DNA from: Thiospirochaeta perfilievii
GTDB taxonomy: Bacteria > Spirochaetota > Spirochaetia > DSM-2461
NCBI RefSeq assembly: GCF_008329945.1
Contig: NZ_CP035807.1
Location: 2,728,001 to 2,792,000 of the forward strand
Direction: 5' to 3'
Length of the DNA stretch: 64,000 bases
Shown: in pieces, positions 1 to 64,000 of the stretch
Position numbering within the stretch: position 1 is the first letter of the stretch
Layout: each line of letters opens with the position of its first letter
Notes under the pieces: model-generated
What the model was told of the DNA's origin: nothing
The model's database searches: none
What the model saw: the letters and a program-made list of their open reading frames with translations, nothing else
Position numbers and translations under genes: made by a program

Positions 1-1
1 T

Positions 2-901
2 GGTGGTACAGCAGAGATATCTGGTTCTATAAAGTATAGACTATCCCTAGTTGAGGATACCCAGATAAGTTTACATGCTGATTATAAGTCCTATGAGGCT
101 GTAAAACAGGATCTTGTAAGACAGGTTGTTACCGAGGCATTAATGCAAACTGCAACTTTAATGAAAGCAGAGGAGTCCTACTCATCCAGGCGTTCAGAGT
201 TTACATCTTTAGCTGAAGAGCAGGTTAAGCTAGGAATCTTTGAGACTAGTTCAGAGGAAATTAAAACCAAAGATGCTGATGGCAACCAGTTTATAGAGAG
301 ATATGTTGAAGTTAAAGTAGGTCCTGATGGACAAAGATTGATAAGAAAAGAGTCGCCATTTGTTCGTTACCAAATAGAAGTTCTACAGTTTGTTATTAAG
401 GATATTGACTTTGATCAAACAATAGACTCCCTAATAGCAAAGAAAAAAGAAGCAGAGCAGCAGAGGGTAGTAGCTAAGGCAAATGCTGAGAGAGCTAAAC
501 AGGATGCAATAACTGCCGAGGAACAGGGTAAGGCAAAGGAAGCTGAAGCTAAAGCTTTAGAGAATGTTGAGAAGATAAAAGCAGTAACAAAGGCTGAAAA
601 AGAGCGGGATGTTGCTAATTTACGATATGAGACTGAAAAGCTAAATGCCCTAGCAACCCTAGAGAAAGCTAAGGCAGAGGCTGAGAAAAATAGACTCTTA
701 GTATCAGCGGGGTTAGCTCCTGAGATGGAAGCACAAATAAATAAAGAAGTAGCTATTGGCGTAGCTGCTGAATTAGCTAAAGTAAAATTCCCAGAGATGA
801 TGATTTTAGGTGGAAGTAATGGTGGGGCGTTAAACCCCTTTGATGCCGTTGGACTAGAATCCTTCCTTAAGATACAGAAAGAGTTTTCCGCCAAGGAATA
901 A
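2..901 (+). CDS. SPFH/band-7 (flotillin-like) protein, 5' end cut by window
   Basis: The reading frame is open from the first bases of the window, so the N-terminus is missing; the first internal Met is at 143. The visible part is the end of a band-7 domain followed by a long charged, Ala/Glu/Lys-rich helix (about 100 residues, rich in KAEA repeats) and a short Gly/Asn-rich tail. This is the usual flotillin/prohibitin-like architecture, in which membrane-anchored SPFH domains oligomerise through the coiled coil. No partner gene is visible downstream; a hairpin terminator follows at once. The family call is good; a specific role cannot be given. Confidence 0.8.
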   Translation, partial: GGTAEISGSIKYRLSLVEDTQISLHADYKSYEAVKQDLVRQVVTEALMQTATLMKAEESYSSRRSEFTSLAEEQVKLGIFETSSEEIKTKDADGNQFIERYVEVKVGPDGQRLIRKESPFVRYQIEVLQFVIKDIDFDQTIDSLIAKKKEAEQQRVVAKANAERAKQDAITAEEQGKAKEAEAKALENVEKIKAVTKAEKERDVANLRYETEKLNALATLEKAKAEAEKNRLLVSAGLAPEMEAQINKEVAIGVAAELAKVKFPEMMILGGSNGGALNPFDAVGLESFLKIQKEFSAKE

Positions 902-905
902 GTTT

Positions 906-937
906 TTAAAAAAGGGGTTTTAAAACCCCTTTTTTTT
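906..937. terminator. Bidirectional hairpin terminator
   Basis: AAAGGGG and CCCCTTT arms form a perfect palindrome with A and T tracts on both sides. It lies between convergent genes and overlaps the last codons of the PilZ gene, so it can serve both strands. Confidence 0.8.
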
Positions 938-1255
938 ATCCTTTCTCGCCTCTTCAAAGGCTCTCTCTATTGCTCTATCAACAATAAGATTGATATTTTT
1001 TGTTTTAAACTCTATACCAGCTACTTGACCCTGTACATTGGCTACAGTTCCTACTATAACATCATTTGTATTATTAATATCTAAACATATTTCTAACTCA
1101 TCCCCAACAATTAATGTCTGCTTAATCCTAAGTAGAGTTCCAGACTCACTTATGTCATATATATAACAATCCTGCCACTTATCTGCATACCTTAGACGAA
1201 AGTACCCATCAAAATTGGCCTGAAATCTGGTTTTTTTTCTAAATTTTTCATTCAT
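920..1255 (-). CDS. PilZ domain protein, predicted c-di-GMP binder
   Basis: A single PilZ domain fills the protein. Both c-di-GMP contacts are intact: the RxxxR motif (RKKTR) near the N-terminus and the DxSxxG motif (DISESG) about 25 residues later. The start is uncertain. The frame extends to an ATG at 1291, but those 12 extra residues are hydrophobic and unlike the family; starting at 1255 places RKKTR a few residues in, as is usual. Neither start has a strong ribosome site. It is probably a c-di-GMP effector for motility or the envelope; no partner is adjacent. Confidence 0.75.
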   Translation of the reverse strand: MNEKFRKKTRFQANFDGYFRLRYADKWQDCYIYDISESGTLLRIKQTLIVGDELEICLDINNTNDVIVGTVANVQGQVAGIEFKTKNINLIVDRAIERAFEEARKDKKKGF

Positions 1256-1371
1256 AAAAATAACATAAATTAAATATGAATAAAAAGCCATAATTAAATC
1301 TAACCTTTTAAGATATTGAAAGAAAAATTATTATGGTTCATTATAATAATGAGTAAAATAGAGGGAGAGAT

Positions 1372-2163
1372 ATGAAAAAAATTAGTTTTATTGGCGCTGG
1401 TAATATGGCATATGCCATGGCGGATGCTCTTTTTAACGGGAGTAAAGAGAGTACAATAGGTGTTTACGACATAGATAGTAATAGGGTTAAGCTTTTTTTG
1501 AACTCTTTTAATACTGCTGTAGAATACCCCTCAATTAAGTCCCTAGCTGATAGTTCGGATATAGTTATCTTAGCAGTTAAACCCCAGATAATTGATATTG
1601 TATTAGCAGATCTAGTAGATTGTAATAAGATCGTTGTCTCAATAGCCGCTGGAATAAGCCTAGAGTCATTAGTTGAAAAACTACCTAAAGCCTTTGTTAC
1701 AAGGGTTATGCCAAATACTCCATCCTTAGTAGGTGAAATGGCAGCAGGTGTATCTTTCTCTAAAACCATGAGTGAAAAGCAAAAAAGTGATGTTCTAAGT
1801 TTTTTAAACTACTCTGGGATGGCTATTGAAGTGGAAGATGAGTCTATGGATGCTGTTACAGGAATAAGTGGTTCAGGTCCCGCCTTTGCTGCAAGAATAA
1901 TGAACCATTTTATTAATGCTGGTATTGACCAGGGCCTAGATAGTCAGACATCAAGGAAGTTAGCACTTAATACATTTTTAGGAACAGCTAAGCTGCTTCT
2001 AGAAAAGGATATGGAAATAGAGGAACTAATTAAAATGGTTAGCTCTCCTGGAGGTACGACCGTAGCAGGTAGAGAAATTCTGGAAAGTTCTAATATTGAA
2101 AAAATTATAAAAGAGACTGTTATAGCAACTGTTAAAAGAAGTAAAGAGTTAGGTGGAAAATGA
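1372..2163 (+). CDS. proC: Pyrroline-5-carboxylate reductase
   Basis: Last step of proline synthesis, reducing pyrroline-5-carboxylate to proline with NAD(P)H. The N-terminus has the Rossmann motif GAGNMA. The family signature region near residues 165-235 is present (SGSGPAF, then SSPGGTT). Length 263 aa is typical. A GGGAGAG ribosome site precedes the ATG, and an AT-rich imperfect palindrome at about 1331-1353 may hold the promoter. It is first in a proC-proA-proB operon and overlaps proA by 4 nt. Confidence 0.95.
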   Translation: MKKISFIGAGNMAYAMADALFNGSKESTIGVYDIDSNRVKLFLNSFNTAVEYPSIKSLADSSDIVILAVKPQIIDIVLADLVDCNKIVVSIAAGISLESLVEKLPKAFVTRVMPNTPSLVGEMAAGVSFSKTMSEKQKSDVLSFLNYSGMAIEVEDESMDAVTGISGSGPAFAARIMNHFINAGIDQGLDSQTSRKLALNTFLGTAKLLLEKDMEIEELIKMVSSPGGTTVAGREILESSNIEKIIKETVIATVKRSKELGGK

Positions 2164-3434
2164 TAAAAGATAGTGTAATAGCCTTAAAGGGGATAAGTTC
2201 TAAGTTGTCCTCAATAGATGTAGATATAAGAAATAGAGCCCTTTTAAGTATAGAGAAGGGGCTACTTGATAATATAGACTATATCCTCTCTGAAAATAGA
2301 AAGGATTTAGATAGTTCCCAGGGGTTAAATAACTCTCTATATAAAAGATTAATTTTATCAAGGGACAAAATTGAGACAATTATCTCAGGTATCCAGGAAG
2401 TAAGGGGGTTAAAAGACCCTTTAGGGCAGGTGCAATTAAAAAGGGAACTTGATAGCAATTTAACTCTAACTAGGTTCTCAGTTCCTATAGGGGTAATAGG
2501 GGTTATTTTTGAATCTCGACCAGATGCCCTAGTTCAAATATCATCCCTATTTATAAAATCTGGAAACTGTGGAATTCTAAAGGGTGGAAAAGAGGCCATC
2601 CATACAAATAGAGCCCTCTTTAAAGTAATTAGAGAGAGTCTTTTTACAGTTAGTGAGACTCTAGCTTCTTCCCTTGAGTTAGCTGAATCCCGGGAAGATA
2701 TAAAAGAGATCTTAGAACTAGATCAGTATATTGACTTAATGATACCCCGGGGTGGTAATGAGTTAGTTCAATATATAAAGAATAATACAAAAATTCCTGT
2801 AATGGGTCATACAGATGGTATCTGCCATCTATTTATGTCTAAGGATGGGGACATTGATATGGGGCTTAAATTAACCTTAGATTCAAAGTGTCAGTATCCT
2901 GCAGTATGTAACGCCATAGAGACTCTACTTGTGGAAGAGTCAATTGCTAAGGAGTTTTTACCTAGGGTTAAAACATTTTTAGAGGATAATAAAGTCGAGC
3001 TTCGAGGTTGTGATAAAACTGTTGAAATTATTGATATTAATAGGGCTACAGAAGTTGATTGGGATACAGAGTATAATGATTATATTCTCTCTATTAAGAT
3101 TGTTTCCGATCTAGAGGATGCTATATCATTTATTAATAAACACGGTAGTGGGCATACGGACTGTATTGTAACTGACAATAGTGAGAGTTGGGATAAATTC
3201 TTAATGAACGTAGACTCTGCATCAGTATTTTTAAACGCTTCAACTAGATTTGCAGATGGGAATAGATATGGATTTGGAGCAGAAGTTGGTATCTCAACTA
3301 ATAAAATCCATTCAAGGGGCCCTGTTGGTCTAGAAGGTTTAACTATATATAAATATAAGCTAATTGGTCATGGAGATATAGTTGCCGACTACGCAAGTGG
3401 AAAAAAATGCTACAGCCATAAGGATATAAAATGA
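2160..3434 (+). CDS. proA: Gamma-glutamyl phosphate reductase
   Basis: Second step of proline synthesis: NADPH-dependent reduction of gamma-glutamyl phosphate to glutamate semialdehyde. It is an ALDH-superfamily protein of 424 aa. Visible family features are the substrate region VIFESRPDA, the MIPRGG motif and the catalytic-cysteine segment KCQYPAVCNA. It overlaps proC and proB by 4 nt at each side, so the three genes are translationally coupled. Confidence 0.95.
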   Translation: MIKDSVIALKGISSKLSSIDVDIRNRALLSIEKGLLDNIDYILSENRKDLDSSQGLNNSLYKRLILSRDKIETIISGIQEVRGLKDPLGQVQLKRELDSNLTLTRFSVPIGVIGVIFESRPDALVQISSLFIKSGNCGILKGGKEAIHTNRALFKVIRESLFTVSETLASSLELAESREDIKEILELDQYIDLMIPRGGNELVQYIKNNTKIPVMGHTDGICHLFMSKDGDIDMGLKLTLDSKCQYPAVCNAIETLLVEESIAKEFLPRVKTFLEDNKVELRGCDKTVEIIDINRATEVDWDTEYNDYILSIKIVSDLEDAISFINKHGSGHTDCIVTDNSESWDKFLMNVDSASVFLNASTRFADGNRYGFGAEVGISTNKIHSRGPVGLEGLTIYKYKLIGHGDIVADYASGKKCYSHKDIK

Positions 3435-4195
3435 GGATTGTTGTAAAAATAGGAAGCGCCTTAATAAGTCGTGGATGTAGTATTAACTATAACTGGATTG
3501 GTGATAAAATTAAGGAAATTTCCGCTTTAATGAAGGCTGGACACGAGGTGGTTTTAGTCTCTTCTGGATCAGTAGCAGCAGGTATGGAGGTTCGTAATGT
3601 AAAAGTTAGACCAAAGGACACTGTTGAACTTCAACTATTATCTGGCCAGGGACAGGTTAAACTTATGGAATTCTATAGGAACTGGTTTAGGGATGAATCA
3701 ATATTTGTTGCTCAGATATTAGTGACCCACCATAATTTTGCGACTTCTAAGGAGAAACAGTCAGTACACAATATTATTGAGGCCTATTTAAAGCGGGGTA
3801 TTCTCCCAATTATGAACGAGAATGACCTTGTAAATAAGGAGGAGTTAGATTACGAGCGGCTATTTACCGATAACGATATTTTATCCTCCCTTATTGCAAA
3901 GGAGATGGAAGCTGATCTACTACTTATGTTAACAGATGTTGATGGATTATATGATGGGAACCCAAAAAAGGACAAAAGTGCAAAACTAATTGAATTAGTA
4001 GAAAAAATTGATGATTCAGTTAAAGATATGGCAACACCAGAGACCAATTCCCTAGGTTTAGGTGGAATGATCTCCAAGGTTACTGCTGCTGAAACTTGTA
4101 CAAAAGCTGGTATTGATACAATAGTTGCTAGTGGTCATAAAAATCTTACAGAGATAATTAATGGTTTAGTACCAAGGACACTTTTTAAGGCATAA
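3431..4195 (+). CDS. proB: Glutamate 5-kinase, short form without PUA domain
   Basis: First committed step of proline synthesis, phosphorylating glutamate with ATP. The amino-acid kinase fold shows the N-terminal KIGSALIS motif, an SSGSVAAG loop and a LLMLTDVDGLY segment. At 254 aa it lacks the C-terminal PUA domain found in the longer enterobacterial enzyme (about 367 aa). Together with proA and proC it makes a complete glutamate-to-proline route. A terminator follows. Confidence 0.93.
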   Translation: MRIVVKIGSALISRGCSINYNWIGDKIKEISALMKAGHEVVLVSSGSVAAGMEVRNVKVRPKDTVELQLLSGQGQVKLMEFYRNWFRDESIFVAQILVTHHNFATSKEKQSVHNIIEAYLKRGILPIMNENDLVNKEELDYERLFTDNDILSSLIAKEMEADLLLMLTDVDGLYDGNPKKDKSAKLIELVEKIDDSVKDMATPETNSLGLGGMISKVTAAETCTKAGIDTIVASGHKNLTEIINGLVPRTLFKA

Positions 4196-4196
4196 A

Positions 4197-4222
4197 AATT
4201 CCTCCCAGTTGGGAGGGATTTA
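4197..4222. terminator. Hairpin terminator between proB and the MATE gene
   Basis: A CCTCCCA/TGGGAGG stem with a 2-nt loop is flanked by AAAAATT and a T-rich ATTTATTTATT tract. It lies between convergent genes and probably serves both. Confidence 0.75.
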
Positions 4223-4226
4223 TTTA

Positions 4227-5654
4227 TTATATTGTTTTGAGTTTACCTAATTTAAGTTTTTTCATAGAGCTTTTCATCCAGAACCATGCAACTATTGCAG
4301 TAACAATCATTGCTGTAATATGACCGTATAACATCCCGTGGAAACCAAGGTCAAAAACAAATACATATATAAGCATTGAAGGTATTACTATTACAAAAAA
4401 ACGTAACGATGTAAGCATTAACCCAGGTATTGGATAACCAATTGCCTGGTAGACAGCCCTAGTTATAATTACAACAGCGGATATAAGCATAAATGGCATT
4501 ATTACCCTTGTTTGGGTTACTGCATAAAAGGTAACCTCAGGGGTTTGTTTAAATAATCCATAGATCTTTTGAGCAAATATAAAAAACATTGATGATGTAA
4601 ATAGAACTATCCCTGCGGATATTAACATACTTACCTTCCACGTTTTTTCTACTCTATCTACACTCTTTCGACCCATATTTTGACCAACTACTGTTATAGT
4701 AGCAGCGGCTATTGCAAAAAGTGGCATATAGACTAGCTGTTCGACCCTACCTACAAGGGAGGAGGATGTAACAATTAATGGATCTATTTTTGTAGCAATT
4801 AAATTCATAATTACAAAAGCAAAGGACATAATTAACTGACCAAAACTCTGGGGAAAACCTATAAAAAATATTCTTTTCATTATAGATGGGGTTACATGGG
4901 AGAATTTCCACTCTAAAGTTACTAATGTCTCTTTTTTTATAAATATTGAAACCAAGTATATAAAGGAGAAAAACTGCCCTATAACCGTGGCTATAGCAGC
5001 TCCCTTAACTCCTAGACCAAGACCTGGAATCGTAATAAATTTAAGGTTTATACTTTCAAATATAAAGAAGGGGTCTAATACTATATTTAAGACTGTTCCA
5101 ATTATCATATAGTTCATAAACTTCTGCATCAAACCTTCACCCTGTAGAATTCCGCCTAGTACAGATCCAAATAACATAAATCCAGTTATTGGTAAAATAT
5201 AGATAAAGTAGTCGTGTCCATATTTAAAGTAGTCTCCTGTTGCCCCTAAACCAAGAATTATCTGTTCAGAGAAGACGTATCCAAAAACATAAACTAATAC
5301 AGATATTACTAGGGCTATAAATAGACCAGACTCTGCAGTTTTATATATAATATTATCATCTTTTTCCCCAATACCCTTTGCAACTAGGGCGGATAGCCCT
5401 ACAGAGAGACCATTAGATAGTGCCATCGCAACAAACATAACTGGAAATATGTATCCAGTACCACCTAAAATAGCTGGGTTTTTAGGGTCTATAAAGTTAA
5501 TAAACGCTGTATCAACTATTGTATAAAATAGCTGAAATACCATACCTGCCAAAATTGGCATTGCTAACTTAATAATAACAGGAGATAGGGGACCAGTAAA
5601 AATCCCTTTAATCTCAGATTTGTCAAATTTATTCTCTTCCATTTTTTCCATCAC
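4227..5654 (-). CDS. MATE family multidrug/Na+ efflux transporter
   Basis: 475 aa with about 12 hydrophobic segments in two similar halves, as in MatE proteins. N-terminal features fit the family (GPLSPVIIKLAMPILAGM, then FQLFYTIVDTAFI). It is probably an inner-membrane cation-coupled exporter; the substrate cannot be predicted. It overlaps the upstream Rrf2 regulator by 4 nt, so the regulator may control exporter expression. It is the last gene of a long minus-strand operon. Confidence 0.88.
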   Translation of the reverse strand: MMEKMEENKFDKSEIKGIFTGPLSPVIIKLAMPILAGMVFQLFYTIVDTAFINFIDPKNPAILGGTGYIFPVMFVAMALSNGLSVGLSALVAKGIGEKDDNIIYKTAESGLFIALVISVLVYVFGYVFSEQIILGLGATGDYFKYGHDYFIYILPITGFMLFGSVLGGILQGEGLMQKFMNYMIIGTVLNIVLDPFFIFESINLKFITIPGLGLGVKGAAIATVIGQFFSFIYLVSIFIKKETLVTLEWKFSHVTPSIMKRIFFIGFPQSFGQLIMSFAFVIMNLIATKIDPLIVTSSSLVGRVEQLVYMPLFAIAAATITVVGQNMGRKSVDRVEKTWKVSMLISAGIVLFTSSMFFIFAQKIYGLFKQTPEVTFYAVTQTRVIMPFMLISAVVIITRAVYQAIGYPIPGLMLTSLRFFVIVIPSMLIYVFVFDLGFHGMLYGHITAMIVTAIVAWFWMKSSMKKLKLGKLKTI

Positions 5655-6049
5655 AGTTTAATTTCTCTTTTTATAATATCTTCAATAGTAATCTTACTAA
5701 AAAAGTCCGTTACGTACTCTCTTGTCATTGTCCAAAAGTATGATATATCACACTCCTTTCCACACTTATCCGATGCACAGGGTGTAGGGTTGAACTCTTC
5801 GCCAATAGCCTCTAAAACCTCTAAAACTGTAATATCTCCAGGCTGCTTATTAAGGGTAAAACCACCATGGGCTCCACGAATAGACTTAATAATTCCACCT
5901 TTTTTTAAAGATCTAAATATTTTTTCTAAAAAGTCAGAGGAGATAGACTCTTGAGTTGCTACCTCCCTAACTGACTTTTGGGTATTAATTGAAAGGGAGA
6001 GATTTATTACCGATCTAACGGCATACCTCCCTTTTGCAGATACTTTCAT
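5651..6049 (-). CDS. Rrf2-family transcriptional regulator with three clustered cysteines
   Basis: 132 aa with an N-terminal winged helix (MKVSAKGRYAVRSV and a GGIIKSIRGAHGGF wing) and a C-terminal region with three Cys in the pattern C-x4-C-x3-C near residues 91-100. IscR and NsrR ligate Fe-S clusters with three Cys in a similar place but with C-x5-C-x5-C spacing, so an Fe-S or redox sensor is plausible, not proven. It lies directly after pepN and overlaps the MATE exporter, its likely target. Confidence 0.85.
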   Translation of the reverse strand: MKVSAKGRYAVRSVINLSLSINTQKSVREVATQESISSDFLEKIFRSLKKGGIIKSIRGAHGGFTLNKQPGDITVLEVLEAIGEEFNPTPCASDKCGKECDISYFWTMTREYVTDFFSKITIEDIIKREIKL

Positions 6050-8614
6050 TTAATCCCTAGCTTTTAAAGTTTTTAAAATTATCTCATTTAAACCTGTGGA
6101 AATACCCTCTTTTTGGGATATTCTAATAAGTTGCTCTTTCATTAATTTAGCCTGCTTCTCCCCAAGATACTTATATGGCTGGAATGCTGAGGCTAAAGAG
6201 GATGAAACGTGGGAGTTATATGAGTCGATATCAATTATTTTATCAGCAATAAATTTATACCCCTGTCCATCTTCACTATGGAAGTGGGCACTGTTTCTAC
6301 CTGCAAAAGCACCAAATAGGCTTCGAATCCTATTAGGATTTGTATTATCAAATAGTTCATCTAAACTCAGCTTTTTAATATCATCTAAAACAGTCTCATC
6401 ATCCCTTATTGCCTGGGTTATAAACCACTTATTCATAACTAGGAAGTTATCTTTCCACTTCTCTTTAAAAGATTTGTTCGCTTCGATTCTAACAGTATCA
6501 CTACACTTTTGAAGGCTCATAAATGCAGCCATATAATCTGTCATATTCTCTGCTAAGGCAAACTGCTTCTGTGCTATCTCTGCAATATCATCTCCTAGGA
6601 AACTTAAAATTGAGAGGGCACTGTTTTTTATACTTCTCTCCGCTACAGCATCTATTGCAAGATTATCTTCAAAAAGTCTAAAGAGGTTTGATTTTAACTC
6701 TGTTGCTAGCTGTTTTAAGTATATATTTCTAGCTCTATTTGCTAATTTAAAATCATACTCTTCCATAGTTAAAGCGATATCTTTAACCTCCGGAATATAT
6801 AAAAGAGTTGCTAAATATCTCTTCTCTAGGGTAGGGTCGGTTAAAAGTTTTTTATATGATTCAATTATTCTCTTATCAATACTACACTCTCTATTAGTCC
6901 TAATATCCCCAATAATAGTATCTATTGAGATCATAGTTAGTCTTCTAGCTGCATCAAATTTATTAAATTTATCCTTATCTGCAGTTAAAAGTGTAATTAA
7001 TTCATCGGTGGAGTAGTTATATCTTACCTCGATAGGAGCAGAAAATCCTTGGGCTAAAGATGGTATTACTCTATTTTCTGTTTTAAAAGTAAACTCTTCA
7101 TACTCCTTGGATATTATTAAATTCTTCCCAGCCTCTGGAGTTAAATCTCTACCATCTTTATCGTAAAGACCAATAGGGAATGGAAAAAATAGGGGTTCCC
7201 TAGGACAGTTGTATGATGTTTTTGGTATCTCCTGTTTAACTTTAAGAGTAAACTCCCCATTATTATAGGACGAATCTACACTTATAACAGGTGTTCCCGC
7301 TTGGGAGTACCATCTTTTAAACTGTGTTAGATCAAAGCCTGATGCATCTTCCATTGCAGAGACAAAATCCTCTGTTGTTACAGCTTCCCCTGTGTGTCTT
7401 TTAAAATATAGATCCATACCTGCTCTAAATTTTTCTTTACCAAGTAGGGTAAAAATCATTCTTATAACTTCAGCTCCCTTTTCATAAACAGTAGCTGTGT
7501 AAAAGTTATCAATTGTAAAGTATGATTCTGGCTTAATTGGATGGGAGTTCGGCCCCTTATCCTCAGGGTATTGATGACTTCGTAATATTGATACATCACT
7601 TATTCTTTTAACTGTTCTATCAGTTTTATCTGAGGAGAACTCTTGATCTCTAAATACAGTAAGGCCCTCTTTTAGGGTTAATTGGAACCAATCCCTACAT
7701 GTAACCCTATTTCCTGTCCAGTTATGGAAGTATTCATGGGCTATAACCCCTTCAACACCTTCAAAGTCACTATCTGTAGCAGTTTTTGGGTCAGCTAAAA
7801 CATAGGCTGAATTAAATATATTTAAACCTTTGTTTTCCATAGCCCCTGCGTTAAAAGAGTCAACAGCGACTACCATATAAAGATCAAGGTCGTACTCTAG
7901 TCCAAAGGTATCCTCATCCCACTTCATGGATTTTTTAAGTGACTCCATTGCATGATATGCCTTGTTTGATTGTCCTGGATCTGTATAAATTTCAAGATCA
8001 ATTACTCTACCGGATTTTGTTGTAAAGGAGTCCGTTATAGACTCTAAATCTCCAGCAACTATTGCAACTAAGTAACAGGGTTTTGCAAAGGGATCTTCCC
8101 ATTTATTTCTTAATCGGTTCTCTCCAATAGGAGTAGACTCAACTAAATTACCATTACTTAAAAGTTTAGGAAAAACCTTTTTATCTCCTTCTACAGTTAT
8201 TGTATATTTTGACATAACATCTGGTCTATCTGAGAAAAAAGTTACCCTTCTAAAACCTTCAGCCTCATTCTGTGTACACAGTATGTTTCCAGATTTATAA
8301 AAACCCTCCATGGATTTATTGTTATATGGGTCTATTGAAACTGTTGTTGTTAATACAGCCTTATTAGGTAGGTTTTTAATAGTAAGTTTATCATCACTAT
8401 AGTCAAAATCAAAAATCTCTTTTCCATCTAATAAAACAGAGTGTAATTTTAACTCCTTCCCATCTAGCACTAGGGGTGTATCACCACTACAGTTTTTAAC
8501 AATAGTTAACATTGATGTAACTACAGCTTCCTTCTCTAATATATTGATATATAATTCAACATTTGGGATTAGGTAATTTGGTTCTATATAATCCTTTAAA
8601 AAAATCTCTTTCAT
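6050..8614 (-). CDS. pepN: Aminopeptidase N (M1 family zinc metallopeptidase)
   Basis: 854 aa, the size of E. coli PepN. The exopeptidase motif GAMENKGLN and the zinc site HEYFHNW, with the third ligand Glu in LKEGLTVF, are intact. C-terminal regions resemble the PepN-type Ig-like and helical domains. It is a cytoplasmic enzyme that removes N-terminal residues from peptides. Its start overlaps the upstream lipoprotein stop by 4 nt, and its stop abuts the Rrf2 start, so it is embedded in an operon with genes of unrelated function. Confidence 0.93.
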   Translation of the reverse strand: MKEIFLKDYIEPNYLIPNVELYINILEKEAVVTSMLTIVKNCSGDTPLVLDGKELKLHSVLLDGKEIFDFDYSDDKLTIKNLPNKAVLTTTVSIDPYNNKSMEGFYKSGNILCTQNEAEGFRRVTFFSDRPDVMSKYTITVEGDKKVFPKLLSNGNLVESTPIGENRLRNKWEDPFAKPCYLVAIVAGDLESITDSFTTKSGRVIDLEIYTDPGQSNKAYHAMESLKKSMKWDEDTFGLEYDLDLYMVVAVDSFNAGAMENKGLNIFNSAYVLADPKTATDSDFEGVEGVIAHEYFHNWTGNRVTCRDWFQLTLKEGLTVFRDQEFSSDKTDRTVKRISDVSILRSHQYPEDKGPNSHPIKPESYFTIDNFYTATVYEKGAEVIRMIFTLLGKEKFRAGMDLYFKRHTGEAVTTEDFVSAMEDASGFDLTQFKRWYSQAGTPVISVDSSYNNGEFTLKVKQEIPKTSYNCPREPLFFPFPIGLYDKDGRDLTPEAGKNLIISKEYEEFTFKTENRVIPSLAQGFSAPIEVRYNYSTDELITLLTADKDKFNKFDAARRLTMISIDTIIGDIRTNRECSIDKRIIESYKKLLTDPTLEKRYLATLLYIPEVKDIALTMEEYDFKLANRARNIYLKQLATELKSNLFRLFEDNLAIDAVAERSIKNSALSILSFLGDDIAEIAQKQFALAENMTDYMAAFMSLQKCSDTVRIEANKSFKEKWKDNFLVMNKWFITQAIRDDETVLDDIKKLSLDELFDNTNPNRIRSLFGAFAGRNSAHFHSEDGQGYKFIADKIIDIDSYNSHVSSSLASAFQPYKYLGEKQAKLMKEQLIRISQKEGISTGLNEIILKTLKARD

Positions 8615-9399
8615 CTATTTCCTCCGTATATTTTGAAATTTTCTGATATATTTTCAGTTAACATATTATTCATCTTGTTAAGTTGCCTCTTTTTAAAAAT
8701 CGACTTGTTTTTAAGTAGAAAATCCTCTGGTGCTTCTAGGTAGTTATTTATACTATAGAGTTCTATTGCTTCTATAGGGTTATACTCTGTTACTATTCCC
8801 ATAAATATTAAAATAGTACTCTTATCATCCCTACTATAAACAGAGGAGATCTTTTTCCCTGCTGGAATCTCTTGGACAATAGGGAATAGATCACTGGTTT
8901 CCCTAATTCCTACCATTTTGACCTCTATCTCATTACCACTTCCCTCTATATTGGGATTATCACTTTCAGGTGAAAGAATTAGAAGTTTATCAAACTCTGT
9001 AGGCTTGTTTCCTGTAAACTTTATCCCACTATCCTTAAAGAATGTATAGATATCGATAAACTCTTTAAACCCTAATTTAGGTTGTTCTTTTAAAATTGTA
9101 TCAATAACTGGTATGTTTTCATTAAAATTAGGTAGACCCTCTAGGTAGATAGTTAGTTCTCCACTCTTTTTAATTATAGCTGAAATGTACTTAATTAGAC
9201 TATAACTTTGGGAAACATAGTCAGGATAGCTTAGTATAACTGTATCCTTAGACTCTAACTCAGTTTTAATTAGAAAGTCTGGGTTAGTACTATTGGTTGT
9301 ATAGTATTTAACATCATCATAACTAGGTCTGTTTATCACTTCCTCTCTTTGGCAAGATAGTAAAAATATTAGTGTTATAATTGTAATAATTCTCTTCAA
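8611..9399 (-). CDS. Predicted lipoprotein, unknown function
   Basis: 262 aa. The N-terminus is a lipoprotein signal: two basic residues, a hydrophobic stretch, and a lipobox ending LLSC. The mature part has no motif I recognise; it is mixed alpha/beta with a few Ser/Glu-rich loops. It overlaps its neighbours by 4 nt on both sides (membrane protein upstream, pepN downstream), so it is part of the same transcript. No function is assigned. Confidence 0.7.
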   Translation of the reverse strand: MKRIITIITLIFLLSCQREEVINRPSYDDVKYYTTNSTNPDFLIKTELESKDTVILSYPDYVSQSYSLIKYISAIIKKSGELTIYLEGLPNFNENIPVIDTILKEQPKLGFKEFIDIYTFFKDSGIKFTGNKPTEFDKLLILSPESDNPNIEGSGNEIEVKMVGIRETSDLFPIVQEIPAGKKISSVYSRDDKSTILIFMGIVTEYNPIEAIELYSINNYLEAPEDFLLKNKSIFKKRQLNKMNNMLTENISENFKIYGGNR

Positions 9400-9791
9400 C
9401 TTAAATCCTCTAAAATGCTTACAAACTTTATTAACTCTCTCTTGTTTAGTTTTAGCTCATAACTCTTATTATTAAATGTAAATTTTACCAATCTACTGTT
9501 TATTTTTTCATAGGATACAAAATCTTTTTTGTATAAAACCACAGGATGGTTATGAAAAGTATTATAAAGCAGTATTTTATCCTTTGTTACTCTAGCTTCC
9601 GGGTCCAAATGGTTAATTAACAGTAAGACAAGTATAAATATTAAGCCTATAGAGTACTGAATAAGGCTAGAGAGTTTATAATTGTTTATTAATGTTAATA
9701 GTGCAAACAAAAAAGGAATCATAGCAAGATAACCATATAGTTGCAGTCCTATAACCTTATGGAATTTTATTACATTATCCTTTTTTCCCAT
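9396..9791 (-). CDS. Small membrane protein with C-terminal PH-like region
   Basis: 131 aa. Two hydrophobic segments (about residues 16-37 and 44-60) are followed by a soluble half that looks like the beta-rich bacterial PH-like fold seen after paired TM helices (DKILLYNTF, VVLYKKDFVSYEKI). The fold is inferred by eye. It sits between folC (2-nt gap) and the lipoprotein (4-nt overlap) in the operon. Function unknown. Confidence 0.6.
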   Translation of the reverse strand: MGKKDNVIKFHKVIGLQLYGYLAMIPFLFALLTLINNYKLSSLIQYSIGLIFILVLLLINHLDPEARVTKDKILLYNTFHNHPVVLYKKDFVSYEKINSRLVKFTFNNKSYELKLNKRELIKFVSILEDLS

Positions 9792-9793
9792 TA

Positions 9794-11065
9794 TTATAAT
9801 ATAATCCTCCCAATCTCTCCAGCCATATAAAAAGAACCTGTTACAAGAATAGGGTTTCCTATATCTTTTGCATAGTTATATGCCCTAAGTGGGGAGTTTA
9901 TCTTTTTAACTCTGCAATTTAACCCCGTAAATATATCCTCAATAAAGTCTATATCTGACTCTTTAAATGTGCCAGGTGTAGATATAATAATATTTTCAAA
10001 GTTTTTTGATACTATATTAGCCATTGATATAATATCTTTACCCTTAATAACCCCAAAAATTATAGTCCCTTTGTTGTATAAGCTGTTAAATGTTTTTACA
10101 ACTTCTTCTATAGAACCCTTAGTATGGGCCCCATCTAGTACAACTGTAGGTGTTAAATTTACAACCTGGAATCTCCCAGGGATTTTGGCTTCCATAAGAC
10201 CCTGTTTTATTGTCTCTATATCTATTTGGGGGAGTATCTGTTTCACTGTTTCTATTGCTAAAACTCCATTAATCCCTTGAACACGACCCTCAATACCAAG
10301 TTTGTACTTTTCACCTTTATAATATAGGGAACCACCTTCCTTAGTTATTTCATACTTAAAATCCTTTGTGGTAGCGTAGAAACTAGAGGACCTATCTTTA
10401 GCTATCTGACTTAGTGTATCTAAAACCTCTATACGGCTATTAGAGGTAAAAATAGGTCTACCTTGTTTTATAATTCCACCCTTCTCAAAACTGATTTTCT
10501 CTAGGGTATCCCCTAATATCTCAGTATGTTCTAACTCAATTGATGTTATTATTGATGCCTCAGGTAAAACCACATTTGTAGAGTCTAACCTTCCCCCTAA
10601 ACCTGTCTCTATTACAGCCCAGGAACAGCCCTCATTTTTAAAAATAATAAAGGCTGCCAGGGTCATAAGTTCAAAGGTTGTAGGTTCCCCACCAGGGAGT
10701 ATCGATGGTTCAATACTATCTAATTTATCCTTAATGTTATTAATACAGTCTAAGTAACTCTCTTTAGTAAAAAAAGTATGATTATCTGTTATTCTCTCCC
10801 TATAATCTATAAGGTGAGGGGAGGAGTACACCCCTGTTTTAAATCCAGCCTTTGTTAAAATAGAAGCCAAGAAAGCGCAGGTTGATCCCTTTCCCTTAGA
10901 GCCAGCGACATGAAGGGTTTTATATGCCCTATGAGGGTTCCCAAAAAGTTCTAGAAGATACTCCATCTTATCAAGACGGTATCCTCTCTTTGTAAGATCC
11001 GGTTTCTTTTCAAAATTAGTAAAGGATACCATCCATTCAAAAGCTTCATTAATACTACTAAACAC
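9794..11065 (-). CDS. folC: Folylpolyglutamate/dihydrofolate synthase
   Basis: 423 aa Mur-ligase-like enzyme adding glutamate to folates. The ATP-binding loop GSKGKGSTCAF and the downstream YSSPHL and ETGLGGRLDSTN motifs are clear. The start is GTG at 11065, overlapping the upstream stop as TAGTG, with an AGGAAA ribosome site. Whether it also makes dihydrofolate cannot be read from sequence alone. It is the second gene of the hisD-like operon. Confidence 0.92.
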   Translation of the reverse strand: MFSSINEAFEWMVSFTNFEKKPDLTKRGYRLDKMEYLLELFGNPHRAYKTLHVAGSKGKGSTCAFLASILTKAGFKTGVYSSPHLIDYRERITDNHTFFTKESYLDCINNIKDKLDSIEPSILPGGEPTTFELMTLAAFIIFKNEGCSWAVIETGLGGRLDSTNVVLPEASIITSIELEHTEILGDTLEKISFEKGGIIKQGRPIFTSNSRIEVLDTLSQIAKDRSSSFYATTKDFKYEITKEGGSLYYKGEKYKLGIEGRVQGINGVLAIETVKQILPQIDIETIKQGLMEAKIPGRFQVVNLTPTVVLDGAHTKGSIEEVVKTFNSLYNKGTIIFGVIKGKDIISMANIVSKNFENIIISTPGTFKESDIDFIEDIFTGLNCRVKKINSPLRAYNYAKDIGNPILVTGSFYMAGEIGRIIL

Positions 11066-12362
11066 TATTTCCTCAATTTAAAAGCATTACCATGGGTAGT
11101 AAAACCCTCATACTCTGCAAGTATTGGCACATGTTTATTTAAAGTCTCATACCCTCTTTTTGTAGAGTAGATTACAGATGAAAATTTAATAAAATCCCTA
11201 ACTCCTACAGCGGAGAAAGTTTTAGCCTTACCACCTGTTGGTAGTACAGCATTAGGTCCTACTGAGTAGTTTACAGCGGAGAACGGAGTTGAATCTCCTA
11301 AAATAATCTCTCCAGCATTAGTAATTTTACCCATTGTATCCCAGGGATCCTCAGTATGTAGGGATAGATGCTCAGGTGCAAACTGATTGGATATATCACA
11401 CGCTTCGTTAATATCCTTGGTTATTATTACTCCACCATACCCTTGTAGAACATCTGTTACAAATGTTTTTCGTGGTTCTGGCAGGTCTTCTATCATCTCT
11501 TCCATATATTTTGCACATAGTTCTGCATTCTCCTTTGAATCAGTTAAAAGTAGTGCAGAGGAGTCAGAACCATGTTCAGCTTCTACTAGTAAATCTAATG
11601 CCATGTTGTATGGGTTTGCATATTTATCTGCAATTAAAGCAGACTCAGATGGCCCTGCAGGAAGTCCCACATCTACTACACTATATAATAATCTTTTAGC
11701 AGCTGTTACATACATACTTCCAGGACCTGATATTTTTACAACAGGTTTAATACTCTCTGTTCCATAGGTTAGGGCTGCAATAGCCTCTGATCCACCAATT
11801 TTATATACCTCAGAAATACCACAAAGGAAGCATGCATAAAGTACGCCACTATCGGCTAAACCCTTTGAATTAGGTGGAGTTGTAACACAAATTCGTTTTA
11901 CCCCAGCTATAACTGCTGGTACAGCTAACATGTATAACATGGATGGGAATGTCCCCGACCACCAGGTACATATAAACCCACCGAATCAATTGGTGTTGCT
12001 CTCTCCCCGGCAAAAATACCCTCTGATGTCTCCATCATTGTTATGGCTTCAGGTTTCTGAGCCTCGTGGAATTTTTTAATATTATTAATTGAGAACTGTA
12101 TTGCCTCTTTAACTTCATCAGTTAACTCATTTTTGGCCTGTACAAACTCTTCTTCGCTTACTTTTAAATAGTTTTTATCTGAAGGTATACCTAGAAATTT
12201 CTCATTATAATGGAGTAGGGCCTTATCTCCATCTTTTTTTACATGATCAATAATCTCCTGTACTACTGGTAAAACATCTTCAATATTTTGTTCAGATCTC
12301 TTGAAAATCTTTGCTCGCTCATCCTTGGAAATACTCTTCCACTCTCTGATATTAATCTTCAT
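11065..12362 (-). pseudogene. Histidinol dehydrogenase-like enzyme, one frameshift
   Basis: Two overlapping reading frames (12362-11925 and 11940-11065) join to a full-length HisD-family protein of about 430 aa. The break is at the nucleotide-binding loop GLYVPGGRG: one extra G in the GGGG run at 11953-11956 would restore GGRGTFPSMLYM. Catalytic APEHL and the Zn-binding EAEHGSDSSA are present. However, the family's GDY (zinc-ligand Asp) is VNY and NHVLPT is NAVLPT, so this may be a HisD paralog with another substrate, such as HpsN-type dehydrogenases, not histidine biosynthesis. No other his gene is near. It heads the folC-pepN operon. Confidence 0.8.
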
Positions 12363-12539
12363 TTATTTAACCCCTTTATAGGATATAAAGATACTTCTAT
12401 GACCCAAAAATCTCAATAGAAAAAAAGATAAAGATAACAAAAAAAGAGACTGGGCGAAAAATTATTTTTTTTCTATTGCTAATTGTGTCTTGGGTGATTA
12501 AAATGGAAGTAGAAATAAAAACAAAATATGGAGTAACTG

Positions 12540-12974
12540 ATGAAGACAAATTCTGACTTCCCATCTATAAACACAAAATCTCCCGATGGAGTGAATGCGG
12601 CTGGACAATCATATAGAGTACTTGTTGTTGATGATTCAATGTTTGTTCGAAAACAAATTTCACAAATTCTTACTAGCGAAGGATTTGAAGTAGTCGCCCA
12701 AGCTTGTGATGGAGCTGAAGGTCTTGAAATGTATAAAGAACATCATCCAAATGTGGACCTTGTAACAATGGATATTACTATGCCTAAAATGGACGGAGTA
12801 ACATCCCTTGAGAAAATTATAGAGTTTGATAAAGACGCTAAAGTTATTATGATTAGTGCATTAGGTAAAGAAGAGTTAGTTAAAAAATCTCTTTTAGCCG
12901 GAGCAAAAAACTATATTGTAAAACCTTTAGATAGAAAAAAAGTTCTAGAACGAATACTTCAGACTTTAAAGTAG
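12540..12974 (+). CDS. CheY-like single-domain response regulator
   Basis: 144 aa: about 25 residues of polar N-terminal extension, then one receiver domain. The acidic pair (VVDDS), phospho-acceptor Asp (TMDITMP), Ser switch (MISA) and Lys (VKPLD) are all intact. It has no output domain. The extended motif with MPKMDGVTSLEKI resembles CheY-type regulators of spirochaetes. Start supported by a TATGGAG ribosome site. It is transcribed divergently from the hisD-like operon; no kinase is adjacent. Confidence 0.88.
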   Translation: MKTNSDFPSINTKSPDGVNAAGQSYRVLVVDDSMFVRKQISQILTSEGFEVVAQACDGAEGLEMYKEHHPNVDLVTMDITMPKMDGVTSLEKIIEFDKDAKVIMISALGKEELVKKSLLAGAKNYIVKPLDRKKVLERILQTLK

Positions 12975-12990
12975 TTATACATTAAGTTCG

Positions 12991-13665
12991 TTATCGAAGG
13001 GTGCAGTTAATACCTGCATCCAAACAGATATCTTTAAACTCTTCTAACTCTTCTACACTATAGGGTTCATTTATATTATACGATGGATCCAGTGTGTTTC
13101 CTCTGTTAAAATTAGTAATAAAATATCTCTCTACACCGGAAAGTAGGGGTAAAATTGATATTAAATCACTCTTTGTAAAAATAATTGGAGCAGCAGTGGT
13201 TCTAATCTCGTAATCAATCCCGGAAACTTTTAACCAATTTAGACTCTCTAGAATCTTAACTGAATCACTAAAACCAATTGCAGGGTATTTATCTAATGAT
13301 GTCTTTAGATCCATTGCTATATAATCTGGTTTTAAAGTTTTAATAAGAGATGGGTTTGTACCATTAGTATCTAATTTAACTTTTAAGCCCCACCCTTTAA
13401 ACATCTCTATATACTCATTTAGATCCTCGTAAAGGGTTGGTTCTCCCCCGGAAATAACAACAGCCCCTATAAGGTTTTTTCTCTTATATATTGCATTTAA
13501 TACGTCTTCTATAGCATCAAGGGTATCTATTTCTGGATGAACAATTGTAGGGTTGTGGCAATAGGGGCAGGTTAAATTACAACCAGGTAGAAATATCACA
13601 GAGGATACCTCTCCCGGGTAATCAAGAAGGGTTGTAGGAAGAAACCCTGCCTGTCTAATTTTCAT
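12991..13665 (-). CDS. nrdG: Anaerobic RNR activating protein (radical SAM)
   Basis: 224 aa radical-SAM protein with the cluster motif CNLTCPYC near residue 29 and the Gly-rich SAM motif (VVISGGEPTL). It installs the glycyl radical on class III ribonucleotide reductase. Its ATG overlaps the stop of the upstream radical-loop/redoxin gene (TAATG), so activator, radical domain and reductase core are made together. The N-terminal form (GFLPTTLLDYPG) is that of the longer NrdG2-like activators. Confidence 0.9.
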   Translation of the reverse strand: MKIRQAGFLPTTLLDYPGEVSSVIFLPGCNLTCPYCHNPTIVHPEIDTLDAIEDVLNAIYKRKNLIGAVVISGGEPTLYEDLNEYIEMFKGWGLKVKLDTNGTNPSLIKTLKPDYIAMDLKTSLDKYPAIGFSDSVKILESLNWLKVSGIDYEIRTTAAPIIFTKSDLISILPLLSGVERYFITNFNRGNTLDPSYNINEPYSVEELEEFKDICLDAGINCTLR

Positions 13666-14180
13666 TATATTATTTTTCTCTCACTAAGTAGTTTTTTAAG
13701 GTCAGAGGGTTTTGAAGTTCTACTTACCTCTACCCCTTCACTATCTAAAAAAAGTACAGTTGGAGCAGTGAATATTCCATGTTTTGCAGCCTTTGTAAAA
13801 CCATTTGAGCTATCTGCATTAACACTCTCCCCATCAATTTCTAGAGAGTCTATAATTGCCTTTACAGGGGGACAGTTTGGACAAGTTGTCCTGTAGAAAA
13901 ACATATATTTTACAATTTTATTAGTAGAAATTTCTGATTCAGCTTGTTGTTTTACTCTATTTTTTTGCTCTACTGTTCCGTTAGTCTCTTTATTAAACTC
14001 TGTATTACTAAAGTTAACCCGGAATTTATACTCTTCTTTCTTACCCTTATTCCAGTTTTTAACAGCTCTGTAGTAACCAACTATTCTTGCGTACTGTTCA
14101 GTTTCCCGACCCTTAACACTTAATAACTGTTGCTCTAAAGCTTCAATTTTGTCGTTAATTTTACTCTTTGCCTGAATCAT
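13665..14180 (-). CDS. Separate NrdD glycyl-radical loop fused to a CPNC redoxin
   Basis: 171 aa with two parts. Residues ~1-25 are a charged helix; ~30-55 contain YARIVGYY and NWNKGKKEEY, matching the C-terminal glycyl-radical loop of NrdD (E. coli has RVCGYL followed by FNAGKQEE). Residues ~88-171 are a thioredoxin/glutaredoxin-like domain with active site CPNC and cis-Pro segment TAPTVLF. The ATG follows the nrdD stop in the same frame (TAA-AAA-ATG), with a strong GGAGAGG ribosome site inside the end of nrdD. The sequence thus shows a reductase split so that radical site and probable reductant are on one polypeptide. That the two chains assemble is inference. Confidence 0.75.
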   Translation of the reverse strand: MIQAKSKINDKIEALEQQLLSVKGRETEQYARIVGYYRAVKNWNKGKKEEYKFRVNFSNTEFNKETNGTVEQKNRVKQQAESEISTNKIVKYMFFYRTTCPNCPPVKAIIDSLEIDGESVNADSSNGFTKAAKHGIFTAPTVLFLDSEGVEVSRTSKPSDLKKLLSERKII

Positions 14181-14183
14181 TTT

Positions 14184-16277
14184 TTAAACCTCTCCATTTG
14201 TAATTTTTTGTTTTTTAAGCTCTTCTATCTGTTTGTTTATTTTCATTTTTTCTTCTTCTCTGCATTTGGGACAGTTATCATGGGCTCCGGCTAAATAACC
14301 ATGAACACTACATATTGAGAAAATTGGGGAGATTGAGAAAAATGGTAGCTTGTAGTTTTGTGATATAGTTTGAACTAACTTTCTACACGCCTTCCAGTCC
14401 TTAATAGCTTCCCCAAGCATACCGTGGAATACTGTTCCCCCTGTATACTTAGTCTGTAGTGCATCCTGAAGATCTAGGGCTTCAAATATATCCCTTGTAA
14501 AATCAACAGGAAGTTGGGTTGAGTTTGTATAGTATGGGTCATCCTCTCCTGCAGTTATTATATTTGGATAAATCTTTTTATCATGTTTTGCTAATCTATA
14601 ACTTGTACTCTCTGCAGGTGTAGCCTCTAAATTAAATAGATCCCCTGTCTTTTCTTGATAGTCAGCTAATCTGTCCCTCATGAAAATTAGAATCTCATTA
14701 GCGGTATCCTGTCCCTCTTCTGTTGTTAAGTCTGTACCGATATAGTTTTTAAGGCACTCATTCATACCTACTAAACCTATTGTAGAGAAGTGACTGTTTA
14801 GATTACTTAAGTATTTTTTAGTATATGGGAAAAGACCGTTTTCCATCATTTTATTAACAACCTTTCTCTTTAATAGAAGGGATGAGGCTGCTAAATCCAT
14901 CATGTGGCCTAGGTTGTGGTAAAACTCCTCTTTAGTATTACTTAAATAACCAATTCTAGGTAGGTTTATTGTAACAACCCCAATTGAACCAGTTAACTCA
15001 TCACTTCCAAAAAGACCACCACCCCGTTTTCTTAGCTCTCTTTTATCCAGTTGTAATCTACAACACATGGATCTAACATCCTCTGGGTTTAGATCGCTAT
15101 TTACAAAGTTCTGAAAATACGGTGTTCCATATTTTGCTGTTATTTCAAAGAGAAGCTTAGCATTCTCTGTCTCCCAGTCAAAATCAGGTGTTATATTGTA
15201 GGTCGGAATAGGGTAGGCGAAACCTCTACCGTTGGCATCACCCTCTAACATAAGTTCTAAAAATGCTTTATTTACCATTTTCATCTCTTCTACACAGTCC
15301 GAGTAGGTGTAATCCTGTTCCTCTCCACCAACAATTGCTTTTTTATCCTTTAAGTCAGATGGAACAGTCCAGTCTAGTGTAATGTTAGTAAAAGGTGCCT
15401 GGCTTCCCCATCTTGACGGGGTATTTACACCAAAAATAAAACTCTGAATAGCTTGTTTTACCTCTTTGTATTCTAAGTTATCAGCCCTTACAAAGGGGGC
15501 TAGGAAGGTATCAAAACTTGAAAAAGCTTGAGCTCCAGCCCACTCATTTTGCATAATCCCAAAGAAGTTAACAATCTGGAACATCAGTGTTGACAGGTGG
15601 GATGCTGGTTTTGATGATATCTTCTCAGAAACACCACCTAAACCATTTTGTATAAGCTCTCTTAGGGACCAACCTGCACAGTACCCTGAAAACATTGATA
15701 GGTCATGGATATGAAATGCTCCAGTTGAGTGGGCCTCTGCAATCTCCTTTGTATATATGTTTTTAAGCCAGTAGTTGGCTGTAATGGTTCCAGAGTTGTG
15801 TAAAATTAATCCACCTAGGGAGAAGTTAATATTAGCATTCTCATTAACCCGCCAGTCGGATTGGGATAGGTAACCATCCATTGTCTCATCTATATCTAAT
15901 AATAGTTTATTTTGGTCTCTAATAGCCTCGTGTCTCGATCTATATAGTATGTATGCTTTTGCTATATCTATCTCTTTAGCTTCCATTAGAGTTGTCTCTA
16001 CAATATCTTGTATCTCTTCAATGGCTGGAATGGAGTTTGGATGTCTAGTAAGTTGAAATTCTTCCAATTTTTTTTCTGTTAATTTTGTAAGTTTACTATC
16101 AAGTTCAGGATTATCAACACCTCTAACAGCTTCAATAGCCTTAGATATAGCCGCAGCAATTTTCTCTGGTCTATATGTGTCTATACTTCCATCCCTTTTT
16201 ATTATCTTCTTAATTCCTGTTTTAGGGATATTAAGATCTTTATCACCTAAAATTTCACTCCAATCAATACCTGCCAA
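14184..16277 (-). CDS. nrdD: Anaerobic ribonucleoside-triphosphate reductase core, lacking its radical loop
   Basis: 697 aa. An N-terminal ATP-cone (IKRDGSIDTYRPEKIAAAI) is followed by the class III catalytic barrel. The C-terminus has the zinc-finger start (CSVHGYLAGAHDN then CPKC), but where other NrdDs continue into the RVxGY radical loop, this chain runs into a charged helix and stops. The loop is on the next gene in the same frame. It makes dNTPs under anaerobic conditions. It lies 12 nt after nrdR under a predicted NrdR box. Confidence 0.92.
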   Translation of the reverse strand: MAGIDWSEILGDKDLNIPKTGIKKIIKRDGSIDTYRPEKIAAAISKAIEAVRGVDNPELDSKLTKLTEKKLEEFQLTRHPNSIPAIEEIQDIVETTLMEAKEIDIAKAYILYRSRHEAIRDQNKLLLDIDETMDGYLSQSDWRVNENANINFSLGGLILHNSGTITANYWLKNIYTKEIAEAHSTGAFHIHDLSMFSGYCAGWSLRELIQNGLGGVSEKISSKPASHLSTLMFQIVNFFGIMQNEWAGAQAFSSFDTFLAPFVRADNLEYKEVKQAIQSFIFGVNTPSRWGSQAPFTNITLDWTVPSDLKDKKAIVGGEEQDYTYSDCVEEMKMVNKAFLELMLEGDANGRGFAYPIPTYNITPDFDWETENAKLLFEITAKYGTPYFQNFVNSDLNPEDVRSMCCRLQLDKRELRKRGGGLFGSDELTGSIGVVTINLPRIGYLSNTKEEFYHNLGHMMDLAASSLLLKRKVVNKMMENGLFPYTKKYLSNLNSHFSTIGLVGMNECLKNYIGTDLTTEEGQDTANEILIFMRDRLADYQEKTGDLFNLEATPAESTSYRLAKHDKKIYPNIITAGEDDPYYTNSTQLPVDFTRDIFEALDLQDALQTKYTGGTVFHGMLGEAIKDWKACRKLVQTISQNYKLPFFSISPIFSICSVHGYLAGAHDNCPKCREEEKMKINKQIEELKKQKITNGEV

Positions 16278-16289
16278 TAGTAACTCCTT

Positions 16290-16745
16290 TTAACTTTTTA
16301 ATTTATTAATCTCTTCAATAAACTCATCTACACTCTCGAATTTTCTGTAGACCGATGCAAATCGAATATATGCTACTCTATCAATTTCCGCTAACTTAGA
16401 AAGAATTAGGTTACCTAGGAAATCCGAAGATATCTCATGGTTCGCCTTACCTCCTAATTCTGCTTCATCCTCTATATTGTGTAGAGCCTTCTCTATTACC
16501 ATTTGGGGTACAGGTCTCTTCTCTACAGCTCTGTTAAGGCCCCTCTCTATTTTCTTAATATCAAATGGTTGACGTCTCCCATCATGTTTTATAACCATTA
16601 ATGGTAACTCTTCTATTTTCTCGTAGGATGTAAACCTGTAGCTACAGGCTGAGCACTCTCTTCTTCTACGTATAGATGTCCCACTGCTGTTTTGTCTAGA
16701 CTCTAGAACCTTATCTTGTATTAATCCACATAGGGGGCATTTCAT
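16290..16745 (-). CDS. nrdR: Transcriptional repressor NrdR
   Basis: 151 aa. An N-terminal zinc ribbon (CPLC...CSAC) precedes an ATP-cone (IKHDGRRQPFDIKKI), the standard NrdR layout and length. NrdR senses ATP/dATP and represses ribonucleotide reductase genes. It is the first gene of nrdR-nrdD-(redoxin)-nrdG, and a near-perfect NrdR box lies 19 bp upstream, so the operon is probably autoregulated. Confidence 0.95.
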   Translation of the reverse strand: MKCPLCGLIQDKVLESRQNSSGTSIRRRRECSACSYRFTSYEKIEELPLMVIKHDGRRQPFDIKKIERGLNRAVEKRPVPQMVIEKALHNIEDEAELGGKANHEISSDFLGNLILSKLAEIDRVAYIRFASVYRKFESVDEFIEEINKLKS

Positions 16746-16763
16746 AACTTTTTTGTAGCTCCT

Positions 16764-16822
16764 ACACTATATATAGCGTTTTTAATTGAATCTATATTCC
16801 TTCTAAATTAAGTTTTTGTCAA
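16764..16822 (-). promoter_or_regulatory. nrdR-nrdD promoter with NrdR box
   Basis: On the minus strand a TTGACA -35 (16817-16822) and AATATA -10 (16793-16798) are 18 bp apart. Just downstream, 16764-16779 reads ACACTATATATAGCGT on the plus strand, a 16-bp palindrome with one mismatched pair that fits the NrdR consensus (acaCwATATATwGtgt). Only one strong box is seen; NrdR often uses two. Confidence 0.75.
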
Positions 16823-16837
16823 TAACTTTTTTAGTCA

Positions 16838-18184
16838 TTATTTAAGTTCTAATATAATTGCTATTAAAGTGATAGTTACAGTTAGTGTAATAATACTTAG
16901 TATAATATCCCCAGTGTGGGCAATTTTATTCTGTCTTCTGTGGGTAAACCTGTAATAACTTTCCTGAAGGAATATAAATGGGCAAATAAGAATTGTAAGG
17001 ATAATATTACCTGTAAATGAAGAACCGTTAAAAATATTTACAAAAAAACTATAACTACCATTTAAAAATCTTAAAAATATTAGGGATATAACAATTGGAC
17101 TTAAAATTACAAATGTCTTTTTCATAGCCATGGTTTTACTATTTATATATAACATAACTATAACAACTTGCCACATAAAAAATGTTCCAAGGGGTAGGAA
17201 TATAAAGCAGAAAGTAAGGTAGATAAGTGTTGATAGATAGAAACTAGAGTGACTATAAAAATATGGGGACTTTGAGAAAGATGAGTCTTTAATTATATGA
17301 AAGCTGATCCCATATATGAAAAATAGAATAAGATGTTTAATAATAAAAATTGTCTTAGGAAATTCTACTAAAAAATCACTATTTCCCGACAGGGTAACAA
17401 CGTACTCTATAACCAGGCTTGATATAAAATAGAATATGTAGATCATTAAAATTTTTAGGGGTATTGTAAATAGATATTTCCTATTGTGTTTCAAGTGAAA
17501 TTTAGCTTTTTTTGAGTATAAGTTTATTAAAAGAAGTACTAAAAATGTGAATATAAGGAATGAGTATAAAATATAGGACTCGTTTATATAAAAAACCTTG
17601 TCAAAAAAAATATGTATATAGTAGTGGGTGTGAATGTTTTCGTAATTGATATCAGTTTCTAATGTTTTTAGTATTATGTCAGGATCGATCTCCCCCCTAA
17701 TAATAAGTATTGGGATGTTGTATTCCCCATATATATTTTGTATTTCTGGGCTACGTATTAGGGATGTTAGGTAGAGTGGGAACTCCATTGCAATCTTTTT
17801 TTCTAGATTTAACTCCGATAAAAGGATTTTTGCTACTTTAAATGGGGGCCTGAATTTTTTGCTAAAACCGTATAGTTTAATACTGTTATTTTCAACTTCA
17901 TCTATATAAAAACTAAAAAGAGGTGGGGTTATTATCTGATTATTTAAATACTCTTTTGAGCCTTGGTAGTCTGATTCATCAATTTTATCCTTAACAAGAA
18001 TAACTTCCACATCATAATTTATGCTTTTACTATTTAAATCCACAATGTTTTTAAACTTTTGATAGGAGTTTTCTTTAGTAGTTACAATAAGTACATTTTC
18101 TCTAGAGTATAGAGTAAGGGTTTGTAGAAGAATAATTGAGTATAATAGAATCTTTTTTAGCATTAACCTAGCATAAGTTAACAA
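16838..18184 (-). CDS. Exported/membrane protein of unknown function
   Basis: 448 aa; translation may begin at the Met at 18163, which puts the signal-like hydrophobic stretch at the N-terminus. About 170 extracytoplasmic residues follow (ENVLIVTTKENSY looks like a Rossmann-type beta strand), then roughly six to seven TM helices in the C-terminal half. I do not recognise the family. It stands alone, convergent on the nrdR promoter region and divergent from the nitroreductase gene. Confidence 0.6.
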   Translation of the reverse strand: MLTYARLMLKKILLYSIILLQTLTLYSRENVLIVTTKENSYQKFKNIVDLNSKSINYDVEVILVKDKIDESDYQGSKEYLNNQIITPPLFSFYIDEVENNSIKLYGFSKKFRPPFKVAKILLSELNLEKKIAMEFPLYLTSLIRSPEIQNIYGEYNIPILIIRGEIDPDIILKTLETDINYENIHTHYYIHIFFDKVFYINESYILYSFLIFTFLVLLLINLYSKKAKFHLKHNRKYLFTIPLKILMIYIFYFISSLVIEYVVTLSGNSDFLVEFPKTIFIIKHLILFFIYGISFHIIKDSSFSKSPYFYSHSSFYLSTLIYLTFCFIFLPLGTFFMWQVVIVMLYINSKTMAMKKTFVILSPIVISLIFLRFLNGSYSFFVNIFNGSSFTGNIILTILICPFIFLQESYYRFTHRRQNKIAHTGDIILSIITLTVTITLIAIILELK

Positions 18185-18282
18185 TTTAATTGGGTCAATA
18201 AAACATAAACAAAATTGATAAAAGTTCTGTTAATGAATTAAAAACATTTCCATGATTTTAGAAGATATGTTAGACTTCATTT

Positions 18283-18795
18283 ATGGCAGTTATAGATTTA
18301 ATAAAGGGACGCTCATCCTGTAGAAATTTCAGTGATAAAAGTATTGATGAGTCTATAGTTAATAGTATTGTAGAGGCGGGGAGACTTGCTCCATCTGCAA
18401 AGAATAGACAGCCTTGGAGATTTATAATAATTTCTGAAGAAAATAGAAAAAATAGGTTACTAGAAGCATGTTTTGGTGCAGATGTTATCAAAACTGCCGA
18501 TAAGATAGTAGCTGTATGTACCACAAATATTAACTATGTTATGCCAAATGGTCAAAATGCCCATGATATGGATCTTAGTATAGCTACATCTTTTATGATG
18601 TTACAAGCTGAACATGAGGGGCTAGGATCTTGTATTGTAACTACGTATAATGAAGAGATGATACGGGAGTTATTAACAGTTCCGTTTTCAATGCGTGTAT
18701 ACTGTTTGTTAGCCTTAGGATATAAGGGTGATACTGCTGAAATTAAAAAAGAAAGGAAATCTTTTCAAGATGTTCACAATATGGAACACTGGTAG
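18283..18795 (+). CDS. Nitroreductase family protein (FMN-dependent)
   Basis: 170 aa, short for the family but complete. The N-terminal FMN-binding pattern RSSCRNFSDKSID, then AGRLAPSAKNRQPWRF, is diagnostic. A C-terminal LALGYKG motif contacts the cofactor in relatives. Substrate unknown. The next gene starts 6 nt after the stop and is probably co-transcribed. Confidence 0.88.
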   Translation: MAVIDLIKGRSSCRNFSDKSIDESIVNSIVEAGRLAPSAKNRQPWRFIIISEENRKNRLLEACFGADVIKTADKIVAVCTTNINYVMPNGQNAHDMDLSIATSFMMLQAEHEGLGSCIVTTYNEEMIRELLTVPFSMRVYCLLALGYKGDTAEIKKERKSFQDVHNMEHW

Positions 18796-18801
18796 GGGAT
18801 A

Positions 18802-19956
18802 ATGGTAGAAGTGGATACAAACCTAATAGAATTGCCGGTTAAATTACTTTTTTCAGATCAAGGTGTTGATTTTTTTATTAAAAATAAAAAGCCTATGAAT
18901 AAATTTAAGATGCCGGATAATAGTACACAGTACGGGATCGCTTTAAATCAATATAATCATAAAACTGTAAAGCACATGATAGCAATAGGGTATCTATCAA
19001 GGATAGAGATCTCAAGATCTGAATTTACATCTAAGAGACAGGATATATTATCAATGACTAAGAGTAATGTTTTTGGTTTCCTTGTTAAAAGATTTGATGA
19101 GATGGTTTTTGATATTGTTATGGATTCTGAACTTATAAAAAATTGGAATAGATCTAACCATGGTAGTATATTAGATAGAAAAACAAATATAAACGAGACT
19201 GTATTAAGACAGTTATTAGAGAAGAATAAGGATGTTGTTAAGTCTGTAAAAGAGACCCTAACCCTAGCTGTTCATAAGGACTTATATAAAAATGATACAT
19301 TAACAGAGGATGAGATTACAAGCCAGTCCCTATTATGTAGTGAGTATCTAACATCTCTAAGATCATTTACATGGTTTATTCTCTCTAAGTTTAAGGATGC
19401 CCCAACCTACGAAATTCTAATTTTAGAGATATCCCAGCTATTAATTGAGTTTATGAGTAGAAATAAGATCTCCGAGTACATCTCTTTAATGTTAATGGAG
19501 CTTCTAAATAGTGCGGAAAATAGGAACCTTAAAGAGTATATTAAAATGATGTATCCAACCCTTGCTTATAATGACATCCTAGAAGAGCCTGAAGCTAGAG
19601 TAGGCCTTTTAAAAGAGATGCAGGATAAGGGGAATCACTTCTCATTAAGTTATAAGTTTGATAAGTCTGAAACTAAAATAAGCGCAAAAAAAAGGTTTGA
19701 AGTAGCTGTCTTTAATAAGGAGAGCGAAGTTATGATGTTAAAAGAGAAGGTTGATCAACAGATGGCCTCTAAAGTTCGAAAACAATCATTAACCGATTTT
19801 TATAGGCGTTCTGGTGGTGATGGGTCTGATCTAGGAATGTTCTATCTATCCTACTTAGGGGAAGAGTGTTCTAAGGTTGGTATTAAGTTTGAATCCCAGG
19901 TAAAGGAGATACCAGGATCTGGACAATCCTATACCTCCTTAAGTTTAACCTTATAA
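18802..19956 (+). CDS. Conserved-looking protein of unknown function
   Basis: 384 aa, soluble, mostly helical by composition, no signal peptide, no motif that I recognise. The middle (about residues 130-250) is leucine-rich and helical; the C-terminal part is charged. It follows the nitroreductase by 6 nt and its stop directly abuts the stop of the convergent YhfX-like gene. No function is assigned. Confidence 0.6.
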   Translation: MVEVDTNLIELPVKLLFSDQGVDFFIKNKKPMNKFKMPDNSTQYGIALNQYNHKTVKHMIAIGYLSRIEISRSEFTSKRQDILSMTKSNVFGFLVKRFDEMVFDIVMDSELIKNWNRSNHGSILDRKTNINETVLRQLLEKNKDVVKSVKETLTLAVHKDLYKNDTLTEDEITSQSLLCSEYLTSLRSFTWFILSKFKDAPTYEILILEISQLLIEFMSRNKISEYISLMLMELLNSAENRNLKEYIKMMYPTLAYNDILEEPEARVGLLKEMQDKGNHFSLSYKFDKSETKISAKKRFEVAVFNKESEVMMLKEKVDQQMASKVRKQSLTDFYRRSGGDGSDLGMFYLSYLGEECSKVGIKFESQVKEIPGSGQSYTSLSLTL

Positions 19957-21216
19957 TTAGTAGCTCTCTAAAAGTTTATCTATATCATTTATTACATCTA
20001 TATGCTTTACAGGTTGTAACCTACTATTTAGTGGGTTCCTTCCATTATCTAAAATATAGTGTACTTTAAGGGGTCTTTCCCCAGAAATTCCAGAGATTGC
20101 AACTTGGTAGCTTCTTGTCATATGCATCTGAGTTCTATATGCTCCAATTACACTATCTCCTATCTCTATTTTCTGGTTTTTATTAGGTATAAGCTGCATA
20201 TGGTAGTCTATATCCTGTACTATACTGTGATTGTATAAAACCATCCCCTGTTTTTTTGTTTCAGCCCACTTACTTCCTACAAATGTAAACATTTTATCGC
20301 TATAATTAGTATGGTAACAACCACCACCATATGCGTAGTATCTATCTTTATACTTATGGGATATCTCAGATAAGTAGAGTATGGCTGTTGATTCCGCTAA
20401 ATCCTGATAAAATGCGTGGGAGGGGGATGTCCCTATAACCGCATTCCCAGGTTCTACATGGGTAGCCCCTAACTTTTTAAGTATCTCCATCTCACTTGAT
20501 GATGTATTTCCAGGCATATTGACCTGTTTTATATCAATATTACTATTTTTTAGTATCTCTAAAGCTCTGTTTACTGCACCAATATTTGAAGTAGGGGTAA
20601 TTTTTTCCTGGGCGGTGTTGTTGTAGTTAAGACAGGGAAATGCGGTAACTCCTACAATGTTAATATTTTTTAACCCACTAATCTGGTTGATAAATGTTTC
20701 TATTTCATCAACATGAAATCCACCCTCCTGACCATCAAAAACATAATCTTCATTGTTATATACACGAATTAAAATATCCTGTTTATATCCTAACTTTTTA
20801 CAACACAGATCAATCCATAAAGCGTGTTCTATATTGTATACAGTAAAAACTTCGGGTTTAAGTTTTAAAACTTCCTCTATAAGGTGTTTAGGTATCTGAT
20901 TAAGGTGTCCTACATGTCCTAGGGGAATATTGTAATCTCTACAGGCTAGAGCTCCCTGGAAGTCCACAGCAACAATTTTATTTAATCCCATTTTTATAGC
21001 TAATGCATTGATATATGGGTTTCTATTATGCTGTTTTGACATTAGGTATGTGGATAGTCCATTTTTTTTAGCACTACTACTAAGAGCCTTAGCATTTTTT
21101 GCAACCTGATCTAAGTTTATTACCCATGAGTTAACAGGAATTTCACCCTTTTGATGTAGTTCCATGGTTATTTCTACCATTCTCTCATTGTTTTTTAAAA
21201 TATTATCTATATACAT
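19957..21216 (-). CDS. YhfX-like PLP enzyme (alanine racemase N-terminal fold)
   Basis: 419 aa. The N-terminal half has the alanine racemase-type TIM barrel: VNSWVINLDQVAKNAKAL, then a Lys in YLMSKQHNRNP as the likely PLP Schiff base, and AVDFQGALAC. The rest, with GNTSSSEMEILKKLGATHVEPGN, resembles the YhfX group of uncharacterised PLP enzymes. Reaction unknown. Start supported by GGAGAAG 2 nt before the ATG; that ribosome site lies in a hairpin arm, which may control translation. It lies 51 nt after the M48 protease. Confidence 0.75.
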   Translation of the reverse strand: MYIDNILKNNERMVEITMELHQKGEIPVNSWVINLDQVAKNAKALSSSAKKNGLSTYLMSKQHNRNPYINALAIKMGLNKIVAVDFQGALACRDYNIPLGHVGHLNQIPKHLIEEVLKLKPEVFTVYNIEHALWIDLCCKKLGYKQDILIRVYNNEDYVFDGQEGGFHVDEIETFINQISGLKNINIVGVTAFPCLNYNNTAQEKITPTSNIGAVNRALEILKNSNIDIKQVNMPGNTSSSEMEILKKLGATHVEPGNAVIGTSPSHAFYQDLAESTAILYLSEISHKYKDRYYAYGGGCYHTNYSDKMFTFVGSKWAETKKQGMVLYNHSIVQDIDYHMQLIPNKNQKIEIGDSVIGAYRTQMHMTRSYQVAISGISGERPLKVHYILDNGRNPLNSRLQPVKHIDVINDIDKLLESY

Positions 21217-21218
21217 AA

Positions 21219-21252
21219 CTTCTCCATTATTTAATATTAAACTATGGAGAAG
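21219..21252 (-). promoter_or_regulatory. Inverted repeat that can sequester the YhfX-like ribosome site
   Basis: A perfect 9-bp inverted repeat (CTTCTCCAT at 21219-21227 and ATGGAGAAG at 21244-21252) with a 16-nt loop. In the minus-strand transcript the 3' arm contains the GGAGAAG ribosome site 2 nt before the ATG. It has no T-run, so it does not look like an intrinsic terminator. Confidence 0.5.
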
Positions 21253-21267
21253 CTTATATTAATTCAC

Positions 21268-22521
21268 TTATTCTACTAAATCTTTCAAATTCTTTACCCT
21301 CTCAATTACAGGGGGATGGGAGTAGTGGAATGCCGAATAGTTTTTATCCGGTGTTAAGTTACTTAGATTATCCTTGGATAGCTTTAAAAGTGCCTGTATT
21401 AAAGAGTCCGACTCTCCCCTTAGATTCTTGGCAAAACTATCAGCCTCAAACTCATGTTTTCTAGAGAGTAAGTTAGAAAGAGGTGAAAAGAAGAAGGTAA
21501 AAGAGCTAGAAATTAACATCATTAATACTAATAGTCCATGATATGTACCCTCTACCATATTAAATGTTGTATAGAGAGGTTTAAAGTTAAGTGCTAAAGA
21601 GAGGATAAAAAAAGATAGGGGAACAGAGATAAAGGTTAATATTAGTCTCTTTTTTATATGCCCCTTACTCCAATGACCAATTTCGTGGGCTAGAACACCA
21701 CATAACTCCTCTGTGCTTAGGTTCTCTATAAGGGTATCGTATAACACAATACGTTTACTGCTACCAATTCCAGTAAAGTAGGCGTTGGAGTGGCCTGATC
21801 TCTTTGACCCATCCATAACATATATACCATTAATTTTAAAATTAGCCTTTACTGCCATCTCTTCTAGGGCAATTTTTAGTTCTCCATCTTCTAATGGGCT
21901 AAACTTATTAAATATTGGAGCAATAAAATTAGGATATATAACGAGTAGAAGTAGTTGAAATGATATAAAAAATATAGAAGCCCATAACCACCAAAGATCC
22001 GCTGTCTTATCCATAAATATAAATAGTGTTGTTAATATAATTATTCCTAGAACAAGGGATAATACTATCTGTTTAATCATATCCCCTATATAAGCCTTAA
22101 TAGTTAACTTATTAAAACCAAACTCCTCCTCTATTACAAATGTTGAATAGAGGGATAGGGGTAGATCAAATAGACCTAATATAAGTGATACTACTCCAAG
22201 GAATAACAGTCCTAATATAATTTTATTTGATGTAAGACCCATTAATATCGACTCTATACCACCTAAAATACCTGAAAACAGGATAGTTACAGTTAATATT
22301 AAGGAAAATACTAATCTAAAAATAGAGAAGTGCTCTTTTTTTAATGTATAGGCGATGCTCTTTTCATACTTCTGGGGTGAAATTATGGATTTAAAAATAT
22401 CAGGAATGTTATCCCTATTTTTTAATACTGAATTTATATTTAGTAGAGTTAATGTATAAAGAGTAATAAACTCTATTGTTAATAGTGTTAAATATATTGT
22501 AGCGAAAATGTAGTTGTTCAT
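21268..22521 (-). CDS. M48 family (Ste24-type) membrane metallopeptidase
   Basis: 417 aa integral membrane protein with several TM helices. The zinc site HEIGHWSKGH and a downstream glutamate ligand in HEFEADSFAKNL are intact, and SGHSNAYFTGIG matches CAAX-protease-like M48 members. It probably cleaves membrane or misfolded proteins at the inner membrane. Good ribosome site (AAGGAGATTTATG). A terminator separates it from the gene upstream. Confidence 0.9.
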   Translation of the reverse strand: MNNYIFATIYLTLLTIEFITLYTLTLLNINSVLKNRDNIPDIFKSIISPQKYEKSIAYTLKKEHFSIFRLVFSLILTVTILFSGILGGIESILMGLTSNKIILGLLFLGVVSLILGLFDLPLSLYSTFVIEEEFGFNKLTIKAYIGDMIKQIVLSLVLGIIILTTLFIFMDKTADLWWLWASIFFISFQLLLLVIYPNFIAPIFNKFSPLEDGELKIALEEMAVKANFKINGIYVMDGSKRSGHSNAYFTGIGSSKRIVLYDTLIENLSTEELCGVLAHEIGHWSKGHIKKRLILTFISVPLSFFILSLALNFKPLYTTFNMVEGTYHGLLVLMMLISSSFTFFFSPLSNLLSRKHEFEADSFAKNLRGESDSLIQALLKLSKDNLSNLTPDKNYSAFHYSHPPVIERVKNLKDLVE

Positions 22522-22537
22522 AAATCTCCTTATAAAT

Positions 22538-22564
22538 AAAAAAACCCTGCAGGACAGGGCTTCA
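22538..22564 (-). terminator. Intrinsic terminator after the small zinc-ribbon gene
   Basis: In the minus-strand transcript, a GCCCTG/CAGGG stem is followed by seven Ts (complement of the A run at 22538-22545). It lies just after the stop of the zinc-ribbon gene. Confidence 0.8.
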
Positions 22565-22570
22565 TTTTAA

Positions 22571-22765
22571 TTAAAGAGCTGAAATAGCTTCTTTTAATTT
22601 TCCGTTTTTAACAGCTTTGTTACACTGTTTACAGATGCTAACTTTCTTCTCGTTTAGCTCGTTTTCGTAAACAGCCTTAATAGCTGTTCTTTTACAAAGT
22701 GGACATGTTGTTCTTCCGCTTTTTACTTGGTCTCGGATACCTGCGCCTCTATGTGCTTTTGACAT
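22571..22765 (-). CDS. Small basic zinc-ribbon protein, unknown
   Basis: 64 aa. Two CxxC pairs (CPLC and CKQC) about 22 residues apart should bind one zinc. The N-terminus is basic (SKAHRGAGIRDQVKSGR). It has its own promoter region and a strong intrinsic terminator, which suggests a well-expressed single-gene unit; size and charge recall a ribosome- or RNA-associated protein, but it is not a ribosomal protein that I recognise. Confidence 0.7.
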   Translation of the reverse strand: MSKAHRGAGIRDQVKSGRTTCPLCKRTAIKAVYENELNEKKVSICKQCNKAVKNGKLKEAISAL

Positions 22766-22859
22766 TTATACACCCCTAATAATTATTAGTTATTTATGAT
22801 TAATCAGTTATGTAATATACTTCTGTTGGAAAATCTTGTCAATGAACCTAGGAGAGTAA

Positions 22860-23513
22860 ATGGCCGTAGAGTGGGAACAATTTATAAAAAATGAGTTAGA
22901 TGAGGAGTATTTTAGGGTTTTACAGGATAAAATAGCAAAGGATAGGGAAATCTTTACAATTTATCCTAAGGAGTCAAATATTTATAAAGCTTTTGAAATT
23001 ACTCCTGTAGATAAAATTAAGTGTGTAATAATTGGACAGGATCCATATTTTAATCCAGATGAGGCCCAGGGTCTTGCCTTTTCAGTTGATAGTAGTATTA
23101 AAATACCTCCATCTTTAAGAAATATTTATAAAGAGTTATTAGATGACCTGGGGGTATCTAGGCCAGATGGGAACTTATTACCCTGGGGTAAACAGGGTGT
23201 TTTTTTAATAAATAGGGTATTAACAGTTAGAGCAGGGGAGCCAAACTCCCACAAGGATTATGGCTGGCTTATATTTACTAAAAAAGTTATAGAGTATATC
23301 TCATCCCTAGAGAGACCTATAGTATTTATGTTGTGGGGGGCGGAAGCTAGGAAATTAAAGGGAGTAATAGGTCGTAGACACTTAATTTTAGAGGCTCCCC
23401 ATCCTAGTCCCCTCTCATCCTATAGAGGTTTTTTTGGTTGTAAACACTTTTCTAAGTGTAACAAGTTTCTTAAAAAAAATGGATTAAAAGAGATAGATTG
23501 GGGGAGAGAGTAG
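22860..23513 (+). CDS. ung: Uracil-DNA glycosylase
   Basis: 217 aa family-1 UDG. The water-activating Asp is in GQDPY, and HPSPLSSYRGFFGCKHF carries the catalytic His and DNA-intercalation loop. One oddity: the usual GQDPYH reads GQDPYF. The enzyme removes uracil from DNA to begin base excision repair. The SDR gene starts directly after the stop. Confidence 0.93.
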   Translation: MAVEWEQFIKNELDEEYFRVLQDKIAKDREIFTIYPKESNIYKAFEITPVDKIKCVIIGQDPYFNPDEAQGLAFSVDSSIKIPPSLRNIYKELLDDLGVSRPDGNLLPWGKQGVFLINRVLTVRAGEPNSHKDYGWLIFTKKVIEYISSLERPIVFMLWGAEARKLKGVIGRRHLILEAPHPSPLSSYRGFFGCKHFSKCNKFLKKNGLKEIDWGRE

Positions 23514-24314
23514 ATGGTAGCACTTATTACAGGGGCCACAAGTGGTATAGGGAAAAGTTACAGCACCTTATTAGCAAGTAAGGGTTGGGACTTAATAATT
23601 ACAGGAAGAAGAGATGATATAATAATAAAACATGGAAAGCTTTTAGAAGAGAGATATAAAGTAAGAGTTGAAGTTGTCATTGTAGATTTTAATAGTAGGG
23701 AGTCTTTTAACTCTTTTTTAGATAACTACGTAAAAGATAGCTCTAGGGAGATTGGATTTTTAGTTAACAGTGTTGGTTTTTCAAATAGATGTGATTTTTT
23801 TAATACAGACTTTGATATTACCCATAAAATGATTGAAGCACACATCTCTAGACTAAGCGAAATAACCCACTATGTGGTAAATAGCATGAAAAAGTATAAT
23901 AGGGGAGGTTTTGTTGTTAATGTCTCATCCCTTGTTGGTTATCTTCCCTCCCTTCATGACCCATTTTACTCCGGTTCAAAGTCCTTTATCTCTACCTATT
24001 CGGAATCCATATCTATGATACTAAAACCCTTTAACATAGTTGTTCAATCCCTATGTCCAGGTTTTACAAAGACAGACTTTCATAAGGATATGAACCTCGC
24101 TGAGGATGAGTTTAAAAACAGAGGGTTAAAAAGGTGGATGAGTGCAGATGATGTGGTTTCCTACTCTTATAAAAAATTAAAACCTGGTAAAGTTATTGTA
24201 ATACCGGGTATCGCTAATAAGATTATATACTACGCTGTTAAAATACTTCCTAAACCTCTTTATTATAAAATAGCGGGGAATAATAAAACTTTAACAAACC
24301 GAAGTTTAAATTAA
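23514..24314 (+). CDS. Short-chain dehydrogenase/reductase
   Basis: 266 aa SDR with the cofactor motif TGATSGIG near the N-terminus, an NSVG segment in place of NNAG, and the catalytic YSGSK (Tyr-x3-Lys) after VNVSSLVGY. Closest in appearance to the DltE/YqjQ-like group of NADP-dependent SDRs. The substrate cannot be told. It begins immediately after ung and is probably co-transcribed. Confidence 0.87.
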   Translation: MVALITGATSGIGKSYSTLLASKGWDLIITGRRDDIIIKHGKLLEERYKVRVEVVIVDFNSRESFNSFLDNYVKDSSREIGFLVNSVGFSNRCDFFNTDFDITHKMIEAHISRLSEITHYVVNSMKKYNRGGFVVNVSSLVGYLPSLHDPFYSGSKSFISTYSESISMILKPFNIVVQSLCPGFTKTDFHKDMNLAEDEFKNRGLKRWMSADDVVSYSYKKLKPGKVIVIPGIANKIIYYAVKILPKPLYYKIAGNNKTLTNRSLN

Positions 24315-25435
24315 TCTTTAAAATTTAGGATATAGATATCTCTTTTGTTATCTATTCCTCTTAATTTAACCCTACGCCTTGTTAGGGTTTTTATACTGCT
24401 TTTTAAAATGCTTTTTACCTCTTGATCTTTAAACATATTCTCAGAGATTATAATCTGATTGTTTTTCGCCTCTCCCTGTATTCTTGCTGCAATATTAACA
24501 GTTTGGCCAAAGTAATCTAGGGATTTATTTAGAGTAACCATAATTGTTGAACCCTTATGTAAACCCATCTTAACAAGGATCTCCTTCTCTGACTCAATTT
24601 TAGTATCGTATTCCTTTAAACTCCTACGTATCTGTATAGCTGCGGATATTGAGTCTCTAGGTGTTTTAAAAGATGCCATAACCGCATCCCCTATGGTCTT
24701 TATAACTATTCCTCCATGATCTATAATTATTTTAAAGAGAATATCAAAGTGCTCCCTAATTAATCTGTAAGCTGTAGCATCCCCAACTCTGTTGTATAGA
24801 GCTGTTGATCCCTTTACATCTGTAAATAGAATAGATATGTTTTTTATCATTAAGGACTCATCAAATGGAAGATTATCATCATCAAATAGATCTCTAAACT
24901 CCTCTATATGTAGGCAGTCTAAACCTGATACAAAGGTTTTTCCCTTTAACATCGAGACCACCTCCATCTTCTGGTCACTGCTTCCATTTATTGCCATTTT
25001 CCTCATTTTTTCGAGACCTTCAAGGAATTTTTTAGGTATTTTGATAAACTCCTCTGATGGGGTAAATGCAACACCAATATTCTCATCTAAAATATTGTAG
25101 AAATCTACTTGGCACATTTTACAGGATGAGGATTTGGAAACTTCAGCTAAGTGGTTATGAACTTCGGCTACCCCATTACAGGATGGACAGTGGTACTCCC
25201 AGCTTATATCCAGTAACTCGTTTTTTGCCATAGTAATAAAGCTCTTTAACATTCTTTGGCTATCTATATTTAAGGATTCTGATAACTCTAATAAATTTAT
25301 CTGGTATACATCTTCAATTTTAGCAACTCTTTCCCACTCTTTAAATCTTGAATATTCATCACTATTAAAATCTAACTCACTACTTATACTCTCTACTCTA
25401 TCCCTAAACTTACTAAGTATCATTTTATTCCCCAT
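24311..25435 (-). CDS. Class III adenylate/guanylate cyclase with N-terminal zinc ribbon
   Basis: 374 aa. The N-terminal ~170 residues include a helical segment and two Cys pairs (CPSC near 80, CKMC near 106), a probable zinc ribbon. The cyclase domain follows from about residue 200: both metal Asp positions are present (FTDVKGST and IGDAVMASF), and FGQTVNIAARIQ matches the family transition-state region. It has no TM helix, so it is probably a soluble sensor-cyclase making a cyclic nucleotide. The nucleotide specificity is not assigned. It overlaps the SDR stop by 4 nt on the opposite strand. Confidence 0.85.
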   Translation of the reverse strand: MGNKMILSKFRDRVESISSELDFNSDEYSRFKEWERVAKIEDVYQINLLELSESLNIDSQRMLKSFITMAKNELLDISWEYHCPSCNGVAEVHNHLAEVSKSSSCKMCQVDFYNILDENIGVAFTPSEEFIKIPKKFLEGLEKMRKMAINGSSDQKMEVVSMLKGKTFVSGLDCLHIEEFRDLFDDDNLPFDESLMIKNISILFTDVKGSTALYNRVGDATAYRLIREHFDILFKIIIDHGGIVIKTIGDAVMASFKTPRDSISAAIQIRRSLKEYDTKIESEKEILVKMGLHKGSTIMVTLNKSLDYFGQTVNIAARIQGEAKNNQIIISENMFKDQEVKSILKSSIKTLTRRRVKLRGIDNKRDIYILNFKD

Positions 25436-25476
25436 ATTTGTTAAATATTATATAATTATAGTGGAGAGTTTGTTAC

Positions 25477-26688
25477 ATGAAAAGAAAAATTGGTTTAGTT
25501 CTAGAAGGTGGTGGGGCAAAGGGTGCATATCACCTTGGTGTATATAAGGCTTTAATGGAAATGGGTTATCACTTTTCTGGGGTAGCTGGAACTTCAATTG
25601 GTGCTTTAAATGGAGCTTTAATTGCCCAGGGGGATTGGAAAAAAGCCTGGGATTTGTGGTATTACTCATCTAATAATTCTGCCTACGGAATAGATGAGGA
25701 GACTTTTAAAAGTATTGGAAAGGGACACTTTAATCCTGAGAATACTAAATACGCTGCAAGTTTTATTACCGATGTAATAAAGGGGCGAGGTTTAGATATA
25801 GAGAGTATGAAAAAACTCTTTTTAGATATTTTTAATGAGGATAAAATTAGAAAGTCCAAAACTGAACTTGGAATTGTAACTGTAAAACTACCAGAGTTTA
25901 AAAGTGTTGAACTTTTTAAAGAGGATATTCCTAAGGGTGAGTTATTTAACTATTTAATAGCAAGTGCTAACTTTCCCCTCTTTCAAACCAATAATAAGAT
26001 GGATGGGGCATATATTGATGGTGGTTTTAAAAATAACCTACCTCTAAACATGCTTCCAATGAAAGATATTTATGAGTTAATAGCTGTTAGAACATTTGCC
26101 CCAGGAATTACTCGAAAGTTAAAAAGCAAAGACATTAAAGTTACATATATAGAACCTAGTAAAAGCCTAGGATCGATGTTGGATTTTGATAGGGATAAGG
26201 CTAGGAGACACTTACAACTAGGTTATTTTGATGCATATAAAAAGATAAAAGGTTATGTTGGAAGGGAGTTCTGTATAATTCCATTAAAAGAAGATCTTGT
26301 CTATATAACCAGTATGTTGCAAACGGCGGATGATAGAATTCTATTAGCTGCTAAGGTTATGGGGTATAAAAATGTTAATCCTAAAAGGTTTATGTTCGAA
26401 AAACTCTTTCCCCAGATCGCCTACTATTTAGAGATGGATTTAAATACATCCTACGAGGTCTTAATTATTACTTTTTTCGAAGAGGTAGCAATGACTTTAA
26501 CAATGGATAGAGATAAAATTTATAAGGCTGACGAATTTATATCCACTGTAAGGGAGCTTTTTTTTATTCAGCATAAAAATTACTCAAAATATAAAAATCT
26601 TCCTAAGATAATTCAGAGTAATAGTTTCTTTTCATCCTTTGTAAAAAGCGATTTTTTTAAATTTATTATGGATATTTTCTTTAAATAG
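25477..26688 (+). CDS. Patatin-like phospholipase
   Basis: 403 aa. The oxyanion loop GGGAKGAYHLG, nucleophile elbow GTSIG and catalytic DGG (AYIDGGFKNNLP) are all present in the first ~190 residues. The C-terminal ~200 residues are helical and without an evident motif. No signal peptide. It probably hydrolyses acyl esters of phospholipids. The promoter lies in the 41 bp shared with the divergent cyclase gene. Confidence 0.9.
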   Translation: MKRKIGLVLEGGGAKGAYHLGVYKALMEMGYHFSGVAGTSIGALNGALIAQGDWKKAWDLWYYSSNNSAYGIDEETFKSIGKGHFNPENTKYAASFITDVIKGRGLDIESMKKLFLDIFNEDKIRKSKTELGIVTVKLPEFKSVELFKEDIPKGELFNYLIASANFPLFQTNNKMDGAYIDGGFKNNLPLNMLPMKDIYELIAVRTFAPGITRKLKSKDIKVTYIEPSKSLGSMLDFDRDKARRHLQLGYFDAYKKIKGYVGREFCIIPLKEDLVYITSMLQTADDRILLAAKVMGYKNVNPKRFMFEKLFPQIAYYLEMDLNTSYEVLIITFFEEVAMTLTMDRDKIYKADEFISTVRELFFIQHKNYSKYKNLPKIIQSNSFFSSFVKSDFFKFIMDIFFK

Positions 26689-26751
26689 GTATTATAATTA
26701 AAAGTAGAATTGAATATAGGAGGAATGATAAAAAGTAAATATAACCCCTTT

Positions 26752-26930
26752 GGTTGATAGACTGTTTTATAATTAGTAAGACAGCAAAGCTACTGTTCGT
26801 CATATTTATTGGTCTGCGAGACCGCAAAGGAGATTGAAGAGCTGTAGCCGTAACATTCAATGGTCTGCGAGACCGAATAGGAGATTGGAGTTAATCAACC
26901 GTACAGGAGCTGTCTAATATAGGGGGCAAT
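26752..26930 (+). ncRNA. Candidate IS110 bridge RNA
   Basis: The leader upstream of the transposase holds two copies of TGGTCTGCGAGACCG (26810-26824 and 26861-26875), each a GGTC-TGCGA-GACC hairpin followed by an AGGAGATTG motif, 51 nt apart. A GGTTGAT/ATCAACC pair (26752-26758 with 26894-26900) could close the structure, and AGACAGC/GCTGTCT (26779-26785 with 26909-26915) offers an alternative pairing. IS110-group elements encode a bridge RNA in this position. The RNA itself is inferred. Confidence 0.5.
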
Positions 26931-26932
26931 AT

Positions 26933-28045
26933 ATGAAACTTAGTATAGGTTCAGACCTACACAAAACACAATTTACAACACTTTCACTTAGTGAAGATCG
27001 TAAAATTGAAGAATCAGGAATGTATCCAACAAATAAAACGGGGTATGGAGAATTCTTAAAACAGGTTAAAGAATGGATAGAGCAAGGATACGAAATATCT
27101 ATTGCTGTTGAATCAACTGGAAATGCAAGATTTTTTAGAAACAAAATGATTAGTGCAGGAATTGAAGTAAAAGTTGTGAATACACTGAAGTTCAAAGTTA
27201 TAAATGAGTCTGTGAAGAAAACAGATAAGCATGATGCAAGAACATTAGCAGAGTTTTTGGAAAAAGATATGCTTCCAGAGTCGATTTTATGTTCTCAGGA
27301 AAGTGAAGATATCAGAAGAATATTAAAGTCACGATCTATTTTAGTAAAAACTGTTGTTTCTTTAAAAAATCAAGTTCATGGTCTATTACTTGGATATGGT
27401 ATTGAATCCAAAAGAGGACAGTTGCAAAGTAAAAAAGAGAGGCAGCGAATCCTTGTGGGTCTCGAAGACCATAGGTTTAACGGAAACGCCGCCAATGCGG
27501 TAAGACCGCTACTTAATACGATAGATCAGGTATCATCAGAAGTCAAGATTTTAGAAAAAGTCTTAGCTAAAATGGTTGAAGAAGATGAAGATGTTGCACT
27601 TCTTCAAACAATACCTGGTGTTGGAATAATAACAGCATCAACAATAAGAGCATTTACTGATGATATTGAAAGATACAGTAGTGCAAAAAAATATGCAGCA
27701 CATGCAGGACTTGTTCCATGGGTTCAAAACTCAAATATGACAATACATCATGGTCATATAACGAAAAGAGGACCAGTAGAGCTTAGAACTGCATTTGTAC
27801 AAACTGTAATGGGAATGATTAGAAGTAAAAAACATACTATGGGATACAGATTAATGAGTAGGTATACAGATATGAAAAAACATAAAGGTTCTGGGAAAAG
27901 TATTATAGCTACAGCCAGAAAAATGAGTACCATAGTTTATACAATACTAAAAACTAGAGAACCATTTGATCCTCAGAAAATGGCTCACAATAGTAAATAT
28001 AGAGAAATGCAGGCGACAGCATTAGGTGCCGCACTTGCTGTGTAG
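26933..28045 (+). CDS. IS110-family transposase (DEDD recombinase)
   Basis: 370 aa. The N-terminal RuvC-like DEDD domain begins SIGSDLHKTQF (first Asp), with AVESTGN and KTDKHDARTLAEFL supplying later acidic residues. The C-terminal Transposase_20 region has LQTIPGVGIITASTI and the serine-containing GHITKRGPVELR segment. The full length is present with no frameshift, so the element may be active. A GGGGGCAAT ribosome region precedes the ATG. Confidence 0.92.
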   Translation: MKLSIGSDLHKTQFTTLSLSEDRKIEESGMYPTNKTGYGEFLKQVKEWIEQGYEISIAVESTGNARFFRNKMISAGIEVKVVNTLKFKVINESVKKTDKHDARTLAEFLEKDMLPESILCSQESEDIRRILKSRSILVKTVVSLKNQVHGLLLGYGIESKRGQLQSKKERQRILVGLEDHRFNGNAANAVRPLLNTIDQVSSEVKILEKVLAKMVEEDEDVALLQTIPGVGIITASTIRAFTDDIERYSSAKKYAAHAGLVPWVQNSNMTIHHGHITKRGPVELRTAFVQTVMGMIRSKKHTMGYRLMSRYTDMKKHKGSGKSIIATARKMSTIVYTILKTREPFDPQKMAHNSKYREMQATALGAALAV

Positions 28046-28106
28046 AACAGCACGATATATGCTTTTTTACGGAAGGGTATATATTGACTTTTTATAGGAG
28101 ATAGTT

Positions 28107-28748
28107 ATGAAGATTCCATTAAAAGCCAAAGTTATATGTAAGGATGGGGAGTATGGAAGTATAAAGGAACTTCTTATTGATCCCTTAAAAGAGAAGGTAA
28201 CCCATGTTGTTGTTCAGAATAAACATAATGGTAATCAGATAATTATTTCAACTAATATTATCGATTATACATCGGATACTGTTGTTACAATTGAGAAGAC
28301 AGCCAATGAGTTAAATGACTTCCCTAAATTTATTGTTCATGAGTTTGTTAAGGTCCCTACAGGGGATTCCCAATATGCCTTTTGGGGAGCTGATCCAACA
28401 ATGCTCCACTCTTACACTATGTTTCCCTATGTAATGCATGAGGGTAACCCAGTTGTGGAAGTTACAAAAGAAGTTGTAGATGATGATGAGCAGAGACTTA
28501 GAAAGGGTCTTAAGGTAAAGGATGTTAATGGAAAAAACCTTGGGCACATTGATGAGTTAGTTGTTAATAAGAAAAATGATTTTATTACCCATATTGTTAT
28601 GAGAACCGGTCATATCTTTGGAACAAGGGAGGTTGTTGTTCCTAATATTAATATCAGATCATTTAAAGAGGACTCCATTATTCTAAATATTGGAGAGGAT
28701 CAGGTAGCTGACCTACCTGAAGTAGCTTTAAAACGTACTTGGGAGTAG
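28107..28748 (+). CDS. Two PRC-barrel domains
   Basis: 213 aa with two PRC-barrel-like halves, residues ~1-65 (VICKDGEYGSIKELLIDP) and ~125-200 (VKDVNGKNLGHIDELVVN). Such small beta barrels occur in RNA-processing, photosynthetic and general stress proteins. The ribosome site AGGAGA is 6 nt before the ATG. It lies directly downstream of the IS110 element and is convergent with the lactonase gene. Confidence 0.75.
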   Translation: MKIPLKAKVICKDGEYGSIKELLIDPLKEKVTHVVVQNKHNGNQIIISTNIIDYTSDTVVTIEKTANELNDFPKFIVHEFVKVPTGDSQYAFWGADPTMLHSYTMFPYVMHEGNPVVEVTKEVVDDDEQRLRKGLKVKDVNGKNLGHIDELVVNKKNDFITHIVMRTGHIFGTREVVVPNINIRSFKEDSIILNIGEDQVADLPEVALKRTWE

Positions 28749-28753
28749 TTCTG

Positions 28754-29797
28754 TTACAACTCCTTTGTTATACAGACTGGAGTTCCTATATTTAGGGGGA
28801 GACCCCACTCCTCCTTTGGAATACCGGTTTTACAATTAAAGGACTTTATAGTAATAAGGCTAGAGTCCTGGTTTGCTATTAATAACCAATCCCCATCTTT
28901 AGAGAATTCTATATCCCTTGGTGTTTTACCACCCGAGCTAAATCTTGATTCTAATTTAAACTCTTTCTCAATGTTGAATATGGATATTTTATCTTCAAAT
29001 CTATTTGAACAGGCTATAGTTTTACCAGAGGGGTGTAACTTTATTGCAGCTGGAGCCTGTAAACTATCAAAATCCTCTACTAGGGGTATCTCTGATTGAT
29101 ATTTAAGAGATCCGTCACTCTCAATTTTTATTAAACAAAGTATTGGTTTTAACTCATTTAATATATAAAGGTTGTCTTGATTAGGGCCAACTATTAGGTG
29201 TCTAGGGCCATAACCATTAGGAAGCCTAAACTGCTTTGGATTATTAAAATCCCCATTCCTATGTATCCAAATTGAGTCGCTACCTAAGTCACAAACATAT
29301 AGCTGTTTATGTTTGTAATCCACTGTTACCTGGTGGGCATGGGGACTCTCCTGTCTATCTTTATTGGGACCAAAACCTGTATAGGAGTGTTCAGATTTTT
29401 TTATCAGTGTACCATTTTCTCTAGTATAACTGTATATCTTTCCGTCACCGTAGGATGCTGTATAGTAGGTCTCTGTAACACTGTTTTTAGTAATGTGGCA
29501 TAGGGACCTTCCAGAGTTTAAAAGGGAGTTTTCTAGCTTCATATTATGGTTATCAACTAGGGATATTGTATGTAAACCTGCTAAATCTCCTTCATTTTCA
29601 GCTATAGATACTATCTGTTTATACTCCCTATCCCAGTATAAGTAGGATGGGTTTTTTATATCTAGTTTAGAGTTTATTTCTAAGACTCCTTTGTTTTTAT
29701 CAAAACTGATTATGACTACTCCATCACCACAGGCATTTGGGGCATGGGGTAACTTCTCTGTATATGTTCCTACTATAAAAAAATCCATTTGCTGCAC
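28754..29797 (-). CDS. Seven-bladed beta-propeller lactonase (YbhE/Pgl type)
   Basis: 347 aa. VGTYTEKLPHAPNACGDGV at the start, then DRQESPHAHQVTVD and GYGPRHLIVGP, are typical of 6-phosphogluconolactonase/YbhE-family propellers. It may hydrolyse 6-phosphogluconolactone or another sugar lactone; the family is also seen with sugar catabolism genes, as here beside a mannoside operon. It starts 9 nt after the AraC-type regulator. Confidence 0.8.
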   Translation of the reverse strand: MQQMDFFIVGTYTEKLPHAPNACGDGVVIISFDKNKGVLEINSKLDIKNPSYLYWDREYKQIVSIAENEGDLAGLHTISLVDNHNMKLENSLLNSGRSLCHITKNSVTETYYTASYGDGKIYSYTRENGTLIKKSEHSYTGFGPNKDRQESPHAHQVTVDYKHKQLYVCDLGSDSIWIHRNGDFNNPKQFRLPNGYGPRHLIVGPNQDNLYILNELKPILCLIKIESDGSLKYQSEIPLVEDFDSLQAPAAIKLHPSGKTIACSNRFEDKISIFNIEKEFKLESRFSSGGKTPRDIEFSKDGDWLLIANQDSSLITIKSFNCKTGIPKEEWGLPLNIGTPVCITKEL

Positions 29798-29806
29798 TTT
29801 ATACTC

Positions 29807-30649
29807 CTATATATAAGATAGTAAATTTTTCTCCCTATATTTTCTAGGGGATGTTTTATACTCTTTTTTAAAGAGATTATAGAAGTGGCTATGGGATGGG
29901 AAACCTGCCATATCACTAATATCTAATATTTCTAAATTTGTTTGTATTAATAGGTTTGATGCATAGATCAGTTTTTTATGATTTATATACTCTGTAGGTG
30001 TCACATTTAGATATTTTTTAAAGTTTCTACTAACATGCTCCCTACTTCTTGTAGCAATAGAGTAGAGGTAGTTTACACCTTTAGTGTAGTTTGCATCCCT
30101 CTCTATCTCCATTGTTAGCTTTTGAAACCAATCCGGCTGTCTATTAACCTTATAAAAGTTTGAAGTTATAAATAGAGGTAATAGGGACGTAAGTAGTTCT
30201 ACGTTGTGTAAACTTCTTATTTTTAGATCTAATGTGCTAATATCCCGCTGAAATTTTCTTTTATAGATCTCAATATCCCCTTGGTTTAGTTTTATACCTG
30301 GGGGAAGGTCCCTATCTAGTAGGTTCTCTTCTATTAGTTTCCTATCGTAGAGGGAGAATATTTTATCAAAAGTATCCTTAGAGAAAACTAAATTGTAGAA
30401 TGCAAAATCTTGGGTACTATCTAAATACTGGTGAGTATCCTCTGGTCGAATAAAAATTAGAGACCCACTCTCTATTGGTGTTTGGACACTATTACACCAG
30501 TGAATTGCACTTCCCTCTGTTACAAAGAATATCTCATAAAAATTATGGCTGTGGGCATAGGGGATTATACTATCTCCAATGTGGAAGAAGGTCTGTATTC
30601 CAAATCTAATATTTTTATGGCTATCTAGGGCTAATTTATTAATACTCAT
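29807..30649 (-). CDS. AraC-family transcriptional regulator
   Basis: About 280 aa from the Met at 30649; the frame extends to 30679. The N-terminal cupin (PYAHSHNFYEIFFVTEGSA) should bind a sugar. The C-terminal double helix-turn-helix (from SREHVSRNFKKYLNVTPTEYI to FYNLFKKEYKTSPRKYR) binds DNA. It is divergent from the beta-mannosidase operon, so it probably controls that operon in response to a mannoside or mannose. Confidence 0.88.
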   Translation of the reverse strand: MSINKLALDSHKNIRFGIQTFFHIGDSIIPYAHSHNFYEIFFVTEGSAIHWCNSVQTPIESGSLIFIRPEDTHQYLDSTQDFAFYNLVFSKDTFDKIFSLYDRKLIEENLLDRDLPPGIKLNQGDIEIYKRKFQRDISTLDLKIRSLHNVELLTSLLPLFITSNFYKVNRQPDWFQKLTMEIERDANYTKGVNYLYSIATRSREHVSRNFKKYLNVTPTEYINHKKLIYASNLLIQTNLEILDISDMAGFPSHSHFYNLFKKEYKTSPRKYREKNLLSYI

Positions 30650-30803
30650 CACTCTTAATACATTTAAATATATAACCATATAAATATCAATCTCTATTTC
30701 TAATAGGTTAAATCAACTTTTATCAGTATTGAGTATTAAAATATCATAATAGAAGAAGAAAATAGTAGAGAGCTATAATAGAGTTAAGGAAATGGGAGGA
30801 CAC

Positions 30804-33224
30804 ATGGTTATAGATTTACAGGGTTCATGGACACTATTAGATGGTGATAATAATAAGGTTTGTAATGTAGAGATTCCTGGGGATATCTACACTGGTTTAA
30901 TCGATTCAGGAGTTAAAGAGGATCCATATTATGGAAATAATGAGTTAGATTTCCAGGACTTAGCCAAGGAGGATTGGGTTTTACAGAGATCTTTTAATAT
31001 AGAAAAATTAGAAGATAGAGAAGTTATACTAGATATAAACTCTCTAGATACCTACTGTGACATCTATATAAATAGGGAGCTTGTTGGTAAGTCAGAGAAT
31101 ATGTTTGTTCCATTTAAAAAAAATATAAAAGAGAAGCTTGTTTTGGGGGAGAATAAAATAGATATAAAATTTCACTCAGCTGAAAATAGGGCTCTTGAAT
31201 TAGAGAAGAACCATCCATATAAACTACCTTACATGATTCTTCCCCTGCAATCACCGGCAAGGAATTATACAAGAAAGGTTCAGTGTCACTCAGGTTGGGA
31301 CTGGGGACCTGCGTTAATGGTTTCTGGTATTTACAACTCAATTAAAATAAACTCTTACAATCAGGGAGTTATTGAATCGTGGGATTTAGATTATAAGTTA
31401 GATAATAGTGAAGTTAATATAAATATTATTATAGAGTATCGGTCATTAGTTAAAGGCAGTACCAGTTTTAATCTCTATGATGGGGATATAAAAACTACTT
31501 ATAGTCGAGATGTAAACGTCGGTTTAAACATTATAACTATTAATCTTAATAAGGGTGATGTACAACTCTGGTGGCCAAACGGATATGGGGATCAACCTCT
31601 ATATTGTTTCAAACTAGAGACACTAGATGAGATTAAGGTTAAAAGAGTTGGGTTTAGAGATCTAGAAGTGATTTCTAAAGAGGATAAAATTGGTAAAAGC
31701 CTATATTTTAGGGTTAATGGTGTTGATATTTTCTCTAAAGGAGCCAACTGGATACCTGTAGATGCTCTACCATCTAGACAGAGTGATGATAAGTACTACT
31801 CCCTAATTAAAGATGCTAGGGATGCAAACATGAATACCCTAAGAGTCTGGGGTGGGGGGCAGTATGAGAAGGATATCTTTTACGATCTATGTGATGAGAT
31901 GGGTCTTCTAATTTGGCAGGATATGATGTTCTCCTGCTCTGTTTATCCTGCAGATAAAGAGTTTTTATCCAATGTCGAGTCTGAGATAAGGTATCAGATT
32001 AAAAGATTAAAAAATCACCCTTCTATTGGTTTGTGGTGTGGAAATAATGAGAATGTTGGGGCCTTAACCTGGTTTGAAGAGAGTAGAAAAGATAGGGATA
32101 TCTATATAATTGATTATGATAGACTAAATGAGGGTGTTTTAGGTAAAAATATTAAAAAGATAGATCCAAATAGGGCGTGGTGGCCTAGTTCCCCATGTGC
32201 AGGAGAGGATGACTATTCTGACTGTTGGCATGATGATAGTAGGGGGGATATGCACTATTGGAGTGTATGGCACGAGGGTAAATCATTTGATGCCTACTAC
32301 GATGTAATACCTAGATTCTGTTCTGAATTTGGGTTTCAATCATACCCTTCATTAGATGTTGTAAAGAGTTTTGCACCAGAGGAGGAGTTAAATATAACAT
32401 CTCCATTTATGGAGCATCATCAAAAAAATGAAAAGGGGAATCAGATAATTCTTGAGACTATGTCTAGGTATTATAGAATCCCAAAGGATTTTGAAAATTT
32501 CCTATATGTAAGTCAGGTTCAGCAGAGTGTGGCTATAAAAACTGCAATAGAGTATTGGAGATCAAATAGACCTACTTGTATGGGGATTCTATATTGGCAA
32601 TTAAACGATTTATGGCCTGTTTCGTCCTGGTCATCAATTGAGTATGGTGGCAGATGGAAGCCTCTACACTACCAAATAAAAAAAATATTTGAGCCGGTAC
32701 ATCTTATATCATACTATAAAAAAGATGGCAGTTGTTCATTCTCCATTGTTAACGATAGGTTAGAAGATACCCTTGGGGATGTGAAAATAGATTTTAAGGA
32801 TTTTAGTGGTAACTCCCTATGGTCAAAAGAGTTTAATATAACTGGAGTGGCCCAAAGTGTTACAAAAATTTTGGATATAGATCTAGAGAGTTTTGACTTT
32901 AATAGAACTGATGGATTTTTCTATATAAGTGGTGGGTTTGAAGGTAGGTTGATAACAAACACTCTATTTATAACTGAGCCTAAGCGTTGCAGAATTAATA
33001 AGTGTGAAATTTCTACTGTTATAGAGCAGAGAGAAAATGGGGTTTCTATTAAATTATTAAGTAATAACCCAGCCTTTAATGTTGTTTTAAGCTCTAAGGA
33101 TGGTTCCAGATTTTCAGATAATGATTTCACCCTATTAAATGGTGAAGAGAGAGTAATAGATGTTGATGGAGATATAGGTCTAGATGATCTGAATATTCTC
33201 TGTTTAAACAATAGTTTTATATAA
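30804..33224 (+). CDS. Beta-mannosidase (GH2)
   Basis: About 806 aa, cytoplasmic (no signal peptide). GH2 family features: the galactose-binding-like N-terminal domain, the acid/base motif WCGNNE, and the nucleophile in CSEFGFQS. The WGGGQYE segment is typical of beta-mannosidases. It releases D-mannose from beta-mannosides. I chose the ATG at 30804 because GGAGG precedes it; the frame extends to 30792. It is followed by an isomerase and a sugar kinase that can take mannose to fructose 6-phosphate. Confidence 0.9.
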   Translation: MVIDLQGSWTLLDGDNNKVCNVEIPGDIYTGLIDSGVKEDPYYGNNELDFQDLAKEDWVLQRSFNIEKLEDREVILDINSLDTYCDIYINRELVGKSENMFVPFKKNIKEKLVLGENKIDIKFHSAENRALELEKNHPYKLPYMILPLQSPARNYTRKVQCHSGWDWGPALMVSGIYNSIKINSYNQGVIESWDLDYKLDNSEVNINIIIEYRSLVKGSTSFNLYDGDIKTTYSRDVNVGLNIITINLNKGDVQLWWPNGYGDQPLYCFKLETLDEIKVKRVGFRDLEVISKEDKIGKSLYFRVNGVDIFSKGANWIPVDALPSRQSDDKYYSLIKDARDANMNTLRVWGGGQYEKDIFYDLCDEMGLLIWQDMMFSCSVYPADKEFLSNVESEIRYQIKRLKNHPSIGLWCGNNENVGALTWFEESRKDRDIYIIDYDRLNEGVLGKNIKKIDPNRAWWPSSPCAGEDDYSDCWHDDSRGDMHYWSVWHEGKSFDAYYDVIPRFCSEFGFQSYPSLDVVKSFAPEEELNITSPFMEHHQKNEKGNQIILETMSRYYRIPKDFENFLYVSQVQQSVAIKTAIEYWRSNRPTCMGILYWQLNDLWPVSSWSSIEYGGRWKPLHYQIKKIFEPVHLISYYKKDGSCSFSIVNDRLEDTLGDVKIDFKDFSGNSLWSKEFNITGVAQSVTKILDIDLESFDFNRTDGFFYISGGFEGRLITNTLFITEPKRCRINKCEISTVIEQRENGVSIKLLSNNPAFNVVLSSKDGSRFSDNDFTLLNGEERVIDVDGDIGLDDLNILCLNNSFI

Positions 33225-33237
33225 TAAGGAGATTTAA

Positions 33238-33918
33238 ATGAAAAGATCAGAGATAAATAGGGAGATATTAAACTCTAAAAAACTGTTTGAGTCCATTGGT
33301 TTCAAACTACCTGTCTTCGCTTCATGGAGTCCAGAAGATTGGACAGGTATGGGTGATGAGGTTGATGAGATTGTAGAGAATAGTCTAGGTTGGGATGTTA
33401 CAGATTATGGACTAGGGGATTATAATAAAGTAGGACTGTTTCTTTTTACCATTAGGAACGGTAACTATAAAAATAGGGATAAATACCCTAAGGGCTATGC
33501 TGAAAAGATTATGGTAATTAAAGAGAACCAGTTAGCTCCAATGCATTTCCACTGGAATAAGAGGGAAGATATAATTAATCGAGGTGGGGGTATTCTATCC
33601 TTAACCCTATATAAAGCGGATAAAGATGAAAATCTAGGTGATGAGGAGTTCTCTGTTTCTATTGATGGAGTTAGAAAGAATTTAAAACCTGGAGCTGTAG
33701 TACTATTAAATCCAGGGGAGAGTATCTGTTTAGAGCCATATATATATCACTCATTTACAGGGGTTAATGGGGACGTTGTTGTTGGTGAAGTATCGGATGT
33801 TAATGATGATGAAAATGATAATAGATTTTTTGAGCCTATTGGTCGATTCCCTACTATTGAAGAGGATGAAAAACCTATACATCTACTATGTAACGAGTAT
33901 GTAAAATGGAAAAAATAG
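33238..33918 (+). CDS. D-lyxose/D-mannose ketol-isomerase (cupin)
   Basis: 226 aa, matching D-lyxose isomerase (Lyx_isomer family). The metal site is visible as HFHWNKRED with a later His in YIYHSF. Such enzymes interconvert D-lyxose/D-xylulose and D-mannose/D-fructose. Between a beta-mannosidase and a fructokinase, the mannose-to-fructose reaction is the sensible role (inference from context). It overlaps the kinase by 13 nt. Confidence 0.85.
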   Translation: MKRSEINREILNSKKLFESIGFKLPVFASWSPEDWTGMGDEVDEIVENSLGWDVTDYGLGDYNKVGLFLFTIRNGNYKNRDKYPKGYAEKIMVIKENQLAPMHFHWNKREDIINRGGGILSLTLYKADKDENLGDEEFSVSIDGVRKNLKPGAVVLLNPGESICLEPYIYHSFTGVNGDVVVGEVSDVNDDENDNRFFEPIGRFPTIEEDEKPIHLLCNEYVKWKK

Positions 33919-34769
33919 TAGGATTAGGGGAGATTCTGTGGGATCTGTTTCCAGATGGGGCTGAACTAGGTGGAGCCCCTGGGAATTTTGCAATGCATGT
34001 AAACTCTTTAGGAATGGAGGGTTATGTTGTTAGTTCTGTGGGTAGGGATGACTTAGGTGATAGGGCCATATCTATATTTAACTCTAGAAATTTAAAACAT
34101 ATAGTCTCTAGGTTAGATAAACCTACAGGTACTGTTATTATAGATCTAGACAATGAGGGTAAGGCTACCTATGATTTTACAAAAAATAGTGCCTGGGATT
34201 ATATTACCCTAGGTGAGGAGTCTCTAAAATTAGCTAGGGAGTGTAGTGCAGTCTGTTTTGGGTCACTTGCCCAAAGAAGTCGTAAATCCAGAGAGTCCAT
34301 ATATAAATTTTTGGAAAATACTAAGGAGAGTTGTTTTAAGGTTTTTGATATTAATATTAGGGAGGATTATTACTCTAGGGATATTATTGAGAGTAGCCTT
34401 AATTATGCAAATGTACTTAAGTTAAACGATGAGGAACTACCAATAATTATAGATATGTTTAACCTCTCCTTAGTGGAAGAGCTCGCACTTGAATCCTTAA
34501 AAAATAAATTTAACCTGGATTTAATTATAGTTACCAAGGGGTCTGGTGGGAGTAGACTTTACCGTTCAAAAAGTGATGATAGTTTTACAACTCCAGAAAA
34601 GACAGAGGTAGTTGATACTGTAGGGGCAGGAGACTCATTTACTGCTGCTGTAGTTGTAGGTCTTTTACGGGGAGAACCTTTAAATAAAATAAATAGAGAC
34701 GCAAATAGGGTAGCGGCATTTGTTTGTGGCTTTAAGGGTGGAACACCAGATATATCATGTTTGAATTGA
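33906..34769 (+). CDS. PfkB-family fructokinase
   Basis: 287 aa. N-terminal GLGEILWDLFP and GGAPGNFAMHV, and the C-terminal PfkB signature DTVGAGDSFTAAVVVGLL with its catalytic Asp, are those of fructokinases. It would phosphorylate the fructose made by the upstream isomerase, giving fructose 6-phosphate for glycolysis. Its start lies inside the end of the isomerase gene. Confidence 0.88.
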   Translation: MEKIVGLGEILWDLFPDGAELGGAPGNFAMHVNSLGMEGYVVSSVGRDDLGDRAISIFNSRNLKHIVSRLDKPTGTVIIDLDNEGKATYDFTKNSAWDYITLGEESLKLARECSAVCFGSLAQRSRKSRESIYKFLENTKESCFKVFDINIREDYYSRDIIESSLNYANVLKLNDEELPIIIDMFNLSLVEELALESLKNKFNLDLIIVTKGSGGSRLYRSKSDDSFTTPEKTEVVDTVGAGDSFTAAVVVGLLRGEPLNKINRDANRVAAFVCGFKGGTPDISCLN

Positions 34770-34773
34770 TTGT

Positions 34774-34812
34774 AAAAAAAGCCTAGCCCCAACCTTTGGT
34801 CGGGGACTAGGA
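34774..34812 (-). terminator. Intrinsic terminator of htrA
   Basis: In the minus-strand transcript a CCTAGTCCCC/GGGGCTAGG stem is followed by seven Ts. It sits just after the htrA stop and between convergent genes; on the plus strand it lacks a T-run. Confidence 0.8.
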
Positions 34813-34825
34813 GGAGTGAAGAAAA

Positions 34826-36220
34826 TTATTCGTTAGATAAAATTAACTTTATTTTTTGATTATTTCTAATAACGCTAAAGGATACTTCGCTATCAGCCGT
34901 AGAAATTTCATTAAAAAATTCAGTAACATTTTTAATGTTATTGCCTTCTACATTTGTAATTATATCCCCAGGAAGAACACCTGTTAGTTTTGCTATTGAG
35001 TCATTTGCTACAGAGATAACAATTACACCCTTTGTAGATGTTCTTAAATTACTGTTGTAGTGTTCATTTATACTATCTACTATTTCTTTAGTAAGATTAA
35101 CAACATTTATACCAGGCCATAATAGGGATTTTAAACTCTTAGTATCCCTTAGTTCCGGGAATATTTTTAACTGTAAATTTTTATTATCCCTAACTAGCTC
35201 AAAGTTGGCAGCTTCTCCTGCAGGAAGATTCCCTACAGAACTTAATAAGTCCTCACTATCTTTGATTACTCTTCCATTAACCCTAGTAATTATATCACCA
35301 GGCTTAAGACCACCTTTATCCGCTGGAGAGTCTTTAAATAGACTATGAACAAATGCACCCTTAAGATCCTTATCTCTTAGATCCTGGGAAATATCATTTG
35401 GAATATTACCCATACTAACACCAAGCCATCCATACTCTACAGAACCCTTTTCTATTAAGGCTTTAATAACAGGCTTTGCATTATTTATTGGAATTGAGAA
35501 TCCAAGGCCAATATTTCCCCCAGAACCAGATGCTATCCATGTGTTTATACCAATGATCTCACCGTCGATATTAACCAATGCTCCACCGGAATTCCCCTGG
35601 TTTATTGCAGCATCAGTTTGAATATAGTCAGTAAAGTCTGCTTCCATACCTGTAACAGATGGTCTACCCACTGCACTAATAATACCCAGGGTAACAGAGG
35701 ACTCATAACCTAGAGGGCTACCAATAGCAATTGCCCAATCTCCAATGTACAGATCATCAGAGTCACCTAGTTTTGCTATAGGAATATCATCTTTTGTTTC
35801 AAAAACAATTAGACCTAAATCCCTTCTTTTATCCTCTCCAACAATTTCTGCATCGTAACTTCTACCGTTAGAGAAGTGGATAGAAAGTTTGTTTGCATCC
35901 TTTATTACATGGGAGTTAGTTAAAACATACTTTTTGTTTCCCCTAGACTCTACCACTATCCCAGAGCCTAGACCTCTAGATTCAAACTCCCTATATTGGG
36001 GTGTTTCATTTTCTGAGCCATCCTGGTTCTTAAAGAAAAAATCAAATGGATTTTGACCTGTTTTAACCTTTGTTTTTGTAACAGTATCTATCTGAACCAC
36101 AACAGGTATTACATCTTTAGCAACCTTTCTAAATGGATTATCACTTGCATTTGAAGCAAATGCCAATGCTGAAATACAACCTAAAAGAATTATTAAAATC
36201 TTTTTACTGCTTTGAATCAT
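34826..36220 (-). CDS. htrA: DegP/HtrA serine protease
   Basis: 464 aa with an N-terminal signal peptide. Trypsin-like domain with the catalytic triad: His in LTNSHVI, Asp in RRDLGLI, Ser in GNSGGAL. Two PDZ domains follow (from about residues 265 and 375). It degrades or refolds damaged envelope proteins. The next genes on the strand upstream are a histidine kinase and regulator, 63 bp away, which may respond to envelope stress and control htrA (inference). Confidence 0.93.
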   Translation of the reverse strand: MIQSSKKILIILLGCISALAFASNASDNPFRKVAKDVIPVVVQIDTVTKTKVKTGQNPFDFFFKNQDGSENETPQYREFESRGLGSGIVVESRGNKKYVLTNSHVIKDANKLSIHFSNGRSYDAEIVGEDKRRDLGLIVFETKDDIPIAKLGDSDDLYIGDWAIAIGSPLGYESSVTLGIISAVGRPSVTGMEADFTDYIQTDAAINQGNSGGALVNIDGEIIGINTWIASGSGGNIGLGFSIPINNAKPVIKALIEKGSVEYGWLGVSMGNIPNDISQDLRDKDLKGAFVHSLFKDSPADKGGLKPGDIITRVNGRVIKDSEDLLSSVGNLPAGEAANFELVRDNKNLQLKIFPELRDTKSLKSLLWPGINVVNLTKEIVDSINEHYNSNLRTSTKGVIVISVANDSIAKLTGVLPGDIITNVEGNNIKNVTEFFNEISTADSEVSFSVIRNNQKIKLILSNE

Positions 36221-36283
36221 AACATTTCTCCTTTATATATATAAAGTATACTAATAAATAATTGCTTTTGTATTTCCAGAGCA

Positions 36284-37657
36284 TTACTTTTTTGTAAGGG
36301 GGAGGTTTATTGTAAATGTTGAGCCTTCTCCTACAATACTCTCTACATTTACATTCCCATTATGGGCTGTAATTATTGCTCTAACCATACTTAATCCAAG
36401 TCCTAAACCTGGTTCATTTCTACTTCTTGTAGAACGGTATAGTCTATCCCAAATATTTTTTATCTCATCTTGGCCAATACCTATACCAGAATCCTTAATC
36501 TTTATTATTAATCTATCTTCTATTGAGTATACAACTATCTCGACAACTTCTCCCTTACCAGAGTACTTAACAGCGTTATCTAGAATGTTGGCAATTGCCT
36601 GTCTAATCTTAATCTCATCCCCATAAATATACTCTTGGTTAAAATCAAATTTCAGTAGAAGATTAATCGCCTTGTCCTCGGCTATAAAACTATAGAGATC
36701 CACACTTTTTTCAATAAGATTTTTAATATTAAACCTCTGAATATCTAGTTTTAATACACCGTTTTCTGAAGCTGTAATATCTAGTAGCGCGTTTAATATT
36801 TTTATTATAGAATCAATCTCCTCAATGGTATCAGATAGGGCCTCTATATGGGATTCTGGGTCTGGATTAGTAAGAGCCACCTCGGATATTCCTCTAATTC
36901 TTGTTAGTGGAGTTCGTAAATCGTGGCTTACATTATCTAGTGTCTCCTTCATTCCTCTTATTAAGTTTTCATTTGAGTCAAATAGTGTCGAGAATAGGTT
37001 TACTAACTCTGATAGTTCATCATCCCCACTATATTTTTTTATCTCTTTTTTTCTTTTTCCAGTCTCTATTATCTCCTTTATAGTATTTGTAAGGTCTAAA
37101 ACTGGTTTTAAAGTGTTTTTAGAGTACCATAGTCCAAAAATCATACTTGTTATAATTAATGGTATAAGTAGTATGATAAAAACCTTACGCAGGACTCTGG
37201 CAAATTGTGTAATATACTGGTTACTAATACCAGTTTGAAAAATTGTGCCATCTTTTGCTATATGGGTTAATACCAGTAGGTTAAATTCATGGAATTCAGA
37301 CTTTAATATTGTTATGCTGCCTGGTTCAACACCGTTTAATAGAGAGTAGTTGTAATCTGTTTTCCATACAGATGGTCCCATATCGAATACTGAGGGCCCC
37401 TTTTGCATTCTAACAAAGTATGGTTTTCCCTCGTACATCATATTTGATATATCAATATCTGAGATTATTAAGTTTAAACCGCCCTTCTCATACTTTGATT
37501 CTAAAACATCTAACTGATATCTCATTTGACCGTAGTCTTCGTTTCTTAAAAATCCCATAATTAGTAGGGATAGGGCAGTAAAGATAATTATTGATACAAT
37601 TGTTGAAAAAAGGGTAAAGGTTAGTGCTATTCTAACATTTACCTTATTTAAGAACAT
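36284..37657 (-). CDS. Sensor histidine kinase
   Basis: 457 aa: TM helix at ~10-34, a ~115-residue periplasmic sensor, TM helix near 155-178, HAMP, HisKA with phospho-acceptor in VSHDLRTPLTR, and HATPase with NILDNAVKYS, DSGIGIG and GLGLGLSMV. It overlaps the upstream response regulator by 14 nt. The gene lies just upstream of htrA, so envelope stress is a plausible signal. Confidence 0.93.
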   Translation of the reverse strand: MFLNKVNVRIALTFTLFSTIVSIIIFTALSLLIMGFLRNEDYGQMRYQLDVLESKYEKGGLNLIISDIDISNMMYEGKPYFVRMQKGPSVFDMGPSVWKTDYNYSLLNGVEPGSITILKSEFHEFNLLVLTHIAKDGTIFQTGISNQYITQFARVLRKVFIILLIPLIITSMIFGLWYSKNTLKPVLDLTNTIKEIIETGKRKKEIKKYSGDDELSELVNLFSTLFDSNENLIRGMKETLDNVSHDLRTPLTRIRGISEVALTNPDPESHIEALSDTIEEIDSIIKILNALLDITASENGVLKLDIQRFNIKNLIEKSVDLYSFIAEDKAINLLLKFDFNQEYIYGDEIKIRQAIANILDNAVKYSGKGEVVEIVVYSIEDRLIIKIKDSGIGIGQDEIKNIWDRLYRSTRSRNEPGLGLGLSMVRAIITAHNGNVNVESIVGEGSTFTINLPLTKK

Positions 37658-38315
37658 ATCCTACACCTCTTATAGTGTGGATTAGCTTCTCATCAAACTC
37701 TTTATCTATCTTATTCCTTAATCGACATACTAATACATCAACAACATTTGTTTGAGGGTCAAAGTTATACTCCCAAATATGTTCCATAATTAGGGTTTTA
37801 GATAAAACAATTCCCTGATTCCGTATAAAATACTCTAAAAAGGAGAACTCTCTAGGTTGACACTCAATTATTTGCTCTCCCCGTTTAACTTCCCTTGTTA
37901 AAAGGTTTAAAGAGAGATCTTTATAGTGTAACTCTGTACTTGTATCCGCCATTGTGGATCTTCTAATAAGAGCTTGTAACCTAGCTAGAAGTTCTGCAAA
38001 GGAGAAGGGTTTTGTTATGTAGTCATCACCACCCTTTTGGAAGCCTATAATTCTGTCATCTACACTTCTTTTTGCACTTAAAATTAGAACTGGGGTTTTT
38101 ATAGAGTTGTCCCTCATTTTCTCTATAACCTGGAGACCATTAAGCTCTCCTGGCATCATTATATCCATAATAGCAGCGTCATAACTGTTGCTTTTTAGCA
38201 TAATGTAACCCTCTTCACCTGTGTATACCTGATCCACACTGAATCCTGATTCTCTTAGGCCCTTAGAGACAAAGGCTGAAATTTTTTCATCATCTTCTAC
38301 TATTAATACTTTCAT
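37644..38315 (-). CDS. OmpR/PhoB-family response regulator
   Basis: 223 aa. Receiver domain with acidic pair (VEDDE), phospho-Asp (IMDIMMPG) and Lys (TKPFSF), then a winged helix ending LIHTIRGVGYVLK. Partner of the overlapping kinase gene. It may regulate its own operon and htrA. Confidence 0.93.
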   Translation of the reverse strand: MKVLIVEDDEKISAFVSKGLRESGFSVDQVYTGEEGYIMLKSNSYDAAIMDIMMPGELNGLQVIEKMRDNSIKTPVLILSAKRSVDDRIIGFQKGGDDYITKPFSFAELLARLQALIRRSTMADTSTELHYKDLSLNLLTREVKRGEQIIECQPREFSFLEYFIRNQGIVLSKTLIMEHIWEYNFDPQTNVVDVLVCRLRNKIDKEFDEKLIHTIRGVGYVLK

Positions 38316-38386
38316 ACCATTAATTGTAGCAATAAAATATCTAAAATAGAATTGGATTTTTATTAATTTTATGTAATCCTATTAAT

Positions 38387-39277
38387 ATGGATATAAGGGA
38401 ACTTAAACTTTTTCTAAAATTAGCTGAAACACTACACTATGCAAGAACAAGCCAGGTAATGGCTATTAGTCCATCGGCACTAAGTCGAACAGTACAAAGG
38501 TTAGAGGACGAGGTTGGAGAGAAGTTATTCGAACGGGATAATAGGTCTGTAAGTTTAACACCCCAAGGTGCACATTTTAGGGATTATGCAAAGGATGTAA
38601 TTGAGAGATGGAGTATTTTACAGGAGACCCTTCAGGGTGAGTCTGATGTTGTTAGTGGTGAGATAACGGTATACTCTTCGGTAACAGCGTGTTATGAAAT
38701 CCTTCCTCCAATTTTAAAGAAACTTAGGGAGTTACATCCAGATGTTCATTTAAACCTAATAACAGGATCTGTTAATGAGGCCTTTGCCCAAGCAGGGGAG
38801 GGGGTTGCAGATATAGTTATTTCCGCAGAGCCTGATAACCTACCAGCTACCCTTGAGTTTTTTCCAATAATCTCCACTCCTATGGTATTTATTGCACCTA
38901 AGTTTGATGAGAATTTTAAAGTAGATATAACTAGTAGCGATTTTGATCCTACCCAAACAGAACTTATACTTCCCAATAAGTCTCTATTTAGAAAGAGAAT
39001 TGATGATTGGTTTTTCGAAAGAGGCATTAAACCTGAATCCTACTCTGAAGCCTCTGGGAATGAGGGTATATTAGCCATGAGTAAGTTAGGTTTTGGAGTT
39101 GGTATAGTTCCTAAGGTTGTTGTGGATCACTCCTTCTTTGGTTCTGAGATGACGGTTGTTGAGTCTGATATGAAGCCCTTTAATGTTGGTCTTCTAATCC
39201 AGAAGAGACGACTCTCTAACCCAATAGTTAAGGCATTTTTAGATATATCAAATATGGTAAAAGAACCAATAAAATAA
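38387..39277 (+). CDS. LysR-family regulator, IlvY-like
   Basis: 296 aa. N-terminal HTH (MDIRELKLFLKLAETLHYAR, SPSALSRTVQRLE) and a C-terminal effector domain. The resemblance to E. coli IlvY, which activates ilvC, extends through the effector domain (VTACYEILPPIL, LGFGVGIVPKVVVDHS). No ilv gene lies in the window, so the target is not visible. Its 3' end overlaps the convergent EcfT gene by 50 nt. Confidence 0.85.
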   Translation: MDIRELKLFLKLAETLHYARTSQVMAISPSALSRTVQRLEDEVGEKLFERDNRSVSLTPQGAHFRDYAKDVIERWSILQETLQGESDVVSGEITVYSSVTACYEILPPILKKLRELHPDVHLNLITGSVNEAFAQAGEGVADIVISAEPDNLPATLEFFPIISTPMVFIAPKFDENFKVDITSSDFDPTQTELILPNKSLFRKRIDDWFFERGIKPESYSEASGNEGILAMSKLGFGVGIVPKVVVDHSFFGSEMTVVESDMKPFNVGLLIQKRRLSNPIVKAFLDISNMVKEPIK

Positions 39278-39908
39278 GTGTAAAATTAATGTTCCTATCC
39301 TCTATATCCTCTTTAATCCATCCGTTATAAGACCTTGAGTCCATAGCTTTAGAGATGGTATCAGCCTTTTTGAAAGTTTCAATTAATAGGGGAACAAGGA
39401 GTCCTTTAACTAAGTTTAGAGGGTTTCTTTTTATATAAACTCCCCTAGATCTAGCAGATAGCTCAATCTCTTTCCATGTAATTAAAAAAGTAGGAATTAG
39501 GTTTATAGTTAGGCTTATATTTTGGGCTAATCTTCTACTTCTAACTATATTGTAGATTCCTGGGGATATCTCATTTGGTCTAGTACTGCCTATAAAAATA
39601 GTTCCAAGTAGTAAAATATCTCCAATTCTTAAAATATAGATTAGTGCACCTTTTACAGATAATTGAAGTATCGATATTATTACACCTAAAATAATTAGAT
39701 ATTTTATATCCTTAAATAACATTTTTATACTTAGAGTGGTTATAAAGAAACCAGATAAAATCAGTATGGAAAAATAGGATAATATAAAAATGTTTCCCTT
39801 TGATATCATATATGAGGATAACATAAGAAGTATAATTTTTACTGTAGGGTGGGTCCTATGAATAGGAGAGTCTCCCTTTTTGTAAATAAAGATATTCAAT
39901 TCAGCCAT
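39228..39908 (-). CDS. bioN: ECF transporter transmembrane protein (EcfT/BioN)
   Basis: 226 aa with about five TM helices. The two cytoplasmic coupling motifs, LSARSRG and KAMDSRSYNG, are the Ala-Arg-Gly-type motifs that contact the ATPase subunits. It follows bioM and bioY, so it should energise biotin uptake, though it could also serve other S components. Confidence 0.85.
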   Translation of the reverse strand: MAELNIFIYKKGDSPIHRTHPTVKIILLMLSSYMISKGNIFILSYFSILILSGFFITTLSIKMLFKDIKYLIILGVIISILQLSVKGALIYILRIGDILLLGTIFIGSTRPNEISPGIYNIVRSRRLAQNISLTINLIPTFLITWKEIELSARSRGVYIKRNPLNLVKGLLVPLLIETFKKADTISKAMDSRSYNGWIKEDIEDRNINFTLILLVLLPYLIYLKMP

Positions 39909-40639
39909 GTCATATCTTCTATTCTATCTTGAATAGGTCGTCTAATATTATATCTCTCAACACACTCAATAAGATCTTTAGGTTCCCCATCTTCTACAAT
40001 TTTCCCACTATCCATTATTATTAGTCTATTCCCATAACTGGCTATTTTCTCAAGGTCATGTGTTATAATTATTACAGTATATCCCAACTCTTTAAGCCGA
40101 ATTAAACTCTTTGTTACACTTTTTACCCCAGGGAAGTCTAAACCTATAAATGGTTCATCAAAGATAATTACCTCAGGTTCCATTGCCAAAACTCCAGCAA
40201 TAGTCACTCTTTTTTTCTCCCCCCCTGAAAGGGTAAAAGGGGCTCTCTCCCTAAGATGGGATATTTCCATCTCCTTAAGGGCTGTTTCGACTACTAATCC
40301 TATCTTTTCTCTACAAAAACCAAGGTTTTTTGGGCCAAATGCTATATCGTCATAGACTGTTAGGCCTATTATTTGACTATCCGGATTTTGGAAGATCAAT
40401 CCAACTTTTGTTTTTAAAAAGTTATCCTTTTTATAACAATCAATACCACTATAGAAAATAGTACCCTTTTTAACAGGGTACAAGCCGTTTAAATGTTGCA
40501 TAAGAAGGGTCTTTCCAGACCCATTAGCCCCAGCTATTATTAGGAAGTCCCCTCGGTTTAAGGTAAAACTGACCGAGTCTACTCTTTTAATTCCATTAAA
40601 GCTCTTTGTAATATTTTTAACTTCTAATAGATTACTCAT
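39896..40639 (-). CDS. bioM: ECF transporter ATPase (EcfA/BioM)
   Basis: About 247 aa from the Met at 40639, which overlaps the bioY stop (ATGAGTAA); the frame extends to 40657. ABC ATPase with Walker A (GANGSGKT), signature (LSGGEKKR), Walker B (VIIFDEP) and the switch His (IITHD). It overlaps bioN by 13 nt. With bioY and bioN it completes a biotin ECF transporter. Confidence 0.88.
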   Translation of the reverse strand: MSNLLEVKNITKSFNGIKRVDSVSFTLNRGDFLIIAGANGSGKTLLMQHLNGLYPVKKGTIFYSGIDCYKKDNFLKTKVGLIFQNPDSQIIGLTVYDDIAFGPKNLGFCREKIGLVVETALKEMEISHLRERAPFTLSGGEKKRVTIAGVLAMEPEVIIFDEPFIGLDFPGVKSVTKSLIRLKELGYTVIIITHDLEKIASYGNRLIIMDSGKIVEDGEPKDLIECVERYNIRRPIQDRIEDMTWLN

Positions 40640-41189
40640 TGGATAAAAAAGGATCAACCTTCCCTTTAAATAGCTGTATAAATGTTATTGCAAGGGCTAT
40701 TTTAATTAGGTCTGGTATTAGAAAAGGTGTTACACAGTACTTCATGGTTGTTGCAAAATCCCACAGAGGTTTATTATCCACTGGTGCTATTACATTGTTA
40801 TATACATACATAGCCCAGGGAATACCTACAGCATATAGGGTTATTGATCCTATTAAAACCGCAACTATTCTAATTATTAAATTTCTGTTATATGCCAGGG
40901 ATGAAATCAACATTAAAGGTATAAAACCAAATATAAATCCTCCTGTTAATCCTACTAAATGACCAAGGCCTCCCTTTCCATTGGAGAATACAGGTAGACC
41001 TATTGCTCCTAATAAAACGTAGGTTGATATTACAATTAGAGATTTTTTGGGCCCTAGTAAAAGTGCTATTAACACTATAAAAAAGTTAGTTAATACTATA
41101 GGTACAGGACCTATAGGTAGTGAAATATAGGCTCCTATAATCACTAAAAATGTAGAAGCTGCTATTATAACAATATCCTTTGTCTTCAT
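40632..41189 (-). CDS. bioY: Biotin transporter BioY (ECF S component)
   Basis: 185 aa from the Met at 41189, preceded by AGGAGG within the end of birA; the upstream in-frame extension to 41243 lies inside birA. Six hydrophobic helices with ISLPIGPVPIVLTNFF and GKGGLGHLVGLTGGFIFGF, typical of BioY. Binds biotin outside the membrane. No biotin synthesis gene is in the window, so the cell may depend on uptake. Confidence 0.9.
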   Translation of the reverse strand: MKTKDIVIIAASTFLVIIGAYISLPIGPVPIVLTNFFIVLIALLLGPKKSLIVISTYVLLGAIGLPVFSNGKGGLGHLVGLTGGFIFGFIPLMLISSLAYNRNLIIRIVAVLIGSITLYAVGIPWAMYVYNNVIAPVDNKPLWDFATTMKYCVTPFLIPDLIKIALAITFIQLFKGKVDPFLSNE

Positions 41190-41193
41190 TAAT

Positions 41194-42072
41194 TTAATCC
41201 TCCTGGGTTGAATCCCCAATATATATATTTTTTGAACTATCAAATGTTCTAAGTTCCAATGTTCCTAATCTGTCTATTTTATTAACTAATCCCTGGTATC
41301 TAATATTTTTAACCAAAAATGTGTGGTTAAAACCTATAATATCAAGCTTTTTTATATATAGGGGGAGTATTTGACCTGGATTTGATAGAAGATCCTTTAT
41401 TCTAAACTTAATTTTCTCTAGTATCTCCCTTCTGGGAATTTTAAAACCTGTATAGATTCCAATTCCGACTGTTACCCAACTTACCTTGTTACTAATTACC
41501 GAAAAGTCGTGTAAAATACCTGATATTTTTATATTATTAGACCATGTCTCAAATGGCCAACGACTCTGTATAGGGATTTCAAGCTCCTTACTTAATATTT
41601 CATTTATAGCTATAACCCCAGCCATAGGAGGTAGGTTTACATCCTTTAGAGCTAGATTGTTCGGTTTTACTATTATGGTAAAGTAGAGGCCTCCTAGGGG
41701 GCTGTTAAACCTACTACCATCCTTACTTATTCCAGACTCCTGCTCTTCGGTTAAAACCACGCTCCAATTTTTAGCCTTACCTAAATGGATTAGATCCCTA
41801 GCTAGGAACATTGTAGAGTTCATACTCTTTTTATAGATGTAGAGTTCCTCATCCTCTTTAAACTCCATTGGTAGTAGAAGATCTTCCTCCTGTATTAATT
41901 GATAACCGTTATTGGTTTTCTCTATATTATACCCTTGGGATATAAGGCTATTTATATTTTTCCATATAGCAGTTCTAGATATTCCTATCTTACTACTTAA
42001 AAGCTCACCAGAAATAGGAGCGGGATTCTGTTTTAAAATATTTATAATCTGTGTTTTACTGTTAACCTTCAT
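41194..42072 (-). CDS. birA: Bifunctional biotin protein ligase/repressor
   Basis: 292 aa class II BirA. The N-terminal winged helix (ISGELLSSKIGISRTAIWKNI) binds DNA; the ligase domain contains the family's biotinyl-AMP region in a divergent form (EEQESGISKDGSRFNSPLGGLYFTI) and SRWPFETWSNN for the usual KWPND motif. It attaches biotin to carboxylases and represses biotin genes. A BirA operator lies over its own start codon, so the birA-bioY-bioM-bioN operon is autoregulated. Confidence 0.88.
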   Translation of the reverse strand: MKVNSKTQIINILKQNPAPISGELLSSKIGISRTAIWKNINSLISQGYNIEKTNNGYQLIQEEDLLLPMEFKEDEELYIYKKSMNSTMFLARDLIHLGKAKNWSVVLTEEQESGISKDGSRFNSPLGGLYFTIIVKPNNLALKDVNLPPMAGVIAINEILSKELEIPIQSRWPFETWSNNIKISGILHDFSVISNKVSWVTVGIGIYTGFKIPRREILEKIKFRIKDLLSNPGQILPLYIKKLDIIGFNHTFLVKNIRYQGLVNKIDRLGTLELRTFDSSKNIYIGDSTQED

Positions 42073-42089
42073 TTGTTTAAAGGTTAACG
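42060..42089 (-). promoter_or_regulatory. BirA operator overlapping the birA start codon
   Basis: GTTAACC (42061-42067), 14 bp, GGTTAAC (42082-42088): a perfect 7-bp inverted repeat with the spacing of known BirA sites. The birA ATG (42072-42070) lies in the spacer. Confidence 0.8.
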
Positions 42090-42130
42090 AAAAGAGGGAA
42101 TTGTTTCAAGAGTATAATTTAAAATTAAAG

Positions 42131-42712
42131 TAGCAGGGGTAGGACTTGTCTTCCATTCGTCAGCATCCTGCTTCCTCATTACAGACACCTTCGTTCACTG
42201 TCGTCGACGTCCTGTCGACTACTCCTCCCTAGGGTCGGCGTTCACTTCGTTTCAAGTCCATATAATTAATGAAAGTAGGTTATAAATAAAAAAAGAGATA
42301 ACCGTAAAAGATTATCTCTTGTAATAGCAGGGGTAGGACTTGTCTTCCATTCGTCAGCATCCTGCTTCCTCATTACAGACACCTTCGTTCACTGTCGTCG
42401 ACGTCCTGTCTACTACTCCTCCCTAGGGTCGGCGTTCACTTCGTTTCAAGTCCATATAATTAATGAAAGTAGGTTATAAATAAAAAAAGAGATAACCGTA
42501 AATGATTATCTCTTGTAATAGCAGGGGTAGGACTTGTCTTCCATTCGTAAGCATCCTGCTTCCTCATTACAGACACCTTCGTTCACTGTCGTCGACGTCC
42601 TGTCGACTACTCCTCCCTAGGGTCGGCGTTCACTTCGTTTCAAGTCCATATAATTAATGAAAGTAGGTTATAAATAAAAAAAGAGATAACCGTAAAAGAT
42701 TATCTCTTGTAA
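42131..42712 (-). repeat. Three 194-bp tandem repeats carrying tRNA-fMet 3' tails
   Basis: Units begin at 42131, 42325 and 42519, with exact 194-bp period; the intact tRNA begins at 42713, one more period on. In transcription order (minus strand) each unit is: a hairpin terminator (AGAGATAA/TTATCTCT plus T run), an AT-rich spacer, a GC-rich ~117-bp block bounded by GGACTTG and CAAGTCC, and the last 18 nt of the tRNA. The three copies differ by only a few substitutions. There is no CRISPR spacer pattern. The order resembles the tRNA-tail repeats after E. coli tyrT. Confidence 0.9.
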
Positions 42713-42785
42713 TAGCAGGGGTAGGACTTGAACCTACGGCCTTTGGGTTATGAGCCCAACGAGCTGCCAACTGCTCCACCCTGCG
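42713..42785 (-). tRNA. Initiator tRNA-Met (CAU)
   Basis: A 73-nt cloverleaf: D arm GAGC/GCTC, anticodon stem TTGGG/CCCAA around CTCATAA, T arm GTAGG/CCTAC with loop TTCAAGT. Initiator features are the three G-C pairs beside the anticodon loop, A11-U24 in the D stem, and an unpaired first acceptor pair (C1 with U72). CCA is not encoded. A twin lies at 58840-58912. Confidence 0.93.
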
Positions 42786-42799
42786 TCGTTTCGAGAACT

Positions 42800-42828
42800 A
42801 ATATAATAAACTTCTATACAAATGTCAA
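42800..42828 (-). promoter_or_regulatory. Promoter of the first tRNA-fMet gene
   Basis: TTGACA (42823-42828) and TATATT (42800-42805) on the minus strand with a 17-bp spacer, placing the start a few bases before the tRNA. Confidence 0.75.
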
Positions 42829-42943
42829 CTATAATGACTTTTATATCTATAATTCCACAAAATGGTTATAGGATTATTTACAAAATTAAAAAAAATCATA
42901 CTATAGTATTATAATTATTGTATTATCAAATTGAGGGAAAATA

Positions 42944-43573
42944 ATGGCCAAATATTCAGTTCTAATAGCAGATGATGAAAAAAACTCCAGAGAAAATCTG
43001 GTTAAACTTTTGCAATGATTACAAAGATATTGAAATTAAAGCTCAGTCAGCAACAGGTGATAATGCACTTACTCATTTAGAACAAAGATACTTCGATTTG
43101 GCTTTCATTGATATCGGAATACCAGGAAAAACAGGTGTTGAGGTTGTGCGAGAAGCAATATCTAGGGGCATTAAACTGCATATATTATTTTTGTTACGGC
43201 ATTTTCCCATTATGGGGCAGAAGCATTCGAACTTGGAGCTATAGATTATTTGTTAAAGCCTGCTTCTGAACAGCGATTAAAAACAGCTATGGATAAGTTT
43301 TTAATTTATAAAAATTCTGGTAATTCAACAAGAGAGATGACCATGGAACAGGCTCTTAAGTGTAAATACAATTTAACCAAAAAAGAGATTGATATTTGTT
43401 TACTTATTAAAAATGGTTTAATAAGGGAAGATATTCAGAACAAACTTAATCTTTCAACACCAACATTAAAAACCCATTTAACCCATATATACGAAAAAAC
43501 AGAATTAAATAACAACAGAGAGGGGAGGGGAGATAAATTTTCCCAACTCCTCTACCTGTTGTTTAATCTATAG
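42944..43573 (+). pseudogene. NarL/LuxR-type response regulator, two frameshifts
   Basis: Starts ATG at 42944 (AKYSVLIADDE), shifts frame near 43015, and back near 43195. The joined reading gives a receiver (DD pair, FIDIGIPG phospho-Asp, LLKPAS Lys) and a LuxR-type helix-turn-helix (LTKKEIDICLLIKNG, STPTLKTHLTHIYEKT). The two shifts compensate, so the second half returns to the first frame, but the receiver is disrupted. It is paired with the convergent, also damaged, kinase gene. Confidence 0.8.
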
Positions 43574-43575
43574 TT

Positions 43576-45158
43576 TTACCTAGGGTCACTGAAGGTTATT
43601 CGTGCAATAATATTCTGTTTTTCCTGGGGCATAATAAGATTAGAGTCCTTAATATACCCTTTAATCTGTTAATAATATTACCAAGGGATCTTGAGTAATC
43701 TACGTGTCCCAGCTTATCCATAGCTAAGTTAATAATTTCAAGATGAACTATTCCATTAATTGAGTGTATTTTTATTTCAATTTCTTTTTGTTCCATTTTA
43801 TTTAAACTGTATTTAAATGCATTTTCAGCAGGGGGTTGAAGTATAAATGGAGGAACAGGAATCTTTGATAATTCATCATCAATATTGTAAATAATTTCCA
43901 ATATATCAGGCCATCGTAGCTTCATTAAATCCAAATAATTTTTTAAAAAATTAACCTCTTCCTGTAGTTTAACAATTCTCTTATCGTTGAATTCGGTAAT
44001 AAAGTGGTAGTTATCAGATAGTAATTGTAAGCTTTCCATTGCACCCTTTGGGGACTCTAGTATTTGGTTAAAAATAATATTCATTGAGTTAAATAAGAAG
44101 TGGGGCTTCATTCTATTTTGTAATATTCGGTTGTTTGCATCAATTAATGCTTCCTCTGCTTCAAGTTTCTTGTTCTGTATCATTAGAACTCTATCACCTA
44201 ATGCAAAGGCCAATAATATTGACTCTACAACGGTTCCAAAATATATCGCATACTCTGTTAGAATATTATCTGGAAGCACATGCACCCTTCTTAGGGTTGT
44301 AGCTGCGGAACCTACAATTAGAAATATCCAGGCAACTATATAAAATCTTGCGGGCCTGTAACCCTTTAGGGATATGTATAATCCAGATAAAAATAGTAGC
44401 ATTATTCCATAAAAGAAGCATAGGGTCGTAAAATTAATAATAATTTCCGAAAGTGGTAACATGAATAAAAGAATATTTAATATAAATATTATAATTGTAA
44501 TGTTATATACTTTTAGAAGTTTTGAACTATAGGTTTTTACTGATAAAAATGACTTTGCAAAAAAGAGTACAAACACAAAGCTTAAAGACATAAATATATT
44601 GTAGTCTTTAGATAAAAACCAATGCCAATTAGGCCATAGGTAATATCTACCAAATCCTTCAACTGTAATGTCATACATTAACATGAAAAATATGTACAAA
44701 AAATAATATAGGTAATTTCGATCTTTGGTACTAATAAAAACTATAAGGTTGTAAAGTGCAATGGATATAATAGCTCCAAATACCCAAAAAAGGATTCTTT
44801 CATCCCTTATATTATCCTGAAAATAATTTAAAGCTCCGGTAATTTTTAGGCCTGTATGCATTTTTGATCTACTATCCACAGAAACATAGATATCAACTGG
44901 TTCATTAGCATTTAAGTAGACTTCGAAGGCTGGGCTTCTATGACTAAACTCTCTTTCTGAAAATTTAACATCACTTCCTGCTGAATCTATAACTATTTTG
45001 CCATTAGGAAACATTGCATAAAAATTTAGTCTATCTGCCTTTGTCCACCTACTAAAGATAATCCATGACCCACTTTCTTTAGCCTGTATCCTATAGCGTT
45101 CCCATACTCTACTTTTGGTTATTCCATGATCAAATTTAGTTTGAGTACTAAATTCCAT
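43576..45158 (-). pseudogene. 7TMR-DISM/LytS-type histidine kinase, frameshifted and 5' truncated
   Basis: The long frame (45158-43596) has part of a 7TMR-DISM extracellular domain, seven TM helices (~residues 120-320), a coiled coil, the phospho-His motif MKPHFLFNSMN and ATP-binding PPAENAFKYS. The frame upstream of 45158 stays open for some 20 codons but has no signal peptide, so the N-terminus is lost. Near 43667 the last ~25 residues move to another frame: one extra base in the local AAAGGG would give KDSNLI...ARITFSDP, a normal ATPase end, stopping at 43576. Both partners of this system therefore look decayed. Confidence 0.75.
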
Positions 45159-45390
45159 ATTGTAGATAGTATCTATAGAATATTCTCTATTTTCATCAAA
45201 TAGCCACTGCCCTTTGTTTCATAATTTTTTTATTTCATATTTATTAGTGATTTTTTTGAGTTTCTAGTGAATTTAAATTGGTAGTAAGAATTATAATTAA
45301 AAATAATAAGTAATTTTTTTTGCATATTGATATTATGAGTCAACACTTTTATTTATATCAAGCTTTTTTTATTAAAAATTCTTTTATAGT

Positions 45391-46676
45391 CTATCATAGC
45401 TGTCCAAAACAAAAAAACTACAATTTAAGTATTTTATAAAAGTAATCTCCAAGGTATAATCTAAGTACCACACAAAGCACACACAAGGAGATTACTATGA
45501 GTTTTCATGATACTATTTTTCGACAAATACTACAATTAATTCCGAGATATGAATTTGAAAAAATTGTAAAATCAGAAAAAGGAGACTTCGCGAATAAAGG
45601 ATTTTCCTGTTGGAACCAGTTTTCAGCAATGCTATTTGCTCAATTAAGCGGACAAACAGGTCTAAGGGGAATTGAGAACGGTTTAGAGCTTCAAAGTAAA
45701 AAGCTGTATCATTTAGGGATATCCAAAACTAAACGCTCAACGCTCTCTTATGCAAATAATAATCGTCCAAATGAGATCTATGAAAAACTATTTTACTCTT
45801 TATTATCAAAGCTTCATAGTAAACATAAAAATCATAAATTTAGATTTAAAAACCCACTTTATAGCGTAGATGCGAGTACTATAGATCTTTGTCTGAGCAT
45901 GTTTGATTGGGCTCATTTTAGGAAAAAGAAGGGAGGAATTAAACTCCATGTGACATTAGATCATTCCAGTTATATTCCCTCATTTGTTACTGTGACGGAT
46001 GCAAAAGTACATGAATCTAATGAAATTAAAAATGTTCCTTTTAAAAAAGATGATGTTATTGTTTTTGATAGAGGGTATACCGATTACCAATATTATTCAG
46101 ATTTAGGTGAAGAAGGTATTTATTTTGTTACAAGACTGAAGAAAAATGCCAAATATTCTGTGCTTGACGATAAAGACGTTTCAAAGTATGAAAATATACT
46201 GTCTGAAAAAATCATAGTTTTTGATAAAATAATATCTAAGAAAGGAAAGCCTCTAAAACTGCGGCTTGTTGAAAGTTATGATCCTGATTTGAAGAAAAGT
46301 ATAACACTAATTACAAATCACTTTTCATGGTCCCCCAGAACTATTTCAGCAATATATAAAGATAGATGGCAAATTGAAATTTTCTTCAAAACAATTAAGC
46401 AAAACCTAAAAATTAAAAGCTTTTTAGGAACAAGTCGAAATGCGGTTCTAACTCAAGTTTGGATCGTTATGATTTCGTTTCTGATATTGAAATATATGGA
46501 ATTTCAATCTACTTTAGGTTGGACTGTATCTTCAATAATGGCTATATTATCTACGATATTATTTGCAAATCTAAACTTAATTGATTGGTTAACAGTCCCG
46601 CCTGATAAACAAGCTCCACAGAAAAGTTATCTGCTACAAAAGGAGTTGTTTTGATTGTATTGGACAGCTATGATAG
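45391..46676 (+). mobile_element. IS4-family insertion sequence with inverted ends
   Basis: CTATCATAGCTGTCCA at 45391-45406 and its complement at 46661-46676 form perfect 16-bp inverted repeats; five more bases match outside after one mismatch. Inside is one full transposase. No clear target duplication is seen. The region 45159-45390 to its left is very AT-rich and I see no gene in it. Confidence 0.85.
45497..46654 (+). CDS. IS4-family DDE transposase
   Basis: 385 aa. The DDE triad is visible: Asp in YSVDASTIDL, Asp in VIVFDRGYTDY, and Glu in the YREK motif (YKDRWQIEIFFKTIK). N-terminal FANKGFSCWNQFSAMLFAQL matches the DUF4372 domain common in this IS4 subgroup. The frame is intact and an AAGGAG ribosome site precedes the ATG, so the element may be functional. 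Confidence 0.92.
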   Translation: MSFHDTIFRQILQLIPRYEFEKIVKSEKGDFANKGFSCWNQFSAMLFAQLSGQTGLRGIENGLELQSKKLYHLGISKTKRSTLSYANNNRPNEIYEKLFYSLLSKLHSKHKNHKFRFKNPLYSVDASTIDLCLSMFDWAHFRKKKGGIKLHVTLDHSSYIPSFVTVTDAKVHESNEIKNVPFKKDDVIVFDRGYTDYQYYSDLGEEGIYFVTRLKKNAKYSVLDDKDVSKYENILSEKIIVFDKIISKKGKPLKLRLVESYDPDLKKSITLITNHFSWSPRTISAIYKDRWQIEIFFKTIKQNLKIKSFLGTSRNAVLTQVWIVMISFLILKYMEFQSTLGWTVSSIMAILSTILFANLNLIDWLTVPPDKQAPQKSYLLQKELF

Positions 46677-46725
46677 TCTATATTTAAACAGGAAAGGTGT
46701 CTGAATTTAGAGAACGTAAACTAAA

Positions 46726-46754
46726 TTGCATTTAACAGTTGGTTAATGTATAAT
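46726..46754 (+). promoter_or_regulatory. Promoter of the five-gene AAA/PD-(D/E)XK operon
   Basis: TTGCAT (46726-46731) and TATAAT (46749-46754) with a 17-bp spacer, then GGAG 8 nt before the ATG at 46778. No other promoter is seen before the later copies, which overlap each other. Confidence 0.75.
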
Positions 46755-46777
46755 AAAAGCATCCTGGAGTAAATAGA

Positions 46778-48349
46778 ATGAAAAATCTACCTATTGGTAT
46801 AAGTAATCTAAACATGATAATAGAAAATAATCTTGTTTATGTAGATAAAACAGAAATTGCTTATAATTTAATTAAATCTCCTGGGCGTTATTTTTTATCT
46901 AGGCCTAGACGTTTTGGTAAATCCCTGTTCCTGGATACTTTAAAGGAGATATTTGAAGGTAATAAAGATCTTTTTAAAGGCCTTTTTATTTACGACAATT
47001 GGGACTGGGACAAAAAATATCCTGTTATAAAAATTGATTTTGCAGGTGGTTCTGTAAAGAACATTAAAGATCTTAATAATAAAATCCAGGCAAATATTAA
47101 CCATTATAAAAACCTGTATAATATCCAGTTAAATGAAACAGGTATATCCAATCAATTTAATGAATTAATATTCAAAATTCAGGATAAATTCTCATCTAAG
47201 GTTGTTGTACTAATTGATGAATATGATAAACCTCTTTTAGATAATATAGAAAATCCTGAAATGGCAATGGAAATTAGGGAAGGCTTAAAGAATTTTTATT
47301 CTGTATTTAAAGAACAGGATGCTAATATTCAGTTTGTATTTTTAACTGGTGTTAGTAAATTCAGTAAAGTTAATATCTTTTCTGGAATTAATAACCTTGA
47401 GGATATTACACTTAATAAAGATTATGCAACAATTTGTGGCTATACTCAAAATGATCTAGAAGTTTACTTTAAGGAACATCTTGAAGGGGTTGATAGGGAA
47501 CTACTAAAAAACTGGTATAACGGTTATAATTTTCTAGGCAATGGGTATGCATCTGCTGTATATAATCCCTTTGATATATTACTTTTTCTAAGTAATGGTA
47601 AGACCTACAGAAATTACTGGTTTGAAACAGAGACACCCACTTTTTTAATTAAATTACTCAAAAAAAACAATTATTTTTTACCTGACTTATCTAATGTTGA
47701 AGTTGGAGAAGAAATATTAAGTTCCTTCGAAATTGATTCGATATCAATTATAACTTTACTTTTCCAAACTGGGTATTTAACTATTGATAGTGTTGATGAT
47801 AGTATGGGAAAACAGTTTTATAGTCTAAAAATACCTAATAATGAGGTAAAAATAGCCTTAAATGATTATATAATTACTGCTTACACCGATCTTAATGAGC
47901 AAAAAACTCCGATACAAAAAAGTACTTTTAGTGCCTTAAAAAGTGGGGATTTTAAAAGCCTTGAAAAAACGATAATTAGACTTTTTGCAGGGATTCCATA
48001 CCGAAACTTTACAAAAAACAAGATGTATGAATACGAGGGTTATTATGCCTCTGTTCTCTATGCCTTCTTCTCTGCTATAAACTGTGATGTAATACCTGAG
48101 GATATTACAAACCATGGACAAGTAGATATGACTATTAAACTTGGTAGTACTATTTGTGTTATGGAGATTAAAACCACTACTAATTTTGAACCAAATTCCC
48201 AAAACCTTGCCCTAAAGCAAATACAGGATATGGATTACGCTAAAAAGTACCTAGGAATAACGAACACCACCACAGTCTATGAACTAGGCCTAGTCTTTGA
48301 TATGGATAAACGAAACTTGGTTCAGTTTGATTGGAGAATAAGAAGATGA
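46778..48349 (+). CDS. AAA-ATPase-like/PD-(D/E)XK nuclease-like protein, copy 1
   Basis: 523 aa. N-terminal AAA-ATPase_like domain with Walker A-like RPRRFGKS (residues 42-49) and Walker B LIDEYD (145-150). C-terminal PDDEXK_9-like domain with Asp450 (QVDMTI) and Glu463-x-Lys465 (MEIK). The family (AAA-ATPase_like plus PDDEXK_9) is widely expanded in anaerobes and has no established function. By segments, this copy has the NLNMIIEN type of N-terminus, type A middle (92-138) and type alpha C-terminal middle (293-402). It leads a five-gene operon directly downstream of the IS4 element; stop and next start overlap as ATGA. Confidence 0.9.
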   Translation: MKNLPIGISNLNMIIENNLVYVDKTEIAYNLIKSPGRYFLSRPRRFGKSLFLDTLKEIFEGNKDLFKGLFIYDNWDWDKKYPVIKIDFAGGSVKNIKDLNNKIQANINHYKNLYNIQLNETGISNQFNELIFKIQDKFSSKVVVLIDEYDKPLLDNIENPEMAMEIREGLKNFYSVFKEQDANIQFVFLTGVSKFSKVNIFSGINNLEDITLNKDYATICGYTQNDLEVYFKEHLEGVDRELLKNWYNGYNFLGNGYASAVYNPFDILLFLSNGKTYRNYWFETETPTFLIKLLKKNNYFLPDLSNVEVGEEILSSFEIDSISIITLLFQTGYLTIDSVDDSMGKQFYSLKIPNNEVKIALNDYIITAYTDLNEQKTPIQKSTFSALKSGDFKSLEKTIIRLFAGIPYRNFTKNKMYEYEGYYASVLYAFFSAINCDVIPEDITNHGQVDMTIKLGSTICVMEIKTTTNFEPNSQNLALKQIQDMDYAKKYLGITNTTTVYELGLVFDMDKRNLVQFDWRIRR

Positions 48350-49914
48350 AAAACCTACCTGTTGGGATAAGTACATTATCTAAATTGCTAGAAAACAATA
48401 TGGTTTATGTCGATAAAACAGAAATTGCATACAAACTTATACATAAAGCTGGAGCATATTTTTTATCTAGGCCTAGAAGATTTGGTAAATCTTTGTTCCT
48501 AGATACTTTAAAGGAGATATTTGAAGGTAATAAAGATCTATTTAAAGGTCTTTTTATTTACGATAATTGGGACTGGAATAAAAAATATCCTGTTATTAAA
48601 ATTGATTTTGCAGGTGGTTCTGTAAAGAACATTAAAGATCTTAATAATAAAATCCAGGCAAATATTAACCATTATAAAAACCTGTATAATATCCAGCTAA
48701 ATGAAACAGGTATATCCAATCAATTTAATGAAGTAATATTCAAAATTCAGGATAAATTCTCATCTAAGGTTGTTATTCTAATTGATGAATATGATAAACC
48801 CTTACTTGATAATATCGAAAATCCTGAAATGGCAATGGAAATTAGGGAAGGCTTAAAGAATTTTTATTCTGTAATTAAAGAACAGGATGCTAATATTCAG
48901 TTTGTATTTTTAACTGGTGTTAGTAAATTCAGTAAGGTAAATATTTTTTCCGGTATTAATAACCTTGAGGATATTACACTTAATAAAGATTATGCAACAA
49001 TTTGTGGCTATACTCAAAATGATCTAGAAGTTTACTTTAAGGAACACCTTGAAGGGGTTGATAGGGAACTACTAAAAAAATGGTATAACGGTTATAATTT
49101 TTTAGGCAATGTGCATACATCTGCTGTATATAATCCCTTTGATATATTACTTTTTCTAAGTAATGGTAAGACCTACAGAAATTACTGGTTTGAAACAGGA
49201 ACTCCTACCTTTCTAATTAAACTGTTCCAAAAAAACAATTATTTTCTACCTGATCTTAATGACATAGAAGTTGGAGAAGAAATACTTAGTTCCTTTGACA
49301 TTGATAATATTGAACCTACAACCCTACTGTTTCAATCTGGTTATTTAACTATAAAGGAAGTAACCACTGTTATGGGAAGGTTAAAATTTAAGTTACAGTT
49401 TCCAAATTTCGAAGTAAAAACATCATTTAATGAATACCTTATAAATGGTTATACTTTTTATACCACCCAGAAGATGAAATTAGAGGAATCCATATATAAT
49501 TCTTTACAAAGTGGCTCCTTTGATACACTAGAAAAAACTATATCCCGTATTTTTGCAGGGATTCCATACCGAAACTTTACAAAAAACAAGATGTATGAAT
49601 ACGAGGGTTATTATGCTTCTGTTCTCTATGCCTTCTTCTCTGCTATAAACTGTGATGTAATACCTGAGGATATAACAAACCATGGACAAGTAGATATGAC
49701 TATTAAACTTGGTGACACTATTTGTGTTATGGAGATTAAAACCACTACTAATTTTGAACCAAATTCCCAAAACCTTGCCCTAAAGCAAATACAGGATATG
49801 GATTACGCTAGAAAGTACCTAGGAATAACGAACACCAAAGTCTATGAACTAGGCCTAGTCTTTGATATGGATAAACGAAATTTGGTTCAGTTTGATTGGA
49901 GAATAAGAAGATGA
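48346..49914 (+). CDS. AAA-ATPase-like/PD-(D/E)XK nuclease-like protein, copy 2
   Basis: 522 aa from the ATG overlapping the previous stop; the frame reaches back to 48331, but MKNLPVG matches the start of copy 1. Walker A, Walker B and the D/ExK nuclease motif are intact. Segment types: N-terminus TLSKLLEN with IHKAGAY, middle type A, C-terminal middle type beta (LNDIEVGEEILSSFDID, VMGRLKFKLQ). It also has VHTSA at about residue 257 where copy 1 has GYASA. Confidence 0.9.
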   Translation: MKNLPVGISTLSKLLENNMVYVDKTEIAYKLIHKAGAYFLSRPRRFGKSLFLDTLKEIFEGNKDLFKGLFIYDNWDWNKKYPVIKIDFAGGSVKNIKDLNNKIQANINHYKNLYNIQLNETGISNQFNEVIFKIQDKFSSKVVILIDEYDKPLLDNIENPEMAMEIREGLKNFYSVIKEQDANIQFVFLTGVSKFSKVNIFSGINNLEDITLNKDYATICGYTQNDLEVYFKEHLEGVDRELLKKWYNGYNFLGNVHTSAVYNPFDILLFLSNGKTYRNYWFETGTPTFLIKLFQKNNYFLPDLNDIEVGEEILSSFDIDNIEPTTLLFQSGYLTIKEVTTVMGRLKFKLQFPNFEVKTSFNEYLINGYTFYTTQKMKLEESIYNSLQSGSFDTLEKTISRIFAGIPYRNFTKNKMYEYEGYYASVLYAFFSAINCDVIPEDITNHGQVDMTIKLGDTICVMEIKTTTNFEPNSQNLALKQIQDMDYARKYLGITNTKVYELGLVFDMDKRNLVQFDWRIRR

Positions 49915-51479
49915 AAAACCTACCTGTTGGGATAAGTACATTATCTAAATTGCTAGAAAACAATATGGTTTATGTCGATAAAACAGAAATTGCATACAAA
50001 CTTATACATAAAGCTGGAGCATATTTTTTATCTAGACCCAGAAGATTTGGTAAATCTTTGTTCCTTGATACTTTAAAGGAGATATTTGAAGGTAATAAAG
50101 ATCTATTTAAAGGTCTTTTTATTTATAATAATTGGGACTGGGACAAAAAATATCCTGTTATAAAAATTGATTTTGCAGGTGGTTCTGTAAAGAACATTAA
50201 AGATCTTAATAATAAAATCCAGGCAAATATTAACCATTATAAAAACCTGTATAATATCCAGTTAAATGAAACAGGTATATCCAATCAATTTAATGAATTA
50301 ATATTCAAAATTCAGGATAAATTCTCATCTAAGGTTGTTGTACTAATTGATGAATATGATAAACCTCTTTTAGATAATATAGAAAATCCTGAAATGGCAA
50401 TGGAAATTAGGGAAGGCTTAAAGAATTTTTATTCTATATTTAAAGAACAGGATGCTAATATTCAGTTTGTATTTTTAACAGGTGTTAGTAAATTCAGTAA
50501 AGTTAATATCTTTTCTGGAATTAATAACCTTGAGGATATTACACTTAATAAAGATTATGCAACAATTTGTGGCTATACTCAAAATGATCTAGAAGTTTAC
50601 TTTAAGGAACATCTTGAAGGGGTTGATAGGGAACTACTAAAAAACTGGTATAACGGTTATAATTTTCTAGGCAATGGGTATGCATCTGCTGTATATAATC
50701 CCTTTGATATATTACTTTTTCTAAGTAATGGTAAGACCTACAGAAATTACTGGTTTGAAACAGGGACACCAACTTTTTTAATTAAATTACTCAAAAAAAA
50801 CAATTATTTTTTACCTGACTTATCTAATGTTGAAGTTGGAGAAGAAATATTAAGTTCCTTCGAAATTGATTCGATATCAATTATAACCTTACTTTTCCAA
50901 ACTGGGTATTTAACTATTGATAGTGTTGATGATAGTATGGGAAAACAGTTTTATAGTCTAAAAATACCTAATAATGAGGTAAAAATAGCCTTAAATGATT
51001 ATATAATTACTGCTTACACCGATCTTAATGAGCAAAAAACTCCGATACAAAAAAGTACTTTTAGTGCCTTAAAAAGTGGGGATTTTAAAAGCCTTGAAAA
51101 AACGATAATTAGACTTTTTGCAGGGATTCCATACCGAAACTTTACAAAAAATAAGATGTATGAATACGAGGGTTATTATGCCTCTGTTCTCTATGCCTTC
51201 TTCTCTGCTATAAACTGTGATGTAATACCTGAGGATATAACAAACCATGGACAAGTCGATATGACTATTAAACTTGGTAGTACTATTTGTGTTATGGAGA
51301 TTAAAACCACTACTAATTTTGAACCAAATTCCCAAAACCTTGCCCTAAAACAAATACAGGATATGGATTACGCTAAAAAGTACCTAGGAATAACGAACAC
51401 ATCTGTTTATGAACTAGGCCTAGTCTTTGATATGGATAAACGAAACTTGGTTCAGTTTGATTGGAGAATAAAAAGATGA
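49911..51479 (+). CDS. AAA-ATPase-like/PD-(D/E)XK nuclease-like protein, copy 3
   Basis: 522 aa, start overlapping the copy 2 stop by 4 nt. Motifs are intact. It is a hybrid: N-terminus as in copy 2 (TLSKLLEN), middle type A, and the GYASA and type alpha C-terminal middle as in copy 1 (SVDDSMGKQFYSLK). The nucleotide identity to copy 1 in its second two-thirds is nearly complete, which points to recent recombination or duplication. Confidence 0.9.
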   Translation: MKNLPVGISTLSKLLENNMVYVDKTEIAYKLIHKAGAYFLSRPRRFGKSLFLDTLKEIFEGNKDLFKGLFIYNNWDWDKKYPVIKIDFAGGSVKNIKDLNNKIQANINHYKNLYNIQLNETGISNQFNELIFKIQDKFSSKVVVLIDEYDKPLLDNIENPEMAMEIREGLKNFYSIFKEQDANIQFVFLTGVSKFSKVNIFSGINNLEDITLNKDYATICGYTQNDLEVYFKEHLEGVDRELLKNWYNGYNFLGNGYASAVYNPFDILLFLSNGKTYRNYWFETGTPTFLIKLLKKNNYFLPDLSNVEVGEEILSSFEIDSISIITLLFQTGYLTIDSVDDSMGKQFYSLKIPNNEVKIALNDYIITAYTDLNEQKTPIQKSTFSALKSGDFKSLEKTIIRLFAGIPYRNFTKNKMYEYEGYYASVLYAFFSAINCDVIPEDITNHGQVDMTIKLGSTICVMEIKTTTNFEPNSQNLALKQIQDMDYAKKYLGITNTSVYELGLVFDMDKRNLVQFDWRIKR

Positions 51480-53044
51480 AAAACCTACCTATTGGAATAA
51501 GTAATCTAAGTATGATAATAGAAAATGATCTGGTCTATGTAGATAAAACAGAGACCGCTTTTAAATTAATTAAATCTCCAGGACGTTTTTTTCTATCTAG
51601 ACCCAGACGTTTTGGTAAATCTTTATTCCTTGATACTTTAAAGGAGATATTTGAAGGTAATAAAGATCTTTTTAAAGGCCTTTTTATTTACGACAATTGG
51701 GACTGGGACAAAAAATATCCTGTTATAAAAATTGATTTTGCAGGTGGTTCTGTAAAGAACAGTAAAGATCTTAATAATAAAATCCAGGCAAATATTAACC
51801 ATTATAAAAACCTGTATAATATCCAGTTAAATGAAACAGGTATATCCAATCAATTTAATGAATTAATATTCAAAATTCAGGATAAATTCTCATCTAAGGT
51901 TGTTATTCTAATTGATGAATATGATAAACCCTTACTTGATAATATCGAAAATCCTGAAATGGCAATGGAAATTAGGGAAGGCTTAAAGAATTTTTATTCT
52001 GTAATTAAAGAACAAGATACTAATATTCAGTTTGTATTTTTAACTGGTGTTAGTAAATTCAGTAAGGTAAATATTTTTTCCGGTATTAATAACCTTGAGG
52101 ATATTACACTTAATAAAGATTATGCAACAATTTGTGGCTATACTCAAAATGATCTAGAAGTTTACTTTAAGGAACATCTTGAAGGGGTTGATAGGGAACT
52201 ACTAAAAAACTGGTATAACGGTTATAATTTTTTAGGCAATGGGTATGCATCTGCTGTATATAATCCCTTTGATATATTACTTTTTCTAAGTAATGGTAAG
52301 ACCTACAGAAATTACTGGTTTGAAACAGGAACTCCTACCTTTCTAATTAAACTGTTCCAAAAAAACAATTATTTTCTACCTGATCTTAATGACATAGAAG
52401 TGGGAGAAGAAATACTTAGTTCCTTTGACATTGATAATATTGAACCTACAACCCTACTGTTTCAATCTGGTTATTTAACTATAAAAGAAGTCACAACTGT
52501 TATGGGAAGGTTAAAATTTAAGTTACAGTTTCCAAATTTCGAAGTAAAAACATCATTTAATGAATACCTTATAAATGGTTATACTTTTTATACCACCCAG
52601 AAGATGAAATTAGAGGAATCCATATATAATTCTTTACAAAGTGGCTCCTTTGATACACTAGAAAAAACTATATCCCGTATTTTTGCAGGGATTCCATACC
52701 GAAACTTTACAAAAAACAAGATGTATGAATACGAGGGTTATTATGCCTCTGTTCTCTATGCCTTCTTCTCTGCTATAAACTGCCATGTAATACCTGAGGA
52801 TATTACAAACCACGGCCAAGTAGATATGACTATTAAACTTGGTGACACTATTTGTGTTATGGAGATTAAAACCACTACTAATTTTGAACCAAATTCCCAA
52901 AACCTTGCCCTAAAGCAAATTCAGGATATGGATTACGCTAAAAAGTACCTAGGAATAACGAACACATCTGTTTATGAACTAGGCCTAGTCTTTGATATGG
53001 ATAAAAGAAATTTGGTTCAGTTTGATTGGAGAATAAGAAGATGA
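51476..53044 (+). CDS. AAA-ATPase-like/PD-(D/E)XK nuclease-like protein, copy 4
   Basis: 522 aa, start overlapping the copy 3 stop. Motifs are intact. Another hybrid: N-terminus of copy-1 type (NLSMIIEN, IKSPGRF), middle type A, GYASA, then type beta C-terminal middle as in copy 2. A few private changes include NCHVIP for NCDVIP ahead of the nuclease motif. Confidence 0.9.
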   Translation: MKNLPIGISNLSMIIENDLVYVDKTETAFKLIKSPGRFFLSRPRRFGKSLFLDTLKEIFEGNKDLFKGLFIYDNWDWDKKYPVIKIDFAGGSVKNSKDLNNKIQANINHYKNLYNIQLNETGISNQFNELIFKIQDKFSSKVVILIDEYDKPLLDNIENPEMAMEIREGLKNFYSVIKEQDTNIQFVFLTGVSKFSKVNIFSGINNLEDITLNKDYATICGYTQNDLEVYFKEHLEGVDRELLKNWYNGYNFLGNGYASAVYNPFDILLFLSNGKTYRNYWFETGTPTFLIKLFQKNNYFLPDLNDIEVGEEILSSFDIDNIEPTTLLFQSGYLTIKEVTTVMGRLKFKLQFPNFEVKTSFNEYLINGYTFYTTQKMKLEESIYNSLQSGSFDTLEKTISRIFAGIPYRNFTKNKMYEYEGYYASVLYAFFSAINCHVIPEDITNHGQVDMTIKLGDTICVMEIKTTTNFEPNSQNLALKQIQDMDYAKKYLGITNTSVYELGLVFDMDKRNLVQFDWRIRR

Positions 53045-54612
53045 AAAACCTACCTGTTGGGATAAGTACATTATCTAAATTGCTAGAAAACAATATGGTT
53101 TATGTCGATAAAACAGAAATTGCATACAAACTTATACATAAAGCTGGAGCATATTTTTTATCTAGGCCTAGAAGATTTGGTAAATCTTTATTCCTGGATA
53201 CTTTAAAGGAGATATTTGAAGGTAATAAAGATCTTTTTAAAGGCCTTTTTATTTATAATAATTGGGACTGGGACAAAAAATATCCTGTTATAAAAATTGA
53301 TTTTGCAGGTGGTTTTGTAAGAAATAGAGATGAACTTGATGTAATACTTAAAGAAAAATTTAATGCTATTAAAAAATATCATAATATTTCTATAGAATCT
53401 GAAACTGTTTCAGGTATATTCAGTGAGACAATTGGATCTCTTGCATCTAAATATTCTTCTAAAGTTGTTATTCTAATTGATGAATATGATAAACCCTTAC
53501 TTGATAACATTGAAAATCCTGAAATGGCAATGGAAATTCGTGATGGATTAAAAAGCTTTTATTCTGTAATTAAAGAACAAGATACTAATATTCAGTTTGT
53601 ATTTTTAACAGGTGTTAGTAAATTCAGTAAAGTTAATATCTTTTCTGGAATTAATAACCTTGAGGATATTACACTTAATAAAGATTATGCAACAATTTGT
53701 GGCTATACTCAAAATGATCTAGAAGTTTACTTCAAGGAACACCTTGAGGGTGTTGATAGGGAACTACTAAAAAACTGGTATAACGGTTATAATTTTTTAG
53801 GCAATGTGCATACATCTGCTGTATACAACCCCTTTGATATCCTACTTTTTATTAGTAATAATAGAAGTTACAGAAATTACTGGTTTGAAACAGGGACTCC
53901 TACTTTTCTAATTAAACTATTCCAAAAAAACAATTATTTTCTACCTGATCTTAATGACATAGAAGTGGGAGAAGAAATACTTAGTTCCTTTGACATTGAT
54001 AATATTGAACCGACAGCCCTACTTTTTCAGTCAGGGTATTTAACTATAAAAGAAGTCACAACTGTTATGGGAAGGCTAAAATTTAAGTTACAGTTTCCAA
54101 ATTTCGAAGTAAAAACATCATTTAATGAATACCTTATAAATGGTTATACTTTTTATACTACCCAGAAGATGAAATTAGAGGAATCCATATATAATTCTTT
54201 ACAAAGTGGCTCCTTTGATACACTAGAAAAAACTATAACTCGGATTTTTGCAGGGATCCCATACCGAAACTTTACAAAAAACAAGATGTATGAATACGAG
54301 GGTTATTATGCCTCTGTTCTCTATGCCTTCTTCTCTGCTATAAACTGCGATGTAATCCCCGAGGATATAACAAACCACGGCCAAGCTGATATGACTATTA
54401 AACTTGGTAACACCATTTGTGTTATGGAGATTAAAACCACTACTAATTTTGAACCAAATTCCCAAAACCTTGCATTAAAGCAAATACAAGATATGGATTA
54501 CGCTAAAAAGTACCTAGGAATAACGAACACCACTATCTATGAACTAGGCCTAGTCTTTGATATGGATAAAAGAAACCTTGTACAGTTTGATTGGAATGTA
54601 AGGGGGAATTAG
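53041..54612 (+). CDS. AAA-ATPase-like/PD-(D/E)XK nuclease-like protein, copy 5
   Basis: 523 aa, last gene of the operon. N-terminus of copy-2 type, but residues ~92-138 are of a different type (B: FVRNRDELDVILKEKF, SGIFSETIGSLASKY), seen in no other copy. VHTSA and type beta follow; the catalytic region reads QADMTI where the others have QVDMTI. The 157 bp after the stop hold only a short open tail (54616-54714) and a terminator. Confidence 0.9.
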   Translation: MKNLPVGISTLSKLLENNMVYVDKTEIAYKLIHKAGAYFLSRPRRFGKSLFLDTLKEIFEGNKDLFKGLFIYNNWDWDKKYPVIKIDFAGGFVRNRDELDVILKEKFNAIKKYHNISIESETVSGIFSETIGSLASKYSSKVVILIDEYDKPLLDNIENPEMAMEIRDGLKSFYSVIKEQDTNIQFVFLTGVSKFSKVNIFSGINNLEDITLNKDYATICGYTQNDLEVYFKEHLEGVDRELLKNWYNGYNFLGNVHTSAVYNPFDILLFISNNRSYRNYWFETGTPTFLIKLFQKNNYFLPDLNDIEVGEEILSSFDIDNIEPTALLFQSGYLTIKEVTTVMGRLKFKLQFPNFEVKTSFNEYLINGYTFYTTQKMKLEESIYNSLQSGSFDTLEKTITRIFAGIPYRNFTKNKMYEYEGYYASVLYAFFSAINCDVIPEDITNHGQADMTIKLGNTICVMEIKTTTNFEPNSQNLALKQIQDMDYAKKYLGITNTTIYELGLVFDMDKRNLVQFDWNVRGN

Positions 54613-54726
54613 AATATTTAGAAAATATTTTAGCTAGACTAAAAAATTATTACAAGGATGCATCTTTAAATGTGTATAAAGAACATAATATGATAATATC
54701 CGAAATAATTATTTAATATATATTAA

Positions 54727-54746
54727 AGGGGGGGCAAAAGCCCCCT
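54727..54746. terminator. GC-rich hairpin between convergent genes
   Basis: GGGGGC-AAAA-GCCCCC hairpin (with flanking G/C) between the end of the AAA/PD-(D/E)XK operon and the end of the lipoprotein gene. The T-tracts are weak on both sides. Confidence 0.6.
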
Positions 54747-54769
54747 AATTAAAATGATATATTATATTA

Positions 54770-56698
54770 CTAAAAAGATTGAACAGCCCGAACCGGATAA
54801 TTTATGTTCTTAGGGTGGGAGCCCTGACCGCCAGTGACTAATGACTGGACCAACGCCAAGGAATCATTGTTCTCGGACGACGACCAATAGTAAACACCGG
54901 TAAACCCACCAACAGCTGCCTTGTTCAGATAAAGCTTATTTAACTCATCTTTTGACGCTAAATACCAATCATCATAAGTTACTCCATCCTCTACAGTTGA
55001 GTATTCATAACAAAGTCTGGCTGCATAACTTAATACGTTTCCCTGATTATTTACTATTGTTGTTGTATTTCCCTGGCCCGTTCCAAGTGCCGTTCCGGTT
55101 GCCCCGATTGCTATATCATGTTGGTGGGCCCATTGTATTCCAGTACTTAAGTCTGCTGTCGATGCAATAAGTCCGTGGGTTTCACCAGATACATACCCTG
55201 GATCACCAGATTGCAGAAAATATGCAATAATCCCTCCCTGAAATGGCATACCTACATAAGGAGCTCTATACACCACCACTGTCTTTGATAAAGTATTTAC
55301 TGTAACAGTTACATTTTCAGCATTTCCAACAGTAATATTTGAAATAGTTAGTGTTCTTGTAGCTCCTGTTCCAGTTAATGTACTTTTTGTTGCTCCTGTT
55401 AAGGTTATATCATCGACTGTAATTGCACCTGGATCAGTACTAAATGTTAGGGTTAAGCTAGCTGTATCTGTAGTTCCTGATACACCGTCATTTTGTGTTA
55501 CACTGTTAAGAGCAAGCCATTTAGGGTATAAAGTAACATTAGTACTTACCTGAGTAGATGATGTATACTCTGTTCCTCCACCATTAATTGCACTAAACCA
55601 ACCAACAAATACATACCCATCCCTAGTAGGGTTTGTTGGTAATGAAATTGTTCCGTTTGGTGCAATTTCTTGGGATGGAACAGTAGTTTCTTCACTAATA
55701 CTACCTCCATCTAGATTAAACTGCACAAGATAAGGGAAAGTTATAGGTCCTATTACATTACTTGGAGCGGAATCTCCAATACTATTGGAAGCTACTAGTC
55801 TAAAGTAAATTGTTGAACCTCTATTTTGAGTTATTATCATTGTTTGAGTTCCCCCATCGAAATCTATCCTGGGAGAAAAATCATCATTTTCAGAGAATGA
55901 GAAATCTAAACGGAATTTTTTCTCATTATTTGAGTTATCACTCCATGTTAATAAAAGTTTCCCTACATTTAGTTCTGTAGAAGGAGATAGTGTTCCTTGT
56001 AAGTTACTTGGTGCTATAGGTTTTTTATTAAAGTCATCTTCTGTAAGATTAATTGTTGATTTACTTATTAAGCCACACTCTATTTGAACAATATCTGTAT
56101 AGATGCATAAATCCTTATAGTTTTCATCTTGTAGGTATAGTGAAATTTTATATGTTCCCTTATCAAGGGTGTCATTTGTATAGTTAAATGTATTTGTAGC
56201 TATATCAACCTCTTCATCGTATATAATAGATATTGGTTCGGCTATTGTACCAAATCTCAAGTCATATTTTGCAACAGGTATTGTTGTTGGCCAGTTAAAA
56301 GTAATATCAACGGTACCTTTACTTGTAGTGTTACTATTAGTTATTGTAAAACTTAGGGTTACAGGGGAATCTCCAAGGACTTGGTCTGTTAAAGTGTTAC
56401 TACCAAATAAATTATCATCATTTTTAATAGCTTCAAGTTTAAACTCCCAGGTTCCTTTTTCTAGGGTAAGAACCGCTGTGGATAAATTTGTGTAAGTTCC
56501 AAGTAATTCTTCGGTCTCTCCGGTTTTATTTCCATATAATTTATACTCTTTAATATCTGCACTAGGCATAATTGTTCTTGAATTATCTAATGCAATAGTT
56601 ACATTAACTAAGTTGCTTTCTTCAGTTTGGAATAGATTACAACTGAATATCGATATTAATAATAACAATGAAGTTAGTATTTTTGTATGTATCTTCAT
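54770..56698 (-). CDS. Lipoprotein with InlB-type repeat and DUF1566-type C-terminal domain
   Basis: 642 aa. Lipoprotein signal with lipobox IFSC at Cys20. Then beta-rich repeats (~30-220), an FN3-like stretch (~230-320: APSNLQGTLSP, LLLTWSDNSNNEKKF), an InlB/Flg_new B-repeat (~325-395: DGYVFVGWFSA), an Ig-like region, and a C-terminal DUF1566/Lcl-type lectin-like domain (~480-642: GGIIAYFLQ, DDWYLASKDELNKLY, YYWSSSE, VRAVQSF). Surface-anchored, with a probable ligand-binding tip. The last ~35 codons look like a DGR variable region. The upstream gene is a second repeat-rich lipoprotein 13 nt away, probably in the same operon. Confidence 0.8.
   Translation of the reverse strand: MKIHTKILTSLLLLISIFSCNLFQTEESNLVNVTIALDNSRTIMPSADIKEYKLYGNKTGETEELLGTYTNLSTAVLTLEKGTWEFKLEAIKNDDNLFGSNTLTDQVLGDSPVTLSFTITNSNTTSKGTVDITFNWPTTIPVAKYDLRFGTIAEPISIIYDEEVDIATNTFNYTNDTLDKGTYKISLYLQDENYKDLCIYTDIVQIECGLISKSTINLTEDDFNKKPIAPSNLQGTLSPSTELNVGKLLLTWSDNSNNEKKFRLDFSFSENDDFSPRIDFDGGTQTMIITQNRGSTIYFRLVASNSIGDSAPSNVIGPITFPYLVQFNLDGGSISEETTVPSQEIAPNGTISLPTNPTRDGYVFVGWFSAINGGGTEYTSSTQVSTNVTLYPKWLALNSVTQNDGVSGTTDTASLTLTFSTDPGAITVDDITLTGATKSTLTGTGATRTLTISNITVGNAENVTVTVNTLSKTVVVYRAPYVGMPFQGGIIAYFLQSGDPGYVSGETHGLIASTADLSTGIQWAHQHDIAIGATGTALGTGQGNTTTIVNNQGNVLSYAARLCYEYSTVEDGVTYDDWYLASKDELNKLYLNKAAVGGFTGVYYWSSSENNDSLALVQSLVTGGQGSHPKNINYPVRAVQSF
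54776..54889 (-). other. Candidate variable region of a diversity-generating retroelement
   Basis: The last codons of the DUF1566-type domain. The fixed family positions YWSSSE, A, Q, G, Q, K and VRAV keep their usual spacing, while positions between them vary. Most variable codons end in C or T (GTC, ACT, GGC, TCC, CAC, CCT, AAC, AAT, TAT), as expected if AAC/AAT template codons were changed at A. GC content is clearly above the rest of the gene. No reverse transcriptase or template repeat is in the window. Confidence 0.45.
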
Positions 56699-56711
56699 TT
56701 ATTTCTCCCTT

Positions 56712-58475
56712 TTAGTTTGTAATGGTTACTCTGAAATTTTTTGAATAATACTGACCATCAGTATCTTTTATTAACAGTGTGAATAATTGAGTTCCGATAT
56801 CATTTGACGAAACGTTTATACTTATGCTCTTGCCCCAAAACGTTCTTCCATAATAATCTTCATCTCTGTAGTTCCACTTGTAGTCAGAATCATTATCAGA
56901 AAATATTTCTGCAACCGATAGTTCCATAGTGTCTCCAACTTTGTAGGTATCCTGTAGACCGATAATAGTTATGGTTTTGTCTACAGTTCCTTCTATGGTT
57001 ACTCCTACTGTTTGGTTCGGGGAAAATTTAGCATAGAATACTTTGTTTCCTGTGGAACCTTGTGCTATAGATGTAACTACAGAATCAGAGAAGTCATCAG
57101 TGGTGTACCAACCGTTAAAAGTGTAGTTTGTTTTAGTAGGGTTTAGTAAGGTAATTGTATCAGTCTCTACAGTGTAAGTTGCTGGGTTAGCAGCATTAGT
57201 ACCATCATTTAGGTTATAGGTAATAGAGTAGGTTATAGGGGTGAATTTTGCATAGAATACTTTGTTTCCTGTGGAGCCTTGTGCTATAGACGTAACTACA
57301 GAATCAGAGAAGTCATCTGTGGTGTACCAACCGTTAAAAGTGTAGTTTGTTTTAGTAGGGTTTAGTAAGGTAATTGTATCGGTCTCTACAGTGTATGTAG
57401 CTGGGTTAGCAGCATTAGTACCATCATTTAGGTTGTAGGTTATATCGTAGTTTATAGCAGAATACTTAGCAAATAAAGTAGTATCCATAGTTACTACATC
57501 TGTGGAAAAATTCCATTTATTTGTGTAAGAATCTTCTTTGTACCAGTCTATAAAAGTATACCCATCTTTTACAGGTTCAACTGGAGCAGTAATTTTTTCA
57601 TTTTCCTCTTGTGTAATGTCAGAAATTACAGATCCACCATTTGTATTAAATGATACCTTGTATTCATTAGGTGGAAGAATTTCCCATTTTGCAAATAAAG
57701 TTGTATTTTCAGTAACTTTATCAGTAGAAAAATTCCATACGTTAGTTAAACTATCTTCCTTGTACCAATTAATAAAGGAATATCCATCCCTTGTTGGGTT
57801 AGAAGGAGAAGAAATTGTAGAATCTTTTGGAGCTTTTATACTGGAAACATTAGTTCCTTGATTACTATTAAATGTAATAGTAAAGTATTCTATTTTATAC
57901 GATGAACTTGAAACAGAACTATTATTCATTCCATCTTTAATTCCAATAGCCTTAATTGTAATCTCTGCACCATCATTCTTTATTTCTATAGGAGAAGAGT
58001 ATAAAGTTGAGCTACTAGTTGGTTCTTCATTGTTAAGTGTATAATAAATAGAGCAATTCTCAGTTTCTGAAGTTAAAGAAACTGTTATATCAGAGTTGTA
58101 AGTACCCTCAGTAACAGAGAAGGTTATATTCTTTACAGATTCAGCAGCTTCTTCTTTTAAGGTGTAGTTAAAAATTGTCATTGCACTGGAAAGATAACCA
58201 TCCTTAATTGCAATAGATTTAATTGTTAAATCTTTGTCTAAAAGTATTGGACTAGAATAAACAAAGTCATCAACTGTTGGTTCTTCATTATTTAAAGTGT
58301 AATAAATGGTTACCCCATTGGTTTCACAACTTAACGTTATTTCCTTTTGTTCTGAATACTCTCCAGGTTCTAGAGAGGATTTTACACAGGCGATACTTTC
58401 ATCAATATCTGGGTTACAGGATAGAATTAGCAATGATGAAAGGAAAATAAAAATCATTTTAAAATATAGTTTCAT
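56712..58475 (-). CDS. Repeat-rich lipoprotein with CHB_HEX and InlB-type repeats
   Basis: 587 aa. Lipoprotein signal with lipobox LILSC. Two chitobiase/hexosaminidase C-terminal-like repeats (~30-105 and ~115-195; each has IYYTLNNEEPT), then four InlB/Flg_new-type B-repeats (~200-485; DGYSFINWYKEDS, YTFNGWYTTDD). The last two B-repeats are nearly identical at 73 aa each. An Ig-like domain closes the protein. A surface-exposed, extended adhesin-like protein; binding partner unknown. Confidence 0.8.
   Translation of the reverse strand: MKLYFKMIFIFLSSLLILSCNPDIDESIACVKSSLEPGEYSEQKEITLSCETNGVTIYYTLNNEEPTVDDFVYSSPILLDKDLTIKSIAIKDGYLSSAMTIFNYTLKEEAAESVKNITFSVTEGTYNSDITVSLTSETENCSIYYTLNNEEPTSSSTLYSSPIEIKNDGAEITIKAIGIKDGMNNSSVSSSSYKIEYFTITFNSNQGTNVSSIKAPKDSTISSPSNPTRDGYSFINWYKEDSLTNVWNFSTDKVTENTTLFAKWEILPPNEYKVSFNTNGGSVISDITQEENEKITAPVEPVKDGYTFIDWYKEDSYTNKWNFSTDVVTMDTTLFAKYSAINYDITYNLNDGTNAANPATYTVETDTITLLNPTKTNYTFNGWYTTDDFSDSVVTSIAQGSTGNKVFYAKFTPITYSITYNLNDGTNAANPATYTVETDTITLLNPTKTNYTFNGWYTTDDFSDSVVTSIAQGSTGNKVFYAKFSPNQTVGVTIEGTVDKTITIIGLQDTYKVGDTMELSVAEIFSDNDSDYKWNYRDEDYYGRTFWGKSISINVSSNDIGTQLFTLLIKDTDGQYYSKNFRVTITN
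57031..57468 (-). repeat. Tandem 219-bp repeat inside the lipoprotein gene
   Basis: Two in-frame copies of 219 bp (57031-57249 and 57250-57468) encode 73 residues each (NLNDGTNAANPATYT and YTFNGWYTTDDFSDS), nearly identical at the base level except toward the outer ends. This suggests recent duplication and scope for copy-number change. Confidence 0.85.
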
Positions 58476-58647
58476 TATTAACTCCTTTTTTTATTAAAAT
58501 TAAATTAATAATGAAAATTGGGAATCATCTTAAAGTATTAAGCTATAAAAAAAAATAGGATGTTTATAATACTAAAGTATTAATATGGGAGTAAAAAATT
58601 AGGTTATAAATAAAAAAGAGATAACCGTAAAAGATTATCTCTTGTAA

Positions 58648-58839
58648 TAGCAGGGGTAGGACTTGTCTTTCAATCGTCAGCATCCTGCTTCCTTTTTTCA
58701 GACACCTTCGTTCACTGTCGTCGACGTCCTGTCGACTATTCCTCCCTAGGGTCGGCGTTCACTTCGTTTCAAGTCCATAATATACTTTAGTAATTATTTA
58801 TAACAAAAAAAGACAACCTTATTGGATTGTCTTATTAAA
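58648..58839 (-). repeat. Single tRNA-tail repeat downstream of the second tRNA-fMet
   Basis: One copy of the GC-rich block of the repeats at 42131-42712, ending in the same 18-nt tRNA tail (58648-58665) and followed, in minus-strand order, by the same AGAGATAA-type terminator (58617-58645). Next to the tRNA the AT-rich part differs: it carries another terminator, GACAATCC/GGTTGTC plus a T run (58806-58833). The distance from tail to tRNA is 192 bp. The GC block differs from the other locus by several substitutions, mostly at one end. Confidence 0.85.
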
Positions 58840-58912
58840 TAGCAGGGGTAGGACTTGAACCTACGGCCTTTGGGTTATGAGCCCAACGAGCTGCCAACTG
58901 CTCCACCCTGCG
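58840..58912 (-). tRNA. Initiator tRNA-Met (CAU), second copy
   Basis: Identical over all 73 nt to the tRNA at 42713-42785, including the three G-C pairs next to the anticodon loop and the C1/U72 mismatch. Identity continues only 8 bp into the 5' flank (TCGTTTCG), so the direct repeat is about 81 bp. Confidence 0.93.
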
Positions 58913-58926
58913 TCGTTTCGTTAAGT

Positions 58927-58955
58927 AATATACATAAGCCTTGAACTATAGTCAA
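58927..58955 (-). promoter_or_regulatory. Promoter of the second tRNA-fMet gene
   Basis: TTGACT (58950-58955) and TATATT (58927-58932) on the minus strand with a 17-bp spacer. Similar placement to the first tRNA promoter but otherwise unrelated sequence. Confidence 0.7.
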
Positions 58956-58976
58956 TACTCTTTTAGAATATATCCT

Positions 58977-59891
58977 ATGATTAAACGAAATATAATAGAT
59001 GGACAGGAAGTTATTACGCTTTCTGCAGGAAAAAATAGCGTATCTGTAGTAAAGAGCTTAGGTGGAATGATCTACGAGTTAGAATTAGATGGTAAAGATG
59101 TACTCTTTTCAGATAGGCATAGTGAGCTAACAAAAAATGATCTATTTAGAGGGCGCTTGTTATTTCCATTTAACGACAGAATCCCAAAGGGTGAGTACTG
59201 TTTTGACGGAAAAACCCATGCTTTCCCTTTAAATTGTGATGGAAAGGATAGTATCCATGGACTAATTTACAATAGAACAATGGATGAAATTAATACAAAA
59301 GAGGATGAAAACACTACAACATTAACCCTAGAAACAGTAATAGATAACTCCGAATTTAAGGGTTATCCATTTAAAATAGGTCTGAATATTAACTATATCA
59401 TTAGTAATAATGGGTTTAAGATGGATTTCAAAATATTTAATCCAGGGGAGAGCCAGGCTCCCTATGCCTTTGGTTGGCACCCATACTTTACCTTTGGAAA
59501 TGTTATAGATCTAGCTACTCTACAGTTTGACTCCAATGAGTATTACGATGTTGATGAAAATCTATATTATAAGGGGAACCACTATAGTGTTAAAAACACA
59601 GAGTATGACTTTTCAAGCCCTAGGGTAATAGGTGATATGGAATTAGATATTGCTATAAGCCTTAAAGATAGGGGAGAGTTTGTATTAAGTGACTGTTGTA
59701 AAAAAATAGAGGTAAACTTCTCAAAAGATCTCTTTCCTGCACTTCAGTTATTTATACCAGATGATAGGTTATCAATAGCTGTAGAACCTATAACTGGGCC
59801 ATCGGATAGTTTTAACTACCCAGAAGCTGGTCTTAAACTAATAAACCCAGGTGAAGAACACCTAGGTTATGTAGAGGTTAAATTAGGCTGA
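58977..59891 (+). CDS. Aldose 1-epimerase family protein
   Basis: 304 aa from ATG 58977; an in-frame TTG at 58941 lies in the tRNA promoter and is less likely. The catalytic His is in FGWHPYF and the Glu in AVEPITGPSD, with RGRLLFPFNDRI for substrate contacts. It interconverts sugar anomers; the precise sugar is not known. Its end overlaps the end of the convergent HATPase gene. Confidence 0.87.
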   Translation: MIKRNIIDGQEVITLSAGKNSVSVVKSLGGMIYELELDGKDVLFSDRHSELTKNDLFRGRLLFPFNDRIPKGEYCFDGKTHAFPLNCDGKDSIHGLIYNRTMDEINTKEDENTTTLTLETVIDNSEFKGYPFKIGLNINYIISNNGFKMDFKIFNPGESQAPYAFGWHPYFTFGNVIDLATLQFDSNEYYDVDENLYYKGNHYSVKNTEYDFSSPRVIGDMELDIAISLKDRGEFVLSDCCKKIEVNFSKDLFPALQLFIPDDRLSIAVEPITGPSDSFNYPEAGLKLINPGEEHLGYVEVKLG

Positions 59892-60529
59892 AACCTTCTC
59901 TAATGGAAGAGTTAAAACCGCATGGGTCTCATCGGAGGCCCTAAATATTCTTAGTTGATTAGGGTCTAACCCCATCTCCTTTAACATCATAATCATCATT
60001 GCTATACCTAACCCTGCCCCTCTGATGAGTCTGCAAGAAGGGTAAAAGCCTCTGCTACATTATCAAAACCCTTTACTAACTCGAATTTCTCTTTAATTCT
60101 GTTCTCTTCAATCTCAGTTAATGGCACATTGTTTAATATACTTAGATCAATGGATTTATCATTCTTTTTTATTTGGAATTTAATATATAGGCCATGTTCC
60201 TTTTTTGTTTCATGGTATTTATCCATATTGGAAAATGCCTCATCCTTAAAGTTTTCCATTCCCTTATTATAGTGTTCACTATCCTCAATATTTAGCTGCT
60301 TATCCTTAAAATAGCTTCTTTTTGTATTTGCTCTACAAGCATTTCCAGCTAATTCGTGGATACAGTAAGTTAATTGACTAGTTAGATGCTCTAAGTCAGT
60401 CTGTTTTAGATACATCTCTACAATTTCATCAATATAATTTCTCTCTTCTGCGAGATATTTATATATTGTAAGAGTCAACCTTTTTGAGTTATCTATAGCG
60501 TATGTAATATGAGAATTATTTTTATCCAT
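59883..60529 (-). pseudogene. HATPase (anti-sigma/kinase-like) protein, one frameshift
   Basis: The open frame stops at 60008, but the next frame continues the domain to a TAA at 59883 (AGLGIAMMIMMLKEMGLDP, then a THAVLTLPLEKVSA tail). One extra G in the GGGG run at 60017-60020 gives EGAGLGIAMM, the family G-box. The N-box HELAGNACRAN is in the first part. The restored ~215-aa protein looks like an ATP-binding domain of the anti-sigma/sensor kinase superfamily without a kinase His domain. It may be an intact gene with an assembly error. Confidence 0.75.
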
Positions 60530-60611
60530 AACCTATAATATCATAGAATTTTAATACGTAAAATAAAAAATAACCCTTGTTATTCCTACCTTTCAGTATT
60601 AAAGTCTATAT

Positions 60612-62492
60612 ATGAGTAATACGATATCGCAAATTCTTAAAGATTATGCAACAAAATACAAGGATTACCCTTTGCAGTATATAAAAAATAAGCAGGGTGA
60701 ATTTGAAGAAGTATCCTATAGTGAGTTCTATAATAAAACATTGGTTTTAGCAACAGCACTTACTGGATTAAATGTAGTTAAAGGTTCAAAGGTCGGAGTT
60801 ATCTCCGAAAATAGGGGTGAGTGGTTATTAATAGATCAAGCACTAGCTGCACTTAGGGCCGCAAATGTTCCAAGGGGAGTAGATGTTACAAAGGGAGAGT
60901 TAGAGTATATTTTAAACTTTGCCGAATGTGAAACTGTTTTTGTTGAGAATAAAAATCAATTAGATAAAACTATTGAAGTAATAGATAAGCTACCTAATGT
61001 AAAGAACATTATTATAATTGAAGGTGATAAGATTCAGATCCCTGGAAAGAGTTTATATACATTTGATGAACTTTATAATCTAGGTCTTGGTAAGGATTCA
61101 TCCTTTGTTGAAAAGTCCATTGATAGTGGGGAGAAGGATGATTTAGCTACTATAATTTTTACTTCCGGTACTACTGGAGACCCTAAGGGGGTTATGTTAA
61201 GTCAGTATAACTTTGTTCATCAAACTAAACAGATAGACTCAAAAATACATCTTACACCTGGTAAGGATATTTGGTTAACAGTTTTACCTGTTTGGCATAG
61301 TTATGAAAGGGCCATACAGTATATAGCACTAGCTTCAGGTTCAGCATTAGCCTATTCTAAACCTATTGGGTCTGTAATGTTAAAGGATTTTGAAACCCTT
61401 AATCCAACCTGGTTAGCATCTGTTCCCAGAATATGGGATGCCCTTAAAACAGGGATATATAAAAAGGTGAATACAGGCAGTAAGGTATCTAAATCTCTAT
61501 TCCACTTTTTTACTAAAGTCTGTATATACCATAGACATAAGACAGATACTCTATTAGGGCTTAATCCAAGATTTACCCATAGCTCTAAGCTTATAGATAA
61601 GTTATTTGCAATACCAGCATGGGTTGTTTTTGCCCCATTAAATGCCCTTGGTAAAGTCTTAGTTTTAAATAAGATTAAGTCCAAATTTGGAAACAGATTT
61701 GTTGCTGGTATTAGTGGTGGCGGGTCCCTTCCTGCTCATGTTGAAGAGTTTTTTAGTGCAGCAGGTATTCTACTCCTAGAGGGTTATGGATTAACTGAGA
61801 GTGCACCTATAATTGGTTTAAAACATCAGGATAAACCTGTTCGTGGTACAATTGGAACTCCATTTGGTTGTGAGTTTCAAATAAGGGACGAAGAGGGTAA
61901 TATCTTAACTCCAGGACATAAGGGTGTTTTATATGTTCGGGGTGAACAAGTAATGCTTGGTTATCTTAAGCGGGATGATCTTACAAAAATTGCTATTGAT
62001 AAGGACGGTTGGCTAAATACTGGGGATATAGCAATAGAGAGTCTTGATGGTGAATTTAGAATTGTTGGCCGAGAGAAGGATACAATAGTTTTATTAGGTG
62101 GTGAGAACCTTGAACCTGGACCAATAGAGAGAAAACTAGGTGAGTCTATGTATATTCAGACTCCTGTTATTGTTGGTCAGGATAAAAAGTATCTATCTGC
62201 CTTAATAGTTGTTGACATAGATACAATTAAATCCTTTGCTAATGATAATAATATAAGCTACTCCGATGAAGAGGCTCTATGTGAACTTCCTGAGATAAGG
62301 GAGATGATAAATGATGAAATTAATAGACTTGTATCAGTAGAAAATGGCTTTAAAACCTTTGAGAGAATCTATAAGTTTAAACTCTTAACTAAACCCTTTG
62401 AAGTAGGTAAGGAGTTAAGTGGAAAACAGGATTTAAAACGTCATGCTATAGATGAAATTTATAGAGATGAAATAGACGAACTCTTTAAGTAA
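60612..62492 (+). CDS. Long-chain acyl-CoA synthetase (AMP-binding)
   Basis: 626 aa. The P-loop IIFTSGTTGDPKGVM, then LEGYGLTESAPI and TGDIAIESLDGEFRIVGREKD, are the adenylation motifs of FadD-like ligases. The FadD15/long-chain type is suggested by length and by the ~80-residue insert between the P-loop and GYGLTE (HFFTKVCIYH...). It activates fatty acids for lipid use or degradation. A good terminator follows. Confidence 0.9.
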   Translation: MSNTISQILKDYATKYKDYPLQYIKNKQGEFEEVSYSEFYNKTLVLATALTGLNVVKGSKVGVISENRGEWLLIDQALAALRAANVPRGVDVTKGELEYILNFAECETVFVENKNQLDKTIEVIDKLPNVKNIIIIEGDKIQIPGKSLYTFDELYNLGLGKDSSFVEKSIDSGEKDDLATIIFTSGTTGDPKGVMLSQYNFVHQTKQIDSKIHLTPGKDIWLTVLPVWHSYERAIQYIALASGSALAYSKPIGSVMLKDFETLNPTWLASVPRIWDALKTGIYKKVNTGSKVSKSLFHFFTKVCIYHRHKTDTLLGLNPRFTHSSKLIDKLFAIPAWVVFAPLNALGKVLVLNKIKSKFGNRFVAGISGGGSLPAHVEEFFSAAGILLLEGYGLTESAPIIGLKHQDKPVRGTIGTPFGCEFQIRDEEGNILTPGHKGVLYVRGEQVMLGYLKRDDLTKIAIDKDGWLNTGDIAIESLDGEFRIVGREKDTIVLLGGENLEPGPIERKLGESMYIQTPVIVGQDKKYLSALIVVDIDTIKSFANDNNISYSDEEALCELPEIREMINDEINRLVSVENGFKTFERIYKFKLLTKPFEVGKELSGKQDLKRHAIDEIYRDEIDELFK

Positions 62493-62514
62493 CTCTTTAA
62501 ACTTTAAATAATAA

Positions 62515-62545
62515 GAAGGCCTCCTGTTATAATGGAGGCCTTTTA
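62515..62545. terminator. Bidirectional terminator
   Basis: GGCCTCC (62518-62524) and GGAGGCC (62534-62540) with a 9-nt loop; T run on the plus strand and A-rich on the other side. It serves the ligase and the convergent lon gene. Confidence 0.85.
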
Positions 62546-62547
62546 AT

Positions 62548-63999
62548 TTATAATAAAATATCAATAACTTCTTTCATTAGAGTCACAGGATAAAATGTGA
62601 TACCCTTTTTTACCTTCTCTGGAATTTCATCTAAATCCCTTTCATTTTGAATAGGTATTATTATATGCTTAATTTTATTTCGCCTTGCAGCAATAACCTT
62701 CTCTTTTAATCCACCAATAGGAAGAACCTTCCCAGTTAGGGATAACTCTCCTGTCATGGCAAAACCCTTTTTCACCTGCTTATTTTTAGCTAGGGATAAA
62801 AATGTTGTAGCCATGGTTATACCAGCTGAAGGTCCATCCTTAGGTGTTGCTCCCTCGGGAATGTGCAGATGGATAGTATTTTTTTCAAAGAAGTCAGGTT
62901 TAACCCCATAATCCTTAGCTATACTCTTAATATATGTATATGCAAGGTTAGCAGACTCCTTCATAACATTCCCCAACTGTCCTGTTAGTTGTAGGGCTGT
63001 TTTCCCAGGGGTTTTAACAGTCTCAATAATTAGGGTATCTCCACCGTAGTTAGTCCATGCAAGGCCTATTGCCATACCTGGCTCTGTAACCTTTTTAACC
63101 TCTTCATCCCTAAAATATGGTTTTTTAAGATACTCCTCTAAAACATCAGGTGTTATCTCTATAGGCAGTTCTGGCTTTTCTAATATAATCTTCTTTACAA
63201 CCTTTCTATTTATCTTATCAAGGGCGTGTTCAAAGGTTCTCATACCAGCATCCCGTGCGTAGCCCTCTCCAATAGCCTTAAGAGTCGCATTTGGGAATTT
63301 TATTTGAGATTTTTCTAAACCGTGTTTTTTTATAGATTTAGGTATAAGGTATTTTTTAGCAATCTGTACCTTCTCATCTAATATATATCCAGATAACCTA
63401 ATTATCTCCATTCTATCTAGTAGGGGTTTAGGTATAGTATCTAAACTATTGGCTGTTGCTATAAATAGAACATGGGATAAATCAAATGGTAGGTCAATAT
63501 AGTGGTCCCTAAATGCGATATTCTGTTCTGGGTCTAAAACCTCTAATAAAGCAGAGGATGGATCTCCCATTGGGCTAGAACTAAGTTTGTCTATTTCGTC
63601 TATCATAAAAACAGGTGCCTTTGTTTTTACAATTTTAAGACCTTGAATTATCTTACCGGGCATAGAACCAATATAAGTTCTTCTATGACCTTTAATTTCA
63701 GCCTCATCCTTCATTCCACCAACACTAAACCTAAAAAAGTTTCGTCCCATGGATCTGGCAATTGACTTACCTATCGATGTTTTTCCAACACCCGGAGGAC
63801 CAACTAGGCATATAATAGAACCCTTAGTATCATTTTTTAACTTTCTTACAGCTAAATACTCTAGAATCCTCTCCTTTACATCATCTAAACCGTAGTGGTC
63901 ATGGTCTAATATCTTTTTACCCTTTTTTATATCAATGTTATCTTTTTTAGGATCACTCCAGGGTAGACCAATTATTGTCTCTAAGTAGTTCCGTGTTAC
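62548..63999 (-). CDS. lon: Lon protease, C-terminal part, cut by window
   Basis: The frame is continuous from the right window edge: VTRNYLETIIGLPWSD, then Walker A GPPGVGKTS, Walker B VFMIDEIDK and LDPEQN, then the protease domain with catalytic Ser in DGPSAG and Lys in GGLKEK. The Met at 63750 is internal. The N-terminal substrate-binding domain lies outside. ATP-dependent quality-control protease. Confidence 0.93.
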   Translation of the reverse strand, partial: VTRNYLETIIGLPWSDPKKDNIDIKKGKKILDHDHYGLDDVKERILEYLAVRKLKNDTKGSIICLVGPPGVGKTSIGKSIARSMGRNFFRFSVGGMKDEAEIKGHRRTYIGSMPGKIIQGLKIVKTKAPVFMIDEIDKLSSSPMGDPSSALLEVLDPEQNIAFRDHYIDLPFDLSHVLFIATANSLDTIPKPLLDRMEIIRLSGYILDEKVQIAKKYLIPKSIKKHGLEKSQIKFPNATLKAIGEGYARDAGMRTFEHALDKINRKVVKKIILEKPELPIEITPDVLEEYLKKPYFRDEEVKKVTEPGMAIGLAWTNYGGDTLIIETVKTPGKTALQLTGQLGNVMKESANLAYTYIKSIAKDYGVKPDFFEKNTIHLHIPEGATPKDGPSAGITMATTFLSLAKNKQVKKGFAMTGELSLTGKVLPIGGLKEKVIAARRNKIKHIIIPIQNERDLDEIPEKVKKGITFYPVTLMKEVIDILL

Positions 64000-64000
64000 A

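What the first reader, a model, noticed from the sequence alone, without database searches (positions are those of the whole stretch)
46778..54612. Five-gene array of AAA/PD-(D/E)XK paralogs built from shuffled segments
All copies keep Walker A, Walker B and D/ExK residues, and are almost identical at the base level in shared blocks. Three blocks come in two clear versions: N-terminus (copies 1,4 versus 2,3,5), residues 92-138 (1-4 versus 5) and 293-402 (1,3 versus 2,4,5). Every copy has a distinct combination. The genes overlap as ATGA from one promoter. This looks like a recombining set whose variable parts may set specificity while the ATPase and nuclease stay constant. The family is known but unexplained; a defence, competition or genome-plasticity role is speculation.
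Basis: partly seen in the sequence, partly recalled or inferred. Interest (0 to 1): 0.8.

Follow-up and report, generated by a model that had tools for sequence, protein, structure and literature searches.

The report
Cassette-shuffled tandem ATPase–nuclease gene array
Five nearly identical, overlapping bacterial genes each encode an ATP-driven switch joined to a DNA-cutting enzyme, and they differ by swapping the same few internal pieces that unrelated bacteria also swap, as expected of a receptor family that keeps its machinery constant and reshuffles what it senses; the function itself is untested.

Summary
Five in-register copies (period 1565-1568 nt, four ATGA overlaps) of a DUF1703-type protein (PF09820 ATPase + PF08011 nuclease) are true mosaics: PHI p<=0.0005, and blocks that copies share are nearly identical at silent sites too. 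The copies carry five different combinations of three cassettes: N (residues 10-38), V1 (94-139), V2 (303-402). The coincidence exceeds chance (circular-shift p=0.0002), also after correcting for family-wide conservation. In 65 genes of one genus I count 51 cassette combinations. The ATPase half of a confident AlphaFold model best matches STAND/NLR-type switches (SSO1545 Z 15.5; RPP1, CED-4, Apaf-1, Avs3); the C-terminus matches CidB/CinB nucleases. With no sensor repeats, the variable cassettes are the likely sensing or partner surfaces. I favour a stand-alone ATP-gated nuclease receptor, probably against mobile elements, diversified by cassette gene conversion. Function is inference; a selfish element or neutral homology-limited conversion remain live. 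Recombination among DUF1703 paralogs was already reported in Cardinium; the fixed cross-phylum cassette map appears new.

The parts
46778..48349 (+). copy 1, DUF1703-type STAND-like ATPase + PD-(D/E)XK nuclease (523 aa); cassettes N-A, V1-A, V2-A
48346..49914 (+). copy 2 (522 aa); cassettes N-B, V1-A, V2-B
49911..51479 (+). copy 3 (522 aa); cassettes N-B, V1-A, V2-A
51476..53044 (+). copy 4 (522 aa); cassettes N-A' (87% nt to c1), V1-A, V2-B
53041..54612 (+). copy 5 (523 aa); cassettes N-B, V1-B, V2-B; its end has lost the ATGA overlap and the internal Shine-Dalgarno
46805..46891 (+). N cassette (residues 10-38) in copy 1; same offset in copies 2-5 (48373-48459, 49938-50024, 51503-51589, 53068-53154)
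   Evidence: HMM segmentation; coordinates by arithmetic from gene starts
47057..47194 (+). V1 cassette (residues 94-139), two-helix insert in the ATPase domain, copy 1; same offset in copies 2-4 (48625-48762, 50190-50327, 51755-51892)
53320..53457 (+). V1-B, the alternative V1 allele of copy 5 (50% nt, 29% aa to V1-A), predicted isostructural
47684..47983 (+). V2 cassette (residues 303-402) type A, copy 1; type A also in copy 3 (50817-51116)
49252..49551 (+). V2 cassette type B, copy 2; type B also in copies 4 (52382-52681) and 5 (53947-54246)
46749..46769 (+). putative start signals of the array: TATAAT (46749-46754) and Shine-Dalgarno GGAG (46766-46769)
   Evidence: read from sequence; no promoter proven
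48326..48349 (+). junction copy 1/2: TTTGATTGGAGAATAAGAAGATGA; the Shine-Dalgarno of the next gene lies inside the end of the previous one; same at 49911, 51476 (one base different), 53041
45385..46682 (+). IS4-family insertion sequence with 23-bp terminal inverted repeats (45385-45407 / 46660-46682), ending 95 bp before copy 1; four copies in the genome
   Evidence: neighbour, not part of the array

Best explanation
The array is a locally amplified set of single-gene, cytosolic, STAND-like (NLR-like) ATPase switches carrying a C-terminal PD-(D/E)XK nuclease. Shown: tandem copies in register, retention of all catalytic residues, and reassortment of whole cassettes (N, V1, V3, V2) by recombination between copies, with crossovers in the conserved motif-coding stretches, at the same positions in unrelated bacteria. 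Inferred: because the protein has no sensor repeats, the variable helical cassettes in the nucleotide-binding, helical and winged-helix parts are the surfaces that recognise a trigger or partner; the trigger (most likely a phage, plasmid or other mobile-element product) releases the ATP switch, the protein assembles, and the nuclease cuts DNA. Gene conversion between tandem and dispersed copies keeps a repertoire of recognition surfaces on a constant engine, and translational coupling makes the five variants together.
For: Mosaicism: PHI p<=0.0005, conflicting splits per block, the shared nuclease block differs at only 1-6 of about 40 fourfold sites whereas V2 classes differ at 9-13 of 18-20. 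Same cassette borders in independent sets: HMM borders 10-13..36-39, 94..136-140, 203-207..277-279, 338-402; circular-shift p=0.0002, also with family conservation regressed out and with 7 lineages only. The nuclease (family conservation 0.57) is homogenised within arrays although N (0.60) and V3 (0.63) are more conserved across the family but do swap. Dispersed paralogs: G204 L162/L172 are 99-100% over 141-420 but 48% at 101-130; G069 L152/L154/L156 reassort N, V1 and V3 three ways. 51 combinations of 16/28/19/19 N/V1/V3/V2 alleles in 65 genes. V1 within the window (25-29% aa between alleles) is as diverse as between genomes of many phyla (mean 26%). Fold: model pLDDT 88.9; nearest solved structures are archaeal AAA+/STAND ATPases 2fna Z 15.5 and 2qen Z 15.2, then RPP1, CED-4, Apaf-1, Avs3, Avs5; the C-terminus matches CidB/CinB at Z 11-12. 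Alternative alleles keep the same secondary structure. No conserved neighbour gene, consistent with a single-gene device. No signal-like or membrane segment by a simple hydropathy scan.
Against: No functional data. No match to a known defence system (PADLOC, only a weak hit to a PD-(D/E)XK segment), and no clear enrichment of defence genes around homologues. Classical STAND receptors carry superstructure repeats, which are absent here. The cassette borders fall at the most conserved motifs, so homology-limited gene conversion alone could place them. Sister paralogs on a Calditerrivibrio plasmid are not mosaic.
Confidence: 0.42

Rival explanations
1. A selfish or mobile NTPase-nuclease gene (like the prokaryotic NTPase-REase elements proposed as source of Crinkler/CR effectors and Medea) that spreads by its own nuclease; array and mosaics are by-products of its spread and of repair between copies.
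For: Patchy presence: 25 other genomes of its taxonomic family lack a full copy while the window genome has 11 hits, all within about 125 kb. In genome G374 two ORFs are 99.8% identical with unrelated flanks from start and stop codon outward. The nuclease fold matches CidB/CinB, whose REases were linked to CR-type mobile elements (PMC11342252). Found on plasmids.
Against: No terminal repeats or target duplication seen at gene ends (not searched exhaustively). Fixed cassette swaps at four internal sites and high V1 diversity are not predicted by simple mobility. Full-ORF gene conversion explains identical ORFs with different flanks equally well.
Confidence: 0.25
2. Neutral homology-limited gene conversion: conserved motif-coding stretches keep recombining and are homogenised, divergent stretches escape and drift apart, so cassettes appear without any specificity role; the protein does some housekeeping or DNA-processing task.
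For: Cassette borders coincide with Walker A, Walker B, the TGVSKFSK region and the YEGYY region; mean low-identity occupancy anticorrelates with family conservation, r=-0.54.
Against: The positional signal survives regression on family conservation (p=0.0002), and the nuclease, less conserved across the family than N or V3, is homogenised whereas N and V3 swap. Whole divergent cassettes are copied between genes, for example V1-A at 98-100% in four copies, and many alleles persist.
Confidence: 0.22
3. Secreted or interbacterial/host-directed nuclease effectors, as suggested for the Cardinium expansion.
For: Cardinium DUF1703 proteins were predicted to be secreted (PMC6387759).
Against: No signal-like or hydrophobic N-terminus in any of the five; no secretion or immunity partner next to the array.
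Confidence: 0.06
4. Plain tandem duplication with uneven substitution rates and no recombination.
For: The copies are in register with constant period.
Against: Conflicting splits with PHI p<=0.0005, and silent-site identity in shared blocks next to strong silent divergence in V2.
Confidence: 0.01

Closest known systems
DUF1703 family (PF09820 AAA-ATPase_like + PF08011 PDDEXK_9; Knizewski et al. 2007, PMC1913061)
   Same: Both domains, RPRRFGKS Walker A, DEYD Walker B, the four nuclease motifs, about 520 aa.
   Different: The family paper describes domains only; here the members form a coupled tandem operon of cassette mosaics.
Cardinium cCpun DUF1703 expansion (Siozios et al. 2019, PMC6387759)
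   Same: Many paralogs in one genome with intragenic recombination shown by RDP4 and PHI.
   Different: That report gives divergent (mean 39% aa) paralogs and, in the passages read, no fixed cassette map, operonic array or cross-phylum recurrence; it suggested secretion, for which nothing is seen here.
STAND/NLR-type ATPases (SSO1545, PABY2304, Apaf-1, CED-4, RPP1, Avs3/Avs5)
   Same: Fold of nucleotide-binding, helical and winged-helix parts (Z 10.5-15.5); switch plus effector logic.
   Different: Effector nuclease at the C-terminus, no superstructure repeats, sequence identity only 8-14%; signature motifs not tested.
Type I restriction HsdS target-recognition-domain shuffling (from general knowledge)
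   Same: Constant engine, recombining specificity cassettes at fixed places.
   Different: No methyltransferase or restriction partner; cassettes lie within an ATPase-nuclease itself.
CR (Crinkler-type) NTPase-REase proteins and CidB/CinB nucleases
   Same: NTPase plus REase architecture; C-terminal nuclease matches CidB/CinB by fold (Z 11-12).
   Different: No eukaryotic header domain or CidA-like partner gene seen; family membership at sequence level not tested.

Membership tests
[quoted passage not shown]
   E 4e-62 to 7e-64, 210-216 bits against 26.1, all five copies
DUF1703 (PF09820 + PF08011) | C-terminal PDDEXK_9 nuclease with E, D, E-x-K, Q | tested here: met
   57-64 bits against 25.5; residues present in all copies, E420, D450, E463, K465 invariant in 54 homologues
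Recombining DUF1703 paralog set (as in Cardinium) | intragenic recombination between paralogs | tested here: met
   PHI p<=0.0005; HMM segments
STAND/NLR-type NTPase | NBD, helical and winged-helix arrangement | tested here: met
   by predicted fold only: 2fna Z 15.5 over 283 residues, 3.9 A; several NLRs Z 10-13
STAND/NLR-type NTPase | superstructure-forming sensor repeats (TPR, WD, LRR) | tested here: not met
   only two Pfam domains; the model shows linker helices then the nuclease. Hence not filed as a classical STAND receptor
STAND/NLR-type NTPase | clade signature motifs of the NTPase module | not tested
   no STAND profile comparison was made
STAND/NLR-type NTPase | trigger-induced oligomerisation and effector activation | not testable with these tools
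   needs biochemistry
Known anti-phage system (PADLOC-DB 2.0.0) | match to a curated defence protein over its full length | tested here: not met
   only a partial PD-(D/E)XK hit, E 1e-4 to 5e-3
HsdS-type restriction specificity switch | co-encoded methyltransferase/restriction subunits | tested here: not met
   no conserved neighbour around homologues and none flanking the array
CR-type NTPase-REase element | membership of a CR-NTPase/CR-REase clade | not tested
   source paper (Zhang et al. 2016) not held; fold match of the nuclease to CidB/CinB only

The most novel reading that the evidence does not exclude
A widespread bacterial repertoire of minimal NLR-like ATPase-nuclease receptors whose recognition surfaces are four cassettes at fixed positions, reassorted combinatorially by gene conversion within and between loci: a prokaryotic analogue of recombining plant NLR clusters, without separate sensor domains.
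Probability: 0.3. Interest if true: 0.87.

Novelty: new variant of a known kind. Interest (0 to 1): 0.66.

Why it matters
DUF1703 genes occur in more than a quarter of sampled genomes of this class (112 of 395) and across many phyla, often in 10 or more copies, with no known function. A fixed cassette map with natural allele swaps turns 'unknown paralog expansion' into a directly testable question: swap V1 or V2 between copies that are otherwise nearly identical and ask what changes. If the cassettes read out invader identity, this would be a combinatorial innate immune repertoire in bacteria.

Tried and rejected
Same-genus and same-family genomes lack the gene, so strain-level comparison of this array was not possible. 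The flanking histidine kinase has no clear ortholog in relatives, so no empty site could be defined. No homologue of solved structure was found by sequence. Simple correlation of mean third-position profiles between pairs of arrays was mostly weak because different arrays vary in different cassettes; the HMM segmentation replaced it. Calditerrivibrio plasmid copies show one recent duplicate and three diverged members, no mosaic. The two three-copy arrays in genus g30 (L131, L132) share only 172 bp outside the array, so they are not clearly syntenic. Neighbour screening found no partner family. PF09820 hits in RADAR/PARIS/Old-Tin are listed in a review table (PMC10952713) but those are different architectures and were not used as evidence.

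Full report
Observation. The five ORFs exist at the stated coordinates, in register with a 1565-1568 nt period and four ATGA overlaps. At every junction the 3' end of one gene (GGAGAATAAGAAGATGA, with A for one G at 51476) supplies the Shine-Dalgarno sequence of the next, while the end of copy 5 has lost it. This suggests amplification by unequal crossing-over and coupled translation (inference). All copies carry PF09820 and PF08011 and intact catalytic motifs. The genome is held in 2 contigs and the copies differ by many private sites (116 in copy 5), so an assembly artefact is unlikely.

Mosaicism. Pairwise nucleotide identity along the genes jumps between about 93-100% and 45-65%. Copies group as 1,4 / 2,3,5 at the N-terminus, 1-4 / 5 at 92-140, and 1,3 / 2,4,5 at 285-402. 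Of informative site pairs, 34% are incompatible; PHI is 0.119 against 0.345 (sd 0.007), p<=0.0005. The shared nuclease block is nearly identical at fourfold sites (1-6 differences of about 40), whereas V2 classes differ at 9-13 of 18-20 such sites, so the pattern is recent common ancestry by block, not protein constraint. Small tracts at 144-157, 197-203 and 256-258 show additional conversion.

Recurrence elsewhere. A genome-collection search gave 80 loci from many phyla, the nearest at 65% identity from a MAG titled Spirochaetes bacterium GWE1_32_154. Several loci hold tandem or near-tandem copies: Chlorobiaceae L032 (five) and L039, Cloacimonadota L043, Desulfobacter L061, and class relatives L131-L134. 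Sliding identity within these sets drops at the same places. Sixty-five further paralogs from five genomes of one genus of the same class (g30, unnamed in the tool) show it in dispersed genes too: L152, L154 and L156 of one genome are mostly 93-100% alike except at N, 81-140 and 201-280, which reassort three ways; L162/L172 are 99-100% over 141-420 but 48% at 101-130. A two-state HMM puts borders at 10-13 to 36-39, 94 to 136-140, 203-207 to 277-279, and 302/338 to about 402 in 11 groups; coincidence by circular shift p=0.0002, unchanged after regressing out family-wide conservation and with seven lineages. Group independence is approximate. Alleles at 80% identity: N 16, V1 28, V3 19, V2 19; 51 combinations in 65 genes. 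V1 and N are the most loosely linked to the rest (r 0.13-0.42), while V2 and the nuclease are tightly linked there (r 0.85), so V2 is less of a free cassette in that genus than in the window. A Calditerrivibrio plasmid with five members shows no mosaics.

Anatomy. AlphaFold2 with 54 sequences gives pLDDT 88.9, pTM 0.87. N is the helical lead-in to the Walker A strand; V1 is a two-helix hairpin between strand 83-87 and the Walker B strand; V3 is the helical domain; V2 is the winged-helix-like unit and linker helices; 405-523 is the nuclease. Copy 5, with the other V1 and V2 alleles, is predicted with the same elements (pLDDT 87.9), so alleles change surface chemistry on a constant scaffold (inference). 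By VIA-align the closest solved folds are archaeal 2fna and 2qen (Z 15.5, 15.2), then NLR and apoptosome proteins and Avs3/Avs5 (Z 10.5-13.3); ORC proteins follow at about Z 11, so the STAND assignment rests on the top rows and on coverage of residues 2-362. The C-terminus matches CidB/CinB at Z 11-12. V1 has no column conserved at 95% or more in the family.

Context. The window genome has 11 hits, all on one strand within about 125 kb; three of the other loci sit next to nucleotidyltransferase/HEPN-type genes. Twenty-five relatives of the taxonomic family have no full copy, so the genes were probably gained horizontally. An IS4-family element with 23-bp inverted repeats and four genomic copies ends 95 bp before copy 1. 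Around 131 neighbour genes of homologues there is no recurrent partner: no Pfam family in more than 3, consistent with single-gene function. PADLOC hits among neighbours are isolated.

Interpretation. Shown: tandem array, intact enzyme motifs, cassette recombination, recurrence of cassette positions. Inferred: cassettes are recognition or partner surfaces; nuclease release by an ATP switch; defence. The main alternatives are a selfish NTPase-nuclease gene and neutral homology-limited conversion. The latter is weakened because the nuclease domain, less conserved across the family than N or V3, is homogenised while those swap, but the borders do lie at conserved motifs and it cannot be excluded.

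Known and new. The family and its domains are known (PMC1913061), and recombination among paralogs has been reported in Cardinium without function (PMC6387759). I found no report of the fixed, cross-phylum cassette map or the STAND-like anatomy of DUF1703 in the searchable library, which lacks most subscription papers and the CR-effector paper, so the novelty claim is provisional.

Noticed in passing
window 45385-46682: IS4-family insertion sequence with 23-bp inverted repeats, three identical and one 98% copy in the genome, inserted 95 bp before the array.
   Followed up: yes
window 43596-45158 (-): 7TMR-DISM sensor histidine kinase gene next to the IS; the C-terminal ATPase part was not detected by Pfam and the N-terminal domain match starts at profile position 30, so the gene may be degraded at both ends.
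   Followed up: no
window 57019-57456: Adjacent 219-nt direct repeat (94%) inside a List_Bact_rpt (Flg_new) repeat protein at 56712-58475.
   Followed up: no
L013 and L014 (G000:C1 2833000-2852500 and 2880000-2899900): Five more full DUF1703 genes and a fragment (2848627, with an in-frame stop) near polysaccharide genes; two of them (L014:10942 and L014:17682) share 99-100% identical 41-138 and 285-402 blocks but differ at N, a second mosaic set.
   Followed up: partly
L013:2126-2898, L014:7636-8449, L019:10-785: Nucleotidyltransferase plus HEPN/HepT-like gene pairs (the L019 partner had no Pfam hit) next to three of the other DUF1703 genes of the same genome.
   Followed up: partly
L179 and L180 (G374): Two DUF1703 ORFs 99.8% identical over 1608 nt with unrelated flanks immediately outside start and stop codons: ORF-sized duplication or full-length gene conversion.
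   Followed up: partly
G069 (one 2.8-Mb contig): At least 23 dispersed DUF1703 genes in one genome of the same class.
   Followed up: partly

Follow-up and report, generated by a model that had tools for sequence, protein, structure and literature searches.

The window analysed here is a stretch of 64,000 nucleotides of the Thiospirochaeta perfilievii genome (C1:2728001-2792000), with a GC content of 33.6%. The genome consists of two contigs of 3.67 Mb and 32.8 kb and is rated 96.85% complete; the small contig (C2) appears to be a closed circle, its junction being spanned by an ORF, and neither C2 nor the C1 ends showed an N, the closure of C1 being unproven. On the minus strand of the window lies an ORF whose 642-aa product carries a lipobox-like ISIFSC, a Flg_new repeat (PF09479, 58 bits) and a C-terminal Lcl_C/DUF1566 domain (PF07603), the match to the latter being weak and divergent (28.5 bits against a cut-off of 34.9). 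The whole-protein Lcl model gave 35 of 500 bits, far under its cut-off, and the AlphaFold model of the C-terminal domain, with a mean pLDDT of 49.8, was too poor for use. The product is presumed to be a surface binding protein, and no match was obtained when phages were searched with its sequence. The first-pass annotation had proposed that the end of this gene (54776-54889) is the variable region (VR) of a DGR, and it implied a working system. A DGR (diversity-generating retroelement) is a genetic system dedicated to the deliberate mutation of one gene. The features discussed below, with their counterparts in two other Spirochaetota genomes (G194 and G314) where these carry a template (TR), are as follows:

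54770..56698, minus strand: target gene, an ORF for a 642-aa putative lipoprotein (PF09479, 58 bits; PF07603, 28.5 bits)
54781..54907, minus strand: probable relic VR, 127 bp, in gapless alignment to the G194 TR, with 28/46 A and 11/81 non-A changed
54872..54886, minus strand: invariant block TGGTCGTCGTCCGAG, the same in the TRs of G194 and G314, with a single occurrence in the T. perfilievii genome
54781..54793, minus strand: 3' block GTTCGGGCTGTTC, identical in the TR and VR of G194, at the position expected of the putative IMH (initiation of mutagenic homing)
54730..54745, minus strand: GC hairpin GGGGGC-TTTT-GCCCCC, 24 bp past the gene end, no other of its class occurring in the 64 kb
46778..54612, plus strand: five tandem AAA-ATPase_like/PDDEXK_9 genes, on the side occupied by avd-TR-RT in G194

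With regard to its composition, the segment is indeed GC-richer than its gene, as first noted (0.50 in 54776-54889 vs 0.36 for the whole gene), a value reached by only 0.33% of the 114-bp windows in the 64 kb, in six clusters. GC at third codon positions is 0.58 in the segment vs 0.05-0.37 in the remainder of the gene; the neighbouring stretch of the domain (55061-55202) is likewise GC-rich, and outside this VR-side domain the lipoprotein gene is low in GC like its surroundings. The first-pass annotation had also taken codons ending in C or T as a sign of template origin, a point that did not hold: their share in the segment is 0.58, ordinary for a gene whose own 38-codon windows span 0.37-0.71, and we dropped this excess as a VR mark because it is not distinctive. 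Since the C/T share of the segment is usual for the gene, composition alone could not settle the question; what decided it lay beyond the window, in the TRs of G194 and G314.

A DNA search of the T. perfilievii genome with the segment returned only the segment itself, the next match being 17 bp long, and no TR was found there, as the 15-mer TGGTCGTCGTCCGAG occurs once and a query with the G194 TR finds the VR alone. Three RVT_1 matches are present, namely the RT (maturase) of a group II intron (motif QGSILSP; TIGR04416, 331 bits), a defence RT of the UG39 type encoded by the small contig (motif QGGALSG), and an 87-aa fragment. None of the RTs in the genome is of the DGR type (GxPxGNxxSQ motif), and queries with BPP-1 Brt and with the G194 RT hit only the group II enzyme, although elsewhere in the class and phylum the same queries did retrieve real DGR RTs. 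The accessory protein Avd belongs to many DGRs but not to all; a query with the G194 bAvd gave nothing at E<=1 in this genome, in a search run without a positive control, and no remnant of avd, TR or RT is recognisable beside the lipoprotein gene. The locus is not a complete DGR, in that RT and TR were not found in the genome. A near-identical repeat next to a DGR RT was what the first-pass annotation had looked to for an active system, and our search of the genome yielded neither, the very outcome that it had named as speaking against one. The UG39 RT of the 33-kb circular contig (G000:C2, L003 575-2334) is apparently split into two reading frames, its N- and C-terminal parts matching PADLOC RT_UG39 separately. 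The paralogue at C1:1235952 (L025) was set aside, its DUF1566 tail being an ordinary one.

When 296 Spirochaetota genomes were scanned for TGGTCGTCGTCCGAG, three were positive: T. perfilievii (once), G314 (once), and G194 (twice, in TR and VR), the lineages of T. perfilievii and G194 being distant, with only the phylum in common. The DGR of G194 is complete (L116 6449-9027), in the order lipoprotein with VR, GC hairpin, bAvd (PF22296, 75.8 bits), TR and RT; the RT has the GLPIGNLTSQ motif and aligns to BPP-1 Brt with E=5e-39, and between its VR and its TR 19/46 adenines but just 1/81 other bases are changed, the pattern that a working DGR should give. This system and the T. perfilievii locus are alike in the TR backbone, in having a lipoprotein with C-terminal Lcl_C domain as target, and in the GC hairpin after the VR. 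They differ in that G194 has kept bAvd, TR and RT and shows a single non-A difference between VR and TR, and upstream of the VR the two targets share just 25% identity (aa). The G314 TR differs from that of G194 at 2/100 positions. The G314 TR (L117 / L130, G314:C63:5330-5460) is unmutated, AAC-rich and near a contig end; no DGR RT was found in G314, and this TR is possibly a stranded template.

Compared with the G194 TR over 127 bp without a gap, the T. perfilievii VR is changed at 28/46 template adenines vs 11/81 other bases (Fisher p=4.7e-8), that is, at A 28/46, C 6/29, G 5/29 and T 0/23. The concentration at adenines is also seen with the G314 TR as reference (p=1.9e-5), and there is no adenine signal if the T. 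perfilievii sequence is instead taken as the template (p=0.82). Some ordinary DUF1566 tails give p values of 0.002-0.05 against the same TR, because the TR adenines fall in loops, and one might hence see here an ordinary tail whose adenine bias comes from a conserved scaffold with variable loops. We compared the DUF1566 tails of 13 relatives with the G194 TR as controls, and these showed 20-49 non-A differences of 76 (26-64%) vs 14 of 76 (18%) in our segment, and 4-13 of 22 template T changed vs 0/22; since some of these tails could be old VRs in their own right, the comparison errs on the cautious side. Among amino acids shared with the G194 target, codons are identical in 15/16 cases inside the VR and in 9/30 upstream. 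Such agreement away from the template adenines (15/16 codons, all template T intact) exceeds anything seen in the 13 controls, and blocks of 15 and 13 bp identical to the TR stand inside a window of 33.6% GC, so that the ordinary-tail reading, already disfavoured, is hardly credible.

The VR makes up the last 40-odd codons of the Lcl_C domain (a domain scoring under the curated cut-off), and it has a sharp boundary in an otherwise divergent target gene, codon identity falling from 15/16 inside to 9/30 outside. Upstream of it, the domain resembles a protein of G021 (49% aa) more than that of G194 (25% aa). Judged by the sequence comparison, such a TR-derived patch in a divergent target is a retrohoming footprint, and not ordinary homology or the transfer of a G194-like gene; the 13-bp 3' block GTTCGGGCTGTTC would then sit at the position expected of the IMH. 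The proposal of a DGR variable region with residues derived from template-adenine changes is strongly supported by the gapless match to the TRs of other spirochaetes, and the part of it that stands is a VR by descent, while the working DGR that it implied is not supported, with no second copy, bAvd or DGR RT found in the genome.

Because the segment departs from a real TR specifically at adenines, has a sharp boundary, and lies in a genome where RT, TR and bAvd are absent, we consider it to be a genuine DGR variable region, left stranded and decaying after loss of the retroelement, with a probability of about 0.88, the evidence base being one genome per species. A DGR with a template nearly the same as that of G194 would have copied its TR by error-prone reverse transcription, the template adenines being randomised during copying, and the cDNA would have been pasted over the 3' end of the Lcl_C domain of the lipoprotein. 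The avd-TR-RT module would later have gone from the genome, and the last written variant would have been frozen, drifting A/T-ward like its host.

The non-A differences are above the level of a working pair (11/81 here vs 1/81 between VR and TR of G194), and 9/11 of them run from G/C to A/T, template T being untouched (0/23 vs 11/58 for G/C, p=0.03). Among them are the changes TGG to TTG (Trp to Leu) and TTC to TTA (Phe to Leu) in the scaffold, so that the two leucines which the first-pass annotation had pointed out in place of Trp and Phe, and had attributed to non-A changes, are real. The A/T-ward direction fits drift in a low-GC host after overwriting stopped; the 11 differences may represent decay, or a slightly different cognate TR may explain some of them. 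It might be argued that the VR serves as a target even now and is being diversified in trans by a DGR of phage, plasmid or other mobile origin, which is absent from the assembly or visits only occasionally. Remote targets are in fact known for DGRs (PMC4891356), the 13-bp 3' block and the GC hairpin are retained, and phages and plasmids can carry DGR RTs, one IMG/VR contig having a relative of the G194 RT (58% identity). Against this, neither the chromosome nor the 33-kb circle has a TR or DGR RT, and the 11 non-A differences, with 9 A/T-ward, suggest no recent overwriting from a G194-like TR. The 15-mer had 22 matches in viral contigs, none coding for a DUF1566 tail, and the degenerate pattern of the cognate TR gave no match in viral contigs. 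Taken with the points in its favour, diversification in trans appears improbable.

If the segment is a stranded VR, the DGR could have been lost in this lineage or elsewhere. No intact DGR RT of the G194 kind was found in the 26 genomes of the family that were searched, and two further genera of this family have relics, which are VRs in g3 and, in g6, a broken RT. In G009 (same family, 99% complete) the target lipoprotein is G194-like and its VR belongs to the same lineage, and its flank tracks that of G194 for ~30 bp past the stop and diverges before the hairpin; the neighbourhood has neither avd, TR nor DGR RT, and the genome is without a DGR RT. In G004, also of the family, a VR fragment of the same lineage is changed at 31/46 A and 13/81 non-A (p=7e-9) and lies in no clear ORF, and no DGR RT was found. 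G007, of a sister genus, has a frameshifted DGR RT relic (GCGLPMGNLTSQVFANFYLDPF; L123, G007:C247:17115-17207), adjoining a PD-(D/E)XK-transposase-like gene. These findings suggest that DGRs have been lost more than once within this spirochaete family. The stranded-VR reading also has a variant, differing only in the place of loss, namely that the gene was acquired horizontally with its VR prewritten by a DGR of the donor, and that the T. perfilievii lineage never had one; the VR-side part of the domain is in fact GC-richer than the remaining gene, and DGRs move with their targets between spirochaetes. The rest of the gene, however, is low in GC like the surrounding window, and because of the relics in sister genera we lean to loss of the DGR in the T. 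perfilievii lineage rather than in a gene donor, horizontal acquisition being somewhat unlikely, if a good deal more plausible than diversification in trans.

Elsewhere in the phylum, G408 (single contig, 99% complete) has two VR-like DUF1566 tails (L145 and L157; G408:C1:923346 and 616928) and no match to the G194 DGR RT, and these tails are likely further stranded variable regions. VR-like tails were also seen in G184, G146, G118, G097 and G374 (L141, L148, L143, L134 and L149, respectively), most of them sharing a second backbone, TGGAGTTCGTCTGAG...GTTCGGGCTGTCCGGGC, and no DGR RT was found in these five genomes. Such VR-like sequences in genomes without a DGR RT, G408 included, are leads held to a lower standard of testing than the T. 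perfilievii VR. In G014, which belongs to the family of T. perfilievii, an unusual SQ-motif RT (G014:C264, L063) has GLGSQVSQ and GRYMDD motifs; it is Brt-like (E=3e-22) and falls outside the GLPIGNLTSQ type.

Legionella LdtA and Treponema TvpA are DGR surface lipoproteins with a C-terminal variable region, active with their own RT and TR. Our lipoprotein resembles them, by description and not by sequence, in being a putative surface lipoprotein with a C-terminal VR, and is unlike them in that theirs are active DGRs with RT and TR. Its domain family is that of the C-terminal domain of the Legionella collagen-like adhesin Lcl (PF07603; solved relative HbP1, 8q4e), and Lcl is not known as a DGR target. 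More generally, DUF1566 is a common DGR target (PMC4159848, PMC6642488). Left-over DGR target genes without RT and TR have been described in T. denticola isolates, their VRs differing from the TR of other strains mostly at adenines, which the authors read as incomplete DGR loss (PMC4891356). The T. perfilievii case is alike in these respects, with a VR present, RT and TR absent from the same genome, and differences mostly at adenines; it differs in that the TR is found in a distant spirochaete lineage and not in another strain of the species, and in having more non-A change and a DUF1566 target. Left-over DGR targets are thus already known, and our case adds another spirochaete family, recognised via the template of a distant relative. 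DGR catalogues are largely RT-centred, so that targets without an RT are easily missed, and our case shows that the footprint is enough to recognise a lost DGR, given a template that survives in a distant relative. The VR also provides an example of the fate of a hypervariable surface protein once its mutator is gone. One could go further and speculate that VR genes in Spirochaetota are standing docking sites, often outliving their retroelements and re-diversified by a passing mobile DGR with a matching template. We regard this as quite doubtful; if true, the DGR would be a visiting mutator and not a resident one.

As to the flanks, the hairpin at 54730-54745 resembles that of G194 in sequence and place, the G194 counterpart being ATTAGGGGGCTTGCCCCCTAAT. 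In published DGR hairpins (PMC3240598), located at a distance of 4-34 bp from the VR, a stem of 7-10 bp carries a 4-nt GRNA loop; in ours the stem is 6 bp long and the loop reads TTTT, and terminator scoring picks it up as well. It is either a candidate DGR target hairpin or simply a terminator, its features being only suggestive, and we dropped it as proof of a DGR, since it fits a terminator too and three other VR-bearing genomes have no such hairpin. There is no sign that the five tandem AAA-ATPase_like/PDDEXK_9 genes belong to a DGR. These genes are closely similar to one another and are mosaics of two alternative middle and C-terminal segments, which look as if shuffled by gene conversion, and a DDE transposase gene (45497-46654) lies directly upstream of the array.
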